Shown in pieces: positions 1-64,000 of a stretch of DNA of 64,000 bases. Position numbers and translations under genes: made by a program. The first letter of the stretch is position 1. Each line of letters opens with the position of its first letter. The DNA is from Acidobacteriota bacterium (GTDB lineage: Bacteria; Acidobacteriota; Terriglobia; Acidiferrales; UBA7541). The notes under the pieces are model-generated. The model was given only the letters and a program-made list of their open reading frames with translations, did no database searches and had not been told where the DNA came from. The DNA lies in NCBI GenBank assembly GCA_003224055.1, contig QHYE01000059.1, positions 1 through 64,000 of the forward strand, given 5' to 3'.

Positions 1-319
1 TCCAGCGTCCAAAATCCGCGAAAGTCGTGAGGGCGCCAATTTCTTGCATCTCTTCCAGCGATGCGCCGGCGCAGTACCCAGCGCCGATCAACGCGCCCAC
101 ACTCGTGCCGGCCACGCAATCGATGGGAATGTCCGCTTCGCGCAAGACGCGGAGCACGCCGATGTGCGCGATCCCGCGCGCGAATCCGCCGGCGAGCGCC
201 AGTCCGACGCGGGGACGCCGGTCAGGTTCAATCTCCTCGCCGAAAGCAAAAGAGTGAAGCTTATCTTTTGCAGTACGCAGCCATCCGAGCGGGCCGGTGG
301 CTTTCTCGTTTTCCGCCAT
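1..319 (-). CDS. Patatin-like phospholipase, N-terminal part (runs off the window)
   Basis: The first 106 residues of a patatin/RssA-type serine lipase are visible on the minus strand, starting at ATG 319 and open to the window edge. An oxyanion-hole motif ([16 protein letters not shown], about residues 41-56) is followed by the nucleophile elbow GTSVG at about residues 71-75, the GxSxG of patatins. The catalytic Asp lies outside the window. There is no N-terminal signal peptide, so a cytoplasmic enzyme of the RssA/YlbK kind acting on acyl lipids is likely. It is divergent from the fadN-like gene, with about 100 bp between them. Confidence 0.85.
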
Positions 320-422
320 CTCTCCATTGTAGCGCCAGGGCAGGAGTTCGAACGCGTGTTTGACCGCAGCATGCCGGTTTTGTAACCTGTCCATCCGTTC
401 GAATCGCGTAAGAAGGCGTGCC

Positions 423-2846
423 ATGAAACGTCGCATCGAAAAAGCAGTGGTGCTGGGCGCAGGGACGATGGGCTCGCGGATCGCGGCGCACTTCGCAAAC
501 GCCGGCCTGCCGTGCATTTTGCTGGACATCGTGCCGCCGAATCTGCCGGCCGGGGCTCCGGCCGCGGAGCGCAACAAAATCGTGCGCGCGGGACTGGAGG
601 CGGCGAAAAAATCGAAGCCGGCGGCATTTTTTACGGCGTCGCTTGCAGAAAAAATCGCGATTGGAAATTTTGAAGATGATCTCGCGCGGTGCGCGGAAGC
701 GGACTGGATCATCGAAGTGGTCGCGGAAAATCTGGAAATCAAACGGAACTTGCTGGCGCGCGTGGCGCAGTTTCGAAAGCTCGGCGCGATCGTGACGACG
801 AATACTTCGGGATTGCCGGTGCATTTCATTGCCGAGGGCATGAGCGAGGAGTTCCAGCAGCACTGGGCAGGCACGCATTTCTTCAACCCGCCGCGGTATC
901 TCAAATTGGTCGAGGTCATTCCGGGGCCGAAGACTTCGAACGACGTCGTCGAGACGCTCAGCGATTTTTGCGACAAGAGACTTGGCAAAGGCGTGGTGAT
1001 CGCGAAAGACACGCCAAATTTCATCGCCAACCGCATCGGAACGTTTTCGATGCTCAACGCGCTGCGCTTGATGGGGACGCTGGGAATGACGGTGGAAGAA
1101 GTGGATGCATGCACCGGGCCGGCGGTGGGATGGCCAAAATCGGCGACGTTTCGAACGGCGGACATCGTCGGCCTGGACGTGCTGGTGCACGTAGTGAAAA
1201 ACATCTATGAAACGGCGCCGAATGACGAATCGCGCGAAATGTACAAAGTGCCAGCGCTCGTGGAAGAGATGGTCAAGCGAGGATGGCTGGGCGACAAGAC
1301 GGGCCAGGGTTTCTACAAGAAAATGAAGGGCGAGGGCGAAAAGGAAATTCTTACGCTGGACGTCAACACCATGGAGTACCGCCCGCGCCAGAAAGCGAGA
1401 TTCGCGTCGCTCGAGATGGGCAAAGCCATCGAGGACACGCGCGAGCGGCTGCGCGCGCTGATCGGGCCGGTGCTGGAAGGGCAGAAGGGCGACAAAGCGC
1501 AGCAGTTTCTGTGGGGCGGGCTTTCCGAGATGTGTTTGTACGCGGCACGGCGCGTGCCGGAAATCTCCGACCATATCGAGGACGTGGATCGCGCGATGCG
1601 TTGGGGGTTTGGCTGGGAACTGGGGCCGTTCGAAATCATGGATGCGATCGGCGTGAAAGCCTTCGCGGCGCAAGTACAGAAAGAAGGGCGCACGCTGCCA
1701 CACGTGATTGAAAGAGGCCTGGCGAGCGGTCGCAAAGGCTTTTACGAATCGGAAAAGGGCACGACGACGGTCTTCGATCTCGGCAGCGGCGGGGCCAAGA
1801 AAGTGGAAGAGCCGAAAGGCGTCATCATTCTGAAGTCGCTGAAGGAGGCCGGGCGCGAAGTGGAGCGCAATCCCGGCGCGAGCTTGATCGATCTCGGCGA
1901 TGGCGTGGCCTGCGTGGAATTTCACGCGAAGATGAATGCCATCGGCGCCGACCTGATCGCCATGATTCACAAAGGACTGAAGCGCCTGGAGACGGATTTC
2001 GACGCCATGGTGATCGCCAATCAAGCGGTGAATTTTTCCGTTGGCGCAAACTTGATGCTCGTCCTGGTTGGGGCTCAGGAGCAGGAATGGGACGAACTGC
2101 ACATGGCGGTGAAGCAGTTCCAGAACATCAACCTGGCCATCAAATACGCGCCGAAGCCCGTGGTGGTGGCGCCGCAGGGAATGGCGCTGGGCGGCGGCTG
2201 CGAAGTAAGCCTGCACGGAGCCAAAATTCAGGCTGCCGCGGAAGCGTACCTCGGCTTGGTCGAAGCGGGCGTCGGCTTAATTCCAGGCGGCGGGGGGTCG
2301 AAGGAGATGCTCATCCGCGCCAATGAACACGCGGCGGGCGGCGAAGATTTGGATCTGTTTCACGCGCTGAAGCCGGTGTTCGAAACCATTGCCATGGCGA
2401 AAGTGGGGACGAGCGCGGAGGAATGTCGCGAGCTGGGCTATCTGCGCCGCGAAGATGGCGTCTCCATGAACCGCGACCGGCTGGTGGCGGACGCAAAAGA
2501 AGCGGCACAGGCGCTGGTGCGCGGCGGATACAAACCGCTGGCCGCGAGCTGGCAGGAAGGGGCGCAGACCACGCAGATCAAAGTTCTGGGCGAGCAGTTC
2601 CTCGCGGCAGCAAAACTGGCGATTCATATGATGCTTCGCGGCGGATACGCTTCGGAGTATGACGCCCACATCGGGCGCAAGCTCGCGAACATCCTTGCGG
2701 GCGGACCGTTGACCGCGCCGCAGATGGTCAGCGAACAATATGTTCTCGACCTCGAACGCGAAGCGTTCGTCTCCCTCTGCGGCGAGAAGAAAACCCAGGA
2801 GCGCATCGCGCACACGCTGAAAACCGGCAAGCCGCTGCGCAACTAG
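423..2846 (+). CDS. fadN: 3-hydroxyacyl-CoA dehydrogenase / enoyl-CoA hydratase (FadN-type)
   Basis: A 807-residue bifunctional beta-oxidation protein with the dehydrogenase first and the crotonase domain last, the order of Bacillus FadN rather than of proteobacterial FadB/FadJ. The NAD-binding loop [13 protein letters not shown] is at residues 12-24. The catalytic HFFNPP and the following LVEVIPG segment are near residue 155. The C-terminal crotonase part shows the oxyanion segment [17 protein letters not shown] and [11 protein letters not shown]. It hydrates trans-2-enoyl-CoA and oxidises 3-hydroxyacyl-CoA in the cytoplasm. ATG 423 ([14 protein letters not shown]) was chosen over the in-frame start at 360 because the NAD fold begins directly after it. 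In FadN systems the partner thiolase (FadA) and acyl-CoA dehydrogenase usually follow; here they do not. Confidence 0.93.
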
Positions 2847-2991
2847 TCTGAACTGTTTGCCGGGCGAATTCAGTTTTTCCTTTCATCGACGAGTCTCGAG
2901 GGTCCGCAGCACGATTCCTTCATAGCGCATTAAAACGTATTGCTTTAGCGAATCCATTCGATATATTCTGTGCAACCCTGAGAGGTGCGCT

Positions 2992-3399
2992 TTGCAGAGG
3001 CTACTAGCGCCGCGGGAAGCGGCGAACATTCTGGGCATCAGCTATCCGACATTGAAGCAGTGGATCTACCACGGAAAGCTCAAGTCCGTGAAGACGCCGG
3101 GCGGGCACCATCGCGTTCCGGAGAGCGAGATCGACCGCATGATCCCGAAAAAACTGGAACGCGGAGGCATCGAAACACGGCGCGGGAATTTCCGCAGGAT
3201 CAGCGGGCGCAATCAGCTGATCGGACGCGTATTGGAAGTGAAGTACAGCGGCCTGCTGGCGCAGATTCGGATGGCGATCGGCGAGCAGCATATCACGGCA
3301 ATTATTACCGCCGATGCGGCCAAAGAGATGCGGCTGAAAGTCGGAGAGCGAGCAGCGGCTCTCGTGAAATCGACCGAGGTGATGATTTTGCGGGTTTGA
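2992..3399 (+). CDS. Molybdate-type one-component regulator: MerR-like HTH plus TOBE/Mop domain
   Basis: A 135-residue protein. Residues 1-50 form a MerR/excisionase-type helix-turn-helix (LAPREAANILGISYPTLKQW followed by KTPGGHHRVPESEID). Residues about 66-135 form a TOBE/Mop oxyanion-binding domain (NQLIGRVLEVKYSGLLAQIRM through AALVKSTEVMILRV). This pairing is a known short substitute for ModE. It lies immediately upstream of a porin and modABC, so it probably senses molybdate or tungstate and controls that set. The start is TTG 2992, preceded by GAGAGG; no ATG lies in a usable place. The effector assignment rests on the domain and the neighbours. Confidence 0.85.
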   Translation: MQRLLAPREAANILGISYPTLKQWIYHGKLKSVKTPGGHHRVPESEIDRMIPKKLERGGIETRRGNFRRISGRNQLIGRVLEVKYSGLLAQIRMAIGEQHITAIITADAAKEMRLKVGERAAALVKSTEVMILRV

Positions 3400-3451
3400 A
3401 CAGCGAGAAGGTCTTGTAGGGGAACACAATTCATCGAAGTACGGGGGAGAC

Positions 3452-5128
3452 GTGAGACTCAAGGCGTTGGGTGCGTTGTTGTTGTCGTTGGTCATCTGCG
3501 CGGGCGTGAAGGGCCAGACGCAAAAGCCCGGAACAAAGAAGAAAACTTCCGGCGAAACAGCGGAGCAATGGAAGGCCCTGCAGGACGCCGTGGCCGCGCA
3601 GCAGAAGCAGATCGACGAACTGAAAGCCATCGTCGAAAAGCTGGCAGCCGTGAACGAACGCGCGGCAACGGCCGCACAACAAGCGAGCGAGGCCGCACAA
3701 CGCGCACAGAGCGGGGCGGACCAGGCGTCGCAGATCGCTCAGACGGCGCAAACCGCGGCAGCGACGAGCGAGAAAGACGCGCAGCACGCGGAATTCAGCG
3801 CCGCGGAGGCGAAGACCGCCATTGCCAAGGACGGCGAGAAAACGTCAGCGAACGTGCAGACCATGATGAAGTCGTTCAGCGAACGGATCAAGAACGTCGG
3901 ACCATTCTCGTTCAGCGGAGATATCCGGTTGCGCGAGGAGCCTTTTTTGGGCGGGCCTGCGGATCAGTCGCAGGTTCGAAACCGAATGCGGTTCCGTTTG
4001 CGATTCAACGCGAATGCAAAGCTGAACGACGAATTTTCCGGGGGATTCACGCTGGCATCGGGCGACATCAACAATCCCGTTTCCGTGATGCAGACGACGA
4101 ATCAGATGAGCACGCGTAAGCCGTTTGAACTGGACCGCGCGTTTCTCGAATACCGGCCGCACTACTTCAAGCCGCTGATGCTGACGGGCGGAAAGATTTC
4201 GCAACCCTGGGTAAGCACCGAACTGGTGTGGGACAAGGACTTGAATCCCGAAGGGCTGGCGCAAACGCTAAACTTCAATCTAGAAGGCACGACGGTACTG
4301 AAACGGGTTGCGCTAGTTGGTTTCGAGCTTCCGTTCGCGGAAACGGCGGGCGTCTCGCTCAACAACAAGAGTATCGTGCAGACCGCGGTGTACGGCGGAC
4401 AACTGCAGACCGAATGGCGGCTAGCGGAGTGGCTGAAGTTCAGCGCATCGACCGCGTTCTACAACTGGCACCTTGCTGATCCCGTGGCTTTTGCAGTGGC
4501 AACGGCAACGGCGGCAGGCCCTGACCTTGGATTGCTGCGGCTGAACAGTAATGGGAACCAGAACTCCGTCGTGACCACGACGGGAACCTTTATTGCGACC
4601 GGTCAAAAGGTCATCACGAACGCGCAGTTCTCGTCGAAGTTCGGATTGCTGGACACGATTGGCCGGTTTGACATCACGACGCCCGCCGAAAAGTGGCCTA
4701 TTACGATCCTTGGCGACTTTGTGCAAAACACAAAGGCTTGCGCGAATGTTGGCAACATTCTCCCCGCTCCGGCAAATACGGCGCTGGAAACGTTTGCGCA
4801 GTCCAGGAATGCCGTATGCGATCCGCACCAGCGGCGCGGCTATTGGCTGGAGGCGCGAGCCGGCAAGTCGCAGAAGAAGGGCGACCTGAATTTTGCCTAC
4901 GCGCGCATTTTTGTGGAGCGCGCGGCGGTGCTTGGAGCATTCAACTACAGCGAAATCCGGCAAGCGACGAACGTCAGCCAACACAAGGTGGAGGCTTTCT
5001 ACCAGCTGGAAAATACCATTCAACTGGGCTTCACGGGGTTTTTCGGGCGGCCTTTGGTAACGGCGACCAGCCCGACGCTTGAAAATATTTTGAAGCGATT
5101 GCAGTTTGACGTTACGTACAAGTTCTAG
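3452..5128 (+). CDS. Outer-membrane porin with N-terminal coiled coil
   Basis: A 558-residue exported protein. A signal peptide occupies residues 1-21, a Lys-rich linker follows, then an Ala/Gln-rich coiled coil at about 40-135 (many AAQQA-type heptads). From about residue 150 the sequence is beta-rich (SFSGDIRLREEPF, MRFRLRFNANAKL and similar) and it ends in a terminal Phe (FDVTYKF), the usual BAM recognition end. This matches the 'putative porin' families of two-membrane bacteria; the coiled coil may trimerise it or contact peptidoglycan. GTG 3452 has GGGGGA just upstream. It ends 9 bp before modA, so it is probably co-transcribed and may carry molybdate or other oxyanions across the outer membrane (inference). 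Confidence 0.8.
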   Translation: MRLKALGALLLSLVICAGVKGQTQKPGTKKKTSGETAEQWKALQDAVAAQQKQIDELKAIVEKLAAVNERAATAAQQASEAAQRAQSGADQASQIAQTAQTAAATSEKDAQHAEFSAAEAKTAIAKDGEKTSANVQTMMKSFSERIKNVGPFSFSGDIRLREEPFLGGPADQSQVRNRMRFRLRFNANAKLNDEFSGGFTLASGDINNPVSVMQTTNQMSTRKPFELDRAFLEYRPHYFKPLMLTGGKISQPWVSTELVWDKDLNPEGLAQTLNFNLEGTTVLKRVALVGFELPFAETAGVSLNNKSIVQTAVYGGQLQTEWRLAEWLKFSASTAFYNWHLADPVAFAVATATAAGPDLGLLRLNSNGNQNSVVTTTGTFIATGQKVITNAQFSSKFGLLDTIGRFDITTPAEKWPITILGDFVQNTKACANVGNILPAPANTALETFAQSRNAVCDPHQRRGYWLEARAGKSQKKGDLNFAYARIFVERAAVLGAFNYSEIRQATNVSQHKVEAFYQLENTIQLGFTGFFGRPLVTATSPTLENILKRLQFDVTYKF

Positions 5129-5137
5129 GAGCCTGAT

Positions 5138-5935
5138 ATGAGAGCCGCGTTGAAGTTTGTATTGGTGTGCCTCGCGATTTTGCTGTGCAGCGAGAGAGCG
5201 CGCGGCCAAGAAATCGCGGTTGCCGCAGCGGCGGACTTGAAGTTCACGATGGGAGAGCTGGCGGCGGACTTTGAAAAGCAAACGGGAAACAAAGTGAATG
5301 TGACGTACGGATCGAGCGGGAATTTTTTCTCGCAGATACAAAATGGAGCGCCTTTCGACCTGTTTTTTTCGGCGGATGAGGAGTACGCGAAGAAACTGGA
5401 AGCGGGCGGACTAGCGGAGCCGGGAACGCTGTACAACTATGCGGTGGGGCGAATCGTGATTTGGATGCCGCAGGGCGTAAAGGTCGATTTGAATGCACAA
5501 GGCATGAACGCTTTGCTGGATGCCGCGGTTCAGAAAATCGCGATTGCGAATCCGGCGCACGCGCCGTATGGAAGGGCGGCGGTGGCGGCGATGAGGAAAT
5601 CCGGGATTTACGAAAAGGTGGAACCAAAACTGGTGTACGGCGAGAACATTTCGCAAGCTACGCAGTTCGTGCAGTCGGGGAATGCGCAGGCAGGAATCAT
5701 CGCGTTGTCGCTGGCGATTTCCCCGGCGATGAAGGATTCGGGAAAGATGTGGCTGATTCCCACGGAGCTGCACCCGCCGATTGAGCAGGCTGCGGTGGTA
5801 GTGAAGAGTTCGCAGAAGAAAGAAGCGGCGAAGGCCTTTCTCGAATACGTAAAAAGCGCCGCGGGGAAAGCGGTGATGGAGAAGTATGGTTTCACCACGC
5901 CGCCTGCCGGTGAAGCGAAGGGGAAGGCTGCCTGA
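5138..5935 (+). CDS. modA: Molybdate ABC transporter, periplasmic binding protein
   Basis: 265 residues with a cleavable signal peptide (cut near ARGQ-E, residue 24). The mature start EIAVAAAADLKFTMGELAADF is the hallmark ModA N-terminus, and YGSSGNFFSQIQNGAPFDLFFSAD gives the conserved oxyanion-binding Ser and the DLFFSAD signature. Near the C-terminus AAVVVKSSQKKEAAKAFLEYVKS is also typical. It captures molybdate or tungstate in the periplasm and delivers it to ModB/ModC, which follow directly. Its stop overlaps the modB start. Confidence 0.95.
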   Translation: MRAALKFVLVCLAILLCSERARGQEIAVAAAADLKFTMGELAADFEKQTGNKVNVTYGSSGNFFSQIQNGAPFDLFFSADEEYAKKLEAGGLAEPGTLYNYAVGRIVIWMPQGVKVDLNAQGMNALLDAAVQKIAIANPAHAPYGRAAVAAMRKSGIYEKVEPKLVYGENISQATQFVQSGNAQAGIIALSLAISPAMKDSGKMWLIPTELHPPIEQAAVVVKSSQKKEAAKAFLEYVKSAAGKAVMEKYGFTTPPAGEAKGKAA

Positions 5936-6606
5936 TGGCGGGGCCGTTGCTGCTTTCGCTGAAGCTTGCATCGGTGGTTGCGATGCTGTTGCTCGTGCTG
6001 GGAGTCCCGGCGGCCTATTGGCTGGCATTTTCGAGATGGCGAGGAAAATTTCTGGTGGAGTCGGTCGTGGCGCTGCCGCTGGTTTTGCCGCCGACGGTGC
6101 TCGGATTTTATGTGCTGGTGGCGATGGGGCCGCGTGGTCCACTGGGAAAATTGTGGAGCGCTTTTTTTGGGCATGGATTGGCGTTTACGTTTGCCGGGCT
6201 GGTGCTGGCGTCGGTACTCTACAGCTTGCCGTTTGCCGTGCAACCATTGACCGCGGCGTTTGAAAGTGTGGATCGAAAGCTGCTGGACGCGTCGGCAGTC
6301 TTAGGAGCGGGAAAGTTGCGGACTTTCTGGCGAGTGATCTTGCCGCTGTCGATCCCCGGAGTGGTTACGGCGGTTGTGCTGAGCTTCGCACACACCATGG
6401 GAGAATTCGGCGTGGTGCTGATGGTGGGCGGAAACCTGGCCGGCGTGACGCGAACGGCGTCCATCGCGGTGTATGACGATGTTCAGGCGCTCGACTACGC
6501 GGCGGCGAATCAGACGGCGCTGGTGCTGCTGCTGATTTCGTTCGCCGTTCTGTGCGCCGTGTATGGAATGAACCGGCGGGTGTGGAAGCTGTGGCCAGTG
6601 AGTTGA
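5935..6606 (+). CDS. modB: Molybdate ABC transporter, permease
   Basis: 223 residues, five to six hydrophobic segments. The family EAA-type coupling loop is visible as DRKLLDASAVLGAGKLRTFWRVILPLSIPG (about residues 102-131), and the preceding VALPLVLPPTVLGFYVL is characteristic of ModB/CysT permeases. The start ATG overlaps the modA stop by one base (TGATG junction), a translational coupling. It forms the inner-membrane channel for molybdate with ModC as ATPase. Confidence 0.95.
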   Translation: MAGPLLLSLKLASVVAMLLLVLGVPAAYWLAFSRWRGKFLVESVVALPLVLPPTVLGFYVLVAMGPRGPLGKLWSAFFGHGLAFTFAGLVLASVLYSLPFAVQPLTAAFESVDRKLLDASAVLGAGKLRTFWRVILPLSIPGVVTAVVLSFAHTMGEFGVVLMVGGNLAGVTRTASIAVYDDVQALDYAAANQTALVLLLISFAVLCAVYGMNRRVWKLWPVS

Positions 6607-7706
6607 AGCCGGATGCATTGATCGCAAAAATCCGCGCGTCGCGCCGGAACAAGAACTCCCCTCCGTTTGTTCTGGATCTTTCCGTGGAGGTTCCTCCCGG
6701 GATCACCATTCTGTTTGGGCCATCGGGCGCGGGAAAATCTACTCTGCTGGATTGCATCGTGGGCCTGGTGCGTCCGGAGGAAGGAAAAATTGCGCTGGGC
6801 GAGAGGATCTTGTTCGATGCGGAGACGCGCGTCGAGCTGCCACCGCAACAGCGCAAGATAGGCTATTTGTTTCAGTCGGCGGCGTTGTTTCCGCACATGA
6901 GCGTGGAAGAAAACGTTGCGTACGGACTGGATAAAGTGCCCGCGAACGCCAGGGAGGAGCAAGTCCGAGAGATTCTGGAGGCGTTTCGTGTAGAAGGCTT
7001 GCGGGCGCGAAGGCCCGGAGAAATCTCTGGAGGTGAAGGGCAGAGAGTGGCGCTGGCACGCTCGTTGGTGACCGGGCCGCGCGCGTTGCTGTTGGACGAA
7101 CCGTTGACAGGGCTGGACGCGGAACTGAAGTCCGCGATTGTGGACGACTTGCGGGCGTGGAACGCGGCGAAGCGGATTCCGATTCTCTACGTGACGCATA
7201 GCCGGGAGGAAGTGGATGCTCTTGGTGAGCGCGTGATTGCGCTGGAGAACGGACGCGTTATGAGTTCCGGCACTCCGATGGATGTGCTGGACGCGCCACG
7301 CCGAAAACGGCTCGCGCAAGCCGCTGGATTTGAGAATTTATTGGCCGGCACGGTGCTTGATTTGCGAGAGGCCGACGGAGTCATGCGCGTGAGGCTGGGA
7401 GAAACCGCGTGCGAAATCGAAGTGCCGCTAGGCTACGCAGCGGTGGGCAACCGCGTTCGGGTGGCAATCCGGGGGGGAGACATTTTGTTGGCGACGGAGC
7501 AGCCGCGCGGATTAAGCGCACGCAACGTAATTGCGGGGCAAGTCACTTCGCTGGAGCGACGTGGCACGATGGTGATCGCACGAGTGGATTGCGGCGTAAC
7601 GTTTTTGGCGCATGTCACGCCGGGGACAGTACGCTCACTGGAACTGACGGTGGGGCGGAAAGTCTGGCTCGTTCTGAAGACGCATTCCTGCCATGTGGTG
7701 GACTAG
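6591..7706 (+). CDS. modC: Molybdate ABC transporter, ATP-binding protein with TOBE domain
   Basis: About 371 residues from GTG 6591. Walker A is GPSGAGKST (about 43-51), the Q-loop region is LFQSAALFPHMS, the signature is ISGGEGQRVALARSL, Walker B is ALLLDEPLTGLD and the switch His lies in VTHSREE. The C-terminal 60-70 residues (NVIAGQVTSLERRG to VWLVLKTHSC) form the TOBE domain that binds molybdate in ModC. The gene overlaps the end of modB. The start is uncertain: GTGs at 6552, 6582 and 6591 are all in frame and none has an ideally spaced Shine-Dalgarno sequence (GGAAG lies only 2 nt before 6591). Confidence 0.93.
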   Translation: MASELKPDALIAKIRASRRNKNSPPFVLDLSVEVPPGITILFGPSGAGKSTLLDCIVGLVRPEEGKIALGERILFDAETRVELPPQQRKIGYLFQSAALFPHMSVEENVAYGLDKVPANAREEQVREILEAFRVEGLRARRPGEISGGEGQRVALARSLVTGPRALLLDEPLTGLDAELKSAIVDDLRAWNAAKRIPILYVTHSREEVDALGERVIALENGRVMSSGTPMDVLDAPRRKRLAQAAGFENLLAGTVLDLREADGVMRVRLGETACEIEVPLGYAAVGNRVRVAIRGGDILLATEQPRGLSARNVIAGQVTSLERRGTMVIARVDCGVTFLAHVTPGTVRSLELTVGRKVWLVLKTHSCHVVD

Positions 7707-7732
7707 CAGAAATTCTCCGAATTCAGATTTCT

Positions 7733-8089
7733 TCAGGATTTTGGCTTCGTCGCGGCGGGAGCGGCCGCTTTGGGGGCGACCGGTCGTGAGAACCGCACCT
7801 GGCCCGCTTCGAGACCGGCGTCTTTCGGCGTTGCATGAATGACGACGAAATCGCCCTCAGCGAGGTCGGCAAGCTTGGCGGGCTTGTCCTGGTTGTTGAT
7901 TCGCTCGAAGTACACGGTCGAAGCCGCCAGTTTTACTTCAACGGACTTGCCTTCTTTCGTTTTCACGACAAGCGAATCGGAGTTCGTTTTTTCGACTGTG
8001 CCGACCACGTGCACTTTGTTACCGTGAGCAAAGACGCTGCCAGCCGCCAGCGCGAGCAGCAGCGCAATGGAGATCGAGCGAATCTTCAT
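7733..8089 (-). CDS. Small exported beta-rich protein (DUF5666-like)
   Basis: 118 residues. A signal peptide (MKIRSISIALLLALAAGSVFA) is followed by a short OB/SH3-like beta domain (KVHVVGTVEKTNSDSLVVKT, then SVEVKLAASTVYF and LAEGDFVVIHATPK) and an Ala/Pro/Lys tail. The pattern resembles DUF5666-type periplasmic proteins, whose function is unknown. GGAGG lies 5 nt before ATG 8089. It is convergent with modC. The next gene upstream on the same strand (cytochrome c, 40 bp away) may be in the same transcript. Confidence 0.7.
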   Translation of the reverse strand: MKIRSISIALLLALAAGSVFAHGNKVHVVGTVEKTNSDSLVVKTKEGKSVEVKLAASTVYFERINNQDKPAKLADLAEGDFVVIHATPKDAGLEAGQVRFSRPVAPKAAAPAATKPKS

Positions 8090-8129
8090 GCAAACCTCCG
8101 GAAGAAACTACAGCCTACATCACGTCCGC

Positions 8130-8759
8130 TCATCGCGGATGCTGATTCTGTGATTCCGGCTTGGCCTTCGGTGTTACCCCGTTCAAGAAATTGTTTTCTT
8201 CCTGTTCCTCGGCGCGCTCGTCTGGCCCTTTGGGATTGTAACGCTCCATTTCAACGCGCTCCGCTGCGGTGAGGTGCGGCAGGTGGCGGATAAAGTGAAC
8301 TAGTTTCCAACTGTCGAGTGCACCGCCGTGTCCGTTATGATCTCCCGCACTCGCGAAAGCCGGCATGCCGGTGAAGCGCACACCATTCTCGATAATCCAG
8401 AAGAGCTCGCCGTCCGTGAGGTTTTGCGTTTCCGGCAGGCGCAGATCGGGCGGGTGCGGATAAAGCCCCTTGCCGTACAGGGTCTGGCCGCTGCCGTCAT
8501 TGTCGTGGCACGTCGCGCAATGATCCGCGAAGTGCAGCCGCGCTGCACGCAAGTCTTCCTCCGAGGCGACGACCGGGTTTTGGGTGGATCTGGCGTCAGA
8601 GGGAATGGCGAGACGGTGAGCATTGCGCGCAATCACCGCTTCCAGCTTGCTGGGAGTGGCTCGGGAACTCAGGCCGTCGTGGAGAAGAGATGCGGCAATA
8701 GCAACTACGACGCCCACGACCGCAACACCGACCATTAGCAGAATAGAACCCCGTTTCAT
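8130..8759 (-). CDS. Membrane-anchored or secreted monohaem cytochrome c
   Basis: 209 residues. A hydrophobic N-terminal segment (residues 5-25) acts as signal or anchor. One haem c site, CATCH, lies near residue 81 in HFADHCATCHDNDGSG. A candidate axial Met is in FTGMPAFASAGD, about residue 133, the usual class I arrangement. The C-terminus is charged and probably disordered (DERAEEQEENN). It should carry electrons on the outer side of the inner membrane; the partner oxidase or dehydrogenase is not in the window. No clear Shine-Dalgarno sequence is seen before ATG 8759. Confidence 0.88.
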   Translation of the reverse strand: MKRGSILLMVGVAVVGVVVAIAASLLHDGLSSRATPSKLEAVIARNAHRLAIPSDARSTQNPVVASEEDLRAARLHFADHCATCHDNDGSGQTLYGKGLYPHPPDLRLPETQNLTDGELFWIIENGVRFTGMPAFASAGDHNGHGGALDSWKLVHFIRHLPHLTAAERVEMERYNPKGPDERAEEQEENNFLNGVTPKAKPESQNQHPR

Positions 8760-8864
8760 CGTCGAGCAAGTATGTTAATGGATGTGAGTCGCACGGGCCA
8801 GCCCCGGGTCTCCCGGTTGTCGCGCGAGCACGCGAGTGGCCTCCTCTGGTACGATACGCAGGAA

Positions 8865-10121
8865 ATGGCAACGCGCATGAGGAACGAAGTCGTTTCGGCT
8901 GCCCTTGAGGCATGCCCCGCGGAATCGCGTGACTGCTTGCAAGCAGCGATGGGGGGGGCGGAGCTAAGCTTCGAACAAGGGCTCCTGCTGGCCACTGCGG
9001 AAGGCGCAGCTTTGGAAGCCTTGCTGGCCGTCGCGGATCAATTGCGCCGAGAGGCCGTCGGCGATGCGATCACCTACGTCGTCAATCGCAACATTAATTT
9101 CACGAATGTATGTTTCGTGGGCTGCAGTTTTTGCGGGTTTGGCCGCGGCCCCAGCGCTGCCGATGCCTATTCACTTTCGTTCGAAGAAGTGGTGCGGCGG
9201 GCGCGCGAAGCCTGGGATCGCGGCGCCACGGAAGTCTGCATCCAAGGCGGATTGCCGCGAGACCTTGACGGCTTTTTCTATCGCGACCTCTTGCGGGCCG
9301 TCAAGCGCGCGATTCCTGAGATGCACGTGCACGCGTTCTCTCCCATGGAGATAAACTACGGCGTGTTGAAGACCGGGATGCCGCTTCGCGAATATCTGCA
9401 AATGATGAAAGACGAGGGCCTGGGAAGCATCCCCGGAACCGCCGCCGAAATTCTGGACGATCGCGTGAGGCAAGAACTAAGTCCCAACAAACTGCCCGCG
9501 GGTCGCTGGGTCGAGATCATCACCGCCGCGCATGAGCTCGGCATTCCCACTACTTCCACGATGATGTACGGCCACGTCGAAGAGCCCGCCGATTGGGTGC
9601 GTCATATTCTTCTTCTGCGAGCGATCCAGAAGCGCACCGGCGGCTTCACGGAATTTGTGCCGCTCGGCTTCATCCATGAAAATACTCGTCTGTACCGTCA
9701 CGGCGGAGCGCGGCCCGGCGCCAAGCGAGAAGAACATTTGCGGGTCCACGCGCTCGCTCGAGTACTGCTCCACGGCGCGATCAAGAATCTGCAAGTCTCC
9801 TGGGTTAAGTTGGGATTCGAAACGTCGCTCGCGTGCTTGCAAGCAGGCGCCAACGATTTCAGCGGAACGTTGATGGAAGAAAGCATTTCGAAAGCCGCCG
9901 GGGCGACGTTCGGCGAGTTCGTCTCGCCGGAAGAATTTCGCGCAGAGATTCGCTCGATCGGCCGCGTCCCGGCGGAACGCACAACTACCTATAAAATCAG
10001 CCGAATGTTCGATGTGAGCGAAGAAGTCAAAACGGCGAATTTCGCGCAGAGATTCGCTCGATCGGCCGCGTCCCGGCGGAACGCACAACTACCTATAAAA
10101 TCAGCCGAATGTTCGATGTGA
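8865..10121 (+). CDS. cofH: FO synthase subunit 2 (F420 biosynthesis), C-terminus altered by tandem duplication
   Basis: A radical SAM enzyme that joins the tyrosine-derived side chain to 5-amino-6-ribitylaminouracil on the way to the deazaflavin FO. The cluster motif is CFVGCSFC (CxxxCxxC), followed by the family segments GATEVCIQGGLPRDLDG, HAFSPMEI, GLGSIPGTAAEIL and LGFIHENT. About 418 residues from ATG 8865; starts at 8772 and 8877 are also possible and none has a well-placed Shine-Dalgarno sequence. The last 27 residues (from NFAQRF) are not native: a 104-bp tandem duplication at 9933-10140 shifts the frame. Without it the protein would end with DARLPTLGAQHHAAYTEGDY at 10203, next to cofC. 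All catalytic parts precede the shift. Confidence 0.92.
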   Translation: MATRMRNEVVSAALEACPAESRDCLQAAMGGAELSFEQGLLLATAEGAALEALLAVADQLRREAVGDAITYVVNRNINFTNVCFVGCSFCGFGRGPSAADAYSLSFEEVVRRAREAWDRGATEVCIQGGLPRDLDGFFYRDLLRAVKRAIPEMHVHAFSPMEINYGVLKTGMPLREYLQMMKDEGLGSIPGTAAEILDDRVRQELSPNKLPAGRWVEIITAAHELGIPTTSTMMYGHVEEPADWVRHILLLRAIQKRTGGFTEFVPLGFIHENTRLYRHGGARPGAKREEHLRVHALARVLLHGAIKNLQVSWVKLGFETSLACLQAGANDFSGTLMEESISKAAGATFGEFVSPEEFRAEIRSIGRVPAERTTTYKISRMFDVSEEVKTANFAQRFARSAASRRNAQLPIKSAECSM

Positions 10122-10140
10122 GCGAAGAAGTCAAAACGGC
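9933..10140. repeat. Perfect 104-bp tandem duplication at the cofH 3' end
   Basis: Two identical head-to-tail copies, 9933-10036 and 10037-10140, each beginning GAATTTCGCGCAGAG and ending GTCAAAACGGC. Because 104 is not a multiple of three, the second copy is read out of frame and cofH stops early at 10121. The absence of any mismatch means either a very recent event or an assembly artefact. Confidence 0.97.
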
Positions 10141-10213
10141 GGACGCGCGGCTACCCACGCTGGGCGCGCAACATCACGCCGCCTACACCGAAGGCGATTA
10201 CTGAGCAATTCCG

Positions 10214-10906
10214 ATGCGCGCACTCCTCCTTCCCATCAAGGATTTGACCAACGCCAAGAAACGGCTCATCGGCGTGTTGACGCCCGGGGAACGCTTCGGC
10301 TTGACCCAGGCGATGTTGGCGGACACGATGCGCGCCGTGCGAGGCGTGCGCCGGGCAGACAAAATCTTCGTCGTGACCAATTACCTGCCGGCACTCCGCG
10401 TGGCCATGGAAAACAGCTGGGAAACTCTGCCTGAAGAGCGCCAGATCTCTGAAAGCGATTCCGTGGATACCGCTTCCAGGATTTGCGAAGCAGGGGGAGT
10501 ACGCGCTGTGCTTCGCGTTCCGCTGGATCTTCCGCTGATCCAACCCGATGACATCGACGATCTTCTTGCCCTGGAATTCGAATCGCCTGCTCTGGTCATC
10601 GTGCCCTCAAGGGATGGCACGGGAACAAACGCCATCCTGCGTACGCCGCCGACGCTCTTTCCTTCGCATTTTGGAAATGGCAGCTTTGCGAAGCATCTCG
10701 CCGAAGCAGGCAAAGCCGGCGCGCGCATGATGGTGCGCCGCAACGCCCGCCTGGAGATGGACGTAGACGACGAGTCCGATCTGCGCGCCTTGCTGGAGCT
10801 CAATTTGGGCGCGACGGAGACGGCGCGTTGGCTCGACCAGAGCGGTGTCGCCGCCAGACTTCGTTCGAACGCGGAAACAGTCAACAAAATGGCTGCAAGA
10901 ACCTGA
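10214..10906 (+). CDS. cofC: 2-phospho-L-lactate (or phosphoenolpyruvate) guanylyltransferase, F420 biosynthesis
   Basis: 230 residues, a NTP-transferase fold protein of the CofC/FbiD family. The N-terminal MRALLLPIKDLTNAKKRL holds the KxxxxAKxRL nucleotide-binding motif. The central VLRVPLDLPLIQPDDIDDLL is the conserved D(L/C)PL segment, and SRDGTGTNAILRTPP is the GTNAL-type substrate loop. It activates the phospho-acid with GTP before transfer to FO. It follows cofH by 10 bp from the native cofH stop position (10203), which supports a joint F420 operon. Confidence 0.92.
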   Translation: MRALLLPIKDLTNAKKRLIGVLTPGERFGLTQAMLADTMRAVRGVRRADKIFVVTNYLPALRVAMENSWETLPEERQISESDSVDTASRICEAGGVRAVLRVPLDLPLIQPDDIDDLLALEFESPALVIVPSRDGTGTNAILRTPPTLFPSHFGNGSFAKHLAEAGKAGARMMVRRNARLEMDVDDESDLRALLELNLGATETARWLDQSGVAARLRSNAETVNKMAART

Positions 10907-10920
10907 CGAATGGAAGCGCG

Positions 10921-11598
10921 ATGAAGCAAAAAGTTTATCCAAGTCTCGATGCAGCCGTAGCCGATGTTCCCGATGGCGCGCGAATCATGTTCGGCGGATT
11001 CGGCGGCGCGGGCTTCCCGAACAATCTGATTCAGGCACTCGCGCGCAAAGGGACAAAAAACATCACGGCGATCAGCAACAATTGCGGCACGCGCGAGGGC
11101 GAACTGGGCTTGATGTTCAAAAACAATCAAGTCAAGCATGTCATCGCGTCATTTCCCGGGCCGCATGCCAATCATTTTCAGGACCGCTACGCCGCGAAAG
11201 AAGTGACGCTGGAACTTGTTCCTCAGGGAATCCTCTGCGAACGCATGCGCGCCGCGGCCGCCGGCCTGACTGGTTTTTACACTACCGTTGGCGTCGGCAC
11301 CGAAGTTGCCGGAGGAAAAGAAGAGCGCGTGATCGGGGGAGATCGCTGCATCCTGGAAATGCCCATCCACGCGGACTACGCGTTCATCAAGGCGCAGAAA
11401 GCTGATGAGCTGGGCAACTTGACGTATCGCCTCGCGGCCAGAAACTTCAATCCCATCATGGCCATGGCTGCGAAAACCACCATCGTGGAAGCGGAAGAAA
11501 TTGTTCCGGTGGGCTCGATCGATCCGGAAAATGTGATTACGCCCGCGATTTTCGTGCACCGCATCGTGCAGGCGAAAGGACTCCGTTATGCCGGGTGA
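10921..11598 (+). CDS. 3-oxoacid CoA-transferase, subunit A
   Basis: 225 residues of the class I CoA-transferase alpha subunit (ScoA/AtoD/CatI/PcaI type). Visible family segments are GARIMFGGFGGAGFPNNLIQAL, SNNCGTREGELGLMF and ERMRAAAAGLTGFYT. It moves CoA between an acyl-CoA such as succinyl-CoA and a 3-oxoacid; the exact substrate cannot be read from sequence. ATG 10921 was chosen because the upstream in-frame extension overlaps cofC. Its end overlaps subunit B by 11 bp. Confidence 0.9.
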   Translation: MKQKVYPSLDAAVADVPDGARIMFGGFGGAGFPNNLIQALARKGTKNITAISNNCGTREGELGLMFKNNQVKHVIASFPGPHANHFQDRYAAKEVTLELVPQGILCERMRAAAAGLTGFYTTVGVGTEVAGGKEERVIGGDRCILEMPIHADYAFIKAQKADELGNLTYRLAARNFNPIMAMAAKTTIVEAEEIVPVGSIDPENVITPAIFVHRIVQAKGLRYAG

Positions 11599-12292
11599 CG
11601 CCAGCCAGGAAAAACCTGTGGCGGCAAAACCGCGGCTCACACGCGAGCAAATCGCGCAGCGGGCCGCGCGGGAATTGACGGACGGGGCCTACGTCAATCT
11701 CGGCTGGGGAATCCCCAATCTCATCGCGGAGTATTTGCCGAAGGGCATCACTGTCCATTTTCACAGCGAAAATGGAATTCTCGGCATGGGCCCGCGCGCC
11801 AAACCAGGCCAGGAAGATTTCGATCAGGTAGACGCGATGAAAGTCCCCGTGACCCTGATTCCCGGCGCATCTTTCTTTCATCAGGCCGACGCGCATCTCA
11901 TGACCCGCGGCGGTCATCTCGACGTCGCCGTGCTCGGCGGTTTTCAAGTTTCGGAGAAGGGCGACCTGGCCAATTGGAAAATTCCCGGCGCAAAAGGCTC
12001 CGGCGGCATCGGCGGAGCGATGGACATCGCCGCCGGCGCCAAGACCCTGATCGTCTGTATGGAACACACCACGAAAGACGGCGCGCCCAAAATCGTGAAG
12101 CAGTGCACCTATCCGCTTACCGGGCTCGCGTGCGTGGACGTTATCGTGACCGATCTCGCCGTCATTGACGTGAAGCCCGAGGGCTTGGTCCTCCGGGAAG
12201 TCGCACCCGGATGGACCGCGGAGGAAGTTCAAAAAGCTACCGGCGCGCCGCTAATCGCCAAGAGCCGCGTGGCGGAAATAACCTTTGTTTGA
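11588..12292 (+). CDS. 3-oxoacid CoA-transferase, subunit B
   Basis: 234 residues, the beta subunit partner of the preceding gene. The catalytic Glu that carries the CoA thioester is in SENGILGMGP (about residue 60). GWGIPNLIAEYLP and DVAVLGGFQVSEKGDLANWKIPG are typical ScoB/AtoA segments. Its start overlaps subunit A. A 1:1 heteromeric cytoplasmic enzyme for ketone-body, acetoacetate or 3-oxoadipate metabolism is expected. The neighbouring F420 genes may simply share a transcript. Confidence 0.92.
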   Translation: MPGDASQEKPVAAKPRLTREQIAQRAARELTDGAYVNLGWGIPNLIAEYLPKGITVHFHSENGILGMGPRAKPGQEDFDQVDAMKVPVTLIPGASFFHQADAHLMTRGGHLDVAVLGGFQVSEKGDLANWKIPGAKGSGGIGGAMDIAAGAKTLIVCMEHTTKDGAPKIVKQCTYPLTGLACVDVIVTDLAVIDVKPEGLVLREVAPGWTAEEVQKATGAPLIAKSRVAEITFV

Positions 12293-12311
12293 TCTTGCAA
12301 GGAGGAACGAG

Positions 12312-12710
12312 ATGAGCCAGGCCATACCGGAAACACACAAAGATCTGCTGGAGAAGCCCGCCTTCGGAAATCTGGGGACGCTAATGAAGGATGGCAGCCC
12401 GCAAGTCACGCCCGTCTGGGTGGACTACGACGGGAAATTCGTGCGCGTTAATTCCGCAAAGGGTCGCGTGAAAGACAAGAACATGCGCCGCGATCCGCGT
12501 GTTTCCGTCTCGTTGCAGGATCCCGCGAACCCCTATCGTTACCTGGAAATCCGCGGAAAAGTGGTGGAAGTAACCGAGAACGGCGCGGACGATCACATTA
12601 ACAAGCTCTCCAAAAAATATCTCGGAAATCCCGTGTATCCCTTCCGGAAGCCGGGCGAAGTCCGCGTAATATACAAGATCGAGCCGGAAAAAGTCAGCTC
12701 CATGGGATAG
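12312..12710 (+). CDS. PPOX-class (possibly F420-dependent) oxidoreductase
   Basis: 132 residues, a split beta-barrel of the pyridoxamine-5'-phosphate-oxidase-like superfamily. The N-terminal FGNLGTLMKDGSPQVTPVWVDYDG and central INSAKGRVKDKNMRRDPRVSVS-like region (VNSAKGRVKDKNM) match the Rv1155-type subgroup that uses F420 or flavin. The location behind cofH and cofC favours F420, but this is inference. A strong GGAGG lies 6 nt before ATG 12312. It ends the plus-strand run and is convergent with a minus-strand gene only 12 bp away. Confidence 0.82.
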   Translation: MSQAIPETHKDLLEKPAFGNLGTLMKDGSPQVTPVWVDYDGKFVRVNSAKGRVKDKNMRRDPRVSVSLQDPANPYRYLEIRGKVVEVTENGADDHINKLSKKYLGNPVYPFRKPGEVRVIYKIEPEKVSSMG

Positions 12711-12722
12711 TCAGGGCTGCAT

Positions 12723-13382
12723 CTACAATCGTGCCGCCACTCGTGCAGCCGTGCGCCCGTCCGCCGTGCGGATCATCAGCACAACACGATCCGTCAGCGG
12801 CGCGTCTGCGCTGGGAATCGTGAATTCCAGAAACCACCGGTAGCGTTTTGCCAAATCCTCTTTGATCTCCGTGTTGTAGGGCTCGATGGGCTCGGCTCTT
12901 GCCGTTCCTTGCTTGAGATTTTCGATGTGCCGCAGCTCCAGATTGCGCTTCCAGTAGAACGAGAAACGCAGCGTGCGCATCATCTCTTTCGTCAAATACC
13001 GGCGCGGGCCGGGCTTTTCCAACTGGCCGGGACACGGAAAATCGAACATCACCAGCGAAATGGTAAGCTCCTCGGGAAACTCTGTCACAACCTCCCGTCC
13101 GCGCTGGTAATGCGTTCCATGCTCGTCATCGATGCGTTTGAGTCCGTCGAAAAAGTGCGGCGCGGTGACTCGCCCGGAAACGCGAAAGCACGTGATTTCC
13201 GATAGGCTGCCGTCTGTCTCAAAAAAGACCCCGCCGTCGAAATTCATCACGTCTTTCCGGACGGGCTTTTCTTTTTTTCCCGGTTTTTGCCGTTCCTGAT
13301 TCGCGGTTGCGTCGGGAACCAGCATCAGAAGCGCGAATAGAACGGCGGAAACAGCTGTTTGCAAGAAGCGGCCCATTCCCAT
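12723..13382 (-). CDS. Exported protein of unknown function
   Basis: 219 residues from ATG 13382. A signal peptide spans residues 1-28 (FLQTAVSAVLFALLMLVPDATA), followed by a Lys-rich stretch (QKPGKKEKPVRK). I recognise no domain. The body has features of an immunoglobulin-like or outer-surface protein, with alternating hydrophobics (ELTISLVMFDFPCPG, RYRWFLEFTIPSADAP, DRVVLMIRTAD) and two lone cysteines. The upstream in-frame extension to 13577 has no Shine-Dalgarno sequence and lacks a signal peptide at its start, so it was rejected. It lies 13 bp behind the metallo-beta-lactamase gene on the same strand and is probably co-transcribed. Confidence 0.65.
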   Translation of the reverse strand: MGMGRFLQTAVSAVLFALLMLVPDATANQERQKPGKKEKPVRKDVMNFDGGVFFETDGSLSEITCFRVSGRVTAPHFFDGLKRIDDEHGTHYQRGREVVTEFPEELTISLVMFDFPCPGQLEKPGPRRYLTKEMMRTLRFSFYWKRNLELRHIENLKQGTARAEPIEPYNTEIKEDLAKRYRWFLEFTIPSADAPLTDRVVLMIRTADGRTAARVAARL

Positions 13383-13395
13383 CTTTCTGAGGGTT

Positions 13396-14343
13396 TCAGT
13401 GTACTCCCGCCGCTTCTGCCTTGAGCAGAAACGTGATGCCGTCCGTTGTATACAAAGTTTTCCCGCCATCGCCTTTATGCGGCGGCACTTTCCCCGCGCG
13501 AACGGTTTGAATTGCGGTAACAAGCTTTGGGAGAACATCGGGATTCGCGACCGGAACGTTATGTGCGCCAAGCACAAGCTTCAGCTGCGGCGCCAGCATC
13601 GCCAGCTTCTTTACTGACGACTCGTACGCATCGAGATCCGTTTCCGGCCGAAAGAGCCAGATCGGAGCGGGATAATACGTGTCGCCTGTGAACAGCAACC
13701 CATTTTCCCGGTCGAGCAGCGCGATGGCGTCCGGTGTGTGACCCGGCACGGAAAGAATTTCCAGCGTACGTCCGCCGAGATTGATTTTGAAGCCATCGCC
13801 AATCGTTCTCGAAATCTTCCACGGTTTTGTGGCGTACGTCCTGGCCTCGAATCCCTTGGGCAAATTGCCGCAAATCTGATCCGGCGTGATTTCCGCCTGC
13901 GCGTCTTCGCGCGAGCCTCGCGCATTGGTGCGCGTGAACTCGGTATCCATCCCGTAGACGAAAGTGAACTGCCAGTTGCCTCCGACGTGGTCGTTGTGCG
14001 TATGAGAATTCACGACGACGACCGGGCGCGAAGTCAACTGCGTGGTCACTCTATGAATGTTGGCGATACCCATTCCGGTGTCGAAGAGAACCGCTTGTTT
14101 ATGGCCGACAATGAGATAGGAGATAACTTCCTCCGCTTGATGCGGTTCGTAAATTGCAAATACGCCCGGCGCGGCCTTGTACACCTCAAACCACGGATCG
14201 CTCTCGAGAACGCGCTGCAGCGCCTTGTACTCCGGCCGCGGAAGCGCCCGGCACCACTCCGGAGTGCTGCTGCTTTGAGCCGCCAACGAGAGCGGCGCGA
14301 GGCAGGCCAGGAATAGCGACACCAGTGCTTTGCCAAAATGCAC
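13396..14343 (-). CDS. Secreted metallo-beta-lactamase-fold hydrolase
   Basis: 315 residues. The GTG start at 14343 has an excellent GGAGGGAAC in front and opens a signal peptide (HFGKALVSLFLACLAPLSLAAQ). The metal motif HTHNDH (HxHxDH) is near residue 134, and FDTGMG, GHTPD and a late LGAHN supply the remaining ligands of the fold. The substrate is unknown; members include lactonases, glyoxalase II-like enzymes and beta-lactamases. The longer ORF to 14622 is unlikely because the extension is out of character and precedes the signal peptide. Confidence 0.85.
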   Translation of the reverse strand: MHFGKALVSLFLACLAPLSLAAQSSSTPEWCRALPRPEYKALQRVLESDPWFEVYKAAPGVFAIYEPHQAEEVISYLIVGHKQAVLFDTGMGIANIHRVTTQLTSRPVVVVNSHTHNDHVGGNWQFTFVYGMDTEFTRTNARGSREDAQAEITPDQICGNLPKGFEARTYATKPWKISRTIGDGFKINLGGRTLEILSVPGHTPDAIALLDRENGLLFTGDTYYPAPIWLFRPETDLDAYESSVKKLAMLAPQLKLVLGAHNVPVANPDVLPKLVTAIQTVRAGKVPPHKGDGGKTLYTTDGITFLLKAEAAGVH

Positions 14344-14449
14344 GGTTCCCTCCGAGTTTTGCGTTAGCTTCTGGAGCCGGGGGCACCATGTTATAGCCGC
14401 AAGTGGCGGCGAGCAAATGGCGGAAGGAAATTGCGAACAGGTTTCGGGG

Positions 14450-16048
14450 CTATTTGCCGTACTTTTCGTAGAACTTGTTGGTGAACAGCTCGTCCGGATC
14501 GTAAATGCGCTTGGTCGCAAAAAATTCATCCACGCGCCGGTACGCTTTGCGAAGCTGTTCCTTCGAATAGAAAAGCTGGTAGGGAAGATAGTAAGTGCCG
14601 TCGAGCCCGAGCGCGAGATCAATCAGGTCGGTCGTCGTCTTCTGCAAAATCCGGCCCTCGCGCTCGTTGAATTTCTGATTGAAGTACAGCACGTAGGCAA
14701 ACATGTCCTGCTTCGCGTAATTCAGCGTGGTGATGTCGTCTTTGCGCACGATTCGAATCGTCACGTTGATGAGATTCGCGCCATTGCCCTTCACGACGCT
14801 TCGCAAGCCGTCCACGAACTGCGGCATCTTGTCGTGCGGAACGAAATATTCCTGCAGGATGTCGGTGTCCCGCAGCCGGTTGTTCAAATAATCCATCGAA
14901 TCGTACATTTCCTGGTTGCGCGAGACCAGGCAGCCCTCTTCCCGGCTCATCGCTTCGTTGCGCGAAAGGCAGTTGTGCAGCCGCGGCTCTCCATATTTTT
15001 CCATCGTCCAGCGGAAGCGCCGCCCGGTGTCGCCGGTTTTCGAGAAATTGATGATGAACCGATCAAGCCACACGTAGCGCGGCAGCTTCAGCGGAACCAA
15101 CGGAACATCTGTGTGCGTTTTTTCATACGTGTGAATCGCGGTTTCCGCCAGGAACGTGGAAGGTGACATCGAAAGCCGCCCGTACGCCAGCCCGATATTC
15201 GGGTTTCCTTCGACGTTTTTCTCGTAATAGCTCGCAAAATCTTTGTAATCCATGTAGTGCGTCTTCCAGAGGTACATCTCGTTGTCCACCACGTCCAGGT
15301 CCACGTCGAGAATAATCCCCATCAATCCATAGCCGCCGAGCGCATGATGAAAAAGCTCGGCATTTTCCGTTGGGCTGCATTGCTTGATGTCGCCGTTGCT
15401 TAGCAGGATGCGGAACGAACGCACTGTCGGCGCAACTTGTCCCGGATTGTGCGCGATGCCGTGCGCGTTGACGCTCAGCGTCCCGCCTACCGTGAAAATG
15501 TTGATGGACTGCATTGCTTTTACCGAGAGTCCCTGCGGATCGAGAAAAAGCTGCAACTGTTTCCACGTGGCGCCAGTTTGCACATTGAGAATTTTGTGCT
15601 CTTTGTCCAGGCGGACCTGATGGAATCCGCGCATATCCAGCACGAGTCCGTCCTTCGCGAAAGTGTGCCCGCCCATGCTGTGCCGCGAACCGGCTGCGGT
15701 CACCTTCAATTTGTGATCCCGCGCAAATTGCAAGGCGTTCTGAATATCCTGCACGGTCGCGACTTTGACGATGCCGTAGACCGCGGTCTTGTTCAGGTAG
15801 CTGGCGTCATTGATGTAGCCGCCCACCTGTTCGAACGGCACCTGAGCCGTGGGAGGAGCTTGCAGGACCAGCGTGGTCGGCTTGGTTTGATCGGCATTCG
15901 GCGGATAAACGAAGTCGGATTCTTTATCTTTCGCGGGAGCAACGGAGTAATCGAAGAATTTTTTCGCGGCCACGACCAGCAGCGAAGCCACCAGCAGCAG
16001 CGCGATCAGCCAGCGTCTTCTGCGGGAAGGAAGAGTTTTGTTTTGCAT
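14450..16048 (-). CDS. Membrane-anchored FAD-linked oxidase (PCMH type, aldonolactone/alditol oxidase-like)
   Basis: 532 residues. An N-terminal signal anchor (residues 12-30, WLIALLLVASLLVVAA) is preceded by a Arg/Lys cluster. From about residue 85 an FAD-binding type 2 domain follows: VYGIVKVATVQDIQNALQFA, then AAGSRHSMGGHTFAKDG (pyrophosphate/flavin loop with the His that is often 8-alpha-linked), and later INIFTVGGTLSVNAHG. The C-terminal half resembles the substrate cap of L-gulonolactone or D-arabinonolactone oxidases. The domain should face the periplasm. It is divergent from two unknown membrane proteins that may work with it. Confidence 0.85.
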   Translation of the reverse strand: MQNKTLPSRRRRWLIALLLVASLLVVAAKKFFDYSVAPAKDKESDFVYPPNADQTKPTTLVLQAPPTAQVPFEQVGGYINDASYLNKTAVYGIVKVATVQDIQNALQFARDHKLKVTAAGSRHSMGGHTFAKDGLVLDMRGFHQVRLDKEHKILNVQTGATWKQLQLFLDPQGLSVKAMQSINIFTVGGTLSVNAHGIAHNPGQVAPTVRSFRILLSNGDIKQCSPTENAELFHHALGGYGLMGIILDVDLDVVDNEMYLWKTHYMDYKDFASYYEKNVEGNPNIGLAYGRLSMSPSTFLAETAIHTYEKTHTDVPLVPLKLPRYVWLDRFIINFSKTGDTGRRFRWTMEKYGEPRLHNCLSRNEAMSREEGCLVSRNQEMYDSMDYLNNRLRDTDILQEYFVPHDKMPQFVDGLRSVVKGNGANLINVTIRIVRKDDITTLNYAKQDMFAYVLYFNQKFNEREGRILQKTTTDLIDLALGLDGTYYLPYQLFYSKEQLRKAYRRVDEFFATKRIYDPDELFTNKFYEKYGK

Positions 16049-16123
16049 GTTTCCGCCGAAGCGGTTGCTTTCCCGGCAAGTATAGAGTAACTATGCTCTG
16101 TCTTAATTGCCCGAGAGCTTACT

Positions 16124-16513
16124 ATGCCTAAACAAATAGCAACAATTCAAAAGTGTGCCTGGGGATTTGCTGCGCTCTTTCTCGGTGTCTACTTGCTGGA
16201 CTACGTTCCCGGAATCATGGATGCGAACGGCCTGATGTTTGGCTTGTTCCACATGACGCGGATCGTGGACCTCGGGCACCTCGGTGCTGGAGCGCTCGGC
16301 GTGATCGGCGCGCTCACTTCGGCGCGCGGCGCGCGAATCTATTTTTACGTCTTGGGAACCTGGTATTTGATCGATGTGGCCGTCTATTTCTACACCCACC
16401 TGCATCAAATCTCTTTGAAGACCAATATTCTCGTCAACCTGCCGCACATCCTCATTTTCATCGCGGCCTTCTTGATCGCCGCCAAGGTGAGCCGCAACCC
16501 TGCGGAGGCCTGA
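16124..16513 (+). CDS. Four-helix membrane protein, DUF4383-like
   Basis: 129 residues with four hydrophobic segments (about 10-28, 45-65, 72-92, 100-122) and little else. A HLGAGALGVIGAL segment in helix 2 and a NLPHILIFIAAFLIA segment in helix 4 resemble the small DUF4383-type protein encoded at 58935-59306. Function unknown. It precedes the next gene by 7 bp, so the two are very likely one operon, divergent from the FAD-linked oxidase with a 75-bp shared promoter region. Confidence 0.7.
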   Translation: MPKQIATIQKCAWGFAALFLGVYLLDYVPGIMDANGLMFGLFHMTRIVDLGHLGAGALGVIGALTSARGARIYFYVLGTWYLIDVAVYFYTHLHQISLKTNILVNLPHILIFIAAFLIAAKVSRNPAEA

Positions 16514-16520
16514 GCCCACA

Positions 16521-17651
16521 ATGCGCGAAGGGTTAAAGCGCTTCTTCAAGAGAACAGTCCTGCCGTTTTTCCTGATCGTATTTGGAGCAATCGTCTTATT
16601 CGTCGCGGTCTTTTGGCTGAAGTGTGCTTTCGAGAAACCCGCTGTCGGGCAACTTTCCGTGATTGCGCAGCACGGAAACGCTGCACCTGACATCGGTGAG
16701 AAAAATCGTAGGCCTCTCGAGGACTCCTATTTTTCTTATCCCGAGTGGTACATCGTTTGGAGTTACGAGGAGCGCGCGCAGTATCTGCCCAAGAATCTGC
16801 CGAGCGGGTTTCCGTACTTTGCCTCGATCGGACAATACTGGCGCTCGTACTGTTTCATTTGCGGACTGACGCAAAGCCGCCATCAATTCAATTTTGGCGA
16901 TCACCTGAGTTCGTTTGTGCTCGGCGGCAGCTTCGCGCTCGAATACGCCATCCGCGGCGCGTACGAGCAAACCATCGGGCGCCTCAGCGAATGGACCAGT
17001 TCGCATGAACTTGTAGAAGAAGATGCCTACGCCGCGCGGGTAGCGCGGGAATACGCGGATTTCGTTTATATCCGTCCATTCTACGAATTCCATTTCGCTC
17101 ACGCGCTGAAACAGCTTTGGAAAGAAACGCCCTTCTGGGGCAAGCATCTCATTCGAAAGTGGGAGCGCAAATTCATCCTCAGCGTCGACTACGGAATCGA
17201 AGCGATTTACGCCGGGGCCATGGAAATAGCCAGCCACCTCACTTACGGGGCCGAATCGGCCGACACTTACACGTGGATCGAGAACGCGCCGGAAACACTT
17301 TTTCAGGAGTTTCCGCGCGTAAAAAAAGTAAAAGACGTCAGCTCGCAATCCTATGTCGCGATCATTCCGCGCTACCAGGAATTCACCGATCTCGCCGTCA
17401 AGCTGGCGAATCGTGATGTGCATTTCATTCAAATCGCCGGCAACGATGAAATCATGCTGACCGTGGTCGCTCCTAAAACCTGGAACTACGATTTGCCCGC
17501 GAACGAAGCCAGCCTGCTCTTCACCGAGAACTTTCTGACGCAGCCACAGGTGAAACGATTCGCGCTCGAATGTCCGGTACGTTCCCTGCATTCCGTGCTG
17601 ACCCATCTTGCCGGCCGCGGTGTCAAAATCGAGCATATCTACGACTACTGA
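16521..17651 (+). CDS. Conserved-looking single-pass membrane protein of unknown function
   Basis: 376 residues. One N-terminal membrane anchor (residues 12-35, LPFFLIVFGAIVLFVAVFWLK) is followed by a large, apparently periplasmic domain. It is rich in aromatic residues (YFSYPEWYIVWSYEERAQYL, IGQYWRSYCFICGLTQSRHQFN) and ends in an alpha/beta-looking stretch (SYVAIIPRYQEFTDLAVKLA, LECPVRSLHSVLTHLAGRG). I do not recognise the family. The several His, Tyr, Trp and Cys residues could form a cofactor pocket, but no known motif is evident. It is downstream of a 4-helix membrane protein and divergent from the FAD-linked oxidase, so an envelope redox role is a guess. Confidence 0.6.
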   Translation: MREGLKRFFKRTVLPFFLIVFGAIVLFVAVFWLKCAFEKPAVGQLSVIAQHGNAAPDIGEKNRRPLEDSYFSYPEWYIVWSYEERAQYLPKNLPSGFPYFASIGQYWRSYCFICGLTQSRHQFNFGDHLSSFVLGGSFALEYAIRGAYEQTIGRLSEWTSSHELVEEDAYAARVAREYADFVYIRPFYEFHFAHALKQLWKETPFWGKHLIRKWERKFILSVDYGIEAIYAGAMEIASHLTYGAESADTYTWIENAPETLFQEFPRVKKVKDVSSQSYVAIIPRYQEFTDLAVKLANRDVHFIQIAGNDEIMLTVVAPKTWNYDLPANEASLLFTENFLTQPQVKRFALECPVRSLHSVLTHLAGRGVKIEHIYDY

Positions 17652-17754
17652 AACACCGGCGCACCTCTAATTCTCTACGGAACAAAAAACAAGGCGCCGC
17701 CGTATCTACCGGCAGCAGTCCATCCTTAAGAATAGGTGTCCCTCGGGGTATCCG

Positions 17755-20193
17755 ATGACCAACTTCTGGCAAGACATCCGGTACGCATTTCGCATGTTTT
17801 CGAATAGCCGCGGATTCGCCGCCATTGCTGTTCTTACCCTGGCCCTTGGAATTGGCGCGAATACCGCGCTCTTTTCCGTCGTAAACGGCGTGCTGCTGAA
17901 CCCGCTGCCGTTTTCGAATCCCGACGAACTCTACGCCGTTTATTCGAAAACTGCGGCGTTTGGGCAAAGCTCAATTTCCTATCCGAATTTCCTCGACTGG
18001 CAGAAGCAAAATCATTCTTTCTCGAACCTAAGCGCTTTCCGATCCGATGACTACAATTTGACCGGCGCGGGCGAGCCGGAGCGGCTGCACGCGCACATGA
18101 TCTCCGCGGAATGTTTCCCCACCCTAGGCCTCAATCCCTTGCTGGGCCGCAATTTCCGCCCCGAAGAAGATCGGGCGGGCGCGGGCCCCGTGGCCGTTAT
18201 TGGCGATGGTTTGTGGAAGCGAAAGTTTGCCTCGTCGCCGGAGGTTATCGGAAAAAACATCACGCTGAACGGCAAGTCCTACACGATCGTCGGCGTTGCC
18301 CAGGCACGCATTCCGGGGATCAGTCCTTCGGACGTCTATGTTCCCATCGGCCAGTGGGCCGATCCGACGTTTCTCGACCGCCGCATCAGCATGGGCATGA
18401 ACTCGATCGGTCGCCTCAAGCCCGGCGTCACATTCGCTCAGGCCCGCGCGGACATGGACTCCGTCGCGCAAAACCTTGCTGCGGCTTATCCCGATGCGGA
18501 CAAAGGCACAGGTATCACGTTGGTTCCGCTCAAGACGGATGTTGTCGGCGAAGTCCGCGGAATTCTGCTCGTGCTGCTGGGCGCGGTCGGCTTTGTTCTT
18601 CTGATCGCTTGCGCTAATGTCGCGAATCTCCTGCTCGCGCGTTCGACCGGACGCACCCGAGAATTCGCCATCCGCTCGGCGCTTGGCGCCAGCCCCGCGC
18701 GCGTCATCCGCCAGTTGCTCACCGAAAGCGTAATCCTTGGCGTCGCCGGCGGCGCGATCGGCCTGCTTCTCGCGAAGCTGGCGATGCACGCCATACTCAC
18801 CGGATTGGCGGACGCGCTTCCGCGCACCGACGAAATCGCGCTCGATTCCCACGTCCTGCTTTTCACGGCCGGCATTTCCATCCTCACGGGTATCGTTTTC
18901 GGACTCGCGCCAGCCATTAAGATGTTGCGGCCACGATTGAGCGAGACGCTGAAAGAGGGCGGACGCGGATCGAGCGGCGCTCGGCATCGGACGCAAAGCG
19001 TTTTTGTCGTCGTCGAAATGGCCATGGCGCTCGTTCTTTTGGTCGGCGCGGGACTGATGGTTCGAAGCCTCGCCGCGCTCTGGGGAATTAATCCCGGCTT
19101 CGATCCGCACAACGCGCTCTCGTTCGCAACTTCTCTGACTTCCGATCCCTCCGTGACGCCGGGCCAGTTGCGTTCGAAATACCGCGAAAGTCTACGGCAG
19201 TTCGAAAGCGTCCCCGGAGTGGAATCCGTCGCCATGATCGGCGGGTCGCTCCCCATGACCGGGGATTCTGAAGTTCCGTTCTGGCTCGAAGGCCAGGCGC
19301 CGCCGGCCAACCAAAGCGATATGACCTTCGCGCTTTTCTATCTCGTGACGCCGCCATACCAGCAGGCGATGCGCATTCCGATTCAGCGCGGGCGTTTCCT
19401 CAACGATCGCGACGACGAGCATTCGCCGGCCGTCGCGGTGATTGACGCTACGTTTGCGCGCAAATATTTTCCGAATGTCGATCCCGTCGGCAAGCGCATC
19501 AACGTCGGGCTGCTGGATATCCAGCCGGAAATTATCGGCGTAGTCGGTCACGTCGAGCATTGGGGATTGGGCGCCAAGGGCCACGATACCTTGCAGTCGC
19601 AACTTTATTTGTCGGTCTGGCAAGTGCCAGACCGGTTCTGGCCGCTCCTTTCCAGCGGCTCCGGCTACGTTGCGCGCACGGCGGCTTCTCCGCTCGGCGT
19701 CGTGAGCGCAATTCGCGAAGCCGCGGTGAGAGGCGATCCCAGCTCCGTTGTGTTTGGCGCCCGGCCGCTGCAGGAAATTGTTGGCAATTCCATCGCGACA
19801 CAGCGGCTGGCGATGATTCTGCTCAGCGTTTTTTCCGCGCTGGCGCTGGTGCTTTCCGCGATCGGAATTTACGGCGTGATTTCCTATCTCACCGGGCAGC
19901 GCACGCATGAAATCGGCATTCGCGTGGCGCTGGGCGCGTCGAGCCGCGATGTGCTGCGCATGGTGCTCGGCGAAGGGATGAAAATCACGCTCATCGGCGT
20001 GGCCATCGGCCTGGCCGCGGCGCTCGGATTGACGCGGCTCATTGCCAAACTAATTTACGGCGTCGGCGCATCCGATCCCCTCACGTTTGTGGGCGTCGCC
20101 GTACTTCTGACCGGCGTCGCGCTGCTCGCCTGCTACATTCCGGCGCGGCGCGCGATGCGGGTGGACCCGATGATCGCTTTGCGTTACGAGTGA
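17755..20193 (+). CDS. ADOP-type duplicated MacB/FtsX permease
   Basis: 812 residues with two MacB-periplasmic-core plus FtsX-permease units in tandem, the acidobacterial duplicated orphan permease layout. The N-terminus QDIRYAFRMFSNSRGFAAIAVLTLALGIGANTALF is the family signature. The first FtsX core is near LLVLLGAVGFVLLIACANVANLLLAR (about 265-300), and the second TM cluster starts near residue 680 with the conserved GIYGVISYLTGQRTHEIGIRVALGA. No ABC ATPase or PadR regulator is adjacent, as is common for 'orphan' copies. The substrate is unknown; an envelope export or lipoprotein/peptide release role is the usual guess. Confidence 0.9.
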   Translation: MTNFWQDIRYAFRMFSNSRGFAAIAVLTLALGIGANTALFSVVNGVLLNPLPFSNPDELYAVYSKTAAFGQSSISYPNFLDWQKQNHSFSNLSAFRSDDYNLTGAGEPERLHAHMISAECFPTLGLNPLLGRNFRPEEDRAGAGPVAVIGDGLWKRKFASSPEVIGKNITLNGKSYTIVGVAQARIPGISPSDVYVPIGQWADPTFLDRRISMGMNSIGRLKPGVTFAQARADMDSVAQNLAAAYPDADKGTGITLVPLKTDVVGEVRGILLVLLGAVGFVLLIACANVANLLLARSTGRTREFAIRSALGASPARVIRQLLTESVILGVAGGAIGLLLAKLAMHAILTGLADALPRTDEIALDSHVLLFTAGISILTGIVFGLAPAIKMLRPRLSETLKEGGRGSSGARHRTQSVFVVVEMAMALVLLVGAGLMVRSLAALWGINPGFDPHNALSFATSLTSDPSVTPGQLRSKYRESLRQFESVPGVESVAMIGGSLPMTGDSEVPFWLEGQAPPANQSDMTFALFYLVTPPYQQAMRIPIQRGRFLNDRDDEHSPAVAVIDATFARKYFPNVDPVGKRINVGLLDIQPEIIGVVGHVEHWGLGAKGHDTLQSQLYLSVWQVPDRFWPLLSSGSGYVARTAASPLGVVSAIREAAVRGDPSSVVFGARPLQEIVGNSIATQRLAMILLSVFSALALVLSAIGIYGVISYLTGQRTHEIGIRVALGASSRDVLRMVLGEGMKITLIGVAIGLAAALGLTRLIAKLIYGVGASDPLTFVGVAVLLTGVALLACYIPARRAMRVDPMIALRYE

Positions 20194-20285
20194 TCGTTCC
20201 ACAACTATTTCGCGAACCGCGACGCAAAAGCCGGTTTCCGCCTTGGCGGAGCCGCCGGTCGGCCTCACGATGCGGAGCCGGCCGC

Positions 20286-21551
20286 TCAAACAGCACTCTC
20301 CGCACGTGTTTTTTTGAGGTTTAGCGTCGCATTGTTGATCAACGGCCGCGCCCAGAAGCCAACGCTGAGAACGACGCCAAACGTGAGATACAAGAATGCC
20401 ATCCCGCTTCGCAACCCCGCGTAGTCGCCGATTCGCCCGATAATGACCGGCACGATGGCTGCGCCAATAATTCCCGTGCCCAAAATTCCCGAGAATGAAC
20501 CGTGATACTCCACGACGGAATTCAGCGCGAGCGACACCACGATGGGCCACATGACCGAAGCAAACAAGCCGATCGCCGGAAACGCCATCAGCGAAACTCT
20601 GGCGGGGCCGAACAAGGCCGCTGATAGACAGAGCAGCGCACCGGCGCACGCGCCAATCAGCACCTTGCGGCTATCGAACAGTTTCAGCAGCAACAGGCCA
20701 ATCACGCAACCCACGGTGAGCAGGCCCCAAAACCAGGAGACCGCCGCGGCTCCGGTGGTGTGAGGATCGAACCCGTGATATTGGTGGAGAAAATTCGAGA
20801 TCCAGTTCGCAGTTCCCTGTTCGCAGCCCGTGTACGCGAACATCGCGACAAAATACAGCCAAACCACGGGCTGCCGCATGAGGCTCCGGTACATGTCCAA
20901 CGAGCCGGCGCGTTCTTCGGCGGTATGCTGGACAGCGGGAAACCTGGACAAGACCAGGACCACCATCATCAACAGAGCGCAGACGGCAAAGACCCAGTAG
21001 ATGGAAGCCCATGGCAGCTCCGGCGGAGTGAGTCTGCCCAGAACGCGCAACAAGGCGCTTTGATGGTGCGAAGCATTGTTGAGATTCAGAACCAGATACG
21101 AGTAGATACGCGGACTGATGAACGAGGCGCTGCCGAATACCAGTTGAGCGAGCGCCGAATTGAAAGCGTAATGTTCTTCCCCGCCCGCGACCCGCAACAA
21201 CGGATTGATGGCCACTTGCAGCGTGGCCATGCCGGCCCCGATGGCGAACAAGGACACCACCGCGATATTGTACCGAGGGAACAGCGCGAAGCTGAGAGAA
21301 CCGAGCGTCGCGGCGACAAACGACACGATCATCACTGGTTTCTCGGTGAACTGCTCCACGAGAAAGCCCGCAGGAATGGACATCACGCCGTAGGCGATGA
21401 AAAACGCAAACACGAGAAATCCGGCGGCCATCAGGCTCACGCGAAAGCTGCCGATGATGTCCGGGACGATCGCGTTGATAATGTTGGTCAACAAGGAGAT
21501 CACGAAAAACGTGAGGAGAACCAGGCTCACCATGTAGCGGTTTCGCGTCAT
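20286..21551 (-). CDS. MFS sugar transporter (FucP/NagP-like)
   Basis: 421 residues with about 12 membrane segments. The N-terminal half (GVMSIPAGFLVEQFTEKP in loop 2-3) and the internal YTGCEQGTANWISNFL segment resemble the fucose/glucose-galactose/GlcNAc permease group, in which a membrane-embedded acid residue of that E(Q/x)G segment takes part in proton coupling. It follows the ROK kinase by 36 bp on the same strand, and the kinase follows a SIS isomerase. The likely cargo is therefore an amino sugar or hexose that is phosphorylated after entry (inference). Confidence 0.82.
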   Translation of the reverse strand: MTRNRYMVSLVLLTFFVISLLTNIINAIVPDIIGSFRVSLMAAGFLVFAFFIAYGVMSIPAGFLVEQFTEKPVMIVSFVAATLGSLSFALFPRYNIAVVSLFAIGAGMATLQVAINPLLRVAGGEEHYAFNSALAQLVFGSASFISPRIYSYLVLNLNNASHHQSALLRVLGRLTPPELPWASIYWVFAVCALLMMVVLVLSRFPAVQHTAEERAGSLDMYRSLMRQPVVWLYFVAMFAYTGCEQGTANWISNFLHQYHGFDPHTTGAAAVSWFWGLLTVGCVIGLLLLKLFDSRKVLIGACAGALLCLSAALFGPARVSLMAFPAIGLFASVMWPIVVSLALNSVVEYHGSFSGILGTGIIGAAIVPVIIGRIGDYAGLRSGMAFLYLTFGVVLSVGFWARPLINNATLNLKKTRAESAV

Positions 21552-21587
21552 CGGTCGTGGTTCTCCTGGTTTTTGCTGTTTGACCGG

Positions 21588-22523
21588 TCAAACTGCTCGG
21601 TTGGCTTTTTGCCCGAAGCGGTGATGCCAGACGCGGGCTGCACCGATCAGGTTGGCGTCTTCGCCGAGCGAAGCCAGGGCGAGTTCCGTCTTTTCAAACG
21701 GCACGAAGCGGCATCCCTGAGAAATTACTTTTCGGAGATCGTCGAGACTCACGCTCTTCATCACGCTGCCGCCCAGCACAATCCTGTCCGGCACAAACAA
21801 GTTGATCAAGTTGGCCAAACCCAGCCCGAGGTAATACGCCTCGCGCGCCACGGCTCCACGCGCCAGTGCGTCGCCTTCCTTCGCAAGCTGGAAAATCTCT
21901 TTGGCGCTTGGACCTTTCGCAGATTGGCGGTCTGCCGGTGCCTGGCTCTTGAACCATGCCGCCATCGCCGGGCCCGTCGCCAGCGCTTCCCAGCATCCCC
22001 GGAAGCCACAGGAGCAAAGGGGCCCCGAGGCGTCCACGACGTGATGACCCACTTCGGGATGCGACCGGTCCGCGCCGCGGTAGAGTTCTCCGCCCAAAAT
22101 AATTCCGCCGCCAATTCCCGTGCCGACCGTTACGTAGATCAAACGCGACTTGCCTTTTCCCGCGCCCCAGGCTGCTTCTCCCAGCGCCGCGGCGTCGCCG
22201 TCATTTTCCAGCGCCGCGCGGACGTTGAATTCGCGCGCCAGGTCTTTTACCGGGTTACAGCCTTTCCACGCCGGAAGAAAATCCACATCGCCGAATTCGC
22301 CGCTGAATGGGTAGACCCAGCCCGTCGAGCCGATGCCGATGCCGGAAAGTTCCACGCCAGAGATTTGCGCCGACTCGCGCAACAGGCGAATCATCTGCGC
22401 AAGCCCGCTGGGATAAGCGCGCGCGGCTTCGGTCGGGCATTCCACTCGGGACAAGACTTTGCCGCGGTCGTCCACGATGCCGGCGGCAATTTTCGTTCCG
22501 CCGATGTCGACGGCACCAATCAC
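21588..22523 (-). CDS. ROK-family sugar kinase
   Basis: 311 residues. The phosphate-1 motif AVDIGGTKIAAGIVDDRG opens the protein. GTGIGGGIILGGELYRG is the second nucleotide loop, and CSCGFRGCWEALATG is the ROK zinc site (CxCGxxGCxE). These are features of glucokinases, N-acetylglucosamine and N-acetylmannosamine kinases; the sequence alone does not decide. The GTG start at 22523 overlaps the stop of the SIS gene (GTGA), showing coupling. Confidence 0.9.
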   Translation of the reverse strand: MIGAVDIGGTKIAAGIVDDRGKVLSRVECPTEAARAYPSGLAQMIRLLRESAQISGVELSGIGIGSTGWVYPFSGEFGDVDFLPAWKGCNPVKDLAREFNVRAALENDGDAAALGEAAWGAGKGKSRLIYVTVGTGIGGGIILGGELYRGADRSHPEVGHHVVDASGPLCSCGFRGCWEALATGPAMAAWFKSQAPADRQSAKGPSAKEIFQLAKEGDALARGAVAREAYYLGLGLANLINLFVPDRIVLGGSVMKSVSLDDLRKVISQGCRFVPFEKTELALASLGEDANLIGAARVWHHRFGQKANRAV

Positions 22524-23590
22524 GGTTTTCCTCCGCTGGTCTGCTTGGGCAGCAGGCCATACTCGTCTTCGACTACGAAGGAACAGAGGCGAAAGGAATC
22601 ACAATCCACGCCCGAGAGACGCGACAAGCGCTCGGCGGCAAGTTGCACCGGGATGATGTCGATGAGGAATTGCCACTCGGACGGAATCGCCGGAAGTTGG
22701 AACACCAGATCTCCCGCGTCGCCCGGAAGATGCTGGCCGATCAGCATGACGCTCGCGCCGAGTTGCCGGAGATCCCGCGCGACGGCCAGATCCTGCTCAC
22801 GCATTTGCGCGCCGTCGATCCACATGCCGAAACGAAAATCCTTGGCGATCATTTCCTGCGGGCCATGGCGGAAGCTTCCCGTGCCCATCGCGGTTGCCGG
22901 CGCTTTCACGCCTTCTTCCCAAAGCAGCCGCGCTTCGCAGCAACTCCCGAGGCTGGAACCGCGAGCCAGGAAATAAGAAACAGCGCCGGGAAGAAGCCAG
23001 GTTGTGTCTGCAACCTGTTTCTGCCAGCCTGGAATGGCGCGCGCGGTTTCGGCAATCGAAAGCGAGAGCGTGGACGCGAGTTGCGCATCGAACGAACCGG
23101 CGACATTGCTTGCGAGAAGACCCACGGCAGCGGCCAAGGTGGAGTACGTGTTGACGGAAATGGCGTGATCGAGCGCGATGGGAACGACGATGGGAATCTG
23201 CGCTTCCTTGGCCAGCGGCCCGTCCGGCGCATTCGTCACGGCAATGACGGTCGCGCCGGCCGCGCGCGCTTTTGCAGCGAGTTGAACGATTTCGATGCTG
23301 CGGCCGCTGCGCGAAATAATGATGATGGCGGCACCGGGCGGGAAGGTGGAGAACAGGAGCAGCTCCGCCGCGTCCTGCATGTAGACAGGACGAGCATTCT
23401 GGTAAAAGAGCGCGCCCACATTGAGTGCCGCATGCCAACTGCTGCCGATCCCGGTCAGGTAGACGTGCCGCGCGTTGCGGATCGCGGCAGCCGCCGCACC
23501 CAGAGCTAGGAGCCTCGGCCGGCACAAGTATTCGATGGTCCGCTCCAATTCTTCAGGCTGACGGAGAATGTCGCGCAAGAAATGTGTCAT
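22520..23590 (-). CDS. Double-SIS phosphosugar isomerase/deaminase (GlmS C-terminal-like, NagB-II/AgaS type)
   Basis: 356 residues. The opening FLRDILRQPEELERTIEYL resembles the 'MxKEIxEQPxxLxxT' start of the GlmS isomerase part. SIS domain 1 contains YLTGIGSSWHAALNVGALF and IIIISRSGRSIEIV. SIS domain 2 ends with MGTGSFRHGPQEMI, the equivalent of the GlmS GELKHGP loop. No glutaminase domain is present, so deamination or isomerisation of an amino-sugar phosphate is expected rather than glutamine-driven synthesis. ATG 23590 overlaps the restored stop of the upstream frameshifted gene (ATGA) and its own stop overlaps the ROK kinase start. Confidence 0.88.
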   Translation of the reverse strand: MTHFLRDILRQPEELERTIEYLCRPRLLALGAAAAAIRNARHVYLTGIGSSWHAALNVGALFYQNARPVYMQDAAELLLFSTFPPGAAIIIISRSGRSIEIVQLAAKARAAGATVIAVTNAPDGPLAKEAQIPIVVPIALDHAISVNTYSTLAAAVGLLASNVAGSFDAQLASTLSLSIAETARAIPGWQKQVADTTWLLPGAVSYFLARGSSLGSCCEARLLWEEGVKAPATAMGTGSFRHGPQEMIAKDFRFGMWIDGAQMREQDLAVARDLRQLGASVMLIGQHLPGDAGDLVFQLPAIPSEWQFLIDIIPVQLAAERLSRLSGVDCDSFRLCSFVVEDEYGLLPKQTSGGKP

Positions 23591-23662
23591 GGGTCGCTTA
23601 GGCCAAGCATCTCCTTCAACCAGAAATCGCTCTCTTTCAGCCAGACGTATGACACTTTTCCA

Positions 23663-24700
23663 TCACGTATCCCAAAATCTACAGCGTGAAGTTCGCGAGG
23701 GCCGTAGATAATGATCTTGTCCCCTATCCGTGGTTGGTTCGTCTCCCGCTCGATACCCAGCAAGTAAACCCTTTATCTCAAGTATGGGCTTTTGTGCGTC
23801 CAGCTTTTTCTCTGCGGACGGTGTCCCATAGGCCTTCACGACATCCTCTTCAGAACTCCTCAATCCAACGCCTTCCGGCGTCTTCCAGGCGCGAAGAGCA
23901 TTTGTCGCGATCCTCTTGCGCATATGCAGGCAATTGGGAAAATCGCTCGGCAAGACGTCAGCGACTCCCGATGTCTCCTCAACGTTCGTCGCAAAGTGCA
24001 AAGACGCTTGACCATCCTGTGACTGAAAACACTCCACGGGCGAGGGCCTATTTTTTTGCGCGGGCAAGCCGAAGTGCCGCAACAGGCTATCCAGGGAGAG
24101 TTCGCCATCGGTGCAGTAGGGTCCCAGGCAGTCAGGCCCAACGAAGGCATCGCTCTCCAATTCGATAAAAGATACTCGTCCATCGCGGAGGCGAAAGCGG
24201 GCTGCTCGGACAGCTCCGTTCAGACGCCCCTTGTAGAGGAGCAGCTTCTTGCCCTTCTGATGGTGGGTATCATCCAGCTCTAAATCCTCCACACCGGAAG
24301 GCTTCCCGTATGTCTTCGCAATGTCCGCCTCTTGGCTCCCCAATCCGATTCCCTCAGAGGTTTTCCAGTTGCGTATGTCTTGCGTCGTCAGTTTTCCGTC
24401 TTTTCCTGTCCACATTCCGAACTCGGCAAAATCACGCAGATCGATATATCCCACTTCTCCCCGACTGCCTTCCGTTATGATCAGGAACGCCTGCCCGTTC
24501 TCTGTTCGATAGCCGTAGATGCCTCCTGCGCTAGACCGTCCACCCAGCTGCTGAGCCAGACCCTCAAACGAGACATTGCCATCGATGCAAACGGGGCCCA
24601 GACATTTCGGCCCCGAATATACCTGCGCCTCAGCGATGGGGGCGAAGGACACCATCGTCAGCAAGACCGCACCAAGCACGGCTAGACATGAGTTTTTCAT
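23663..24700 (-). CDS. Exported two-repeat protein with CLGPxC motif; 3' end frameshifted
   Basis: 345 residues as it reads, with a signal peptide at 1-25. Two homologous units of about 160 residues are visible. Unit 1 opens with CLGPVCIDG (Cys33, Cys38) and includes [22 protein letters not shown]. Unit 2 opens with CLGPYCTDG and includes [22 protein letters not shown]. After ILEIK, near 23769-23774 (an AAAGGGTTT run on the minus strand), the frame is lost. Removing one base restores VYLLGIERE, then [20 protein letters not shown] and KESDFW, which match the end of unit 1 ([23 protein letters not shown]). The restored 370-residue protein stops at 23587 in an ATGA overlap with the SIS gene. Its start overlaps the fumC stop the same way. 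Function unknown. Confidence 0.8.
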
Positions 24701-26112
24701 GGATGGGTCATGTCCTCGGGCTTGACGAGGGCGTCGAATTCTTCGGGGGTGACGTAGCCGAGCTTGATGGCGGCTTCGCGGAGGCTGATGCGGGCGTGGT
24801 GGGCGGCTTTGGCGACCTGGGCGGCGTTGTCGTAGCCGATTTTGGGGGCGAGGGCAGTGACGAGCATGAGGGAATTCTTGAGGTAATGGCCGATTTGCTC
24901 GCGGTTGGCTTCGATGCCGCGGACGCAGTGTTCAACGAAGCTGTTGCAAGAGTCGGCGAGGAGTTCGACGGAGTGCAAATAATTGAAAATGATCACGGGC
25001 TTGAAAACGTTGAGCTCGAAATTTCCTTGTGAGCCGGCAAAGCCGATGGCGGCATCATTCCCCATGACCTGCACGGAGACCATGGTGAGGGCTTCGGCCT
25101 GCGTGGGATTCACTTTGCCGGGCATGATGGAAGAGCCGGGCTCATTTTCGGGGAGGGTGAGTTCGCCGAGGCCACAGCGCGGGCCGGAGGCGAGCCAGCG
25201 AATGTCGTTGGCGATTTTCATGAGGGAAGCGGCGAGCGTCTTCAGCGCGCCGGAGGCGAAGACGAGTTCGTCGTGCGCAGAGAGCGCGGCGAATTTATTG
25301 GGATGCGAGCGGAAAGGGAGGCCGGTGAGCTCGGAGATTTTGCGGGCGGCGCGCTCGGCGAATTCGGGATGGGCGTTGAGGCCGGTGCCGACGGCGGTGC
25401 CGCCGATGGCGAGATCGTAGAGACCGTCGAGAGCAACGGCGATGCGGCCGCCGTCGCGGTCGAGCAAATTCACGTAGCCGGAAAATTCCTGGCCGAGGGT
25501 GAGAGGCGTGGCGTCCTGGAGATGGGTGCGGCCGATTTTTACTACGTCCGCAAATTCCCTGGCTTTGGCATCGAGCGCGTCGCGGAGATTTTTCACGGCG
25601 GGGAGCAGGCGGCGCGCGGTTTCCGTGGCGGCGGCGATGTGCATGGCGGCGGGAAACGTGTCGTTGGAGGACTGCGACATGTTGACGTCGTCGTTGGGAT
25701 GGATGGGCTTCTTGCTGCCCAGTTCGCCGCCGGCGATTTCAATGGCGCGATTGGAAATCACCTCGTTGACGTTCATGTTGGTTTGCGTGCCGCTGCCGGT
25801 TTGCCAGACGCTAAGAGGGAAGTGTTCCGTGAGTTTTCCTTCGATGACTTCATCGGCGGCCCGCATGATGAGGCTGCATTTTTCATGCGAAAGCTTGCCC
25901 AAGTCCTGGTTCACGAGCGCGGCGGCTTTCTTGAGGATGCCGAAGGCGCGGATCAGCTCGGGGGGCATGAGGTCTTTGCCGATGGCGAAGTGGATGAGCG
26001 AACGGGCGGTCTGCGCGCCGTAATAGCGGTCGACGGGGACTTCGATCTTGCCCATGGAGTCGGACTCAGTGCGTGTCGGAACGGAGGCGGCTGGCTTGGC
26101 GGCTTCAGACAT
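24697..26112 (-). CDS. fumC: Fumarate hydratase, class II
   Basis: 471 residues, near the usual class II length. It interconverts fumarate and malate in the TCA cycle without an iron-sulfur cluster. Visible signatures are [22 protein letters not shown], the active-site [15 protein letters not shown], and [13 protein letters not shown] (the fumarase/aspartase superfamily signature). ATG 26112 has AAGGAG 7 nt upstream; the longer ORF to 26310 runs through repetitive intergenic DNA and was rejected. It heads a coupled minus-strand set: its TGA overlaps the ATG of the next gene. Confidence 0.96.
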
Positions 26113-26172
26113 CGGAGACTCCTTGAAAGGCTGCTGTCCAGATTCTATCAGCAAGTGACTGGTGGCTAGTGA

Positions 26173-26189
26173 CCCCGACAAGGTCGGGG
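26173..26189. other. Perfect hairpin CCCCGAC-AAG-GTCGGGG
   Basis: A 7-bp stem with 3-nt loop, about 60 bp upstream of the fumC start, embedded in a stretch of repeated GTGACT-like words (AGTGACTGGTGGCTAGTGAC, GGTGACTCGTGACTAATGAC). There is no T tract, so it is not a normal terminator. It may be a remnant of a dispersed intergenic repeat. Confidence 0.5.
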
Positions 26190-26288
26190 CAAGCTGGTGA
26201 CTCGTGACTAATGACTTGTAGCCGGTGGGCAGCGAGTGGAGGGTTTTGAGTTTCAAAATGGGAATTGTTGGTATACATCCCGGTTGTT

Positions 26289-26418
26289 TTCGTATGAGTG
26301 GCAAATACACGACTTACAGGCAAACAGTTTGTATGAGTGGCAAATAGGAGACTTAAAGTAGCTATGTTTTCAGTGATTTGAGAGCAGCTCGTAAGAGTGA
26401 CAAACAAAGGACTTACGG
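26289..26418. repeat. Three imperfect 31-bp direct repeats upstream of fumC
   Basis: Copies at 26289-26319, 26328-26358 and 26388-26418 align without gaps. The shared core on the plus strand is GTA(T/A)GAGTG(G/A)CAAA followed 5-6 nt later by GACTTA. Start-to-start spacing is 39 and 60 bp. A looser fourth copy (TTCGTA, TGTCAAAT, ACTTA) lies at about 26551-26582. The layout suggests multiple sites for one DNA-binding protein, perhaps controlling fumC, but no regulator is identified. Confidence 0.75.
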
Positions 26419-26706
26419 ACGCGCGGTGTTTATAAAAAGGTAACGACAAGGGATATGATGATTCTGAAGGAGTTAGAAGGACTGCTTGGCGGGCGCCCAT
26501 GATCGGGGGCACGTAAGAAACGTGCCGAACAACTCCAACACTATAGCATGTTCGTACTGTTTGTCAAATGATTACTTATAAGCGTTTTGGATCGTGCGAG
26601 TTAGGGCAGTCCGGCGGAGTGGGCGCGGGGCAAGACGGAGGAAAAAGGGCTTACACAGAGAGCAAGGAGGCTGGAGCACGGAGGGGCACAGAGAGAGCCA
26701 GGAAAG

Positions 26707-27018
26707 TCAAGAGCGCTTCACTCTTGGGCGCGAGGCCCTGGCCAGGTGGCGCTGGTCCAATCCCTGGCGGATCAGGGTCTTGATGACCGCCTGCCTGCTG
26801 ATGTTGAGTTCCCTGGCGTGGCGTTCCAGTTCTTCGAGCATGGGAGCGGTGAAATCAACATTCACACGCTGGATTGGTTTCATCATACGGCCGGAATTGG
26901 TGAAGAAGCGCGAAACATCCTTGCCATTGTCCGCCATGCGGGCGATGGATTCGGCCGATGCAGGTTTTTTCTTATGTAGAGTGTTCTTCATAAAGTATTC
27001 GTTCTTTCTTTCGCTCAT
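26707..27018 (-). CDS. Ribbon-helix-helix (CopG/BrnA-like) antitoxin-type protein, no toxin partner
   Basis: 103 residues. The C-terminal part QRVNVDFTAPMLEELERHAR followed by LNISRQAVIKTLIRQGL is a ribbon-helix-helix DNA-binding domain: a beta strand QRVNVDF, helix A, a turn at LNISRQ and helix B. The N-terminal third is a variable segment as in CopG/BrnA-type antitoxins. Neither side carries a BrnT-like or other toxin gene. A perfect palindrome 20 bp upstream (27039-27055) is a likely autoregulatory operator. A start at Met10 (26991) is also possible; neither start has a clear Shine-Dalgarno sequence. Confidence 0.75.
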   Translation of the reverse strand: MSERKNEYFMKNTLHKKKPASAESIARMADNGKDVSRFFTNSGRMMKPIQRVNVDFTAPMLEELERHARELNISRQAVIKTLIRQGLDQRHLARASRPRVKRS

Positions 27019-27038
27019 CGAACCGGAATCAGCATCAG

Positions 27039-27055
27039 GGTATAACTCTTATACC
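27039..27055 (-). promoter_or_regulatory. Palindromic operator GGTATAA-CTC-TTATACC
   Basis: A perfect 7-3-7 inverted repeat ending 20 bp before the RHH gene start. The minus strand contains TATAAG inside it, a plausible -10 element, so a bound RHH dimer pair would block its own promoter. Confidence 0.6.
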
Positions 27056-27141
27056 ATGAAAGGGCAGCGAGGAATCAAGGGGAAACCAAGAGAAAAGAGA
27101 AAATAGAAAAGGGGAAACGGAAAAGAAGACGTCGGCTGCAA

Positions 27142-28089
27142 CTAACGGCGACCGTGGTGGGACCACCAGTCGCGCCAGGCGGCGGGATTGGAGCCGAGGC
27201 CGGCGCCGGTGATGTCTTGCAAGGCCTGGAAGACCCAACTGCGGGTGGCGGGGTCGAGGGTGGCGTCGTCCATCATCTGGAGGAGACCGGGGACGGCGCG
27301 CAGGCGCTGCTCCTGCGTGAACATGCCGGATTGCGCGAGGGCGCAGGCGGCTCCTTCACGGACGTTAGGCGAAAGGTCGCTGCGGAACGATTCGAGAAGC
27401 GGCGCGATGGAACTGTCCGTGGCGAGAAGGCCGAGACCGACGACGGCATAGGCGCGCGTGGTTTGATCGGGATCGTGGATGCGATCGAGGAAGACGGTTT
27501 CGAGGCGCGCGGTTTCCACGCCGCGATTGCCGAGGACGCCGAGAATCCATAGGAGCCAGGCACGATGTTCGCGCTCGTCCTGCAAGCGAGTGAGAAGCTT
27601 GTCCACGCTTTCGGGGGACTTGGGCAGATTGTAGCCGGCCAGAGTGATTTCGAGGGAGGCGGCGCGGACGCGTAGATCGTTGGCGTTGATGGCAGTGTTG
27701 AGCAGATTCGCGAGCGGGTCCTTTTCCACTTCAAGCTGGCCGTACCAGCCGGAAACATTTTTTTCGATGAGTTCGATGGCGCCTTCGTAGTGGTTGATGG
27801 CGCGTTCCATGAGGAGTTCGGCTTGCTGCTGCGGGGCCATGGAGGAAAGGCCTTCGATTTCGTGGCCGGAGAGTTTTGCAGGCGACGCGGGGAGGGGGTC
27901 GCTCTTTAATTGGATGATGCGTTCGAACTCGGCCCAGGCTGCTTTGATGGGGGCGGGGTTGGCGGCGGCGAGAAGCAGGAAAATGAAGCCAATGGCCAAA
28001 ACGACGAAAAAGCGTTTTCCGAGGCCCGGGTTTGCGGGGCGGATCTCTTCCGGCGTGATGGGCGGTTCCTGAACGTTTTCGTCCTTCAT
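27142..28089 (-). CDS. Membrane-anchored HEAT-repeat-like protein
   Basis: 315 residues from ATG 28089, which has GAGGTG upstream; the longer ORF to 28188 lacks support. One membrane helix is at about residues 27-44 (FFVVLAIGFIFLLLAAA) behind a short acidic cytoplasmic tail. The outer part has helical pairs with alternating Leu/Ala (LLNTAINANDLRVRAASLEI, AYAVVGLGLLATDSSIAPLL, VREGAACALAQSG), consistent with HEAT/armadillo-like repeats, and ends WRDWWSHHGRR. Such scaffolds bind other proteins; the partner is unknown. It is divergent from the radical SAM gene. Confidence 0.65.
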   Translation of the reverse strand: MKDENVQEPPITPEEIRPANPGLGKRFFVVLAIGFIFLLLAAANPAPIKAAWAEFERIIQLKSDPLPASPAKLSGHEIEGLSSMAPQQQAELLMERAINHYEGAIELIEKNVSGWYGQLEVEKDPLANLLNTAINANDLRVRAASLEITLAGYNLPKSPESVDKLLTRLQDEREHRAWLLWILGVLGNRGVETARLETVFLDRIHDPDQTTRAYAVVGLGLLATDSSIAPLLESFRSDLSPNVREGAACALAQSGMFTQEQRLRAVPGLLQMMDDATLDPATRSWVFQALQDITGAGLGSNPAAWRDWWSHHGRR

Positions 28090-28220
28090 GGGGGACACCT
28101 CGACGCCAGGAATCATGCTAAGTTGGCGATTGGCAGCAGGCAATAGTACGACTGGGGCAACGGCTGAGGCGGCGTGAACCCCGGTCATGTATACTTTTTC
28201 GAGGGGAATCCGCGGTATTC

Positions 28221-29294
28221 ATGACTGAGGGAACAAAGGTAATGCGTGCGAGTGTCAAGACGCGGCTGCGGCGGGGGCTGCGGTTTGCGCGGACGCGCGC
28301 GCGCGAGCTGCGGATGATCGGGAAGGCGCTGGCTTCGACGAAGCACCCGATCCTGGTGCACATCATTCCGATGCGGCAGTGCAATCTGGCTTGCACGTAT
28401 TGCAACGAATACGACGATTTTTCGAAACCGGTACCGCTCCCGGAGATGAAAAAGCGGCTGGATTTGCTGGCGGACATGGGGACTTCGATCATTACGATCA
28501 GCGGGGGCGAACCTCTGATGCACCCGGAGCTGGACGAGGTGATCCGGCATATGCGGCGGCGCGGGATGATCGCCGGGCTGATCACCAATGGATTTTATTT
28601 GAACCGCGAGCGCATCGAGCGGCTGAACGAGGCGGGGCTGGAGCACCTGCAGATCAGTATTGATAACGTGGTGCCGGACGAGGTGTCGAAGAAAAGTTTG
28701 AAGACGCTGGATGGGCGGCTGGAGATGCTGTCGGAGTGGGCGGTGTTCCAGGTGAACATCAATTCGGTGCTGGGGAGCGGAGTGAAAGACCCGGAGGATG
28801 CGCTGAAGATCGCGCGGCGGGCCGTGGAGCTGGGATTCACGAGCACGGTAGGAATTATTCACGACAACAACGGGCAGTTGAAGCCGCTGGGAGCGCGCGA
28901 GCAGGAAATTTTTGAAGAGATCATGGAGCTGGGGAAGCGGTCGTTTTCGAGATTCAATGAATTTCAGCACAACGTGGCGCGTGGGCGGAAGCACAACTGG
29001 CGATGCCGATCGGGCTCGCGGTATTTGTACATTTGCGAGGACGGACTGGTGCATTGGTGCTCGCAGCAGCGCGGATATCCGGGGATTCCGCTGGCGCAAT
29101 ACACGCCGGAGATGCGGCACCGCGAATACTTCACGGAGAAATTTTGCGCGGCGCGGTGCACGGTTTCCTGCGTGCAGCAGGTAGGGATTTTGGATAACTG
29201 GCGCGACCCGCAGAATTTGAAGCCGATGCCGATGACGCCGCCTGCGCCGCAACCGCAACTGGTGCAAATTGGGCAGGGACGCGGCGATTCTTAG
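28221..29294 (+). CDS. Radical SAM enzyme with C-terminal SPASM-like cysteines
   Basis: 357 residues. The [4Fe-4S]-SAM motif CNLACTYC (CxxxCxxC) is near residue 53, followed by [14 protein letters not shown] (the SAM-binding GGE), GLITNGFYL and QISIDNV. Near the C-terminus, [19 protein letters not shown] and CAARCTVSC are spaced like auxiliary-cluster (SPASM) ligands. The product is unknown; relatives modify peptides, lipids or cofactors (HpnH-like and SPASM enzymes share this core). About 100 bp downstream lies an ABC-2 exporter set on the same strand, possibly one functional unit. TATACT at about 28190 may be its -10 box. Confidence 0.85.
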
Positions 29295-29397
29295 TTCCAG
29301 AGCACTTCCTTCCGACGGCAATCCGGATTCCTGTTTTTCGACAGCGCACATTTTCGAATGGATGGTATTGACGACTGACTCTTAGCTTGCCAAAACT

Positions 29398-30357
29398 ATG
29401 CCCATGAGCGGATTCGCGATCGAAATCGAAAATCTGACGAAGGAATATCCTTTTGGATTCCTGCACCTGAAGAAGAAAACTTCGCTCGAAGGGCTGAATA
29501 TGCAGGTGGAGATGGGCGAAGTGTTTGGCTTCATCGGGCCGAACGGGGCGGGGAAATCCACGACGATCAAGCTGCTGATGAGGCTGATTTTTCCCACGGC
29601 GGGGAGCGCGCGAATCCTCGGCAGGCCGATCAGCGACGTGGAAATGCACAAAGACATTGGGTACCTGCCGGAGCAGCCGTACTTCTACGACTATTTGACG
29701 GCCGCGGAAGTGCTGGATTATTTCGCGAGGTTTCACGACTTGAGGGCAGGAGATCGCAAGGAACGCGTCGAGCGGATGCTGAAGAAAGTGGGACTGGAAA
29801 CGGCACGAAAAATTCAACTGCGCAAGTATTCCAAGGGGATGCTGCAGCGCGTGGGGCTGGCGCAGGCGATTCTGCACGACCCGAAGCTGGTGATCCTGGA
29901 CGAGCCGATGTCGGGGCTCGACCCCGTGGGACGGCGCGAAGTCCGCGACATCATATTGGAGTTGAAGCGCGAAGGAAAAACGGTGATGTTCTCCACGCAC
30001 ATCCTCTCCGATGCGGAGGCGCTGTGCGACCGCGTGGGGGTGATTGTGGGAGGGAAGCTGCGCGGGGTGGGCGCACCGGGGCAACTGGTGGACATGAAGA
30101 CGCAGGGGATGGAAATCCTTTTTGCGTTGACAGGGGCGAGCGACGAGCCCCTCCTGGCTAAGGCGATGAAGACGGGGGAATATTACCGGCTGCAGGTGGC
30201 GGAGGGAGAGTTGTACGTGGCGATCGAGCAACTGCGAGGCACGGGGGCGCGAATTCTTTCCGTGACGCAGGTGAAAGCCACGCTGGAAGAATTCTTCATG
30301 AACCTAGTGGAAGCGGACCGCGCGCAGGCGGCGGCGGTCGAGGTGAGCGGGAAATGA
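29398..30357 (+). CDS. ABC-2 type transporter, ATP-binding protein
   Basis: 319 residues. Walker A is GPNGAGKSTT, the Q-loop is YLPEQPYFYDYLT, the signature is a degenerate YSKGMLQRVGLAQA, Walker B is LVILDEPMSGLDP, and the switch is FSTH. The C-terminal 100 residues are the usual DrrA/CcmA-like extension. It powers the permease that follows with an ATGA overlap. The substrate is unknown. Confidence 0.93.
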   Translation: MPMSGFAIEIENLTKEYPFGFLHLKKKTSLEGLNMQVEMGEVFGFIGPNGAGKSTTIKLLMRLIFPTAGSARILGRPISDVEMHKDIGYLPEQPYFYDYLTAAEVLDYFARFHDLRAGDRKERVERMLKKVGLETARKIQLRKYSKGMLQRVGLAQAILHDPKLVILDEPMSGLDPVGRREVRDIILELKREGKTVMFSTHILSDAEALCDRVGVIVGGKLRGVGAPGQLVDMKTQGMEILFALTGASDEPLLAKAMKTGEYYRLQVAEGELYVAIEQLRGTGARILSVTQVKATLEEFFMNLVEADRAQAAAVEVSGK

Positions 30358-31130
30358 AGCGCGTGGGAATCGTAGCGCTGAATACGTTTCGCGAAGCGGT
30401 GCGCGACCGCGTGCTGTACAACCTGGTGTTTTTCGCGCTGCTGATGATGCTGGCGGCCGTGGTGGTGGGGCAAATTTCGATCGGGATCGAAGAAAGCGTG
30501 ATCGTAAGCCTGGGACTGAGCGCGATTTCCGTGATCGGGCTGCTGATTTCGGTCTTCATCGGCGTCGCGCTAGTGTCCAAGGAGATGGAGAAGCGGACGC
30601 TGTACGCGCTGCTGGCGAAGCCGGTGCGGCGTTGGGAGTTTCTGCTGGGAAAATTCGGCGGGCTGGTGCTGACGCTCGCAGTGAACACGGCGGCGATGGC
30701 CGCGGGGCTTTTTCTCGTGATGCTCTACGTAAAGCATTCGCTGCAACGGGAAGATGCGGTGGTGCTGGTGGCGGTGTACTTTATCTGGCTGAAGCTGGCG
30801 CTGATCGTGGCGCTGGCACTTATGTTTTCCTGCTTCACGACTCCGCTGCTTGCCATTTTGTTTACCGCCGGGTTATATATCGTCGGCCTATACGTGCAGG
30901 AACTGCGGAACTTGCCGGTGGATGTGATGAGCCCGGCGACGGCGGCTTTCACGAAATGGCTTTCGTATCTTCTGCCGAATTTTGAAAATTTCAATGTGAT
31001 GGCGATGGCGGCGCACGGGCGGGCCGTGCCGGGGACGCTGATTCTGCAGAACACGCTGTATGTGGTGATTTACTGCGCGATCGTGCTTACGGGCGCGGCA
31101 GCGGTGTTCTCCCGGAAGAACTTGAAATGA
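30354..31130 (+). CDS. ABC-2 type transporter, permease
   Basis: 258 residues with six hydrophobic segments, of the NosY/ABC-2 permease group: ALNTFREAVRDRVLYNLVFFALLMML at the start and VSKEMEKRTLYALLAKPVRRWEFLLGKF in the cytoplasmic loop are characteristic. It starts inside the ATPase stop codon (ATGA) and its own stop overlaps the next gene in the same way, so the three genes form one translation-coupled set. Confidence 0.92.
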   Translation: MKRVGIVALNTFREAVRDRVLYNLVFFALLMMLAAVVVGQISIGIEESVIVSLGLSAISVIGLLISVFIGVALVSKEMEKRTLYALLAKPVRRWEFLLGKFGGLVLTLAVNTAAMAAGLFLVMLYVKHSLQREDAVVLVAVYFIWLKLALIVALALMFSCFTTPLLAILFTAGLYIVGLYVQELRNLPVDVMSPATAAFTKWLSYLLPNFENFNVMAMAAHGRAVPGTLILQNTLYVVIYCAIVLTGAAAVFSRKNLK

Positions 31131-32038
31131 AATCTCAAAGAGCCGTGGCGTTATTGCTGGTGCTGATTCTTCCGCTGGGGTTCGCGGGAATCTGGCGCTT
31201 GCAGCACGGAATCGATTCGCAGCTCGCTGCCGTGAGCCAGGAGCGGGACGACGTCCTGCTGCGCTCCGGCAAGCTGGTGAAATGGATGAGCCTGGAATAT
31301 TCACCGCTGCTGGCGGACATTTACTGGACACGCGTGGTGCAGTATTACGGTAACAAGCACGTACGACGGCAAGCAAATCTCGAAATGCTGTGGCCGCTGC
31401 TGGATGTCACGACAACCCTGGATCCGAATTTGGTCGTTGCTTACCGGTTCGGCGCGATGTTTCTGAGCCAGGCGCCTCCAGCCGGCGCCGGCAGGCCGGA
31501 CCAGGCGGTGGAGTTGATCCGGCGGGGAATTCAAGCCAATCCGGATTACTGGCGCCTGTATGAGGATTTGGGATTCGTCTACTACTTCGATCTGAAAGAT
31601 TACCAGAAGGCTTCGGAAGCTTTCCTGGAAGGAAGCAAGAAGCCGGACGCGCTGGTATGGATGAAAGTAATGGCCGCGAAAATTGCGGCGGAGGGCGAAT
31701 CGTTTTCGACTTCGATGTTCCTATGGAATGATATTTATGAGTCGTCCTCAGATCCGTTGATCAAGAAAAACGCGCTGCAACGTTTAGAATTGTTGAAGGC
31801 GCAAGAGGATTGCAAGCAGCTGAATGCCCTGGCGGACGAGTATGCGAAGCGGAACGGGCGGCGGCCGGCGCGCATGAGCGACCTTGTGCAGGCTGGCTTG
31901 TTGCGCGGAGTGCCGGCCGATCCGGAAGGCTTCGCGTACGTGTTTGGGGAAGATGGCAAGGCGGAGATCAATCTTGACAGCCCCCTGCTGGAGCAACAGC
32001 TGCTTCTCGAGCGCCTTAACAAAGCTGTTCCTCGGTAA
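31127..32038 (+). CDS. Exported TPR-like protein of the ABC-2 operon
   Basis: 303 residues. An N-terminal signal or anchor (VALLLVLILPLGFAGIW) is followed by helical pairs with TPR spacing (DPNLVVAYRFGAMFL, ANPDYWRLYEDLGFVYYF, DYQKASEAFLEGSKKP). The C-terminal part (ADEYAKRNGRRPARMSDLVQAGLLRGVPADPEGFAYVF) resembles the short C-terminal domain of pseudopilin-like or type II secretion minor proteins. It overlaps the permease stop by 4 bp. It may be a periplasmic accessory to the exporter. Confidence 0.75.
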   Translation: MKSQRAVALLLVLILPLGFAGIWRLQHGIDSQLAAVSQERDDVLLRSGKLVKWMSLEYSPLLADIYWTRVVQYYGNKHVRRQANLEMLWPLLDVTTTLDPNLVVAYRFGAMFLSQAPPAGAGRPDQAVELIRRGIQANPDYWRLYEDLGFVYYFDLKDYQKASEAFLEGSKKPDALVWMKVMAAKIAAEGESFSTSMFLWNDIYESSSDPLIKKNALQRLELLKAQEDCKQLNALADEYAKRNGRRPARMSDLVQAGLLRGVPADPEGFAYVFGEDGKAEINLDSPLLEQQLLLERLNKAVPR

Positions 32039-32062
32039 GACGATTCTCGCTTCGGACTGCCG

Positions 32063-34501
32063 TCACTCCGGGACGCAGAGCAAGGTCATTTGCGGATCGA
32101 TGATGAGTTTGCGGGGCTGGATTGGCGAGAGGAAATGGAAGGACGTCTCCGGCGCAGCGGCGGCGACGTTTCCAAGGAGAGCCCTGGTTCCTGCACCGCC
32201 GCCTGCATAAAGGGGAACGCTGGCGATGAATGCGCGCGGCACGCCGGATTGATAGAGTTTCCCCTTCACAAGAAATCCTTTCTCGGCGGCATGTGATGTG
32301 AACTCCACACGGTAGTGCGGGATGCCCGTGCCGCGCACCCACTGTTCGAAAAACCATTGCATGGAGCGTCCGCCTTCGAGGTCCATGGCGGGCGTCATGA
32401 CCACTTCGACTTCACGCTGCAAGTCTTCCGTGGAGAGGGCGCGGTAAGCGTACTTCGTGACGAGCGTTTGCAGAAGAGCCGTGAACCGCGCGTCGGAGTT
32501 CTTCGTGCCCGGCTGGCGGAGCATTTCGCGCAGCATGTGAAAGATCCAAGCGCCTTTGCTATAGATGATTTCCTCGTACGCCTGCGAAGATTTTGAGGAG
32601 TTGAGACGGGTGCCGATAGTGAGCGCGCCGACATCGCCCGCGGGTTGCGCGACATCCGGCGATTTCTCCAGCAGTTGGCGGCGAAAGCGTTCGAGCCAGA
32701 CGCGGAGAGTGTGGTCGGGGATCTTTTTGGTATCGGCAAAGAGCAGGGCGAGATACTGCGCGATGGCTTCATTGATCCATTGATCGCGGTAGCTGGACCA
32801 CCCGACGACGTTGCCCCACCACTGATGAGCTACTTCGTGGTAAGGAACCAGTTCAGTGAAATGTTCTTGACCGGTGGTAGTGAGTCCAGCGCGCTGTTGA
32901 GCCTCGGGGGACAGGAATGAATACGTGGAAATGTAAAGCAGGCCGGGCCAGCCTTGCGCAAAGGTTCCCGGAATCTGCGAGACGCTCAGATTGCGCAAAG
33001 GGAAAGGGCCACTGAAAGTTTCGTAAAAACGAATCGAGGAGTCGATCTCTTTCCCAAGTTGCTTGAGCGTGTCGGCCGGGCTGGGAGGAGAAAGCATTGG
33101 CGCCATCGCACGGCCGGTGACGCGAGAGCCCAGAGGCCCGGAAGGGATGTGAATGACGTCGGAATCCGAAGCGGCGATGCGGTTCCGGAGGGATTGCTCG
33201 AGTTGGCGGTTGGCGTAGACGTCGATGGAATGGCCAGAGGAGGTCACGGAAGCCGAAGCGTATTCGCCGAGATTGAATCCGGCGACGGAAGCGGGTTTAT
33301 CCGTTTTCCAATGCCCCACGCGGAAGTCGCCGTCTTCATGCTCTTCGAGTTTGGAGCCGGTGGCGATCAGGCGGAGTTTGCGAGGCCAGCGCATGGTGAG
33401 GTCATAAGCTGCGAATTCGGCGGAATCGCCGAGATGCGGGTACCAGCTTTCGCGCGCGCCGACAAACAGCACACCGTTTCCGGCGTCTTCGATGACGTTG
33501 CCGCGATAGTGAAATTTAAGGGTGAATTCCTGATTGCGCGGGGGAGCCTCGGGGAGCACAACACTTAGGAAGTCGAGGCCACGGGCGCTGCGCTGCTGCA
33601 AATTCATTCCTTCGTTCTGAAAAAAGGCGAGGGGCTCTCCGCGCTCGCTAGAGACTTTGTCCACGCTGAGCGCGCGGGAGAGCTGAAAGCTCAGCGCACG
33701 CTCGCGGCCCGTTTCCGCGCGGACGCGGACGGAGGTGGAGGCATCGAGAGTGTTGTCTGGGAGAATGGAAGTTTCGATGATGTAACTCACGCCGCGGAAG
33801 GATACCGGACGAGCCGGAAAGCCGGGAACGGCGTGGGAGGTCCACACGTCGTAGAAAGTCTTTGCGCTAACTTTTTGGAACTGACCGAGGAGAAAGGGCT
33901 CGTCCCGCTGCAAATCCAGGACGACATCGAAGAAGCCTGTCACGGCTCCATCGAGCCCGGCATAAAAGTAAGGTAGTGGATTCTGCGAAAGGCGATCGAA
34001 GAGAATGCGGAGAGTCTGGCCGGGGTTGAGGTGAGCAAGCGCGGGCTCCCACTGAGCTGCAAACGCGGAATCCATCTGGGGCACGAGCCTGGCCGATTGG
34101 AATTGGCGAAGGAGTTCGTCCGCGGTGGTGTCGGTGAAGCGAAAATATCCAGAAAAAAAGTCTTGATCGAGAACGGGCGCGCCGAGGAAATAGCCCATTT
34201 GCTGCTTTTCCGATGGGTCGCGCGGGAGAGCCAGGGCATGGCCGCGGCCGGAAAAGACTGCGCCGGTAATATACCCGTCAAGAAGGGAGAAAAAGGCAAG
34301 GGTGCCTTCTTCGAGGGAGAGGACTGCATCGCCGCGGCGGAGCTCGATCCGATTTTCGGGGGCGAAGTGGTAAACGGCGGAAGGATCGACACGGAGAGCG
34401 TTAATCGCATCATATAATTCATGCGGAGTTCGTTCCGCAGCCGACAGAACAGCCGGGGCCAAAAGACACCATAGCCCGAAAAACTTCACCCCTACCTGCA
34501 T
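32063..34501 (-). CDS. Secreted M1-type (gluzincin) aminopeptidase-like protein
   Basis: 812 residues from ATG 34501, which opens a signal peptide (KFFGLWCLLAPAVLSAAE). The zinc site HEVAHQWWGN (HExxH) with the downstream Glu in WINEAIAQYLAL lies near residue 560, the M1 spacing. The preceding 400 residues are beta-rich and less typical of M1, so this is probably a M1-like peptidase with a long N-terminal domain. It should act in the periplasm or outside. It is divergent from the next exported peptidase-like gene, with 78 bp between. Confidence 0.85.
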   Translation of the reverse strand: MQVGVKFFGLWCLLAPAVLSAAERTPHELYDAINALRVDPSAVYHFAPENRIELRRGDAVLSLEEGTLAFFSLLDGYITGAVFSGRGHALALPRDPSEKQQMGYFLGAPVLDQDFFSGYFRFTDTTADELLRQFQSARLVPQMDSAFAAQWEPALAHLNPGQTLRILFDRLSQNPLPYFYAGLDGAVTGFFDVVLDLQRDEPFLLGQFQKVSAKTFYDVWTSHAVPGFPARPVSFRGVSYIIETSILPDNTLDASTSVRVRAETGRERALSFQLSRALSVDKVSSERGEPLAFFQNEGMNLQQRSARGLDFLSVVLPEAPPRNQEFTLKFHYRGNVIEDAGNGVLFVGARESWYPHLGDSAEFAAYDLTMRWPRKLRLIATGSKLEEHEDGDFRVGHWKTDKPASVAGFNLGEYASASVTSSGHSIDVYANRQLEQSLRNRIAASDSDVIHIPSGPLGSRVTGRAMAPMLSPPSPADTLKQLGKEIDSSIRFYETFSGPFPLRNLSVSQIPGTFAQGWPGLLYISTYSFLSPEAQQRAGLTTTGQEHFTELVPYHEVAHQWWGNVVGWSSYRDQWINEAIAQYLALLFADTKKIPDHTLRVWLERFRRQLLEKSPDVAQPAGDVGALTIGTRLNSSKSSQAYEEIIYSKGAWIFHMLREMLRQPGTKNSDARFTALLQTLVTKYAYRALSTEDLQREVEVVMTPAMDLEGGRSMQWFFEQWVRGTGIPHYRVEFTSHAAEKGFLVKGKLYQSGVPRAFIASVPLYAGGGAGTRALLGNVAAAAPETSFHFLSPIQPRKLIIDPQMTLLCVPE

Positions 34502-34579
34502 ATAGGAAGTGTAGTCACATTCGGCATGGGGGAACAAGGCGAGCGGGACCACGCGTCACCCCGGAATTAAGATAGGAAA

Positions 34580-36073
34580 ATGCTTCGAATGATCCCTTCC
34601 CATCCGATGCGCCTGGTGATGGCGCTTGTTGCGTTCGTTCTCTTGTGCGCCCAAGCTGCAGCAGACACCATCGTCCTGAAAAATGGCCGGCGCATCCTGG
34701 CGTTGAGCGCGTATGAAGACGGAAACAAGGTGAAATACCTGACGTCCGCGGGTGAACTGAGCCTGCCGAAATCCATCGTGGATCACATTGAGAAGGGCGG
34801 CGCGATGCCGATGGCAAATACGCCGGGAGCCGCTGCGGCGAACCTGGCGATCGCTCCGCCGACCATGCAGCCCAATGACTCCGGCGGCGGAGAGATCGAA
34901 CGCGGAGCCGTTCACGACGGGACGGTGGATCGCGGATATATCGCAAAGTTGGAGAGCGAGGCGCGTTCGGGCGGGGAGAAAGCCAACCTCAGTGCGGCGA
35001 TCGGGCACCACGCCGCAGCGACGTTCGAAATGTCGCGAGGGGAACTGGAACATGCGCTGACCGACGAGCGCACCGCCCTCACCTTTGCTCCCGAAGTGCC
35101 GGGACTTTTGTTGCAAATAGCTTACATTCACTTGCGGCGGAGCGAGTACAAGCAGGCATTGGAATACTTGGAGCGGGCGAGGCGCCTCGCTCCGGACAAT
35201 GCGGACGTGGCCAAGCTGACGGGATGGTCGTACTACGGTTTGAACAAGATGGACCAGGCAGTGGCGGAGTGGAAGCGCTCACTTGCGCTCCAGCCCGACC
35301 GGGAAGTGGAGGCGGCGCTTGAAAAGGCACTGCAAGACAGGCAGGAGGAGGAAAGCTACAAGGAAAACGAAAGCAGCCACTTCAAGTTGCGGTACAACGG
35401 TGCGGCGGAGCCAGCGCTGGCGCGGGACGTGCTGCGCACTCTGGAAACGCATTTTTCCGCCATCGAATCGGAGTTGAGCTATACGCCGCCGGAATCGATC
35501 GGCGTGATTCTGTACACGCAAGAGGCATTCACGGACATCACGCGGGCGCCGTCATGGGCGGGCGCGCTCTACGACGGGCGAATTCGCGTCCCCGTGCAAG
35601 GATTGACGTCGGTGGACCAGGATCTGTCCCGCTCACTCAAGCACGAACTCACGCACAGCTTCATCGCGCAGAAAACGCATGCGGCATGCATGGGGCTGAA
35701 AGAAAGCTGTGCGATTCGCGCTCCCACCTGGATTCAAGAAGGAATGGCGCAATGGATGGAGGGGCAGCGAAGCGGGGAGAATGCGAGTGTGCTGATCCAG
35801 GATTCTGCGGCGGGGCAGGTGTTGCCACTGGGCCAACTGGAAGGCGATTGGACGCGTATGAAGTCGGATTTGGCGCGCTATGCGTACGCGTGGGCGCTGG
35901 CAAACGTTGAGTATATCGTGCAGAAGGACGGAATGAGTGACATCAACCGCATCCTGGATCGCATCGGCTCCGGGATGTCCACGGAGGCGGCGCTGAAGGA
36001 AGTGCTGCACAGCGATTACAACGATTTGATGAAATCGACGGCGGAGTATTTGAAGAAGACCTACGGGCGCTGA
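34580..36073 (+). CDS. Exported TPR protein with peptidase MA-like zinc domain
   Basis: 497 residues. A signal peptide (LVMALVAFVLLCAQAAA) is followed by a short beta domain (DTIVLKNGRRILALSAYEDGNKV), a TPR stretch at about 140-255 (VPGLLLQIAYIHLRRSEYKQALEYLERAR and following) and, from about 265, a gluzincin domain with KHELTHSF (HExxH) and WIQEGMAQWMEG, the glutamate ligand. This fits the 'peptidase MA-like' family, often with unknown substrates. Met at 34580 or 34589 could start it. Confidence 0.85.
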   Translation: MLRMIPSHPMRLVMALVAFVLLCAQAAADTIVLKNGRRILALSAYEDGNKVKYLTSAGELSLPKSIVDHIEKGGAMPMANTPGAAAANLAIAPPTMQPNDSGGGEIERGAVHDGTVDRGYIAKLESEARSGGEKANLSAAIGHHAAATFEMSRGELEHALTDERTALTFAPEVPGLLLQIAYIHLRRSEYKQALEYLERARRLAPDNADVAKLTGWSYYGLNKMDQAVAEWKRSLALQPDREVEAALEKALQDRQEEESYKENESSHFKLRYNGAAEPALARDVLRTLETHFSAIESELSYTPPESIGVILYTQEAFTDITRAPSWAGALYDGRIRVPVQGLTSVDQDLSRSLKHELTHSFIAQKTHAACMGLKESCAIRAPTWIQEGMAQWMEGQRSGENASVLIQDSAAGQVLPLGQLEGDWTRMKSDLARYAYAWALANVEYIVQKDGMSDINRILDRIGSGMSTEAALKEVLHSDYNDLMKSTAEYLKKTYGR

Positions 36074-36093
36074 TGCCCATCTGCGAAGTCATG

Positions 36094-37251
36094 TCAAGTT
36101 GTGGCCAGAAGCGAGGCCAGGAGGGCGGCGCGGGCGGGCATCGTGTGTATGAGGATGTGCTCGTTCGCAGAATGGGCGCCGCCGCCGACGGCGCCGAGGC
36201 CGTCGAGCGTAGGGACGCCGATCGCAGCGGTGAAATTTCCGTCGGAACCGCCGCCGACGGTGCATTCGCCTACAGAGAGGCCCATCTGCCCGGCGAGTGA
36301 CTTGGCGCGAGCGAAGAGAGCTGCACTCATTTTGCGCTCGAGCGGAGGACGGTCGAAGCCTCCGGTGATTTCAAGCCGGGCGCCCCGATGTATTGCACGA
36401 AGCGAATGCAGCCGTCGTTCCAGGCTGCGCATATCGGGAACACGCAACGCGCGCAGATCCAGAGCGGCGCGGGCGCGTTCGGGGATCACGTTGGTGCGCG
36501 AGCCACCTTCGACGATTCCTGCGTTGATGGTTACGCCGCGGCGCAGATCGTTCCATTTTTCGATGCGTGCGAGTTGCTGCGCCAATTCGTGGATCGCGTT
36601 GATGCCCTCCTGCGGCGCGAGACCGGCGTGCGAGGCGCGGCCATGCACGGTCAGTTCAGTGATGCCAACGCCCTTGCGCGCCGTTTTCAGAAGTCCGCGC
36701 GGGCCAAATGACGGTTCGAGGACAAAGACCGCATCGCTGCGACGCGCTTCCGCTTCGAGGAGCTTGCGCGAGGATTCGCTGCCGATCTCTTCGTCGGAGG
36801 TCCAGAGGAAGACGAGGCGCTTGCGCAATTCTGCGTTTGTTTCTTGAAGCGCGTGCAAGGCGAAGAGCGCTTGAACGATTCCTGCCTTCATGTCAAAAAT
36901 ACCCGGGCCGTAGGCCTTTCCACGTGAGATACGGAAGGGCATCTTGCGCAGCGTGCCGCCGGAGTAGACGGTGTCGTAATGGCCCAGAACCAGGAGCTGG
37001 CCTGCAGGGCGCGTTTTGCCGGGCCCATACGAAATCCGTAGATGATCGCCGCGGTGCTTCTGAGCAAGGCGCTCGACTCTGACGTCATACTTGCGCCAAG
37101 CCGAAGCGATGAGGCCATAGCAGCGGTCCGCTGCTGCTTTTTCAAGACTGGGCGATTCGGCTTCCACGAATTGGCGCAGCGTCGCGAGCATCTGCGGCAG
37201 GCGTGGCTTGAGACGGCGCAAAAATTCTTTCGGCGATGGGAGCTCCGGCAT
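36094..37251 (-). CDS. M20 family carboxypeptidase (glutamate carboxypeptidase-like)
   Basis: 385 residues. Metal-ligand motifs of M20: LGHYDTVYSGG, GIFDMKAGI (bridging Asp), TSDEEIGS (catalytic and metal Glu), EPSFG, and a late GGGAHSANEH. GRASHAGLAPQEGINAI is the dimerisation-domain signature shared with carboxypeptidase G2. No signal peptide is seen, so the enzyme is cytoplasmic and probably cleaves C-terminal Glu or similar from small peptides or folate-like compounds. Confidence 0.9.
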   Translation of the reverse strand: MPELPSPKEFLRRLKPRLPQMLATLRQFVEAESPSLEKAAADRCYGLIASAWRKYDVRVERLAQKHRGDHLRISYGPGKTRPAGQLLVLGHYDTVYSGGTLRKMPFRISRGKAYGPGIFDMKAGIVQALFALHALQETNAELRKRLVFLWTSDEEIGSESSRKLLEAEARRSDAVFVLEPSFGPRGLLKTARKGVGITELTVHGRASHAGLAPQEGINAIHELAQQLARIEKWNDLRRGVTINAGIVEGGSRTNVIPERARAALDLRALRVPDMRSLERRLHSLRAIHRGARLEITGGFDRPPLERKMSAALFARAKSLAGQMGLSVGECTVGGGSDGNFTAAIGVPTLDGLGAVGGGAHSANEHILIHTMPARAALLASLLATT

Positions 37252-37421
37252 GGCGTGGACATGCTAACAACGCTGCGAAAAAGCAGCAACCTGGCTACTG
37301 GATTTCAGGAGGTCGAGATTACCGAGACGCGTATCGCGGGAAGCGGGCTTCGCATATAATCAGAGGTTTGCCGGGTACAAAAGTGCGCCGCAGGGGAGTT
37401 CCGGCGCCGTGGAGAGTGCGA

Positions 37422-37889
37422 ATGATATTGGACGTCGTGGAAATTCAGAAGATACTGCCGCACCGCTATCCCTTTCTGATGGTGGATGGCATTCTTGAAG
37501 TGGAACGCTTAAAGCGCATCGTGGGTGTGAAAAACGTCACCATCAACGAAGCGCACTTTCAGGGACATTTTCCGGGCCGGCCGGTCATGCCCGGCGTTTT
37601 GATTATTGAGGCGCTAGCACAAGCGGGCGGGTTACTTTTGCTTCTGGAAGTTCCGGATCGCGACAATAAGCTTCTGTATCTCGTGGCTGTGGATGGGGTG
37701 CGCTTCCGGCGACCCGTGGTGCCGGGCGATCAATTGAAGTTGGAACTAGACGTTCTCTCCTGGCGCGGCGACTTCTGCAAGCTGGAAGGAAAAGCTACGG
37801 TTGAAGGGCAGTTGGCGGTGGAAGCGACGCTGATGTGCAAGATGGTGGATCGTGAGCCCCCAGCCAAGGCGGAAGAACCCGCGAAATGA
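37422..37889 (+). CDS. fabZ: 3-hydroxyacyl-ACP dehydratase FabZ
   Basis: 155 residues. The hotdog-fold active-site stretch HFPGRPVMPGVLIIEALAQ carries the catalytic His and Glu. The opening MILDVVEIQKILPHRYPFLMVD is diagnostic of FabZ. It dehydrates 3-hydroxyacyl-ACP in fatty acid synthesis and balances substrate use with LpxA, which follows with an ATGA overlap. ATG 37422 has GGAGAG 6 nt upstream; the longer in-frame ORF to 37236 has no such signal. Confidence 0.96.
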   Translation: MILDVVEIQKILPHRYPFLMVDGILEVERLKRIVGVKNVTINEAHFQGHFPGRPVMPGVLIIEALAQAGGLLLLLEVPDRDNKLLYLVAVDGVRFRRPVVPGDQLKLELDVLSWRGDFCKLEGKATVEGQLAVEATLMCKMVDREPPAKAEEPAK

Positions 37890-38671
37890 GCGCGCGCGAG
37901 ATTCATCCGCAAGCCATCCTGGGTGCAGGCGCGAAGCTTGGCGAAGGCGTCAAGATCGGCGCGTACGCGGTGGTTGGCGAAGAGGTGGAATTGGGTGACG
38001 GCTCCGTGCTGCACACGCATGCGGTCGTGCAGGGGCCGTCGAAGTTTGGTAAGAACAATGTGTTTCATGCGTTCAGTGTGGTCGGCGGCGATCCGCAGGA
38101 CTATACGTTTCGCGGGGAGCGCGCGGAGCTCGTTGCCGGAGATGGAAATATTTTCAGGGAATACGTAACGATCAGCCGGGGAACGCAAAAAGGCGGCGGC
38201 AAAACTTCGCTGGGGAACGACAATTTTTTTCTGGCGTATTCGCACGTCGGGCACGATTGCGTGATTGGCAGCCACACGCTGTTTGTAAACGGTGCGACGC
38301 TGGCGGGACACGTGACGGTGGAAGATTTCGTGACGGTGGGCGCGTTTTGCCCGGTGCACCAATTTTGCAGGCTTGGCCGGTACGCGTACATAGGCGCATC
38401 CACGGTGATTACGCAGGACGTGCCGCCATTCTCGAAGATCGTGACGGAGCGCGAGACGAAAAATTACGGCCTCAACGCGATTGGCCTGGAGCGCAAGGAA
38501 TTTTCGGCGGAGCGCTTGCAGGCGCTGAAGCAGGCGTATCGTTTGCTGCTGCGGTCGAAACTCAACACTTCGCAGGCGCTCGCGGAGATGAAGAAAACGC
38601 TGGGAGATTCGGCGGACGTGCAGGAATTGATTCGATTTATCGAAGGCGCGGAACGCGGCATTGTGAAGTAA
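37886..38671 (+). CDS. lpxA: UDP-N-acetylglucosamine O-acyltransferase
   Basis: 261 residues, the normal LpxA length. It begins with left-handed beta-helix hexapeptide repeats (HPQAILGAGAKLGEGVKIGAYAVV). The catalytic His is in TLAGHVTVEDFVTVG, the equivalent of E. coli His125. The C-terminal helical part (LQALKQAYRLLLRSKLNTSQAL) is also typical. It adds a 3-hydroxyacyl chain from ACP to UDP-GlcNAc, the first step of lipid A synthesis. Confidence 0.97.
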   Translation: MSAREIHPQAILGAGAKLGEGVKIGAYAVVGEEVELGDGSVLHTHAVVQGPSKFGKNNVFHAFSVVGGDPQDYTFRGERAELVAGDGNIFREYVTISRGTQKGGGKTSLGNDNFFLAYSHVGHDCVIGSHTLFVNGATLAGHVTVEDFVTVGAFCPVHQFCRLGRYAYIGASTVITQDVPPFSKIVTERETKNYGLNAIGLERKEFSAERLQALKQAYRLLLRSKLNTSQALAEMKKTLGDSADVQELIRFIEGAERGIVK

Positions 38672-38690
38672 CACACCGATCGCAGAATTC

Positions 38691-39569
38691 ATGCCCGACA
38701 CGGACGCACAATTGAAAGGCTGGGGACTCATCGCTGGCAATGGGCGCTTTCCGTTTCTGGTGCTGGAAGGCGCGCGGAGCCAGGGAATCGAGATGGCGGT
38801 GATTGCGTTGAAAGAAGAAGCTTCGCCGGAGCTGGAGAAAATCGCGAAACGGCTGCATTGGGTGAGCCTCGGCGAGCTGAGCAAAACCATCGAATTGCTG
38901 CAGCAGGAAGGCGTGACGCAGGCGGTGATGGCCGGGCAGGTGAAACACAACAAAATTTTCAGCGCGATCCGTCCGGATTGGAAGCTGGCAAAGCTGCTTT
39001 TTTCGCTGCCCAAGAAGAATACGGACGCGCTGATCGGGGCGGTGGCTCGCGTGCTGGAAGGCGAAGGCATCCGGCTGGTGGATTCGACGATATTCCTGAA
39101 GCCGTTGGTGCCCGAACCGGGTGTGTTGACGCAGCGCGCGCCGGGTGAGCGCGAAGCGAAAGACATTGCATATGGAATCGGCGTGGCGAGACAAATCGCA
39201 GGGATGGACATCGGGCAGACGGTGGTAATTTCAGATCGCGCGTGCGTCGCAGTAGAAGCGATGGAAGGAACTGATGAAGCGATCGCGCGCGCGGCACGGA
39301 TTACCGGTGGCAAGCCGCTGGTCGTCGTAAAGGTGAGCAAGCCAGGGCAGGACATGCGCTTTGATGTACCCGTGGTCGGTTTGCCCACCATCGAACAGAT
39401 GAAGAGCGCGGGTGCGACGGCCCTGGCAGTGGACGCCGGACGGACGCTGCTTTTTGACCGTGAAAAACTGATTGAGCTGGCGGACGCTTCGGGAATCGCC
39501 ATCGAAGCAGTTCCCGCCGCGGCAATGACGGAACCAAAAGACGCAACCAGGGGAATCAACAAAGAATGA
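38691..39569 (+). CDS. lpxI: UDP-2,3-diacylglucosamine pyrophosphatase LpxI
   Basis: 292 residues of the LpxI (DUF1009) family, the alternative to LpxH for the fourth lipid A step. Signatures include WGLIAGNGRFPFLVLEGAR at the start, MAGQVKHNKIF, and the C-terminal VVVKVSKPGQDMRFDVPVVG and AGATALAVDAGRTLLFD. It follows lpxA by 19 bp and overlaps the next gene with ATGA. Presence of LpxI agrees with non-enteric Gram-negative lineages including Acidobacteria. Confidence 0.95.
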   Translation: MPDTDAQLKGWGLIAGNGRFPFLVLEGARSQGIEMAVIALKEEASPELEKIAKRLHWVSLGELSKTIELLQQEGVTQAVMAGQVKHNKIFSAIRPDWKLAKLLFSLPKKNTDALIGAVARVLEGEGIRLVDSTIFLKPLVPEPGVLTQRAPGEREAKDIAYGIGVARQIAGMDIGQTVVISDRACVAVEAMEGTDEAIARAARITGGKPLVVVKVSKPGQDMRFDVPVVGLPTIEQMKSAGATALAVDAGRTLLFDREKLIELADASGIAIEAVPAAAMTEPKDATRGINKE

Positions 39570-40564
39570 GCGCGGTGGCACAAGGGAAGAAGATCCGTGT
39601 CGCCGTTGCAGGAGCGGGCGAATTCGGGCGAAATCACGTGCGCGTGTACCGCGAAATCGAAGGCGCGGATTTGATCGGCGTATACGATCATGATGCAAGA
39701 CGCGCCGCGGCCGTCGCGAAGGAATTTCACACCAAAGTAGTTGCGACTCTTGAGGAATTGAAGGGGCGCGCCGACGCGGTGAGCGTGGCCGTGCCTACCG
39801 TCGCGCATGCGGAGGTGGGCTGCCGGCTGATGGAGATGGGGCTCGACGTTCTGGTTGAGAAGCCCATGGCTGTGAATCTCTCGGAGGCCGATGCGCTGCT
39901 TGCGTCGGCGAAGAAAAACAAACGCATCTTGCAGGTGGGTCACGTCGAGCGTTTCAATCCCGCGGTGATTGCCGTCGAGCCCATTTTGAACCGGCCACTT
40001 TTTTTTGAGGTGCACCGGTTGGGTGTGTTCACACCGCGCAGCCTCGATGTGGACGTGATCTACGACCTGATGATTCACGACCTGGACATCTTGCTGGCGC
40101 TGGTGAAAGAACCAGTTACGGAAGTGAAAGCGGTCGGGATCCCGGTCCTTACCAACAAAGTGGATATCGCGCATGCACGGTTGGAGTTTGTGGGCGGCGC
40201 GGTTGCGAACGTGACGGCAAGCCGGGTTTCCACGGAGCGTGTGCGCAAAATGCGGTTTTTCCAGCAGCACGAGTACATTTCGCTGGACTATGCCCGGCGG
40301 GATGCGCTGCGAGTGGGCGTGAAGAAGCCGGGCCCGCAGCCCGAATTTGGGTTCCAAAAGCTGGACGCCCCGGCGGTTGAGCCCCTGCGAGCGGAGCTCG
40401 AAGCCTTCGTGGATGCCGCACGGACGCGAAAAGAGTCGAAAACCAACGGGGCGGCGGGCCGCGCGGCGCTGGAATTGGCAAGCCGGGTTATGGCGAGCAT
40501 CCAGGAACACGCGGAGCGCGTCCAACTAGAAGCAGTGTCCTCGCAAGAAAAAACAACAAGATGA
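39566..40564 (+). CDS. Gfo/Idh/MocA family NAD(P)-dependent oxidoreductase
   Basis: 332 residues. The Rossmann loop VAGAGEFGRNHVRVY is at residues 11-25, and VEKPMAVNLSEADALLA is the family EKP motif. The conserved VDVIYDLMIHDLDILLAL segment carries the active-site region. The position inside the lipid A operon (also seen as UDP-GlcNAc 3-dehydrogenase GnnA in some bacteria) suggests an UDP-sugar substrate. I see no GnnB aminotransferase partner, so that identity is only a possibility. Confidence 0.88.
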   Translation: MSAVAQGKKIRVAVAGAGEFGRNHVRVYREIEGADLIGVYDHDARRAAAVAKEFHTKVVATLEELKGRADAVSVAVPTVAHAEVGCRLMEMGLDVLVEKPMAVNLSEADALLASAKKNKRILQVGHVERFNPAVIAVEPILNRPLFFEVHRLGVFTPRSLDVDVIYDLMIHDLDILLALVKEPVTEVKAVGIPVLTNKVDIAHARLEFVGGAVANVTASRVSTERVRKMRFFQQHEYISLDYARRDALRVGVKKPGPQPEFGFQKLDAPAVEPLRAELEAFVDAARTRKESKTNGAAGRAALELASRVMASIQEHAERVQLEAVSSQEKTTR

Positions 40565-41898
40565 TCTCCCGCTTCCTGGTACCGCTCGATGCTCGTCCAC
40601 CCGCTAAGGCGGATGCCGCGACGCAGCGACGTCGTCCGACCACCATGGACGAACGGACGCTCGTCCCGGCGATGCTGCCCATCGTGGTGCTGGATGGGCA
40701 TTCGACGATCCCGAGCAACTTGCCGCTCGAAACCATTGCCACGCGCGTGGTCGTGCCGCGCGACGTCAACCGTGCCGCCTACAACGTCACGGAAGATCAA
40801 TCCACGCCGTTGCAGCCGACGGAGATGGACGCGCGCATCGCCGTGCCGGTAGGTGACGCACCTCCGGAAACGATTGAGCACCCGCTAACTCTCCATACCG
40901 ACCTGGTGGATCCCGATATTTTCATCACCGGAGAAGTGCATCTTGCCGCTCCGGAAGAGAAAGAGGGAGAAGCCAAGTGGCAGCTCATTGTCCGCATCTC
41001 TTCGTTTGCGTTCCACGCCCTGCTGATTGCGCTGATTCTCTTGCAAGCAAAACTGTTCCCTTCGCATGGGCCAACGCCGGAGCAAATGGAGATCGCGCGG
41101 AGGATGATGACCGTGCTACTACCGCCAGGGGCGCTCGATGACTTGAAGCCCTCGACTCGTCCGACGCAACCGCCTCCTCGCGTGCATGTTGATCCGCGTG
41201 TCTTGCGGAAGGTTGCACCGCCTATCGAGCCCATGCCGATACCACAGCCGGAGCGGCCAGTGAAGGAATTGCCCAACGCACCAGTGCCTCAGCCGAATGT
41301 CGCGCAGACCATACCGCCGACGGAGGCGCCCACGCCGAAAACTCCCCCGAAACTCGAAATGCCGGAAACGCCGCAGCCGAGGAAGGGCTTGTTGTTGCCC
41401 AAGGAGTCTTCTCCGGGCCAGAGCATCCAGGACTCCTTGCGGGCTGCAGCGCGAAGCTCCGGTCCGAGGCCGATCGCGGGTGGCGGCCAGATTCCTGGGG
41501 GCGGCAGCAGTGGCGGGGGTGGCGGCCATGGAACCGCCTACGGCGGCATCGAGATGCTCACGCCGGACGAAGGTGTGGACTTCAGCAACTATCTCAACCG
41601 CGTGTACGTCACCGTGAAGCGCAACTGGTTCGCGGTAATGCCCGGCTCGGTCGAACTCGGCGAGAAGGGCATCGTCGTACTCACATTCAAGATCATGCGG
41701 GACGGCAGCGTACCGTCCGCCGAGCCGGTCATCCAGCGCAATTCGGGGAAAGAACCGCTGGACCGCGCGGCGTATTCTTCCGTGCGCGCATCGAACCCCT
41801 TCGAGCCGTTGCCTCCGCAGTTCAAGGGCCCGTACATCGAATTGCGCTACACGTACCTCTACAACGTTCCGATCGAGTATTTTAACCAGGCAAAGTGA
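40561..41898 (+). CDS. TonB-like energy transducer with long cytoplasmic N-terminus
   Basis: 445 residues. Instead of the short cytoplasmic stub of TonB, about 145 mostly polar residues precede the single membrane helix (RISSFAFHALLIALILLQAKLF, about 148-169). A Pro-rich periplasmic linker (about 200-285: RPTQPPPRVHVDP, PIPQPERPVKELPN) and a Gly-rich hinge (GGGQIPGGGSSGGGGGHG) follow. The C-terminal 95 residues (YLNRVYVTVKRNWFAVMPG to YTYLYNVPIEYF) form a TonB/TolA-type domain. It should span the periplasm and contact outer-membrane partners. ATGA overlap with the Gfo/Idh gene and a GTGA overlap with the next mini-gene. Confidence 0.8.
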   Translation: MISRFLVPLDARPPAKADAATQRRRPTTMDERTLVPAMLPIVVLDGHSTIPSNLPLETIATRVVVPRDVNRAAYNVTEDQSTPLQPTEMDARIAVPVGDAPPETIEHPLTLHTDLVDPDIFITGEVHLAAPEEKEGEAKWQLIVRISSFAFHALLIALILLQAKLFPSHGPTPEQMEIARRMMTVLLPPGALDDLKPSTRPTQPPPRVHVDPRVLRKVAPPIEPMPIPQPERPVKELPNAPVPQPNVAQTIPPTEAPTPKTPPKLEMPETPQPRKGLLLPKESSPGQSIQDSLRAAARSSGPRPIAGGGQIPGGGSSGGGGGHGTAYGGIEMLTPDEGVDFSNYLNRVYVTVKRNWFAVMPGSVELGEKGIVVLTFKIMRDGSVPSAEPVIQRNSGKEPLDRAAYSSVRASNPFEPLPPQFKGPYIELRYTYLYNVPIEYFNQAK

Positions 41899-41993
41899 AG
41901 GTCTCGCGCCAACAGGTCCTCGGTAGTCTGCTTCTCGCCCTTGTAGTGCTCGTCGTTTTGGTTTTCCGCGCGCGCCACATTTTCTTCCGATGA
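41895..41993 (+). CDS. 32-residue single-pass membrane mini-protein
   Basis: An open frame GTG 41895 to TGA 41993. The product MKVSRQQVLGSLLLALVVLV continues to FRARHIFFR: a positively charged N-terminus, one membrane helix of about 18 residues and a basic C-terminus, as in many bacterial small membrane proteins. Its GTG overlaps the TonB-like stop (GTGA) and its TGA overlaps the miaA ATG (ATGA). Perfect coupling on both sides argues that it is translated. It is too short for ordinary gene calls. Function unknown. Confidence 0.6.
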   Translation: MKVSRQQVLGSLLLALVVLVVLVFRARHIFFR

Positions 41994-42937
41994 GCGATCC
42001 GAAAACTCTTTTGCCTCTTGTTGCCGTCGTTGGCCCGACGGCTTCCGGCAAGTCCGCGCTGGGTGTCTGGCTCGCCGAGCGGCTGTGCGGAGAAGTGGTG
42101 GCCTGCGATTCGACGCAGCTTTATCGCGGATTCGATATTGGGACTGCCAAGCCCAGCGCTTCCGAGCGCTGCGGGGTCCCGCATCATTTGATCGATGTGT
42201 TGGGGCCACAGGAAGAAGCGACTGCGGGAGGCTATCGCGAATTGGCGTTCGCGGTTTTGCGTGATCTGCGAGTGCGGAGGATGCTGCCGATATTCACGGT
42301 CGGCACGGGTTTGTATTTGCGTGCGTTTCTGGAAGGTCTCGCCGAAGTTCCGCAGCGCTCCGAGGAATTGCGCGCGCGGCTGCGGGCAAGCGCTGAAGAA
42401 CATCCGCCCGGCTATCTGCACAATGTGTTGAAGCGGCTCGATCCGGAGACAGCCTCCAAGATCGCGCCCGCCGATAAACAAAAACTCATTCGGGCGATCG
42501 AAGTTTGCCTGTTGGCACGCAAGCCCATCTCGGAACTGCATCGAGAGGGCCGCGTCCCGCTCGAAGGCTGGCGCGCGCTGAAGATTGGATTGAATCCGCC
42601 GCGCGACCAGCTAGTCGAGCGAATTCATTCCCGGACGGATGACATGTTGGAGGGCGGATGGCTGGAGGAAGTAAAAAGTTTGCTCGCCAGCGGGACGAGC
42701 GAAGATGCAAAACCCTTCGATTTCATCGGCTATCGTGAATTGCGCGCAGTTTTGCAAGAAAGCATGTCGCTGGCTGAGGCGCGCGAAGCGATTCAACAGG
42801 CCACGCGTCGTTATGCGAAACGCCAGCTCACATGGTTTCGCAGGGAGCAGGGTGTATGCTGGATTTCAGGATTCGGCGATGAACCAGCCGTGCAAGCCGA
42901 GGCGATGCATTGGCTTCGATCCGCAGGTTTGGGCTGA
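41990..42937 (+). CDS. miaA: tRNA dimethylallyltransferase
   Basis: 315 residues. The P-loop VVGPTASGKSALGVWLAE opens the protein. CDSTQLYRGFDIGTAKPS is the conserved substrate and tRNA region, VPHHLIDVLGP follows, and TRRYAKRQLTWFRRE is the C-terminal family signature. It adds the dimethylallyl group to A37 of tRNAs reading UNN codons. It ends a long operon that begins at fabZ and is convergent with the FKBP gene. Confidence 0.96.
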   Translation: MSDPKTLLPLVAVVGPTASGKSALGVWLAERLCGEVVACDSTQLYRGFDIGTAKPSASERCGVPHHLIDVLGPQEEATAGGYRELAFAVLRDLRVRRMLPIFTVGTGLYLRAFLEGLAEVPQRSEELRARLRASAEEHPPGYLHNVLKRLDPETASKIAPADKQKLIRAIEVCLLARKPISELHREGRVPLEGWRALKIGLNPPRDQLVERIHSRTDDMLEGGWLEEVKSLLASGTSEDAKPFDFIGYRELRAVLQESMSLAEAREAIQQATRRYAKRQLTWFRREQGVCWISGFGDEPAVQAEAMHWLRSAGLG

Positions 42938-42984
42938 GTACGATATCTTGCGTTAGCCGGCCATCCGGGAGACAGAGCCGTTTG

Positions 42985-43791
42985 CTACTCTTTTTCTCTT
43001 TCCATCTCTTTGTCCTTGGCCTGGATGGAGAGTAGTTCCACTTCAAACACGAGAGTCGAGTTGGGACCTATCTCCGGGCTCGGGCCCCGCTCACCGTAGG
43101 CCAGCTCTGCGGGAAGAAAGAGTTGCCACTTGGATCCGACGGGCATAAGTTGCAGGGCTTCCGTCCAACCCTTGATCACGCCGCTCACGGGGAATGTTGC
43201 AGGTTGGCCGCGCTTATAGGAGCTGTCAAACTCCGTGCCGTTGATGAGGGTGCCCCGGTAGTTGCAGACGACCGTGTCCGTGGCTGCTGGCTTCGGCCCG
43301 GTGCCTTGAGTCAATATCTTGTATTCGAGGCCGCTTGGCAGGGTAACGATCCCTTCTTTGGTTTTGTTGGCGGCGAGAAAGGAGTCTCCCTCCTTCTTGT
43401 TCGCTTCTCCGGCTAATTTCATTTTTTCCATTTGCTTGCCGCGCACCTCGGTCTGCAGTTGCGTGAGGGCGGCGCGTGCTTCGCTATCGGTCAGGAGGGT
43501 CTTGCCGCCAGTCACTGTGTCCTTCAATGCGCGCACGAAGATGGCTGTGTCGATATCAACCGAGTCTCTCTTCAGATTGGCTCCGAGGTTCATCCCCAGC
43601 GCGTAGCTGACTTTATCCTTGTCCGTCTTGAGCACCAGCGAGCTCGGATTTTTCGGTTTGGGGGGCTGACCCGGTTTCGCCGCGGGCGCCTGCGGGGAGG
43701 CCGCTGCCGGTGTTTGTTGTGTGCGCGCGCTCCCGAGCAGCATCGTTCCGACCGCCAAAACATTCACTACTGTGATCGTTAGTTTTCTCAT
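42985..43791 (-). CDS. Exported FKBP-type peptidyl-prolyl isomerase (Mip/FkpA-like)
   Basis: 268 residues from ATG 43791. A signal peptide (RKLTITVVNVLAVGTMLLGSARTQ) and a Pro/Ala linker are followed by an FKBP_N dimerisation domain (KDKVSYALGMNLGANLKRD and the helical VRGKQMEKMKLAGEANK). The C-terminal FKBP domain shows YRGTLINGTEFDSSYKRG, FPVSGVIKGWTEALQLMPVG and LAYGERG. It folds proline-containing periplasmic or outer-membrane proteins. The upstream extension to 44004 overlaps the hflX region and was rejected. The final residues (KDKEMEREKE) are charged. Confidence 0.92.
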   Translation of the reverse strand: MRKLTITVVNVLAVGTMLLGSARTQQTPAAASPQAPAAKPGQPPKPKNPSSLVLKTDKDKVSYALGMNLGANLKRDSVDIDTAIFVRALKDTVTGGKTLLTDSEARAALTQLQTEVRGKQMEKMKLAGEANKKEGDSFLAANKTKEGIVTLPSGLEYKILTQGTGPKPAATDTVVCNYRGTLINGTEFDSSYKRGQPATFPVSGVIKGWTEALQLMPVGSKWQLFLPAELAYGERGPSPEIGPNSTLVFEVELLSIQAKDKEMEREKE

Positions 43792-43996
43792 GGAACTATT
43801 TTCCCATCGGCACGCTGGTTTCGCAAATGGATGCGCTTTCACTTTGCCAGGCTGGTACCAACGGAACGGCAGAGTGGAAGAATGGAATCGCCGGCGGAGG
43901 CTGTCGCGAGCCGAAAGGGAGAGGCGTATAATCGGAACCAGGGACGAGTCCCGCAAGAAATGTTCACTTCCGCAAGATGACTCCGGTCTACTCTCC

Positions 43997-45388
43997 GTGA
44001 CCAAGGCACAACATCAAGTTTCTGCGGCCGAGCGCGCTTTGCTGGTTGGCGTGGGATGGAAGCGTACGCCCCGCTTTCCAGGAATGCCGGCGGGCGAGCA
44101 AGGCCGCGAATCGCTCCTCGAGCTCGTGGAGTTGGCTCGCAGCGCAGGCGCGGAGGTCGCGGGGACGGTGTTTCAAGTGCGCGATACGGCTGATCCAGCG
44201 ACGCTGGTCGGCCGGGGAAAGCTGGATGAGATACGCGCGGAAGCCACGGCGCACAAAGCGCCGCTGATCATCTTCGATAGCAACCTCTCCCCTATGCAAC
44301 AAAGAAACATCGAGGAGTCCACGGAGCGCAGGGTCATCGACCGCACGCAACTGATTCTTGATATTTTCGCGCGGCATGCTCGCAGCCGCGAAGGACAGTT
44401 GCAGGTGGAACTTGCGCAGTTAAACTACATGCTACCGCGCCTGACGGGAAAGGGAACGGCGATGTCGCGCTTGGGCGGTAAAAGCGGGGCTGGCGGACCG
44501 GGGGGCTCGGGTGGCGGAGCGGGACGCATCGGCGTGCGCGGGCCCGGTGAAAAGAAATTGGAGACGGACCGGCGGCGAATCCGCGACCGCATCAGTAAAA
44601 TTCAAACCAGCATCGAGGATGTGCGCAAACAGCGCGCGCTCCGCCGCGAAGCACGGAATGCCGTGCCCCTCGGAACGATCGCGCTGGTGGGCTACACAAA
44701 TGCTGGCAAGTCCACGCTATTCAACGCGCTGAGCCGCGCCGAAGTCCTGGTTTCCTCGCGGATGTTCGCCACCCTCGATCCCACGATCCGAGCGCTGCGG
44801 CTTCCCTCGAACCGCCGCGTCCTCGTTTCCGACACCGTGGGATTTATCCGCGATCTTCCGAAAGGCCTGCTGACCGCGTTTCGCGCCACACTGGAAGAGG
44901 TCCAGGAAGCTGCGTTGATTTTGCACGTGAGCGACGTATCGAACCCGCATCACGATGAGCTGGATGAAGCGGTCGAAAAGATCTTGAGCGAGCTCGGGGT
45001 CAACGGGCGCCCGCGGCTGCGCGTGCTGAACAAAATGGATCAGCTTTCTGTTGAAGATAGAAAAATTGTTTCCAACGGCACAGGCGGAAAAGACGGACAA
45101 GAGGGCACTCCGGTTCTTGTGTCCGCGTTGACGGGCGAAGGGATTGAGGAATTGTTACGGCGCATGGATGCCGAGATGCCCACGGACCCTGTCGTGACTC
45201 TCTCGATGCGCTTGCCCCTGGCGGAAGGACGTACTTTAGCGCTGGTTCACGCGCTGGGGCGCGTGCTTCATTCTGAAGTGGAGGATTCGCACATGCGGCT
45301 GGATGCCGAGGTGCCTGAATCCATCGCCAAGCGCCTTCGCCTGAACGATTTCGCCGTGAAGGGAACTTTCCGGCGCACGCGGTCGTAG
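43997..45388 (+). CDS. hflX: GTPase HflX
   Basis: About 463 residues from GTG 43997. The N-terminal HflX domain has LVELARSAGAEVAGTVFQVR and DPATLVGRGKLDEI. The Gly-rich loop and ETDRRRIRDRISKI helix precede the G domain: G1 GYTNAGKSTLFN, G3 DTVGFIRDLP and G4 NKMD. HflX binds the large ribosomal subunit and rescues or splits stalled ribosomes. The start is inferred from family length; the in-frame region back to 43721 overlaps the FKBP gene and is not coding. Confidence 0.93.
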   Translation: MTKAQHQVSAAERALLVGVGWKRTPRFPGMPAGEQGRESLLELVELARSAGAEVAGTVFQVRDTADPATLVGRGKLDEIRAEATAHKAPLIIFDSNLSPMQQRNIEESTERRVIDRTQLILDIFARHARSREGQLQVELAQLNYMLPRLTGKGTAMSRLGGKSGAGGPGGSGGGAGRIGVRGPGEKKLETDRRRIRDRISKIQTSIEDVRKQRALRREARNAVPLGTIALVGYTNAGKSTLFNALSRAEVLVSSRMFATLDPTIRALRLPSNRRVLVSDTVGFIRDLPKGLLTAFRATLEEVQEAALILHVSDVSNPHHDELDEAVEKILSELGVNGRPRLRVLNKMDQLSVEDRKIVSNGTGGKDGQEGTPVLVSALTGEGIEELLRRMDAEMPTDPVVTLSMRLPLAEGRTLALVHALGRVLHSEVEDSHMRLDAEVPESIAKRLRLNDFAVKGTFRRTRS

Positions 45389-45462
45389 TATAGAGTGTGA
45401 GTGGACCGGCGTGCGGTCGCGTGGAATAAGAACGTTTATCCGCGGTCCATTCTGAGGTTGCC

Positions 45463-45663
45463 ATGGCTGCTTTTTTTCTTTGGATCATCCTGTTCATTCT
45501 GTGCTGGCCGCTCGCGCTGCTGGCGCTGGTGATTTATCCGTTTGTCTGGCTGTTGCTTCTTCCATTCCGCATTTTGGGTATCGCCGTTGACGGTGTTCTG
45601 GGACTGTTGAGTGCCCTGTTCCTGCTGCCGGTGCGGCTCCTGCGAGGCCCGCGGGCCATCTGA
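45463..45663 (+). CDS. Small hydrophobic membrane protein
   Basis: 66 residues, almost all hydrophobic, with two or three membrane stretches (FFLWIILFILCWPLALLALV, VWLLLLPFRILGI, GLLSALFLLPVRLL) and a basic C-terminus (LRGPRAI). The start is ATG 45463 with TGAGGT upstream. I know of no function. It stands alone after hflX. Confidence 0.6.
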   Translation: MAAFFLWIILFILCWPLALLALVIYPFVWLLLLPFRILGIAVDGVLGLLSALFLLPVRLLRGPRAI

Positions 45664-46197
45664 AGATTCTGAATCCTTTGTGACTGGGTAACTCTGGGGT
45701 AAAACTTGGAAAAACCCCTGTTTTCTGTAACTTGTGGGTGTGCCCAAGTCGCTGGCCGAGATGGATTGGACCTGGCGGCTTCTGTGGAAAAGGCTGTGGA
45801 AACTCAGTTGTCGCTCTTGCACACAATTTCCTGCGGAAGGGTCGTGCTAGAGGGCTCTCCGATCAGATCTCCATATAAATGATTGAAAATACAGACGTTA
45901 AATTGGATTTGAGAGTTGACTTAGTCTCGCTGCCCGGCGTCCCGGCGCCGGGGACTCACGGCATATTTGCACAGGTTTGCAGCAGCAGAGTTACGAAAGA
46001 GTATCGCCTTTCACGTATTCCAATGCGAATTTTTGTTAACCCCGGAGTACCTACCCTGGTCTGTCGAGGCGCTCATTTATCTCCGTTCGGAGCGCAAATC
46101 GGGCCGTCTCGAGGCGTTGACGCGTCCTTCCACGAAGTCTATAGTGAACTTGCGGTGGCTGAAGCCGCAGGCGCGGCTCCCCCGCCGCCTAGAGCAC
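45664..46197. other. Gene-free 534-bp region between a small membrane gene and pgsA
   Basis: I see no convincing gene. The first 60 bp hold a weak stem (GGGGT 45696-45700 with ACCCC 45714-45718) followed by TTTT, a possible terminator. At 45783-45803 lie two DnaA-box-like nonamers. At 45860-45915 an AT-rich stretch (ATATAAATGATTGAAAATAC, TTAAATTGGATTTGAG) includes TTGACT at 45917-45922. The pgsA promoter must be here. Two in-frame openings that reach pgsA from 45879 and 45967 show no domain. Confidence 0.6.
45783..45803. promoter_or_regulatory. Two DnaA-box-like nonamers
   Basis: TGTGGAAAA (45783-45791) fits the reverse complement of the DnaA box TTWTNCACA; TGTGGAAAC (45795-45803) differs at one base. 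They are 12 bp apart in the same direction. No dnaA, dnaN, rpmH or gyrB is nearby, so this is weak evidence for any replication role. Confidence 0.3.
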
Positions 46198-46836
46198 ATG
46201 AATCTTCCTAACTCACTGACGTTGCTCCGGATTTTCTTCATTCCGGTTCTCATCGTGATTCTCCTGACCCGCAGTCCCAACGTCGAGCTCTGGGGCTATA
46301 CCATGCACTTCGAAGTTTGGGGAGTGCTGATCCTGCTGACGGCGGCGGCGACAGACTGGGCGGATGGCTATCTCGCGCGGCGGCGCTCACAAGTGACGAC
46401 GCTGGGGATTCTTCTCGACCCCATCGCGGACAAGCTGCTGATCTCCGCTGCATTTATCTCTCTGGTGGACATGCACCTGGTGAAGGCCTGGATGGTGGTG
46501 ATCATCATCGGGCGTGAATTTACTGTCCTCGGCTTGCGGAATATTGCCTCTGCGGAAGGATTCACTATTGAGGCGTCTACCCTGGGCAAGACCAAAATGG
46601 TCTTGCAGGTGTGCGCCGTAGCAGTGCTGATCGCCGGCGCCGGGCATCGTGCCGGGCTTCCATGGCTGTACTGGTTGGCACAAGCCCTACTTTGGCTGGT
46701 GGTGATTAGCGCGCTAGTCTCCGCCGCACAGTACTTCCTGAGATTCTGGAGCCATGTGGACGACAGCATCAAGCAACGCCGGCGATTGCGCATGCTCGAG
46801 GCGCGTAAGAAGTCTCAGGATGCCGTCCCTCTCTGA
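46198..46836 (+). CDS. pgsA: CDP-diacylglycerol-glycerol-3-phosphate 3-phosphatidyltransferase
   Basis: 212 residues. The CDP-alcohol phosphatidyltransferase motif is complete: DWADGYLARRRSQVTTLG followed by ILLDPIADK (DGxxARxxxxxxxxGxxxDxxxD). The start MNLPNSLTLLRIFFIPV is typical of PgsA, with about five membrane helices. It makes phosphatidylglycerol phosphate in the inner membrane. ATG 46198 was preferred because everything upstream is non-domain sequence. It overlaps the AMMECR1 gene by 17 bp. Confidence 0.95.
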   Translation: MNLPNSLTLLRIFFIPVLIVILLTRSPNVELWGYTMHFEVWGVLILLTAAATDWADGYLARRRSQVTTLGILLDPIADKLLISAAFISLVDMHLVKAWMVVIIIGREFTVLGLRNIASAEGFTIEASTLGKTKMVLQVCAVAVLIAGAGHRAGLPWLYWLAQALLWLVVISALVSAAQYFLRFWSHVDDSIKQRRRLRMLEARKKSQDAVPL

Positions 46837-47383
46837 AGCGGAGAGTCGAGCCGCGCTGCAGCTCGCGCGAAATGCGGTTGTCGAAGCCGTTTCTCACCGA
46901 AAGCTTCCTGATCAAATTACGCGCGATGGGGTATTTGCAGAACGCCGCGGAGTTTTCGTGACGCTGCACGTTCGCGGGCGCTTGCAGGGCTGTATCGGCG
47001 TGGTTGAGCCGGAGGAGCCGCTGGGAGCCGCTATTGTCCGCTGCGCGGCCAGCGCCGCCCTGGAAGATCCGCGATTTACCCCGATGCGGGCGGAGCAGCT
47101 CGGTGATCTCGCGATCGAAATCTCACTGCTTTCGCCGCCTGTGCTGATATCTCCGGAAGCGATTGAGATCGGGCATCACGGTCTGTTGATCGTGCTGCAC
47201 GCGCAGAAAGGTCTGCTTTTGCCGCAGGTTGCGATCGAACATCGTTTGACGCGTGAGCAATCTCTCGAGGAAACCTGCCGCAAGGCGGGATTGCATCGTG
47301 AATCCTGGCGCGACCCGGAGGCGCGCCTCTTTGGCTTTACATGCGAAGTCTTTTCGGAAAGTCAGCCGCTTGAAGGAACATGA
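46820..47383 (+). CDS. AMMECR1-domain protein (AmmeMemoRadiSam protein A)
   Basis: 187 residues. The family core HVRGRLQGCIGVVEPEEPLGAAIVRCAASAALEDPRF contains the invariant LxGCIG. The C-terminal LLPQVAIEHRLTREQSLEETCRKAGL and PEARLFGFTCEVF also match. The family is usually encoded with Memo and a radical SAM protein; neither is adjacent here. The biochemical role is unsettled. The start ATG 46820 lies inside the end of pgsA. Confidence 0.9.
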   Translation: MPSLSEAESRAALQLARNAVVEAVSHRKLPDQITRDGVFAERRGVFVTLHVRGRLQGCIGVVEPEEPLGAAIVRCAASAALEDPRFTPMRAEQLGDLAIEISLLSPPVLISPEAIEIGHHGLLIVLHAQKGLLLPQVAIEHRLTREQSLEETCRKAGLHRESWRDPEARLFGFTCEVFSESQPLEGT

Positions 47384-47432
47384 AAGCCGGTGACGACTTT
47401 TGGTGGAGAAGCGAATACAGCCAAAGTCTAAT

Positions 47433-47467
47433 GAAAAGGCCCGCGCGGAGAGAGTCACGGCGGGCCT
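47433..47467 (-). terminator. Rho-independent terminator of the 47494-48363 gene
   Basis: The stem AGGCCCGC (47437-47444) and GCGGGCCT (47460-47467), 8 bp, with a 15-nt loop. Read on the minus strand the hairpin is followed by TTTTCATT, a short U tract. The plus-strand side has no T run, so it mainly serves the minus-strand gene. Confidence 0.7.
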
Positions 47468-47493
47468 AAGTCATTCAACAAGATGTGGGTTAG

Positions 47494-48363
47494 CTATTCG
47501 ATTTCGACGTAGTCGCCTGCGTAGATTTCGATTGTGTTGAGAGTAACGAACATGGTCGACGAATTGCTACTCACATTGATGACGATTCCCTCTCCTAGCA
47601 CTTCGCGGGGGAGGGCATTCCACTCGTAACGTTCCGGGGCGCTGCCGAAACCGTACATGGTGTACTGATACCCTCTGGTCTGCGGTACGGTTTCCGCCAT
47701 CGAGCCTTGATAGCGGAAGATACGGAAGTAGTCGCCGACCTTCACTCCCTGCTTGGTCCCGAGGTTCACGTAGATCGACTGGTACTTCCCGAAAAGCTGC
47801 GTGAAGCCCGTTCCCGCGACCACCATGGCTACAGGCTTTCCGCTCACCGGCGCAAAATGGTCGAACGTCGATGGATCCTTGAACGGAGGCGCCGGGCGGT
47901 CTTGATACGGTTGCAGGATATCGCCCCGCTGCATATAGCCGCAGGAAAAAGTGACTTCCGCAATCGAAACCTTCGGCTGCACATTCACTACACGGACCTG
48001 CCCTTGATCGCTGTAAGCCGTACCCATGGCCTTCATGAGCTTGGTCTGCCACTTGAACCATTGCACTTCAATGAAGTCTGCATCCGGCCGCACAACCGAG
48101 AACCGGTCGCCGACGCGGACACCCTTGTCCTGGCCACGGTTGATATACACTCTGTCGCCGTGGCCAAAAGTAATCTTGTAATTGGATTGCTCTCCGGAGA
48201 TGAGCCGGATTCCGTCAGGCACTTTCTGATCGGTGACGAATCCCGAACAATTCACCGCAGTGAAGTCCGTTTGAGCCGGGGCAGCTTGCGGCGAGTTTTG
48301 CGCCGAACTGACGGCGGCACTGAGCAGGACCACAAGAGACAAAGCTGCTAGTCTAGCGCGCAT
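47494..48363 (-). CDS. Exported beta-rich protein, FlgT-like end
   Basis: 289 residues from ATG 48363 (GGAG upstream). A signal peptide (LAALSLVVLLSAAVSSAQ) is followed by two similar beta units, each with a GDRVYINRGQDKGVRVGDRFSV or SIYVNLGTKQGVKVGDYFRI segment. These 'N-GxxxGVxVGDxFxI' segments resemble the C-terminal domain of FlgT and of similar envelope proteins. The final VLGEGIVINVSSNSSTMFVTL is also of that kind. No flagellar genes are nearby, so function is open. The long upstream extension of the ORF (to 48726) overlaps aroDE and is rejected. Confidence 0.65.
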   Translation of the reverse strand: MRARLAALSLVVLLSAAVSSAQNSPQAAPAQTDFTAVNCSGFVTDQKVPDGIRLISGEQSNYKITFGHGDRVYINRGQDKGVRVGDRFSVVRPDADFIEVQWFKWQTKLMKAMGTAYSDQGQVRVVNVQPKVSIAEVTFSCGYMQRGDILQPYQDRPAPPFKDPSTFDHFAPVSGKPVAMVVAGTGFTQLFGKYQSIYVNLGTKQGVKVGDYFRIFRYQGSMAETVPQTRGYQYTMYGFGSAPERYEWNALPREVLGEGIVINVSSNSSTMFVTLNTIEIYAGDYVEIE

Positions 48364-48477
48364 TCCATAACTCCTTCGAAAACACGCCCTTAGGGCCGTA
48401 CAGGGACGTTTCCTAGCGAAAGTATCAGGGCCGCGCTCACCCGTCAACAAATTGGCCAGGGTTGCTTTACAAGTTTG

Positions 48478-48500
48478 ATACGGCATACTAGAGGCCGTAT
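48478..48500. promoter_or_regulatory. Inverted repeat upstream of aroDE
   Basis: ATACGGC (48478-48484) and GCCGTAT (48494-48500), 7 bp separated by 9 nt, 30 bp before the aroDE ATG, followed by TTTT. It could be an operator or a small attenuator-like hairpin; the sequence alone does not decide. Confidence 0.4.
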
Positions 48501-48530
48501 TTTCAACGAATTGGCTGCAGAAGGCAGAGT

Positions 48531-50051
48531 ATGAAACTCTTTGGAGCAGGGGTGCGGCGCATTTGCGCGGTCGCGGCAGCCTCTGCGGCCCGCGAAATGG
48601 GTCGACAAGTCCGGTTGGCACTGCGGGAAACGAGGACCGTCGAATTGCGGCTCGATTGGCTGCGAAACAACTCTGAACGCGCGCGATTCCTCCGTTGGCT
48701 GCCGGCGAACAATCCAAAAGGGGCAACTTTTGTCGCTACCTGCCGGCGTCGCGAAGGCGGAGGGAAGTTCGCCGGGGACGCTGAGCAGGAGCTGTACTGG
48801 TTGATGCAAGCGCGCGAGGCAGGCTGCCAGTGGTGCGATCTGGAAATTGAGACCTATCGGGAGCTGCCCGAAGGATTCGTGCGTGAGTACCCCGTACCCA
48901 AACGCATCCTACTCTCCATCCACGATTTCGATCGGACCGCAAAGCTTCCGGGGAAGATCAACGTGGCGCGTCATGGGCTGGTTGACGCCGTAAAAATCGC
49001 CGCGAGCGCCCGCACGATTTCCGACAGCGTCCGGTTGCTTCGGCTGGCCTGGCGCTCGAAAAATTTCGTTGCAGTTGCGATGGGGGAGGTGGGGCTGCCC
49101 GCTCGAATCCTGGCGCTGCGGGCAGGAAGCGCTTTGGCGTATGCCCCCGTCGCCGAGGCAACCGCGCCCGGTCAAGTCTCCCTCGGCGAAATGAAGCATC
49201 TCTATCGTGCTCACGCGCTCACGAGAAGGACGCGCGTTTACGGCGTGATCGGCGATCCCATTGGACATTCGCTATCGCCGTTGCTGCATAACACGGGGTT
49301 TGTGGCGCGCAAAGTTGATGCTGTCTATCTGCCATTCCTCGTTCATCAGCTGCCTGATTTCCTGGAGGCGGTTCCTGAATTTGGAGTCCGGGGTTTCAGC
49401 GTGACGTTGCCGTACAAGCAGAGCATTCTCAAACACCTGAAGGAATGTGAGCCGCTCGCCGCGGAAATCGGCGCCGTGAATACCGTTGTGGTGCGGCGTG
49501 ATGGTTCGCTCTACGGTTGCAACACGGATTATGTTGGCGTGCTGTGCGCGCTCGAGAAAAAACTCCGCATCAAGGGCAGCCGCGTGTTGATCTTCGGAGC
49601 GGGAGGGTCGGCGCGGGCCGCGGCATTTGCGTTGACTCGGGCCGGCGCGGTAGTGGGCATTTGCGCGCGACGTGAAAAAACTGCGAGTACATTGGCACGT
49701 GCAATTGGAGCAGAAGTCGTTCCGCGCCGCGCTTTGCGCACGGCGTTCTTTGACGCCATTCTGAACTCCACTCCGGTCGGCATGCATCCACACGATGGAA
49801 TTTCGCCGCTTGCGCCTGGCGAGTTAAATTGCCGCATGGTCATGGACTTGATCTACCGCCCCCAGAAAACCCGACTCTTGAACATCGCCGCGAAAAAAGG
49901 GATTTCCATCGTGTCCGGCGTGGAGATGTTTCTTGCGCAGGGCATCGCACAGTGGGAAATCTGGACGGAGAAGCGCGCGCCGGAAGCGCTCATGCGCCGT
50001 GCCGTGCTGGGCGCCCTTCGCGAGGAAGAGAAGTCGCGCCAGCGCCGTTAA
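48531..50051 (+). CDS. aroDE: Fused type I 3-dehydroquinate dehydratase / shikimate dehydrogenase
   Basis: 506 residues carrying two consecutive shikimate-pathway enzymes. The N-terminal half (about 1-225) is a type I dehydratase: CRRREGGGKF, LLSIHDFDRT (catalytic His) and LVDAVKIAA (Schiff-base Lys), then GEVGLPARILAL and ATAPGQVS. The C-terminal half (about 235-500) is AroE: YGVIGDPIGHSLSPLLHNTGF, VTLPYKQ (active-site Lys), NTDYVGV, the NADP loop FGAGGSARAAAFAL and NSTPVGM. Such fusions are common in plants and in some bacteria. It should convert dehydroquinate to shikimate with channelled intermediates. trpE follows 64 bp downstream. Confidence 0.93.
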   Translation: MKLFGAGVRRICAVAAASAAREMGRQVRLALRETRTVELRLDWLRNNSERARFLRWLPANNPKGATFVATCRRREGGGKFAGDAEQELYWLMQAREAGCQWCDLEIETYRELPEGFVREYPVPKRILLSIHDFDRTAKLPGKINVARHGLVDAVKIAASARTISDSVRLLRLAWRSKNFVAVAMGEVGLPARILALRAGSALAYAPVAEATAPGQVSLGEMKHLYRAHALTRRTRVYGVIGDPIGHSLSPLLHNTGFVARKVDAVYLPFLVHQLPDFLEAVPEFGVRGFSVTLPYKQSILKHLKECEPLAAEIGAVNTVVVRRDGSLYGCNTDYVGVLCALEKKLRIKGSRVLIFGAGGSARAAAFALTRAGAVVGICARREKTASTLARAIGAEVVPRRALRTAFFDAILNSTPVGMHPHDGISPLAPGELNCRMVMDLIYRPQKTRLLNIAAKKGISIVSGVEMFLAQGIAQWEIWTEKRAPEALMRRAVLGALREEEKSRQRR

Positions 50052-50115
50052 TCCAGAAATGCAATAATACCTGCTCTCTATTTTTAACTTTGAAATGTCA
50101 GCAGTGAACTGACCC

Positions 50116-51621
50116 ATGATTCAGCCGGACTTCCGCGAATTCCAGCGTCTCGCTAAGCAGGGAAACCTCATTCCCGTTTACGACGCGTTTTCCGCGGATT
50201 TGTTGACTCCCGTGAGCGCCTATCTTCGAATCGCCCAGGGCGCGCGGTATTCGTTCCTCCTCGAAAGCGTGGAAGGCGGCGAAAAAATCGCCCGCTACAC
50301 ATTTGCCGGCGCTCACCCGGAAGAAGTCTTCCGCTACGCCGGCGGCGCGTGCGTGCTAGAAAGCCGCGACCGCATGGTTTGGGAAGAACGCGATCCAATT
50401 TCCTTTTTGCGTGAGCGCATCGAACGCTTCCGTCCCGTGAGGCTTCCCGGTTTGCCGCCGCTCGTCGCGGGAGCCATCGGCTATTTCAGTTACGACATGG
50501 TCCGTTTGATCGAACGGCTGCCCAAACGCTTGCGTGACGAAATCGGCCTCTACGATGCGATGCTGATGTTCTATCACGGCATCATTGCCTTCGATCACGT
50601 GCAGCATCGCCTGTGGATCGTCCGCAATGTTTTCACCGGCGGCTCCGGTTCGCTCCGCGCGAAATACAACGCTGCCGCGCGCGAAATCAAGGAAACACGG
50701 CGGCTGCTCCAAGAGCCTGTCGCGGCTGAGCGCGTGAAAAAGCCACCGAAGGTGAAAAAGCGCGCTCCACTTAAGGTGAGTTCGAATTTTCGCCAGCCCG
50801 AGTATCTGGCCGCCGTTCGAAAGGCGAAGCAATACATCCGCGCGGGCGACATTTTTCAAGTCGTGCTGAGCCAGCGCTTTTCTGCAAAGACACAAGCAAA
50901 CCCATTTGAAATTTATCGCAAACTGCGTGCTCTGAATCCCTCTCCCTATCTTTTCTATTTGCAGATGAACGACGTCTCCGTCGTTGGCAGCTCGCCGGAA
51001 ATGCTCGTCAAAGTCCAGGGCCGTGACGTTTTCTACCGGCCCATCGCCGGCACGCGTTGGCGCGGCAAGGACGAAGCCGAAGACCAGCGCCTCGAGCGCG
51101 AAATGCTTGCCAGCGAGAAGGAGCGCGCCGAGCACATTATGCTCGTGGACCTGGGGCGCAACGACCTCGGACGCGTCTGCGATTACGGCACGGTGCGCCC
51201 CGAGAAGCTGCTCACCGTGGAGCGCTACTCGCACGTCATGCACCTGGTTTCCAGTCTCCGTGGCCGCTTGCGCGAAGATGTAGACTGTTTTGATGCGCTG
51301 ATGGCCTGCTTTCCGGCCGGCACCGTTTCCGGCGCACCAAAAGTTCGCGCCATGGAAATCATCGAGGAACTGGAACGCACGCGCCGCGGAATTTATGCGG
51401 GCGGCATCTTGTATCTTGATTTCGCGGGCAATCTCGATTCGTGCATCGCGCTTCGCACCATGGTCGTCAAGAACGGCGTTGCCTACGTGCAAGCTGGAGG
51501 CGGCATTGTTGCGGATTCCACGCCGCAGGGCGAATATCAGGAGAGTGTGAACAAGTCGAAAGCCTTGCTAGCGGCGCTGGAAGCCGCACACGGCGGAAGC
51601 CGGCCGAGGAAGCCGTCATGA
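50116..51621 (+). CDS. trpE: Anthranilate synthase component I
   Basis: 501 residues. The Trp feedback motif [16 protein letters not shown] lies near residue 50, which suggests inhibition by tryptophan. The chorismate-binding core shows [54 protein letters not shown] and [22 protein letters not shown]. It makes anthranilate from chorismate with ammonia from TrpG. An ATGA overlap couples it to trpG. Confidence 0.95.
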
Positions 51622-52181
51622 TTCTGCTGCTCGACAACTACGATTCCTTCACCTACAACCTCGCGCAGTATCTCGGCGAGCTGGGTTGCAACGTCGAGGT
51701 ACACCGCAACGATAAGATCACCGTCGAAGAAATTGCCCGGCGGAAGCCGGAGCGCATCGTGATTTCGCCCGGGCCTTGCACGCCGCAGGAGGCCGGCATC
51801 TCCGTGGAGTTAATCGAGCGCCTCGCGGGAAAATTCCCCATCCTTGGCGTGTGCTTGGGACATCAGGCCATCGGCGCCGCGTTCGGCGGCAAGATCGTCC
51901 GCGCCCCGAAACTTTTTCACGGCAAGACCAGCCAGATCCATCACGACGGGAAAAACATTTTTCGCAAGTTGCCCGATCCCTTCACGGCGACACGCTATCA
52001 CTCGCTGATTGTGGAGCGCAAATCGCTCCCGCGCGGACTCTTCATCACCGCGGAAACCGACGACGGCATCATCATGGGCCTGCGCCACCGCCGCCACAAA
52101 ATCGAAGGCGTCCAGTTCCACCCCGAATCTGTCCTCACCGAATCCGGCAAGCAACTCCTGCAAAACTTCTTGTCTTTGTAG
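51618..52181 (+). CDS. trpG: Anthranilate / aminodeoxychorismate synthase glutaminase
   Basis: 187 residues, a class I glutamine amidotransferase. The opening [19 protein letters not shown] is diagnostic of TrpG/PabA. The nucleophile is in [11 protein letters not shown], and the His-Glu pair lies in [13 protein letters not shown]. The same protein may serve folate synthesis. Start ATG 51618 overlaps the trpE stop. Confidence 0.95.
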
Positions 52182-52207
52182 ATGGCGGGCGTTAGCCCGG
52201 CATCTTT
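52181..52207 (+). terminator. Terminator-like hairpin after trpG
   Basis: GATG-G-CGGGC, loop GTTA, GCCCG-G-CATC: a 9-bp stem with one central G-G mismatch, followed by TTTT at 52204-52207. It begins at the trpG stop codon. Confidence 0.6.
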
Positions 52208-52215
52208 TGGCGTTT

Positions 52216-53772
52216 TCACCAGTTCAGGTCCGCCAGGATCGCGCCATAGATTTCCATGCCGCGCCAAAAGTGACCCAGACGCAGATTCTCGTCCGAGCTG
52301 TGCTGATGATTGTCGTAATTCACGATGGGCACACCGATCCACACGAGTCCCAGATCATCAAAGATGTACATCGGCACGCTGCCGCCCGTGGACGGCATGA
52401 TCACCGCGTCGTTGCCCGTTGCGGCTTTCACAACTTCCACAACCGCCTTGGACACCGGCAGATCCATCGGCGTGCGCGAAGCCCGATAGCCGCCTTCGTA
52501 CACCACTTTCGCGATCCGCGCGTGGGCCCGTCGCTCTTCCATTGTTGGTTCATGGTCTATGACGTAGAATCCCTGCTTCGCGATGAACGCCGCAATCTGT
52601 TCAAACTTTTTCTTGGGGTCCTCGCCTTTCACGAGCCGTGCCTCCAGCGAAGCCTCGGCCTTGTCCGGCACCACGTTTTGTGCTTGCTCTCCGATGTACG
52701 CGCTGCGCAATCCGCGAATATTCAACGACGGTTGCATCAAGAGTTCCACTAGCTTCTTGCCGCCGCCTTCCGGTTTCGCGATGCCTAATTCGCGCCGCAG
52801 ATCGGCATCATTCACCGGCATTTCCGCGAGCGCTTTTTTCTCCACCTCACCAAGCGGCGTAACGTCGTCGTAGTAGCCCTCAATCAGCACGCGCCCTTCG
52901 GCATCTTTCATGGCCCCCAGCAGCCGTGACAATTCCATCGCTGGATTCGGCGCCCAGTTCCCATAATGTCCGCTATGCAACGCGCGCACCGGCCCGTACA
53001 CCGTAACGCCTATGCCGATGTCCCCGCGGTTTCCGAAGAAAACGAGAGGCCGTCCCGATTGATGCACCGGGCCATCCGCGGTGATGAGCAAATCCGCGCC
53101 CAATAAATTCTTGTGAAGTTCCAGGGTGCGTTGCAAATTCGTCGAGCCGGCCTCTTCCTCTCCTTCAAAAATGACCTTGAGATTGACGGCCAACGGAATC
53201 TTCTTGGCCCGAAGCGCATCGAGCGCGGCAAGCAGAGCAACAATCGGCGATTTATCGTCCGAAGCGGACCGCGCGTAAATCCGCCAGTCGTCGTTGTATG
53301 CCGCGCCTTGCTTCACGGTGTATGCAGGGAAGGGAATTCGCTTTCCGCCGGCTTCGATGGCTGCGTTGCGAAGGGCCGGCTCAAATGGCTTTCCATCCGT
53401 CCATGCAGCCGGGTCGACTGGCTGGCCGTCGTAATGCGCGTAAAAAATCACCGTGCGCTTTGCTTCGGGCGAAATCAGTTTGCCGAACACCACCGGTCCG
53501 CGCCCCGCGATCGGCAGCAGATGAGTTTCAATTCCACGTGCCTCGAGCGTCCCAACCAGATGCGCTGCGTTCTTCTGAATGTTGGGAGTGTCACTGGCAA
53601 TATTGGGGATGGAAAGGAATTCGCTGAGTTCGCGCACGATGCGTTCCTCATTCGCCATGCGATAGTCGCGAACTTCCCGCGCGACTTGTGCAGGCGCTGG
53701 TGGAGCCGGCTTCTGCGCCACTGCAGAAAGCGGTACGAGCGCAATACCTAGGGTGACCGCAATGTTTCGCAA
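52216..53772 (-). CDS. Exported M20 family dipeptidase
   Basis: 518 residues from TTG 53772, which has GGAGGAACAC directly upstream and opens a signal peptide (RNIAVTLGIALVPLSAVAQ). The M20 ligands are YAHYDGQPVD (His), the SDDKSP Asp bridging site, and FEGEEEAGS (catalytic Glu, metal Glu). Near the end, YDNHQHSSDENLRLG supplies the last His. It resembles the DapE/ArgE/carnosinase-like dipeptidases with a periplasmic location. The longer ORF to 53910 lacks a start with ribosome binding site. Confidence 0.88.
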   Translation of the reverse strand: MRNIAVTLGIALVPLSAVAQKPAPPAPAQVAREVRDYRMANEERIVRELSEFLSIPNIASDTPNIQKNAAHLVGTLEARGIETHLLPIAGRGPVVFGKLISPEAKRTVIFYAHYDGQPVDPAAWTDGKPFEPALRNAAIEAGGKRIPFPAYTVKQGAAYNDDWRIYARSASDDKSPIVALLAALDALRAKKIPLAVNLKVIFEGEEEAGSTNLQRTLELHKNLLGADLLITADGPVHQSGRPLVFFGNRGDIGIGVTVYGPVRALHSGHYGNWAPNPAMELSRLLGAMKDAEGRVLIEGYYDDVTPLGEVEKKALAEMPVNDADLRRELGIAKPEGGGKKLVELLMQPSLNIRGLRSAYIGEQAQNVVPDKAEASLEARLVKGEDPKKKFEQIAAFIAKQGFYVIDHEPTMEERRAHARIAKVVYEGGYRASRTPMDLPVSKAVVEVVKAATGNDAVIMPSTGGSVPMYIFDDLGLVWIGVPIVNYDNHQHSSDENLRLGHFWRGMEIYGAILADLNW

Positions 53773-54034
53773 AGTGTTCCTCCTTGAATGGCGCCGGCAG
53801 CCTCGGCCGGTGCAAAAAAACTCGTACAGCGCGCCATCGGCTGCTGATGATTCTATCCGACCTTGCTGCTCTGTGTTTCGCCGCGGCCTGTCCTTCCGTA
53901 CGCCTTGCACTTCGACTCAGGTAACGTTCCGCTTGTGCAGAAGCTGCCAACAGTCGTTTACGCACAGTACCAGCGCATCCGCGGACGCATCTCCTAAACT
54001 GACAAAGTACTTCCCTCGGAGGCTTCGAACGAGT

Positions 54035-54697
54035 ATGTACCGCCGCATCTTGGCTATGACGCTTGCATTTTTCCTGGTGGACATTCCTCTGTCCGCGTGG
54101 CCCGCGGGAATCCCTGCGCTTGGTGTCGTAACGCAAGCTTCCGCCGCTCATTTCAACACTGCCAGAGTTTCGGCGGGGACCACGGTCTACGACGGTGACC
54201 GCCTTTCCACGGAGTCCGAGGGCCTGCTTCAATTTCGTGGCGCGGGCTCGCTGCTCTATCTGCCCGGCCGGAGCGGTGTCACTTTGCACCGCCTTCCGAA
54301 TGGCACGCAGGCGCACCTTAGCACCGGCGGCTTGATTTTTTCCTCCGCCAGAGCTTCCGCCATGGAAATTCTTGCCAATGACGCCTTCATTCGTCCGGCA
54401 GCCGATGTCCCCACCGTCGCGCAAGTCACCCTTATCGGCCCAAAGGAATTACAGATTACCGCGCGGCGCGGCGCGTTGGAATTCTCGTATCATTCCGAAA
54501 CTGAAAACATCGCAGAGAGCGCGTCGTATCGCATTCTGCTGGATCCGCAAGAAACGGCTGCAGGCCATTCGAAGAATGCGGATACCCCGCTGCCCCGTCG
54601 CAAGTCCAAAGGTTTCTGGATTCTGATCATTGGCGGCATCGCCTGGGCAACCGAATGGGCCGTCCATGAAGCTCTTGAAAGTCCCGATCGTCCCTGA
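54035..54697 (+). CDS. Exported FecR-like protein with C-terminal membrane segment
   Basis: 220 residues. An N-terminal signal (ILAMTLAFFLVDIPLSA) is followed by a FecR-type beta domain: ARVSAGTTVYDGDRLSTESEGLLQFRGAGSLLYLPGRSGV is the typical 'GD.l.T...s.a.l.l.dGs.l.l' pattern. It ends with a short hydrophobic segment (KSKGFWILIIGGIAWATEWAVHE). FecR domains sense or assemble envelope components; here no sigma factor partner is present. ATG 54035 is preferred over upstream in-frame positions as it opens the signal. GGAGG lies 13 nt upstream, a long spacing. Confidence 0.72.
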   Translation: MYRRILAMTLAFFLVDIPLSAWPAGIPALGVVTQASAAHFNTARVSAGTTVYDGDRLSTESEGLLQFRGAGSLLYLPGRSGVTLHRLPNGTQAHLSTGGLIFSSARASAMEILANDAFIRPAADVPTVAQVTLIGPKELQITARRGALEFSYHSETENIAESASYRILLDPQETAAGHSKNADTPLPRRKSKGFWILIIGGIAWATEWAVHEALESPDRP

Positions 54698-54711
54698 ATT
54701 ACCGACTCGAG

Positions 54712-55746
54712 CTACCCTGCGTTTGTAAAGGAAACGAGTGCCGCGAGCTTAGCGGCGGCAGTGCCCGACGAGATAGTCTCTCCCGCAAGAATTGCCGCTT
54801 CGTGAAAATTGGCAGCCGCGCCTGCAGCGACGAGCGCCGCAGCCGCGTTCATCACCACAATGTCGCGCTGTGGGCCGGCCTCGCCTGCCAGCACGCGGCG
54901 GATGATTGCCGCGTTCTCTGCCGCCGTCGCACCGCGAAGCGCTTCGAGCGGTGCCGGCGACACGCCGAACTCCTCCGGCGTAACAGTGAAACGCCGGACG
55001 GCGCCGCCCCGCCTGACCTCGGCAACCAGTGTTTCCCCGGCAAGAGAAATTTCGTCGAGCCCTCCCGCGCCATGCACCACAAACGCATGCTCCACACTGA
55101 GCTCCGCAAGCGTCGCGGCCACCAGATCGATCACCTCTGCCGAAAAAACGCCCAGGACTTGCGATTGCGCGCCCGCGGGATTCGTGAGCGGGCCCAGCAA
55201 ATTAAAGACCGTGCGCACGCCAATCTGCTTGCGTGCAGGAGCGGCATGTCGCGTGGCCTTGTGCGCCGCCTGCGCGAACAAGAACCCAATGCCAATCTCC
55301 CGGATCGCACGTCCATACCGTTCGAAAGGGAGATCGATGCGCACACCGAGCGCTTCCAGCACATCCGCCGAACCACTTTGCGAACTTGCCGCGCGGTTGC
55401 CGTGTTTCGCAACGCGCGCACCGGCGGCCGCTGCCACAATCGCCGCTGCCGTCGAAATATTAAACGTGTTCGAGCCATCGCCCCCCGTGCCGCACGTGTC
55501 CACCATCTGCTCGGGGCGCGCCTCGCCATCAGCGAAGACCGGCGTGGCATTTCGCCGCATCACTCGCGCGAAACCCGCAAGCTCCTGCACCTGCACCGGC
55601 CGCTGGTTCAGCGCCGTCAGCAACCGCACGATCTCTGGCGTCTCCACGCGCCCCGAAAGCAGCTCGTCCATCATCGCTTCTGCTTCCGCGCCCGTGTAGA
55701 AGTGGCCGGATTCAAGGCGCTCGATCTCTTTGCGAATTTCCTTCAT
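54712..55746 (-). CDS. trpD: Anthranilate phosphoribosyltransferase
   Basis: 344 residues. The PRPP loop DTCGTGGDGSNTFNIST is followed by the KHGNRAASSQSGSADVLEALG segment that binds anthranilate and PRPP, and by VFNLLGPLTNPAGA. It takes the anthranilate made by TrpEG to phosphoribosyl-anthranilate. It is on the opposite strand from trpEG, separated by a dipeptidase and a FecR-like gene, and ends 14 bp from the latter (convergent). ATG 55746 was chosen on family length; the ORF continues to 55809. Confidence 0.95.
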   Translation of the reverse strand: MKEIRKEIERLESGHFYTGAEAEAMMDELLSGRVETPEIVRLLTALNQRPVQVQELAGFARVMRRNATPVFADGEARPEQMVDTCGTGGDGSNTFNISTAAAIVAAAAGARVAKHGNRAASSQSGSADVLEALGVRIDLPFERYGRAIREIGIGFLFAQAAHKATRHAAPARKQIGVRTVFNLLGPLTNPAGAQSQVLGVFSAEVIDLVAATLAELSVEHAFVVHGAGGLDEISLAGETLVAEVRRGGAVRRFTVTPEEFGVSPAPLEALRGATAAENAAIIRRVLAGEAGPQRDIVVMNAAAALVAAGAAANFHEAAILAGETISSGTAAAKLAALVSFTNAG

Positions 55747-55896
55747 TTTGTGGTTGTTTTGCGTGTCCTTGCCCGCGTTCGGCGTTCCGGGTAAACTTCT
55801 ATGTTTCAAGTTGCCTCAAAATTCTAGCACTGGTCTTACGCTCCGCGGTCGCACAGGAACGAACTGCTTCAAGGCCGCACAGGGAACGGAACCTCA

Positions 55897-57066
55897 ATGA
55901 AGATTCACGAGTATCAGGCGAAGGCGATACTGGCGCGCTATGGCGTGACGACGCCGCGCGGCGAAGTGGCTTTCACCAAGGAAGAAGCGCGCGAAGCCGC
56001 GCAGCGCCTGAAGTCGAACATTTGCGTCGTGAAAGCGCAAATCCACGCCGGCGGGCGCGGAAAAGCCGGCGGCGTCAAGCTCGCCCGTTCCTCCGACGAA
56101 GCCGCCGACATCGCCAGCCATATCCTGGGGATGAAGCTCGTCACGCCGCAAACCGGTCCTGCGGGCCGCATTGTAAAACGCGTGCTCGTCGAGGAAGGCC
56201 TCGATATCAAGCGCGAGCTTTACCTCGGTTTACTAGTCGATCGCGCCATCGGCCGCGTCGTGCTCATGGCTAGCGCCGCGGGCGGCATGGAAATCGAAGA
56301 AGTCGCCAAGAATAATCCCAGCGCGATTTTGCGGGAAGCGATTCATCCTGCCGTTGGTCTGCAACTCTACCAGGCGCGCAAAATCGCTTTCGGCCTCGGT
56401 TTGCCGGTGGAGGTCGTCAATCAATCGGTGCCTTTCTTGCAGGCCCTATATCGCGCGTTCATCGATACGGATGCCTCGCTGCTCGAAATCAATCCCAGCG
56501 TAGTGATAGGCGATGGCAAACTCGTCGCTCTCGACGCCAAGATGACCTTCGATGACAACGCGCTCTTCCGTCACAAGGAACTCCGCGAGCTGCGCGACCT
56601 TGATGAAGAAGACCCGCTCGAAGTGGAAGCTTCCAAGTACGGCCTGAACTACATCAAGCTCGAGGGCAGCGTGGCCTGCATGGTCAACGGCGCGGGCCTC
56701 GCCATGGCCACCATGGACATCATCAAGTACGCCGGCGGCTCCCCAGCAAACTTTCTCGATGTCGGCGGCGGTGCTTCCGCCGATCAAGTGAAAAATGCCT
56801 TCCGGATTCTTATGAGCGACCCGGCCGTGAAAGCCGTGTTCATCAATATTTTTGGCGGCATCCTGCGCTGCGATGTGCTCGCCACCGGCGTGGTTGCCGC
56901 AGCAAAAGATCTCCAATTGAAAGTGCCCGTCGTCGTGCGCATGGAAGGAACCAACGTCGAACTCGGCCAGCAGATTCTACGCGACAGCGGTTTGAACTTC
57001 ACCATCGCCAACGGCATGAAGGACGGCGCGCAAAAAGTCGTGGCACTCGCCGGGGGTGCGCGATGA
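55897..57066 (+). CDS. sucC: Succinyl-CoA ligase, beta subunit
   Basis: 389 residues. The ATP-grasp start [21 protein letters not shown] is diagnostic, then [18 protein letters not shown] and, near the C-terminus, [19 protein letters not shown]. With SucD it forms succinate from succinyl-CoA and conserves a nucleoside triphosphate in the TCA cycle. Its stop overlaps sucD (ATGA). Confidence 0.96.
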
Positions 57067-57935
57067 GCGTTCTCGTTAACGAAAAAACGCGCCTGCTCGT
57101 CCAGGGATTCACCGGCCGCGAAGGCACGTTTCACACGCAGCAGATGATTGAGTACGGCACGAATGTCGTCGGTGGCGTCACCCCCGGCAAAGGCAGCACC
57201 AAGCATCTTGAGCGCCCCGTGTTCAACACCGTCGCTGACGCGGCGAAGGCCACCGGCGCAAACGCTTCCGTGATCTTCGTCCCCCCGCCGTATGCCGCCG
57301 ACGCTATTCTCGAAGCCGCCGATTCCGAGATTCCGCTCGTCATTTGCATCACCGAAGGCATTCCGGCGTTGGACATGGTGCGCGTCGCCGCCACCGTGGA
57401 TTTCAAGAAAACGCGTCTCATCGGGCCGAACTGCCCCGGCATCATCTCTCCCGGCAAATGCAAAATCGGCATCATGCCGGGCCGCATTCACAAACAGGGA
57501 AACGTTGGCGTCGTCAGCCGCAGCGGCACGCTGACCTATGAAGCCGTCGACCAATTGACGAAACTCGGCATCGGCCAGTCCACCTGCATCGGCATCGGCG
57601 GCGATCCCATCATCGGCACGTCATTCCTCGACGCCATCCAATTTTTCAATGACGATCCGGACACGCACGCCATCATTTTGATCGGCGAAATCGGTGGCAA
57701 CACCGAAGAGCGCGCTGCAGAATGGATCAAGGTGAATGTGAAAAAGCCCGTCGTCGGCTTCATCGCCGGCCAGACCGCCCCGCCCGGCCGCCGCATGGGC
57801 CACGCCGGCGCGATCATCAGCGGAGGTCAGGGCACGGCGAAAGACAAATATGCGGCCATGGCCGCCGCCGGCATCCACACCGTCGAATCGCCTGCGGACA
57901 TCGGCTCAACCGTCGCCGCCGCCTTGAAGTCATAG
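57063..57935 (+). CDS. sucD: Succinyl-CoA ligase, alpha subunit
   Basis: 290 residues. The CoA-binding opening [20 protein letters not shown] and [12 protein letters not shown] are typical. The phospho-histidine site is [17 protein letters not shown] near residue 248. It pairs with SucC; the genes overlap by 4 bp. A terminator-like palindrome follows after 9 bp. Confidence 0.96.
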
Positions 57936-57944
57936 CTTTTGGTG

Positions 57945-57971
57945 GGACAGACTTCAGTCTGTCCGCTTTTT
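57945..57971 (+). terminator. Rho-independent terminator of sucCD
   Basis: The near-perfect palindrome GGACAGACTTCAGTCTGTCC (57945-57964) followed by GCTTTTT. It stands 10 bp after the sucD stop. The symmetric 'ACAGACTTCAGTCTGT' word may also be a member of a dispersed intergenic palindrome family. Confidence 0.75.
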
Positions 57972-58044
57972 GCCCGGCCGGGCCCATGTTGATCGTCGGG
58001 CGTTTCGCCGGATAGCTCGCAGCAATCTTTTGGAGGAATTCTTA

Positions 58045-58464
58045 GTGGCAATTGAAAGAACTTTCGCAATCATCAAACCGGACGCCGTTGGCCGCAATCT
58101 TCAAGGCGAAATCCTCTCTCGCATCCACAGAGCCGGCTTCAAAATCGTCGCCATCAAATCCATGCGTCTCACCAAAGAGGAAGCCGGCGGCTTCTACGCC
58201 GTTCATCGCGAGCGCCCTTTCTTCGGCGAGCTCACCGACTTCATGAGCTCCGGCAAAATCTTCGCCATGGTCCTCGAAGCCGAAGGCGCCATCCTGAAGT
58301 GGCGAGACACCATGGGCGCCACCGATCCGAAGAAAGCCTCGCCCGGTACGATCCGTCACGATCTCGGCACCAGCATCGGCAATAATTGCACTCACGGCTC
58401 CGACGCTCCGGAAACCGCCGCTTTCGAAATTGGATATTTCTTTTCGGGCCTTGAACTCATCTAA
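58045..58464 (+). CDS. ndk: Nucleoside diphosphate kinase
   Basis: 139 residues, the normal length. [17 protein letters not shown] opens it. The phospho-histidine is in NNCTHGSD (canonical NxxHGSD), and [10 protein letters not shown]-like [11 protein letters not shown] is conserved. It balances NTP pools and often sits beside sucCD. GTG 58045 has a clear GGAGG 9 nt upstream; a longer reading to 57970 starts inside the terminator and was rejected. Confidence 0.95.
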
Positions 58465-58562
58465 GTTTATGGCGGCCCAGTCTTCAACAATATGCCGCCA
58501 CCGCTATCCATCAACATGCGATTCTCTTGGGTTTTGAACCATTCGACTCGGGAGATTTCATT

Positions 58563-58796
58563 ATGGATCCTCTCCGCGAACTCGGCCGCACGCTCCTCTT
58601 CCTCGGAGGCTTTGTCGTTCTCATTGGCGCACTTCTCTTCTTCGGCGGCAAACTGCCCTTCCGCCTGGGACGCCTCCCTGGCGACATCGTCCACCGCGGC
58701 GAGCACACCACCATCTACTTTCCGATCGTGACCTGCTTGGTGCTCAGTATTGTCCTAAACCTGCTTTTTTGGCTTTTCTCCCGTTTCCGCCGCTAA
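58563..58796 (+). CDS. DUF2905-type small membrane protein
   Basis: 77 residues with two hydrophobic helices (LLFLGGFVVLIGALLFFGG, FPIVTCLVLSIVLNLLFWLF). LPFRLGRLPGDIVHRGEHTTIYFPIVTC between them is the DUF2905 signature. Function unknown. GGGAG lies upstream of ATG 58563. Confidence 0.85.
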   Translation: MDPLRELGRTLLFLGGFVVLIGALLFFGGKLPFRLGRLPGDIVHRGEHTTIYFPIVTCLVLSIVLNLLFWLFSRFRR

Positions 58797-58934
58797 TTCC
58801 TTCGTCAACACGTACCATCTCTGTGTCCCAGCATGCGCCCGTGCGCTTGACGTCACATCGGCCTACGCCGTAAGCTCCACCAAATTCCGCGCTTAAATCT
58901 GCACGTCGCGCGAATTGGAAAGTGACCAAGGAAT

Positions 58935-59306
58935 ATGAGAGCCGTCATCGCACGGACCTATGTCGCATTAAGCGGAGCGATCTTGTTCGTCGTCGGTGTG
59001 GTTGGTTTCTTTCGCCACGAAATGTTCAATCTCACATTTCCTCCCGCTCACAATGCATTTCATCTCGCTAGCGGCGCAATCGCGCTTTGGGCCGGGTTTG
59101 GAAAGCCTGTTGACAGACCGCGGCTATTCGGCTTGATTTTTGGGGCGGTTTATACGCTTGTCGCGATTGCAGGATTCGCCGGCCTTCGCGACCTCGGTCC
59201 GATCCAGTTGGGCTTGAACACACACTACAATTTTATCCACCTCGGCGTTGGCCTGCTCAGTCTCGCAGCCGGTTTTGCCGGCGCAAAGCCTGCTGCGGCC
59301 CAATAG
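58935..59306 (+). CDS. DUF4383-like four-helix membrane protein
   Basis: 123 residues, four hydrophobic segments. PPAHNAFHLASGAIALWAG in helix 2 and NTHYNFIHLGVGLLSLAAGF in helix 4 each carry the His-containing 'HNxxHL' pattern of DUF4383. Function unknown. The layout resembles the protein at 16124-16513. ATG 58935 is 138 bp after the preceding gene, so it likely has its own promoter. Confidence 0.72.
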   Translation: MRAVIARTYVALSGAILFVVGVVGFFRHEMFNLTFPPAHNAFHLASGAIALWAGFGKPVDRPRLFGLIFGAVYTLVAIAGFAGLRDLGPIQLGLNTHYNFIHLGVGLLSLAAGFAGAKPAAAQ

Positions 59307-59436
59307 ATGGGAACGTATTTTTCATTCCCGATCCGAAATGCTCAGGACGAGCTGATTTGCCCCAGAATTGACTACTGCAATTGGCCCCAGTAGAGTTGCT
59401 CGTCCTCACGCACACTCGCGCGAAGGAGATCGCCGC

Positions 59437-60201
59437 GTGCTCGTAAGAGTATTTGAAGACAAGCTCACACTCAGCAAATCCGCCGCCGAACAGGCGTCCA
59501 CTGCTGTGCGCCGTGCGATCCTCGATCGCGGACGCGCTCGTATCATCGTCGCAACCGGAACGTCCCAGTTGGATTTTCTCGATGCGCTCACCGGCGCCGA
59601 AAACATCGACTGGCAGCGTGTCGAGATGTTTCACCTCGATGAATACGTCGGGCTGCCCATCACTCACCCGGCCAGCTTTCGCAAATATCTTCTCGAGCGT
59701 CTGATTTACAGAACGGGGATCAGCCAGTATCACCTGTTGGACGGCGACCGCGATTCCGGTGAAGTAGTCCGCCGCGTCGGCGAGGCGCTGCACTCCGCGC
59801 CCGCGGATGTCGCCTTTGCCGGCATCGGAGAGAACGGCCACCTGGCGTTCAACGACCCTCCGGCGGATTTCCAAACGGAAGATCCCTACCTCGTCGTCAA
59901 CCTCGATGAACCTTGCCGCCGCCAGCAAGTGGGTGAGGGTTGGTTCGCGAATCTTTCGGAAGTTCCCCGCCAGGCGATTTCCATGTCGGTGCGTCAGATT
60001 ATGAAGGCCAAAGAAATTATCGCCGTCGTCCCCGATGCGCGCAAAGCGCAAGCGGTCAAGCTCTGTCTCGAGGGCGAAATCAGTCCGATGGCGCCGGCGT
60101 CCATCCTGCGCACCCATCCAGCCGCGACGCTTTATCTCGATAGCGAATCCGCCAGTCTGCTCGACCCGGCAACGCTCGCTGCTCTTGCCGCCGCCGGATA
60201 A
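59437..60201 (+). CDS. nagB: Glucosamine-6-phosphate deaminase-like protein
   Basis: 254 residues from GTG 59437 (AGGAG 8 nt upstream). The NagB signatures are [45 protein letters not shown] and [19 protein letters not shown]. It converts glucosamine-6-phosphate to fructose-6-phosphate and ammonia, or a close relative of that reaction. The MFS carrier directly downstream suggests uptake of the sugar or sugar acid. The extension to 59368 lies before the ribosome binding site. Confidence 0.88.
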
Positions 60202-60254
60202 TCCGTGACTCCCTTCGTTTCTACCAGCCCATTTGGCGAAACGGCCGCCGCGGG

Positions 60255-61583
60255 ATGCTCATGGCGGTAGCAAAACAATTGAATTCGGCACCGCCTCGTC
60301 CGATTCCCTCCTTACGCTGGTGGATCGGCGGAATTCTCTTTGCTTCGACGGTCATCAACTACATCGACCGCCAGACGCTTTCCATCCTTGCGCCCTTTCT
60401 GAAGCAGGACTATCACTGGACCAACGTGGACTACGCCAACATCGCCATCGCCTTTCGCATCGCCTATTCCATCGGACAAACCGTGTGCGGGCGGCTGATG
60501 GATCGCGTCGGCACGCGGCGCGGCTTGACCATTAGCGTCACCTGGTACTCGATTGTCTCCGTCTTGACCTCCCTGGCCAATGGCCTTTCAAGCTTTGCTC
60601 TTTTTCGTTTTCTACTCGGCGCGGGCGAATCCGCCAATTGGCCCGGCGCGAGCAAAGCGGTTTCCGAATGGTTTCCAAAGCGCGAGCGCGGCCTTGCGGC
60701 GGCGCTGTACGACAGCGGCTCATCCGTCGGCGGTGCGGTCGCGCCCTTTCTGATCCTGCCGGTGTACCTTCGCTGGGGATGGCGCATCGCCTTTGTCATT
60801 CCGGGGCTGCTCGGATTCTTGTGGCTCATCGTCTGGCGACGGATGTACCACCTGCCCCAGGATCATCCGCGCATCAGTGACGCCGAGCGCCAAATGATTC
60901 TTGCCGAGACCCAGGAAGCGCAAATCGCTGGGAAACCGCGCCTGCGATGGCACGATCTCCTGAAGTTGCCTCAAACCTGGGGAACGATCATCTCCAAGGC
61001 CCTTACCGATCCCGTTTGGTTCTTCATCACGGACTGGTTTCCCATCTACCTCGTCGCAAAAGGCATTTCACTCAAGAGCGGCTTGCTGGCCGTATGGGTT
61101 CCCTTTCTCGCTGCGGACCTGGGCAATTTCTTCGGCGGCGGCATTTCTGGCTATTTGATTCGGCGCGGCTGGTCGTTAGGCGCCGCTCGAAAAGCGCTGG
61201 TTGTTTTTGGCGGCGTCGGCGTTCTGCTGCTCATCCCCACCATCTTCACCGTGAACCTGTACCTGATCACGCTGCTTTTCGCCCTGGCCACATTTTCCTA
61301 CGCATCGTTTTCCACCATCGCCAACGTGCTCCCCACAGACCTCTACCATAGCGACGCCGTTGCTTCCGTCAGCGGCCTCAGCGGCACCGGCGCGGGCATC
61401 GGCACTATCATCGCTTTCGAGTTGATCGGACACCTCTCGGACGCGCGCCAGGCGTCCGCCGTGCATTCCTTCGATCCGATCGTGATTGCCGCCGGACTGA
61501 TTCCCTTCGTCGGCATGATTCTCGTCTTGCTCCTCGTGCGCAACACCCGAGCCACCGACCAGGGCTTAGTCCGCCGCATCTGA
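60255..61583 (+). CDS. MFS transporter of the anion:cation symporter family (hexuronate-type)
   Basis: 442 residues, 12 membrane helices. [21 protein letters not shown] in helix 1 (with the conserved NYxDR), the loop 2-3 motif [13 protein letters not shown], and [29 protein letters not shown] are signatures of the ACS group (ExuT, GudP and relatives). Organic anions such as uronates or glucarate are usual substrates. It may form a unit with the deaminase-like gene 53 bp upstream. Confidence 0.87.
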
Positions 61584-61612
61584 TTCGCCAATTTGCCGCA
61601 GTGAATCCGGAT

Positions 61613-61651
61613 TGACATCCTTCCGGAAATTAGCTAAGCTAGATTAGCTAA
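61613..61651 (+). promoter_or_regulatory. Promoter with twin TTAGCTAA palindromes for the Phd/PIN operon
   Basis: TTGACA at 61613-61618 is followed 16 bp later by TAAGCT (61635-61640), a possible -35/-10 pair. Two copies of the self-palindromic octamer TTAGCTAA lie at 61630-61637 and 61644-61651; the second abuts the ATG at 61653. This fits an autoregulatory operator. No Shine-Dalgarno sequence separates it from the start, so the message may be nearly leaderless. Confidence 0.65.
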
Positions 61652-61652
61652 T

Positions 61653-61883
61653 ATGCCCACGGTCAAGATCCATCACGCAAAGACACACCTCTCTCGCCTC
61701 ATCGAAAAGGCCTGCGATGGCGAGGAGATCATCATTGCTCGCGGCGACCAGCCTCTCGTTCGCCTTCAGCCCCTGATTGAGAAAACGGGGCAGCGCAAGC
61801 CGGGCAGCATGAAGGGAAAGCTCAAGGTCGGCCCTGAGTTCTTCGAGCCGCTCCCGGACGCGGAGCTCGCGGCCTGGGAGTGA
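61653..61883 (+). CDS. Phd/YefM-family antitoxin
   Basis: 76 residues. VKIHHAKTHLSRLIEKACDGEEIIIARGDQPLVRL is the Phd/YefM DNA-binding and dimer region. The C-terminal half (KGKLKVGPEFFEPLPDAELAAWE) is the acidic toxin-binding tail typical of PIN-toxin partners, with the ending 'LP..EL..WE' often seen next to VapC. Autorepression through the twin palindromes just upstream is likely. Confidence 0.88.
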   Translation: MPTVKIHHAKTHLSRLIEKACDGEEIIIARGDQPLVRLQPLIEKTGQRKPGSMKGKLKVGPEFFEPLPDAELAAWE

Positions 61884-61886
61884 TTT

Positions 61887-62276
61887 CTGCGTCTTCTTCT
61901 GGACACGCACGCGCTGCTCTGGTGGCTGGCCGATGATCCCGCACTCCCGCCACGCGCCCGCAAGTTCATCCGCTCTCGTTCCAATACTGTGTTCGTCAGT
62001 GCTGCTTCGGCATGGGAGATTGCTACGAAATCCCGCATCGGCAAGCTCCCGCAAGCCGCCGACCTCGCTCTCCGTTTCGACGCAATCCTTCTCCAGGAAT
62101 CCTTTGAATCTCTCCCGATCACGTCCGAACATGCCGCCCGCGCCGGATTACTCCCCGGCCCTCATAAGGACCCTTTCGACCGTATGCTCATCGCTCAATC
62201 CCTGGCCGAAAATCTGCCGATCCTCAGCAACGACTCGGTCTTTGACACCTACAAACTTCGGCGGCTCTGGGATTGA
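61887..62276 (+). CDS. PIN-domain toxin (VapC-type), apparently CTG-initiated
   Basis: 129 residues if started at CTG 61887: LRLLLDTHALLWWLADDPAL carries the first catalytic Asp. AASAWEIATKSRIGKL and DPFDRMLIAQSLAENLPILSND supply the remaining acidic residues of the PIN ribonuclease fold. No ATG, GTG or TTG exists in frame until GTG 61989, which would delete the first Asp. The antitoxin's own TGA (61881-61883) is in this frame, so nothing upstream can serve. GGGAG lies 6 nt before the CTG. It probably cleaves RNA and is held by the preceding antitoxin. Confidence 0.82.
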   Translation: MRLLLDTHALLWWLADDPALPPRARKFIRSRSNTVFVSAASAWEIATKSRIGKLPQAADLALRFDAILLQESFESLPITSEHAARAGLLPGPHKDPFDRMLIAQSLAENLPILSNDSVFDTYKLRRLWD

Positions 62277-62304
62277 CTTCTTGATCGCGGCCGCTTGCGC
62301 TGTC

Positions 62305-62766
62305 TCAACGAACACGGAACTCCGCGCGAATAAACGCCTTGATCCCTTCTTCTCCCGTCAAGCGCAAGCACAGCAATTTTCCCTCGCGTTCCAGGTCGAT
62401 ATGAAAATCAAAGAACGGGCAGCACTTGCTCTCCGCCGCCACCCATTCCGCTAACTGCGCCAGCGAAATGTCCGCCGGGCTGAACTTGAATTCATAGCCC
62501 TTCTCCGTTTCGACGATTTCCTTGCGTTGGGCGCCAAGTTTTTCGCTCAATTGCTTGTGCCGAGCCCGCTCAGTCGGATTCAGTGCCTTGGTGTTGCAGT
62601 AGAACCTGCTTTGCATCGCTGCCGCCTGCCTTTCGGGCCTCACTGCGATTGCCGAGCTTTGCGCCAGCAGCCCGGCGGCTCCGCCGCTCACAAGGAACAA
62701 AGCCACAGCCCATTTCGCCGCGATTTGCCAGCTCGCTTCTACAAAACGATTCTTCTTTCCGCTCAT
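62305..62766 (-). CDS. Exported protein with CCPF motif, divergent from merR-type gene
   Basis: 153 residues from ATG 62766 (GGAGGAAG upstream). An N-terminal signal or anchor (AAKWAVALFLVSGGAAGLLAQ) precedes a domain with SRFYCNTKALNPTERARHKQLSEKL, an acidic stretch and LAEWVAAESKCCPFFDFHIDLE, ending LRLTGEEGIKAFIRAEF. The Cys and CCPF pattern is reminiscent of small proteins found beside heavy-metal or MerR-type loci; a metal or redox role is a guess. A MerR-type promoter (62807-62837) lies directly in front. Confidence 0.68.
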   Translation of the reverse strand: MSGKKNRFVEASWQIAAKWAVALFLVSGGAAGLLAQSSAIAVRPERQAAAMQSRFYCNTKALNPTERARHKQLSEKLGAQRKEIVETEKGYEFKFSPADISLAQLAEWVAAESKCCPFFDFHIDLEREGKLLCLRLTGEEGIKAFIRAEFRVR

Positions 62767-62806
62767 GGTCTTCCTCCGATTAGGATTTGCCACGTCCCAT
62801 CCCCGG

Positions 62807-62837
62807 ATGCTAGAAGTTAAAGTCAGCTTTAAGTCAA
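62807..62837 (-). promoter_or_regulatory. MerR-type promoter with 19-bp spacer
   Basis: On the minus strand TTGACT (62832-62837) and TAGCAT (62807-62812) are 19 bp apart, the over-long spacing characteristic of MerR-activated promoters. The dyad TTAAAG-TCAG-CTTTAA (62817-62832) fills the spacer, the expected operator. It points to the gene at 62305-62766; the MerR-type gene starts on the other side at 62860. Confidence 0.85.
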
Positions 62838-62859
62838 GCGATATTCCAGGAAGTGAAAA

Positions 62860-63270
62860 ATGAAAATCGGGGAACTCGCCGCCCGCGCAGGTCTTAACGC
62901 CTCCGCCCTCCGCTACTACGAAAAAATGGGCCTGCTCGCCCCTCCGTACCGCACCGGCGGCCAGCGCCGCTATCCCAGTGACGCCCTCGACCGCGCGCTA
63001 CTCATTCGCTTCGCCGGCGACATAGGCTTCACCCTCGGCGAGATCAAACTGTTTCTCCATGGCCTGCGCGGCAATACCCCCGTCGGCCCCCGCTGGAAAA
63101 AACTCGCCCATCACAAAATCCGCGAAATGGATGAAACGATTGAGCGTTCACTTCGCTTGAAATCTCTCCTCCAGCATCTCCTCCACTGCCACTGCCCCTC
63201 GCTGCAAGTCTGCGTCCAGCGTCTCAGTCTCACCTCCAGCCTCCGCCGCATTGCGCGCCGCACAAAATAA
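62860..63270 (+). CDS. MerR-family transcriptional activator
   Basis: 136 residues. MKIGELAARAGLNASALRYYEKMGLL plus RTGGQRRYPSDALDRALLIRFAGDIGFTLGEI is the MerR winged HTH. The effector part has the cysteine cluster HCHCPSLQVC near residue 117, suggesting a metal or redox ligand (Zn, Cu, Hg or a SoxR-like signal). Its dimer should twist the 19-bp spacer promoter of the divergent CCPF gene. No transporter or reductase of a classic metal system is adjacent. Confidence 0.88.
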   Translation: MKIGELAARAGLNASALRYYEKMGLLAPPYRTGGQRRYPSDALDRALLIRFAGDIGFTLGEIKLFLHGLRGNTPVGPRWKKLAHHKIREMDETIERSLRLKSLLQHLLHCHCPSLQVCVQRLSLTSSLRRIARRTK

Positions 63271-63368
63271 ACTCCGATGGGCGAACCGGTCGCTGTTGAT
63301 TGGCGGCGCAATTCCTGTTTTGCTGAGGTATAGTTTCCGGACCAATCCTGGCAAGCGGAGGACCCACT

Positions 63369-63974
63369 GTGAAATTCAAGCTTTTAACGTTCGCTACAGC
63401 TCTCTCACTTTGCAATGTAGCCGCTGCCGCGCAGTCGCCTGCCGCCTCGCCCGCAACGCCGCCGCAGCAAACTCAACCCAAACCTCCCCAGGACCCCTCA
63501 GCCCAGGTTCCGGCTCCCAGGCCAGACGACGTCAAATCCATCGACAGCATCCTCGCCGCTCTCTACAACGTGATCTCCGGCCCCGCCGGCGAGCGAGACT
63601 GGAATCGTTTTCGTTCCCTGTTTTTGCCTGGCGCCACTCTCACCTCCGCCGGAAAGGACCGCGAAGGGAATATTCACGTTCGTCCGCGCACCGTGGAAGG
63701 ATATGTAACGGGCGCCGGCGGCTATTTCGCACAGCACGGTTTTTTCGAAAGCCCGATCGTGAGCCGCGTCCAGACGTTTGGCAACGTCGCCCAGGTCTTC
63801 TGCAGCTACGAATCCCGCGGCGCCGCCGGTGAAGCGCCCTTCGCCCGCGGCATTAACAGTATCCAGTTGGCTTATGATGGCAAACGCTGGTGGGTCGTCA
63901 GCATCCTCTGGGACGAGGAGCGCCCCGACAATCCGCTCCCCAAGGAATTCGCCGTCAAGCCCGGCAGCAAATAG
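63369..63974 (+). CDS. Exported SnoaL-like (NTF2-fold) protein
   Basis: 201 residues, GTG 63369. A signal peptide (KLLTFATALSLCNVAAAAQ) and a Pro/Ala/Gln linker (to about residue 55) precede an NTF2-like domain: DSILAALYNVISGPAGERDWNRFRSLFLPGATL, then the VEGYVTGAGGYFAQHGFFE helix region and AYDGKRWWVVSILWD. This fold is used by many small-molecule binding enzymes; no function can be named. It is the last gene of the window. Confidence 0.7.
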   Translation: MKFKLLTFATALSLCNVAAAAQSPAASPATPPQQTQPKPPQDPSAQVPAPRPDDVKSIDSILAALYNVISGPAGERDWNRFRSLFLPGATLTSAGKDREGNIHVRPRTVEGYVTGAGGYFAQHGFFESPIVSRVQTFGNVAQVFCSYESRGAAGEAPFARGINSIQLAYDGKRWWVVSILWDEERPDNPLPKEFAVKPGSK

Positions 63975-64000
63975 ATACTAATCCCTTCGTTCACCCGTTT

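Follow-up and report, generated by a model that had tools for sequence, protein, structure and literature searches.

The second of two identical 104-bp copies at the 3' end of cofH probably arose by a local error in the assembly of a draft genome, since other conserved enzymes in the same draft contain comparable isolated duplications, and the cofH duplication is most likely not a real biological feature. The verdict of a probable error is judged from the way the assembly itself behaves and is not proof. A frameshifting perfect duplication, together with a seemingly incomplete pathway for F420 biosynthesis, could pass for gene decay or phase variation, and such signals need to be read with caution. 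Both are better explained by assembly, because other genes of the same draft also contain improbable duplications and a contig breaks off at the missing gene cluster.

Genomes and searches

The window (the whole stretch of 64,000 nucleotides that was analysed) belongs to a draft genome of 136 contigs and 4.53 Mb, about 1.7 Mb (38%) of which was read for duplications. The genus search covered 36 genomes, the window's own included, with no same-species genomes among them. The features of the cofH region are as follows.

8865 to 10121, + strand: cofH as assembled; 418 amino acids and a stop; final 27 residues unlike those of congeners; TIGR03551 497 bits; start placed from congeners
9933 to 10036, + strand: copy 1 of the 104-bp unit; native cofH frame; 104/104 bp identity to copy 2
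10037 to 10140, + strand: copy 2 of the 104-bp unit; source of the frameshift; single copy in congeners with a readable cofH 3' end
10141 to 10204, + strand: native cofH 3' end (DARLPTLGAQHHAAYTEGDY and TGA); out of frame as assembled; fits the congener C-terminal pattern
10214 to 10906, + strand: cofC; intact; TIGR03552 132.9 bits against a cut-off of 105; selection as between congeners
12285 to 12710, + strand: F420-dependent PPOX-class oxidoreductase; TIGR03618 118.9 bits against a cut-off of 79.05; context only

The duplication and the reading frame of cofH

The original prediction of two identical, adjacent copies at 9933-10036 and 10037-10140 was borne out, the copies agreeing at 104/104 bp and meeting at AAAACGGCGAATTTCGCG, where neither an N nor any other mark appears. 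The run of identity at lag 104 is 105 bp long, which leaves 1 bp of microhomology at the junction. The repeat is the sole exact tandem repeat of at least 20 bp in the window (lags 20-599), and its length means that chance is not an option as the origin of the identity. The length of 104 bp is not divisible by three, so the frame of cofH is lost in copy 2; with two copies the gene runs to a stop at 10119-10121 after 27 unrelated residues (NFAQRFARSAASRRNAQLPIKSAECSM), and both translation and comparison with congeners agree with what had been claimed for this tail. With one copy the gene ends in ...DARLPTLGAQHHAAYTEGDY (...YTEGDY), a 20-residue native tail, and cofC starts at 10214. The claim that a single copy restores the native end close to cofC stands, while its details are to be corrected: the stop occupies 10202-10204 rather than ending at 10203, and the gap to cofC is 9 nt and not 10.

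The protein encoded at 8865-10121 is CofH as judged by curated profile. TIGR03551 (F420_cofH) scores 497.1 bits against a cut-off of 374.1, spanning residues 71-408 of the 449-residue frame, and PF04055 and PF19288 also score above their cut-offs, the radical SAM and C-terminal regions both being covered. The ATG at 8865 is the likely start, because an in-frame TAG lies just 5' of the matching ATG in seven of the closest congeners; counted from it, CofH has 418 amino acids with two copies and 411 with one. Invariant alignment columns end at Y376 of 418, and the class-conserved residues are thus all upstream of the frameshift, in keeping with the earlier statement that the catalytic part is intact (497 bits against 374). 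Against congeners the cofH core shows dN of 0.03-0.07 and dS of at least 0.85, and selection on cofC is much like that among the congeners themselves; by these sequence comparisons, purifying selection acts normally on the cofH core and on cofC, with no sign of its relaxation.

AlphaFold models of the assembled CofH and of one congener are mostly confident in the core and fall below a pLDDT of 50 in the C-terminal tail (residues 392-418 and 387-412, respectively), and both tails are predicted to be disordered. If the duplication were real, one disordered tail would be exchanged for another with the barrel intact.

Single-copy cofH in the congeners

A close CofH is encoded in about two thirds of the 36 genus genomes. 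Wherever the cofH 3' end of a congener could be read, the unit occurs once, with no second copy found; nearly all of these ends carry a Y-x-E-G-A-Y-like motif (...EGAY-like), and in most a start codon follows 7-9 nt past the cofH stop, like cofC in the window. Since the window's single-copy reading fits this pattern, one copy is taken as the native state of cofH. Relatives sharing the 27-residue tail, proposed earlier as the sign of a native tail, were looked for in the congeners with a readable 3' end and the tail was absent from all of them; their C-termini rule it out as native. Across the genus the final residues of CofH (Y-x-E-G-A-Y-like) are conserved after a fast-changing linker, despite the predicted disorder.

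The cofH core differs from that of the nearest congeners by about 15-17%, whereas the two copies in the window are identical, and therefore the duplication, if real, is recent. A real tandem duplication of very recent date, carried by the sampled strain or by a fraction of the population and easily lost by recombination between the copies, has an appreciable though minor chance of being correct. So young an event would fit the identical copies and the undecayed native tail behind a premature stop, and it would be tolerable with an intact core and tails that are both predicted to be disordered. However, the congeners are without it, other improbable in-gene duplications occur in the same assembly, and its junction has 1 bp of microhomology against at least 11 bp in the confirmed cases from Salmonella (PMC3411829). 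The short direct repeat expected at the endpoints of a slippage event is likewise reduced here to 1 bp, which weakens slippage in particular rather than other routes to a duplication. DNA structure of the 104-bp unit as a driver of slippage was ruled out, the unit folding no better than its shuffles.

The same comparisons bear on a phase-variable tail, in which the copy number would toggle between one and two and so switch the C-terminus of CofH. In principle, a pair of perfect adjacent repeats can gain and lose copies; however, the congeners, which are other species of the genus, have neither a repeat tract nor a second copy or alternative tail, the unit folds no better than shuffles and neither tail is predicted to fold. 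This part of the original prediction found no support, and phase variation is barely credible.

Other in-gene duplications in the same genome

Besides cofH, two well-conserved enzyme genes in the roughly 1.7 Mb that was read carry tandem duplications that were not seen in congeners.

Contig C87, about 15,347 to 15,539: threonine 3-dehydrogenase duplication; 96 bp, in frame, one differing base; 32 residues repeated exactly
Contig C98, 11502 to 12520: methionine aminopeptidase gene; repeat of about 291 bp at about 11,812 to 12,395 and a missing stretch; frame broken

Solved relatives have a single copy of the threonine 3-dehydrogenase segment, and so do the congeners, whose alignments to the query fall into two parts with overlapping genomic positions. 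Methionine aminopeptidase is essential in the bacteria studied, and it is therefore highly improbable that the broken version is real; the gene is whole in nearly all congeners, and no further copy was found in the window's genome at an E-value of 1e-30. The copies of its repeat differ at about 3% of sites and resemble the haplotypes of two strains placed one after the other. On contig C82 (stretch L345:8350-8877), a long open frame contains a near-tandem repeat of 267 bp, 261 bp of it exact, which may represent a repeat of the protein or one more duplication made in assembly. Within the window, a 31-nt repeat occurs three times at positions 26289-26418; its copies are 77-100% alike and are spaced by 39 and 60 nt.

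The duplications in cofH and threonine dehydrogenase may instead both be real, in a lineage that makes in-gene tandem duplications of about 100 bp unusually often and almost without microhomology, so that CofH tails vary in the population; this has only a slight chance of being right.

The ends of the contigs show exact, unmerged dovetail overlaps of 111-196 bp, as well as longer ones with mismatches, and N-runs in the genome reveal scaffolding. At the flanks of four N-gaps no clear case of unmerged duplicates was seen. An attempt to deduce the word length of the assembler from contig-end overlaps and interior repeats was abandoned, the lengths varying too much. The genome probably comes from a strain-mixed metagenome, and the cofH join would itself have been made by the assembler. 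Two pieces truly overlapping by about 104 bp may have been placed end to end and not merged, whereby the overlap would be written twice and appear as the second cofH copy. The cofH of the organism would then have one copy, the normal product of 411 amino acids and the usual 9-nt gap to cofC.

An error of assembly is favoured by the native-type tail and the single copy in congeners, the two further in-gene duplications, the unmerged contig-end overlaps and the 1-bp junction microhomology. Against it are the identity of the cofH copies, unlike the threonine dehydrogenase and methionine aminopeptidase cases, the unmarked junction, the lack of a clear N-gap duplicate and the reading of only 38% of the genome; the tail modelled as disordered, which could tolerate a real duplication, is also counted on this side. 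Among the three origins offered originally, assembly duplication is thus the best supported, through the two other in-gene duplications; a fresh event has a minor chance, with slippage a poor fit at 1 bp, and the phase-variable tail finds no support.

The apparently incomplete F420 pathway

In the window, cofH is followed by cofC, two CoA-transferase subunits and the F420-dependent PPOX oxidoreductase. Searches of the window's genome found no cofG, cofE or F420-type cofD, while both cofG and cofE are present in all congeners that encode a close CofH, except one genome that is 73% complete. In a close relative the gene order is YdjC, glycosyltransferase and npdG, and then cofD-cofG-cofE. The first three genes lie in the window's genome at the end of contig C93 (19,265 bp), the break falling inside npdG.

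Contig C93, 18693 to 19265: npdG at the end of the contig, which stops at base 19,265

As C93 ends inside npdG, next to the site of the cluster in relatives, the missing cofD-cofG-cofE probably reflects a gap in assembly or binning. The absence of these genes could also suggest a lost and decaying pathway, in which cofH drifts and tolerates a frameshift. However, C93 stops where relatives run on into cofD-cofG-cofE, cofH and cofC are under purifying selection as in congeners and an F420-dependent oxidoreductase lies downstream of them; decay was rejected on the contig break, and its chance is practically negligible.

Comparison with known assembly errors and duplications

According to Chen et al. 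2020, the errors of assemblers include sequence written twice where scaffolds are joined, identical stretches strung together artificially and repeats given a wrong copy number (PMC7111523). The cofH case resembles these errors in metagenome-assembled genomes, in which overlapping flanks are doubled, identical sequence is concatenated or the local repeat number is wrong, and genes are left incomplete or incorrect. It differs from their duplicate-overlap cases, which have Ns at the join and errors tested by reads, in that the cofH join is without Ns and was judged from the assembly alone (PMC7111523). Spontaneous tandem duplications in Salmonella are similar in their head-to-tail copies and intact parental copy; the confirmed ones had at least 11 bp of junction microhomology, unlike the 1 bp at cofH, and joins with short microhomology were treated in that study as possible library chimeras (PMC3411829). 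The protein itself is like CofH of F420 biosynthesis (TIGR03551; reviewed in PMC8498797), with a radical SAM core that is complete in length and exceeds the curated cut-off and with cofC adjoining, and only the assembled C-terminal tail differs from CofH of the congeners.
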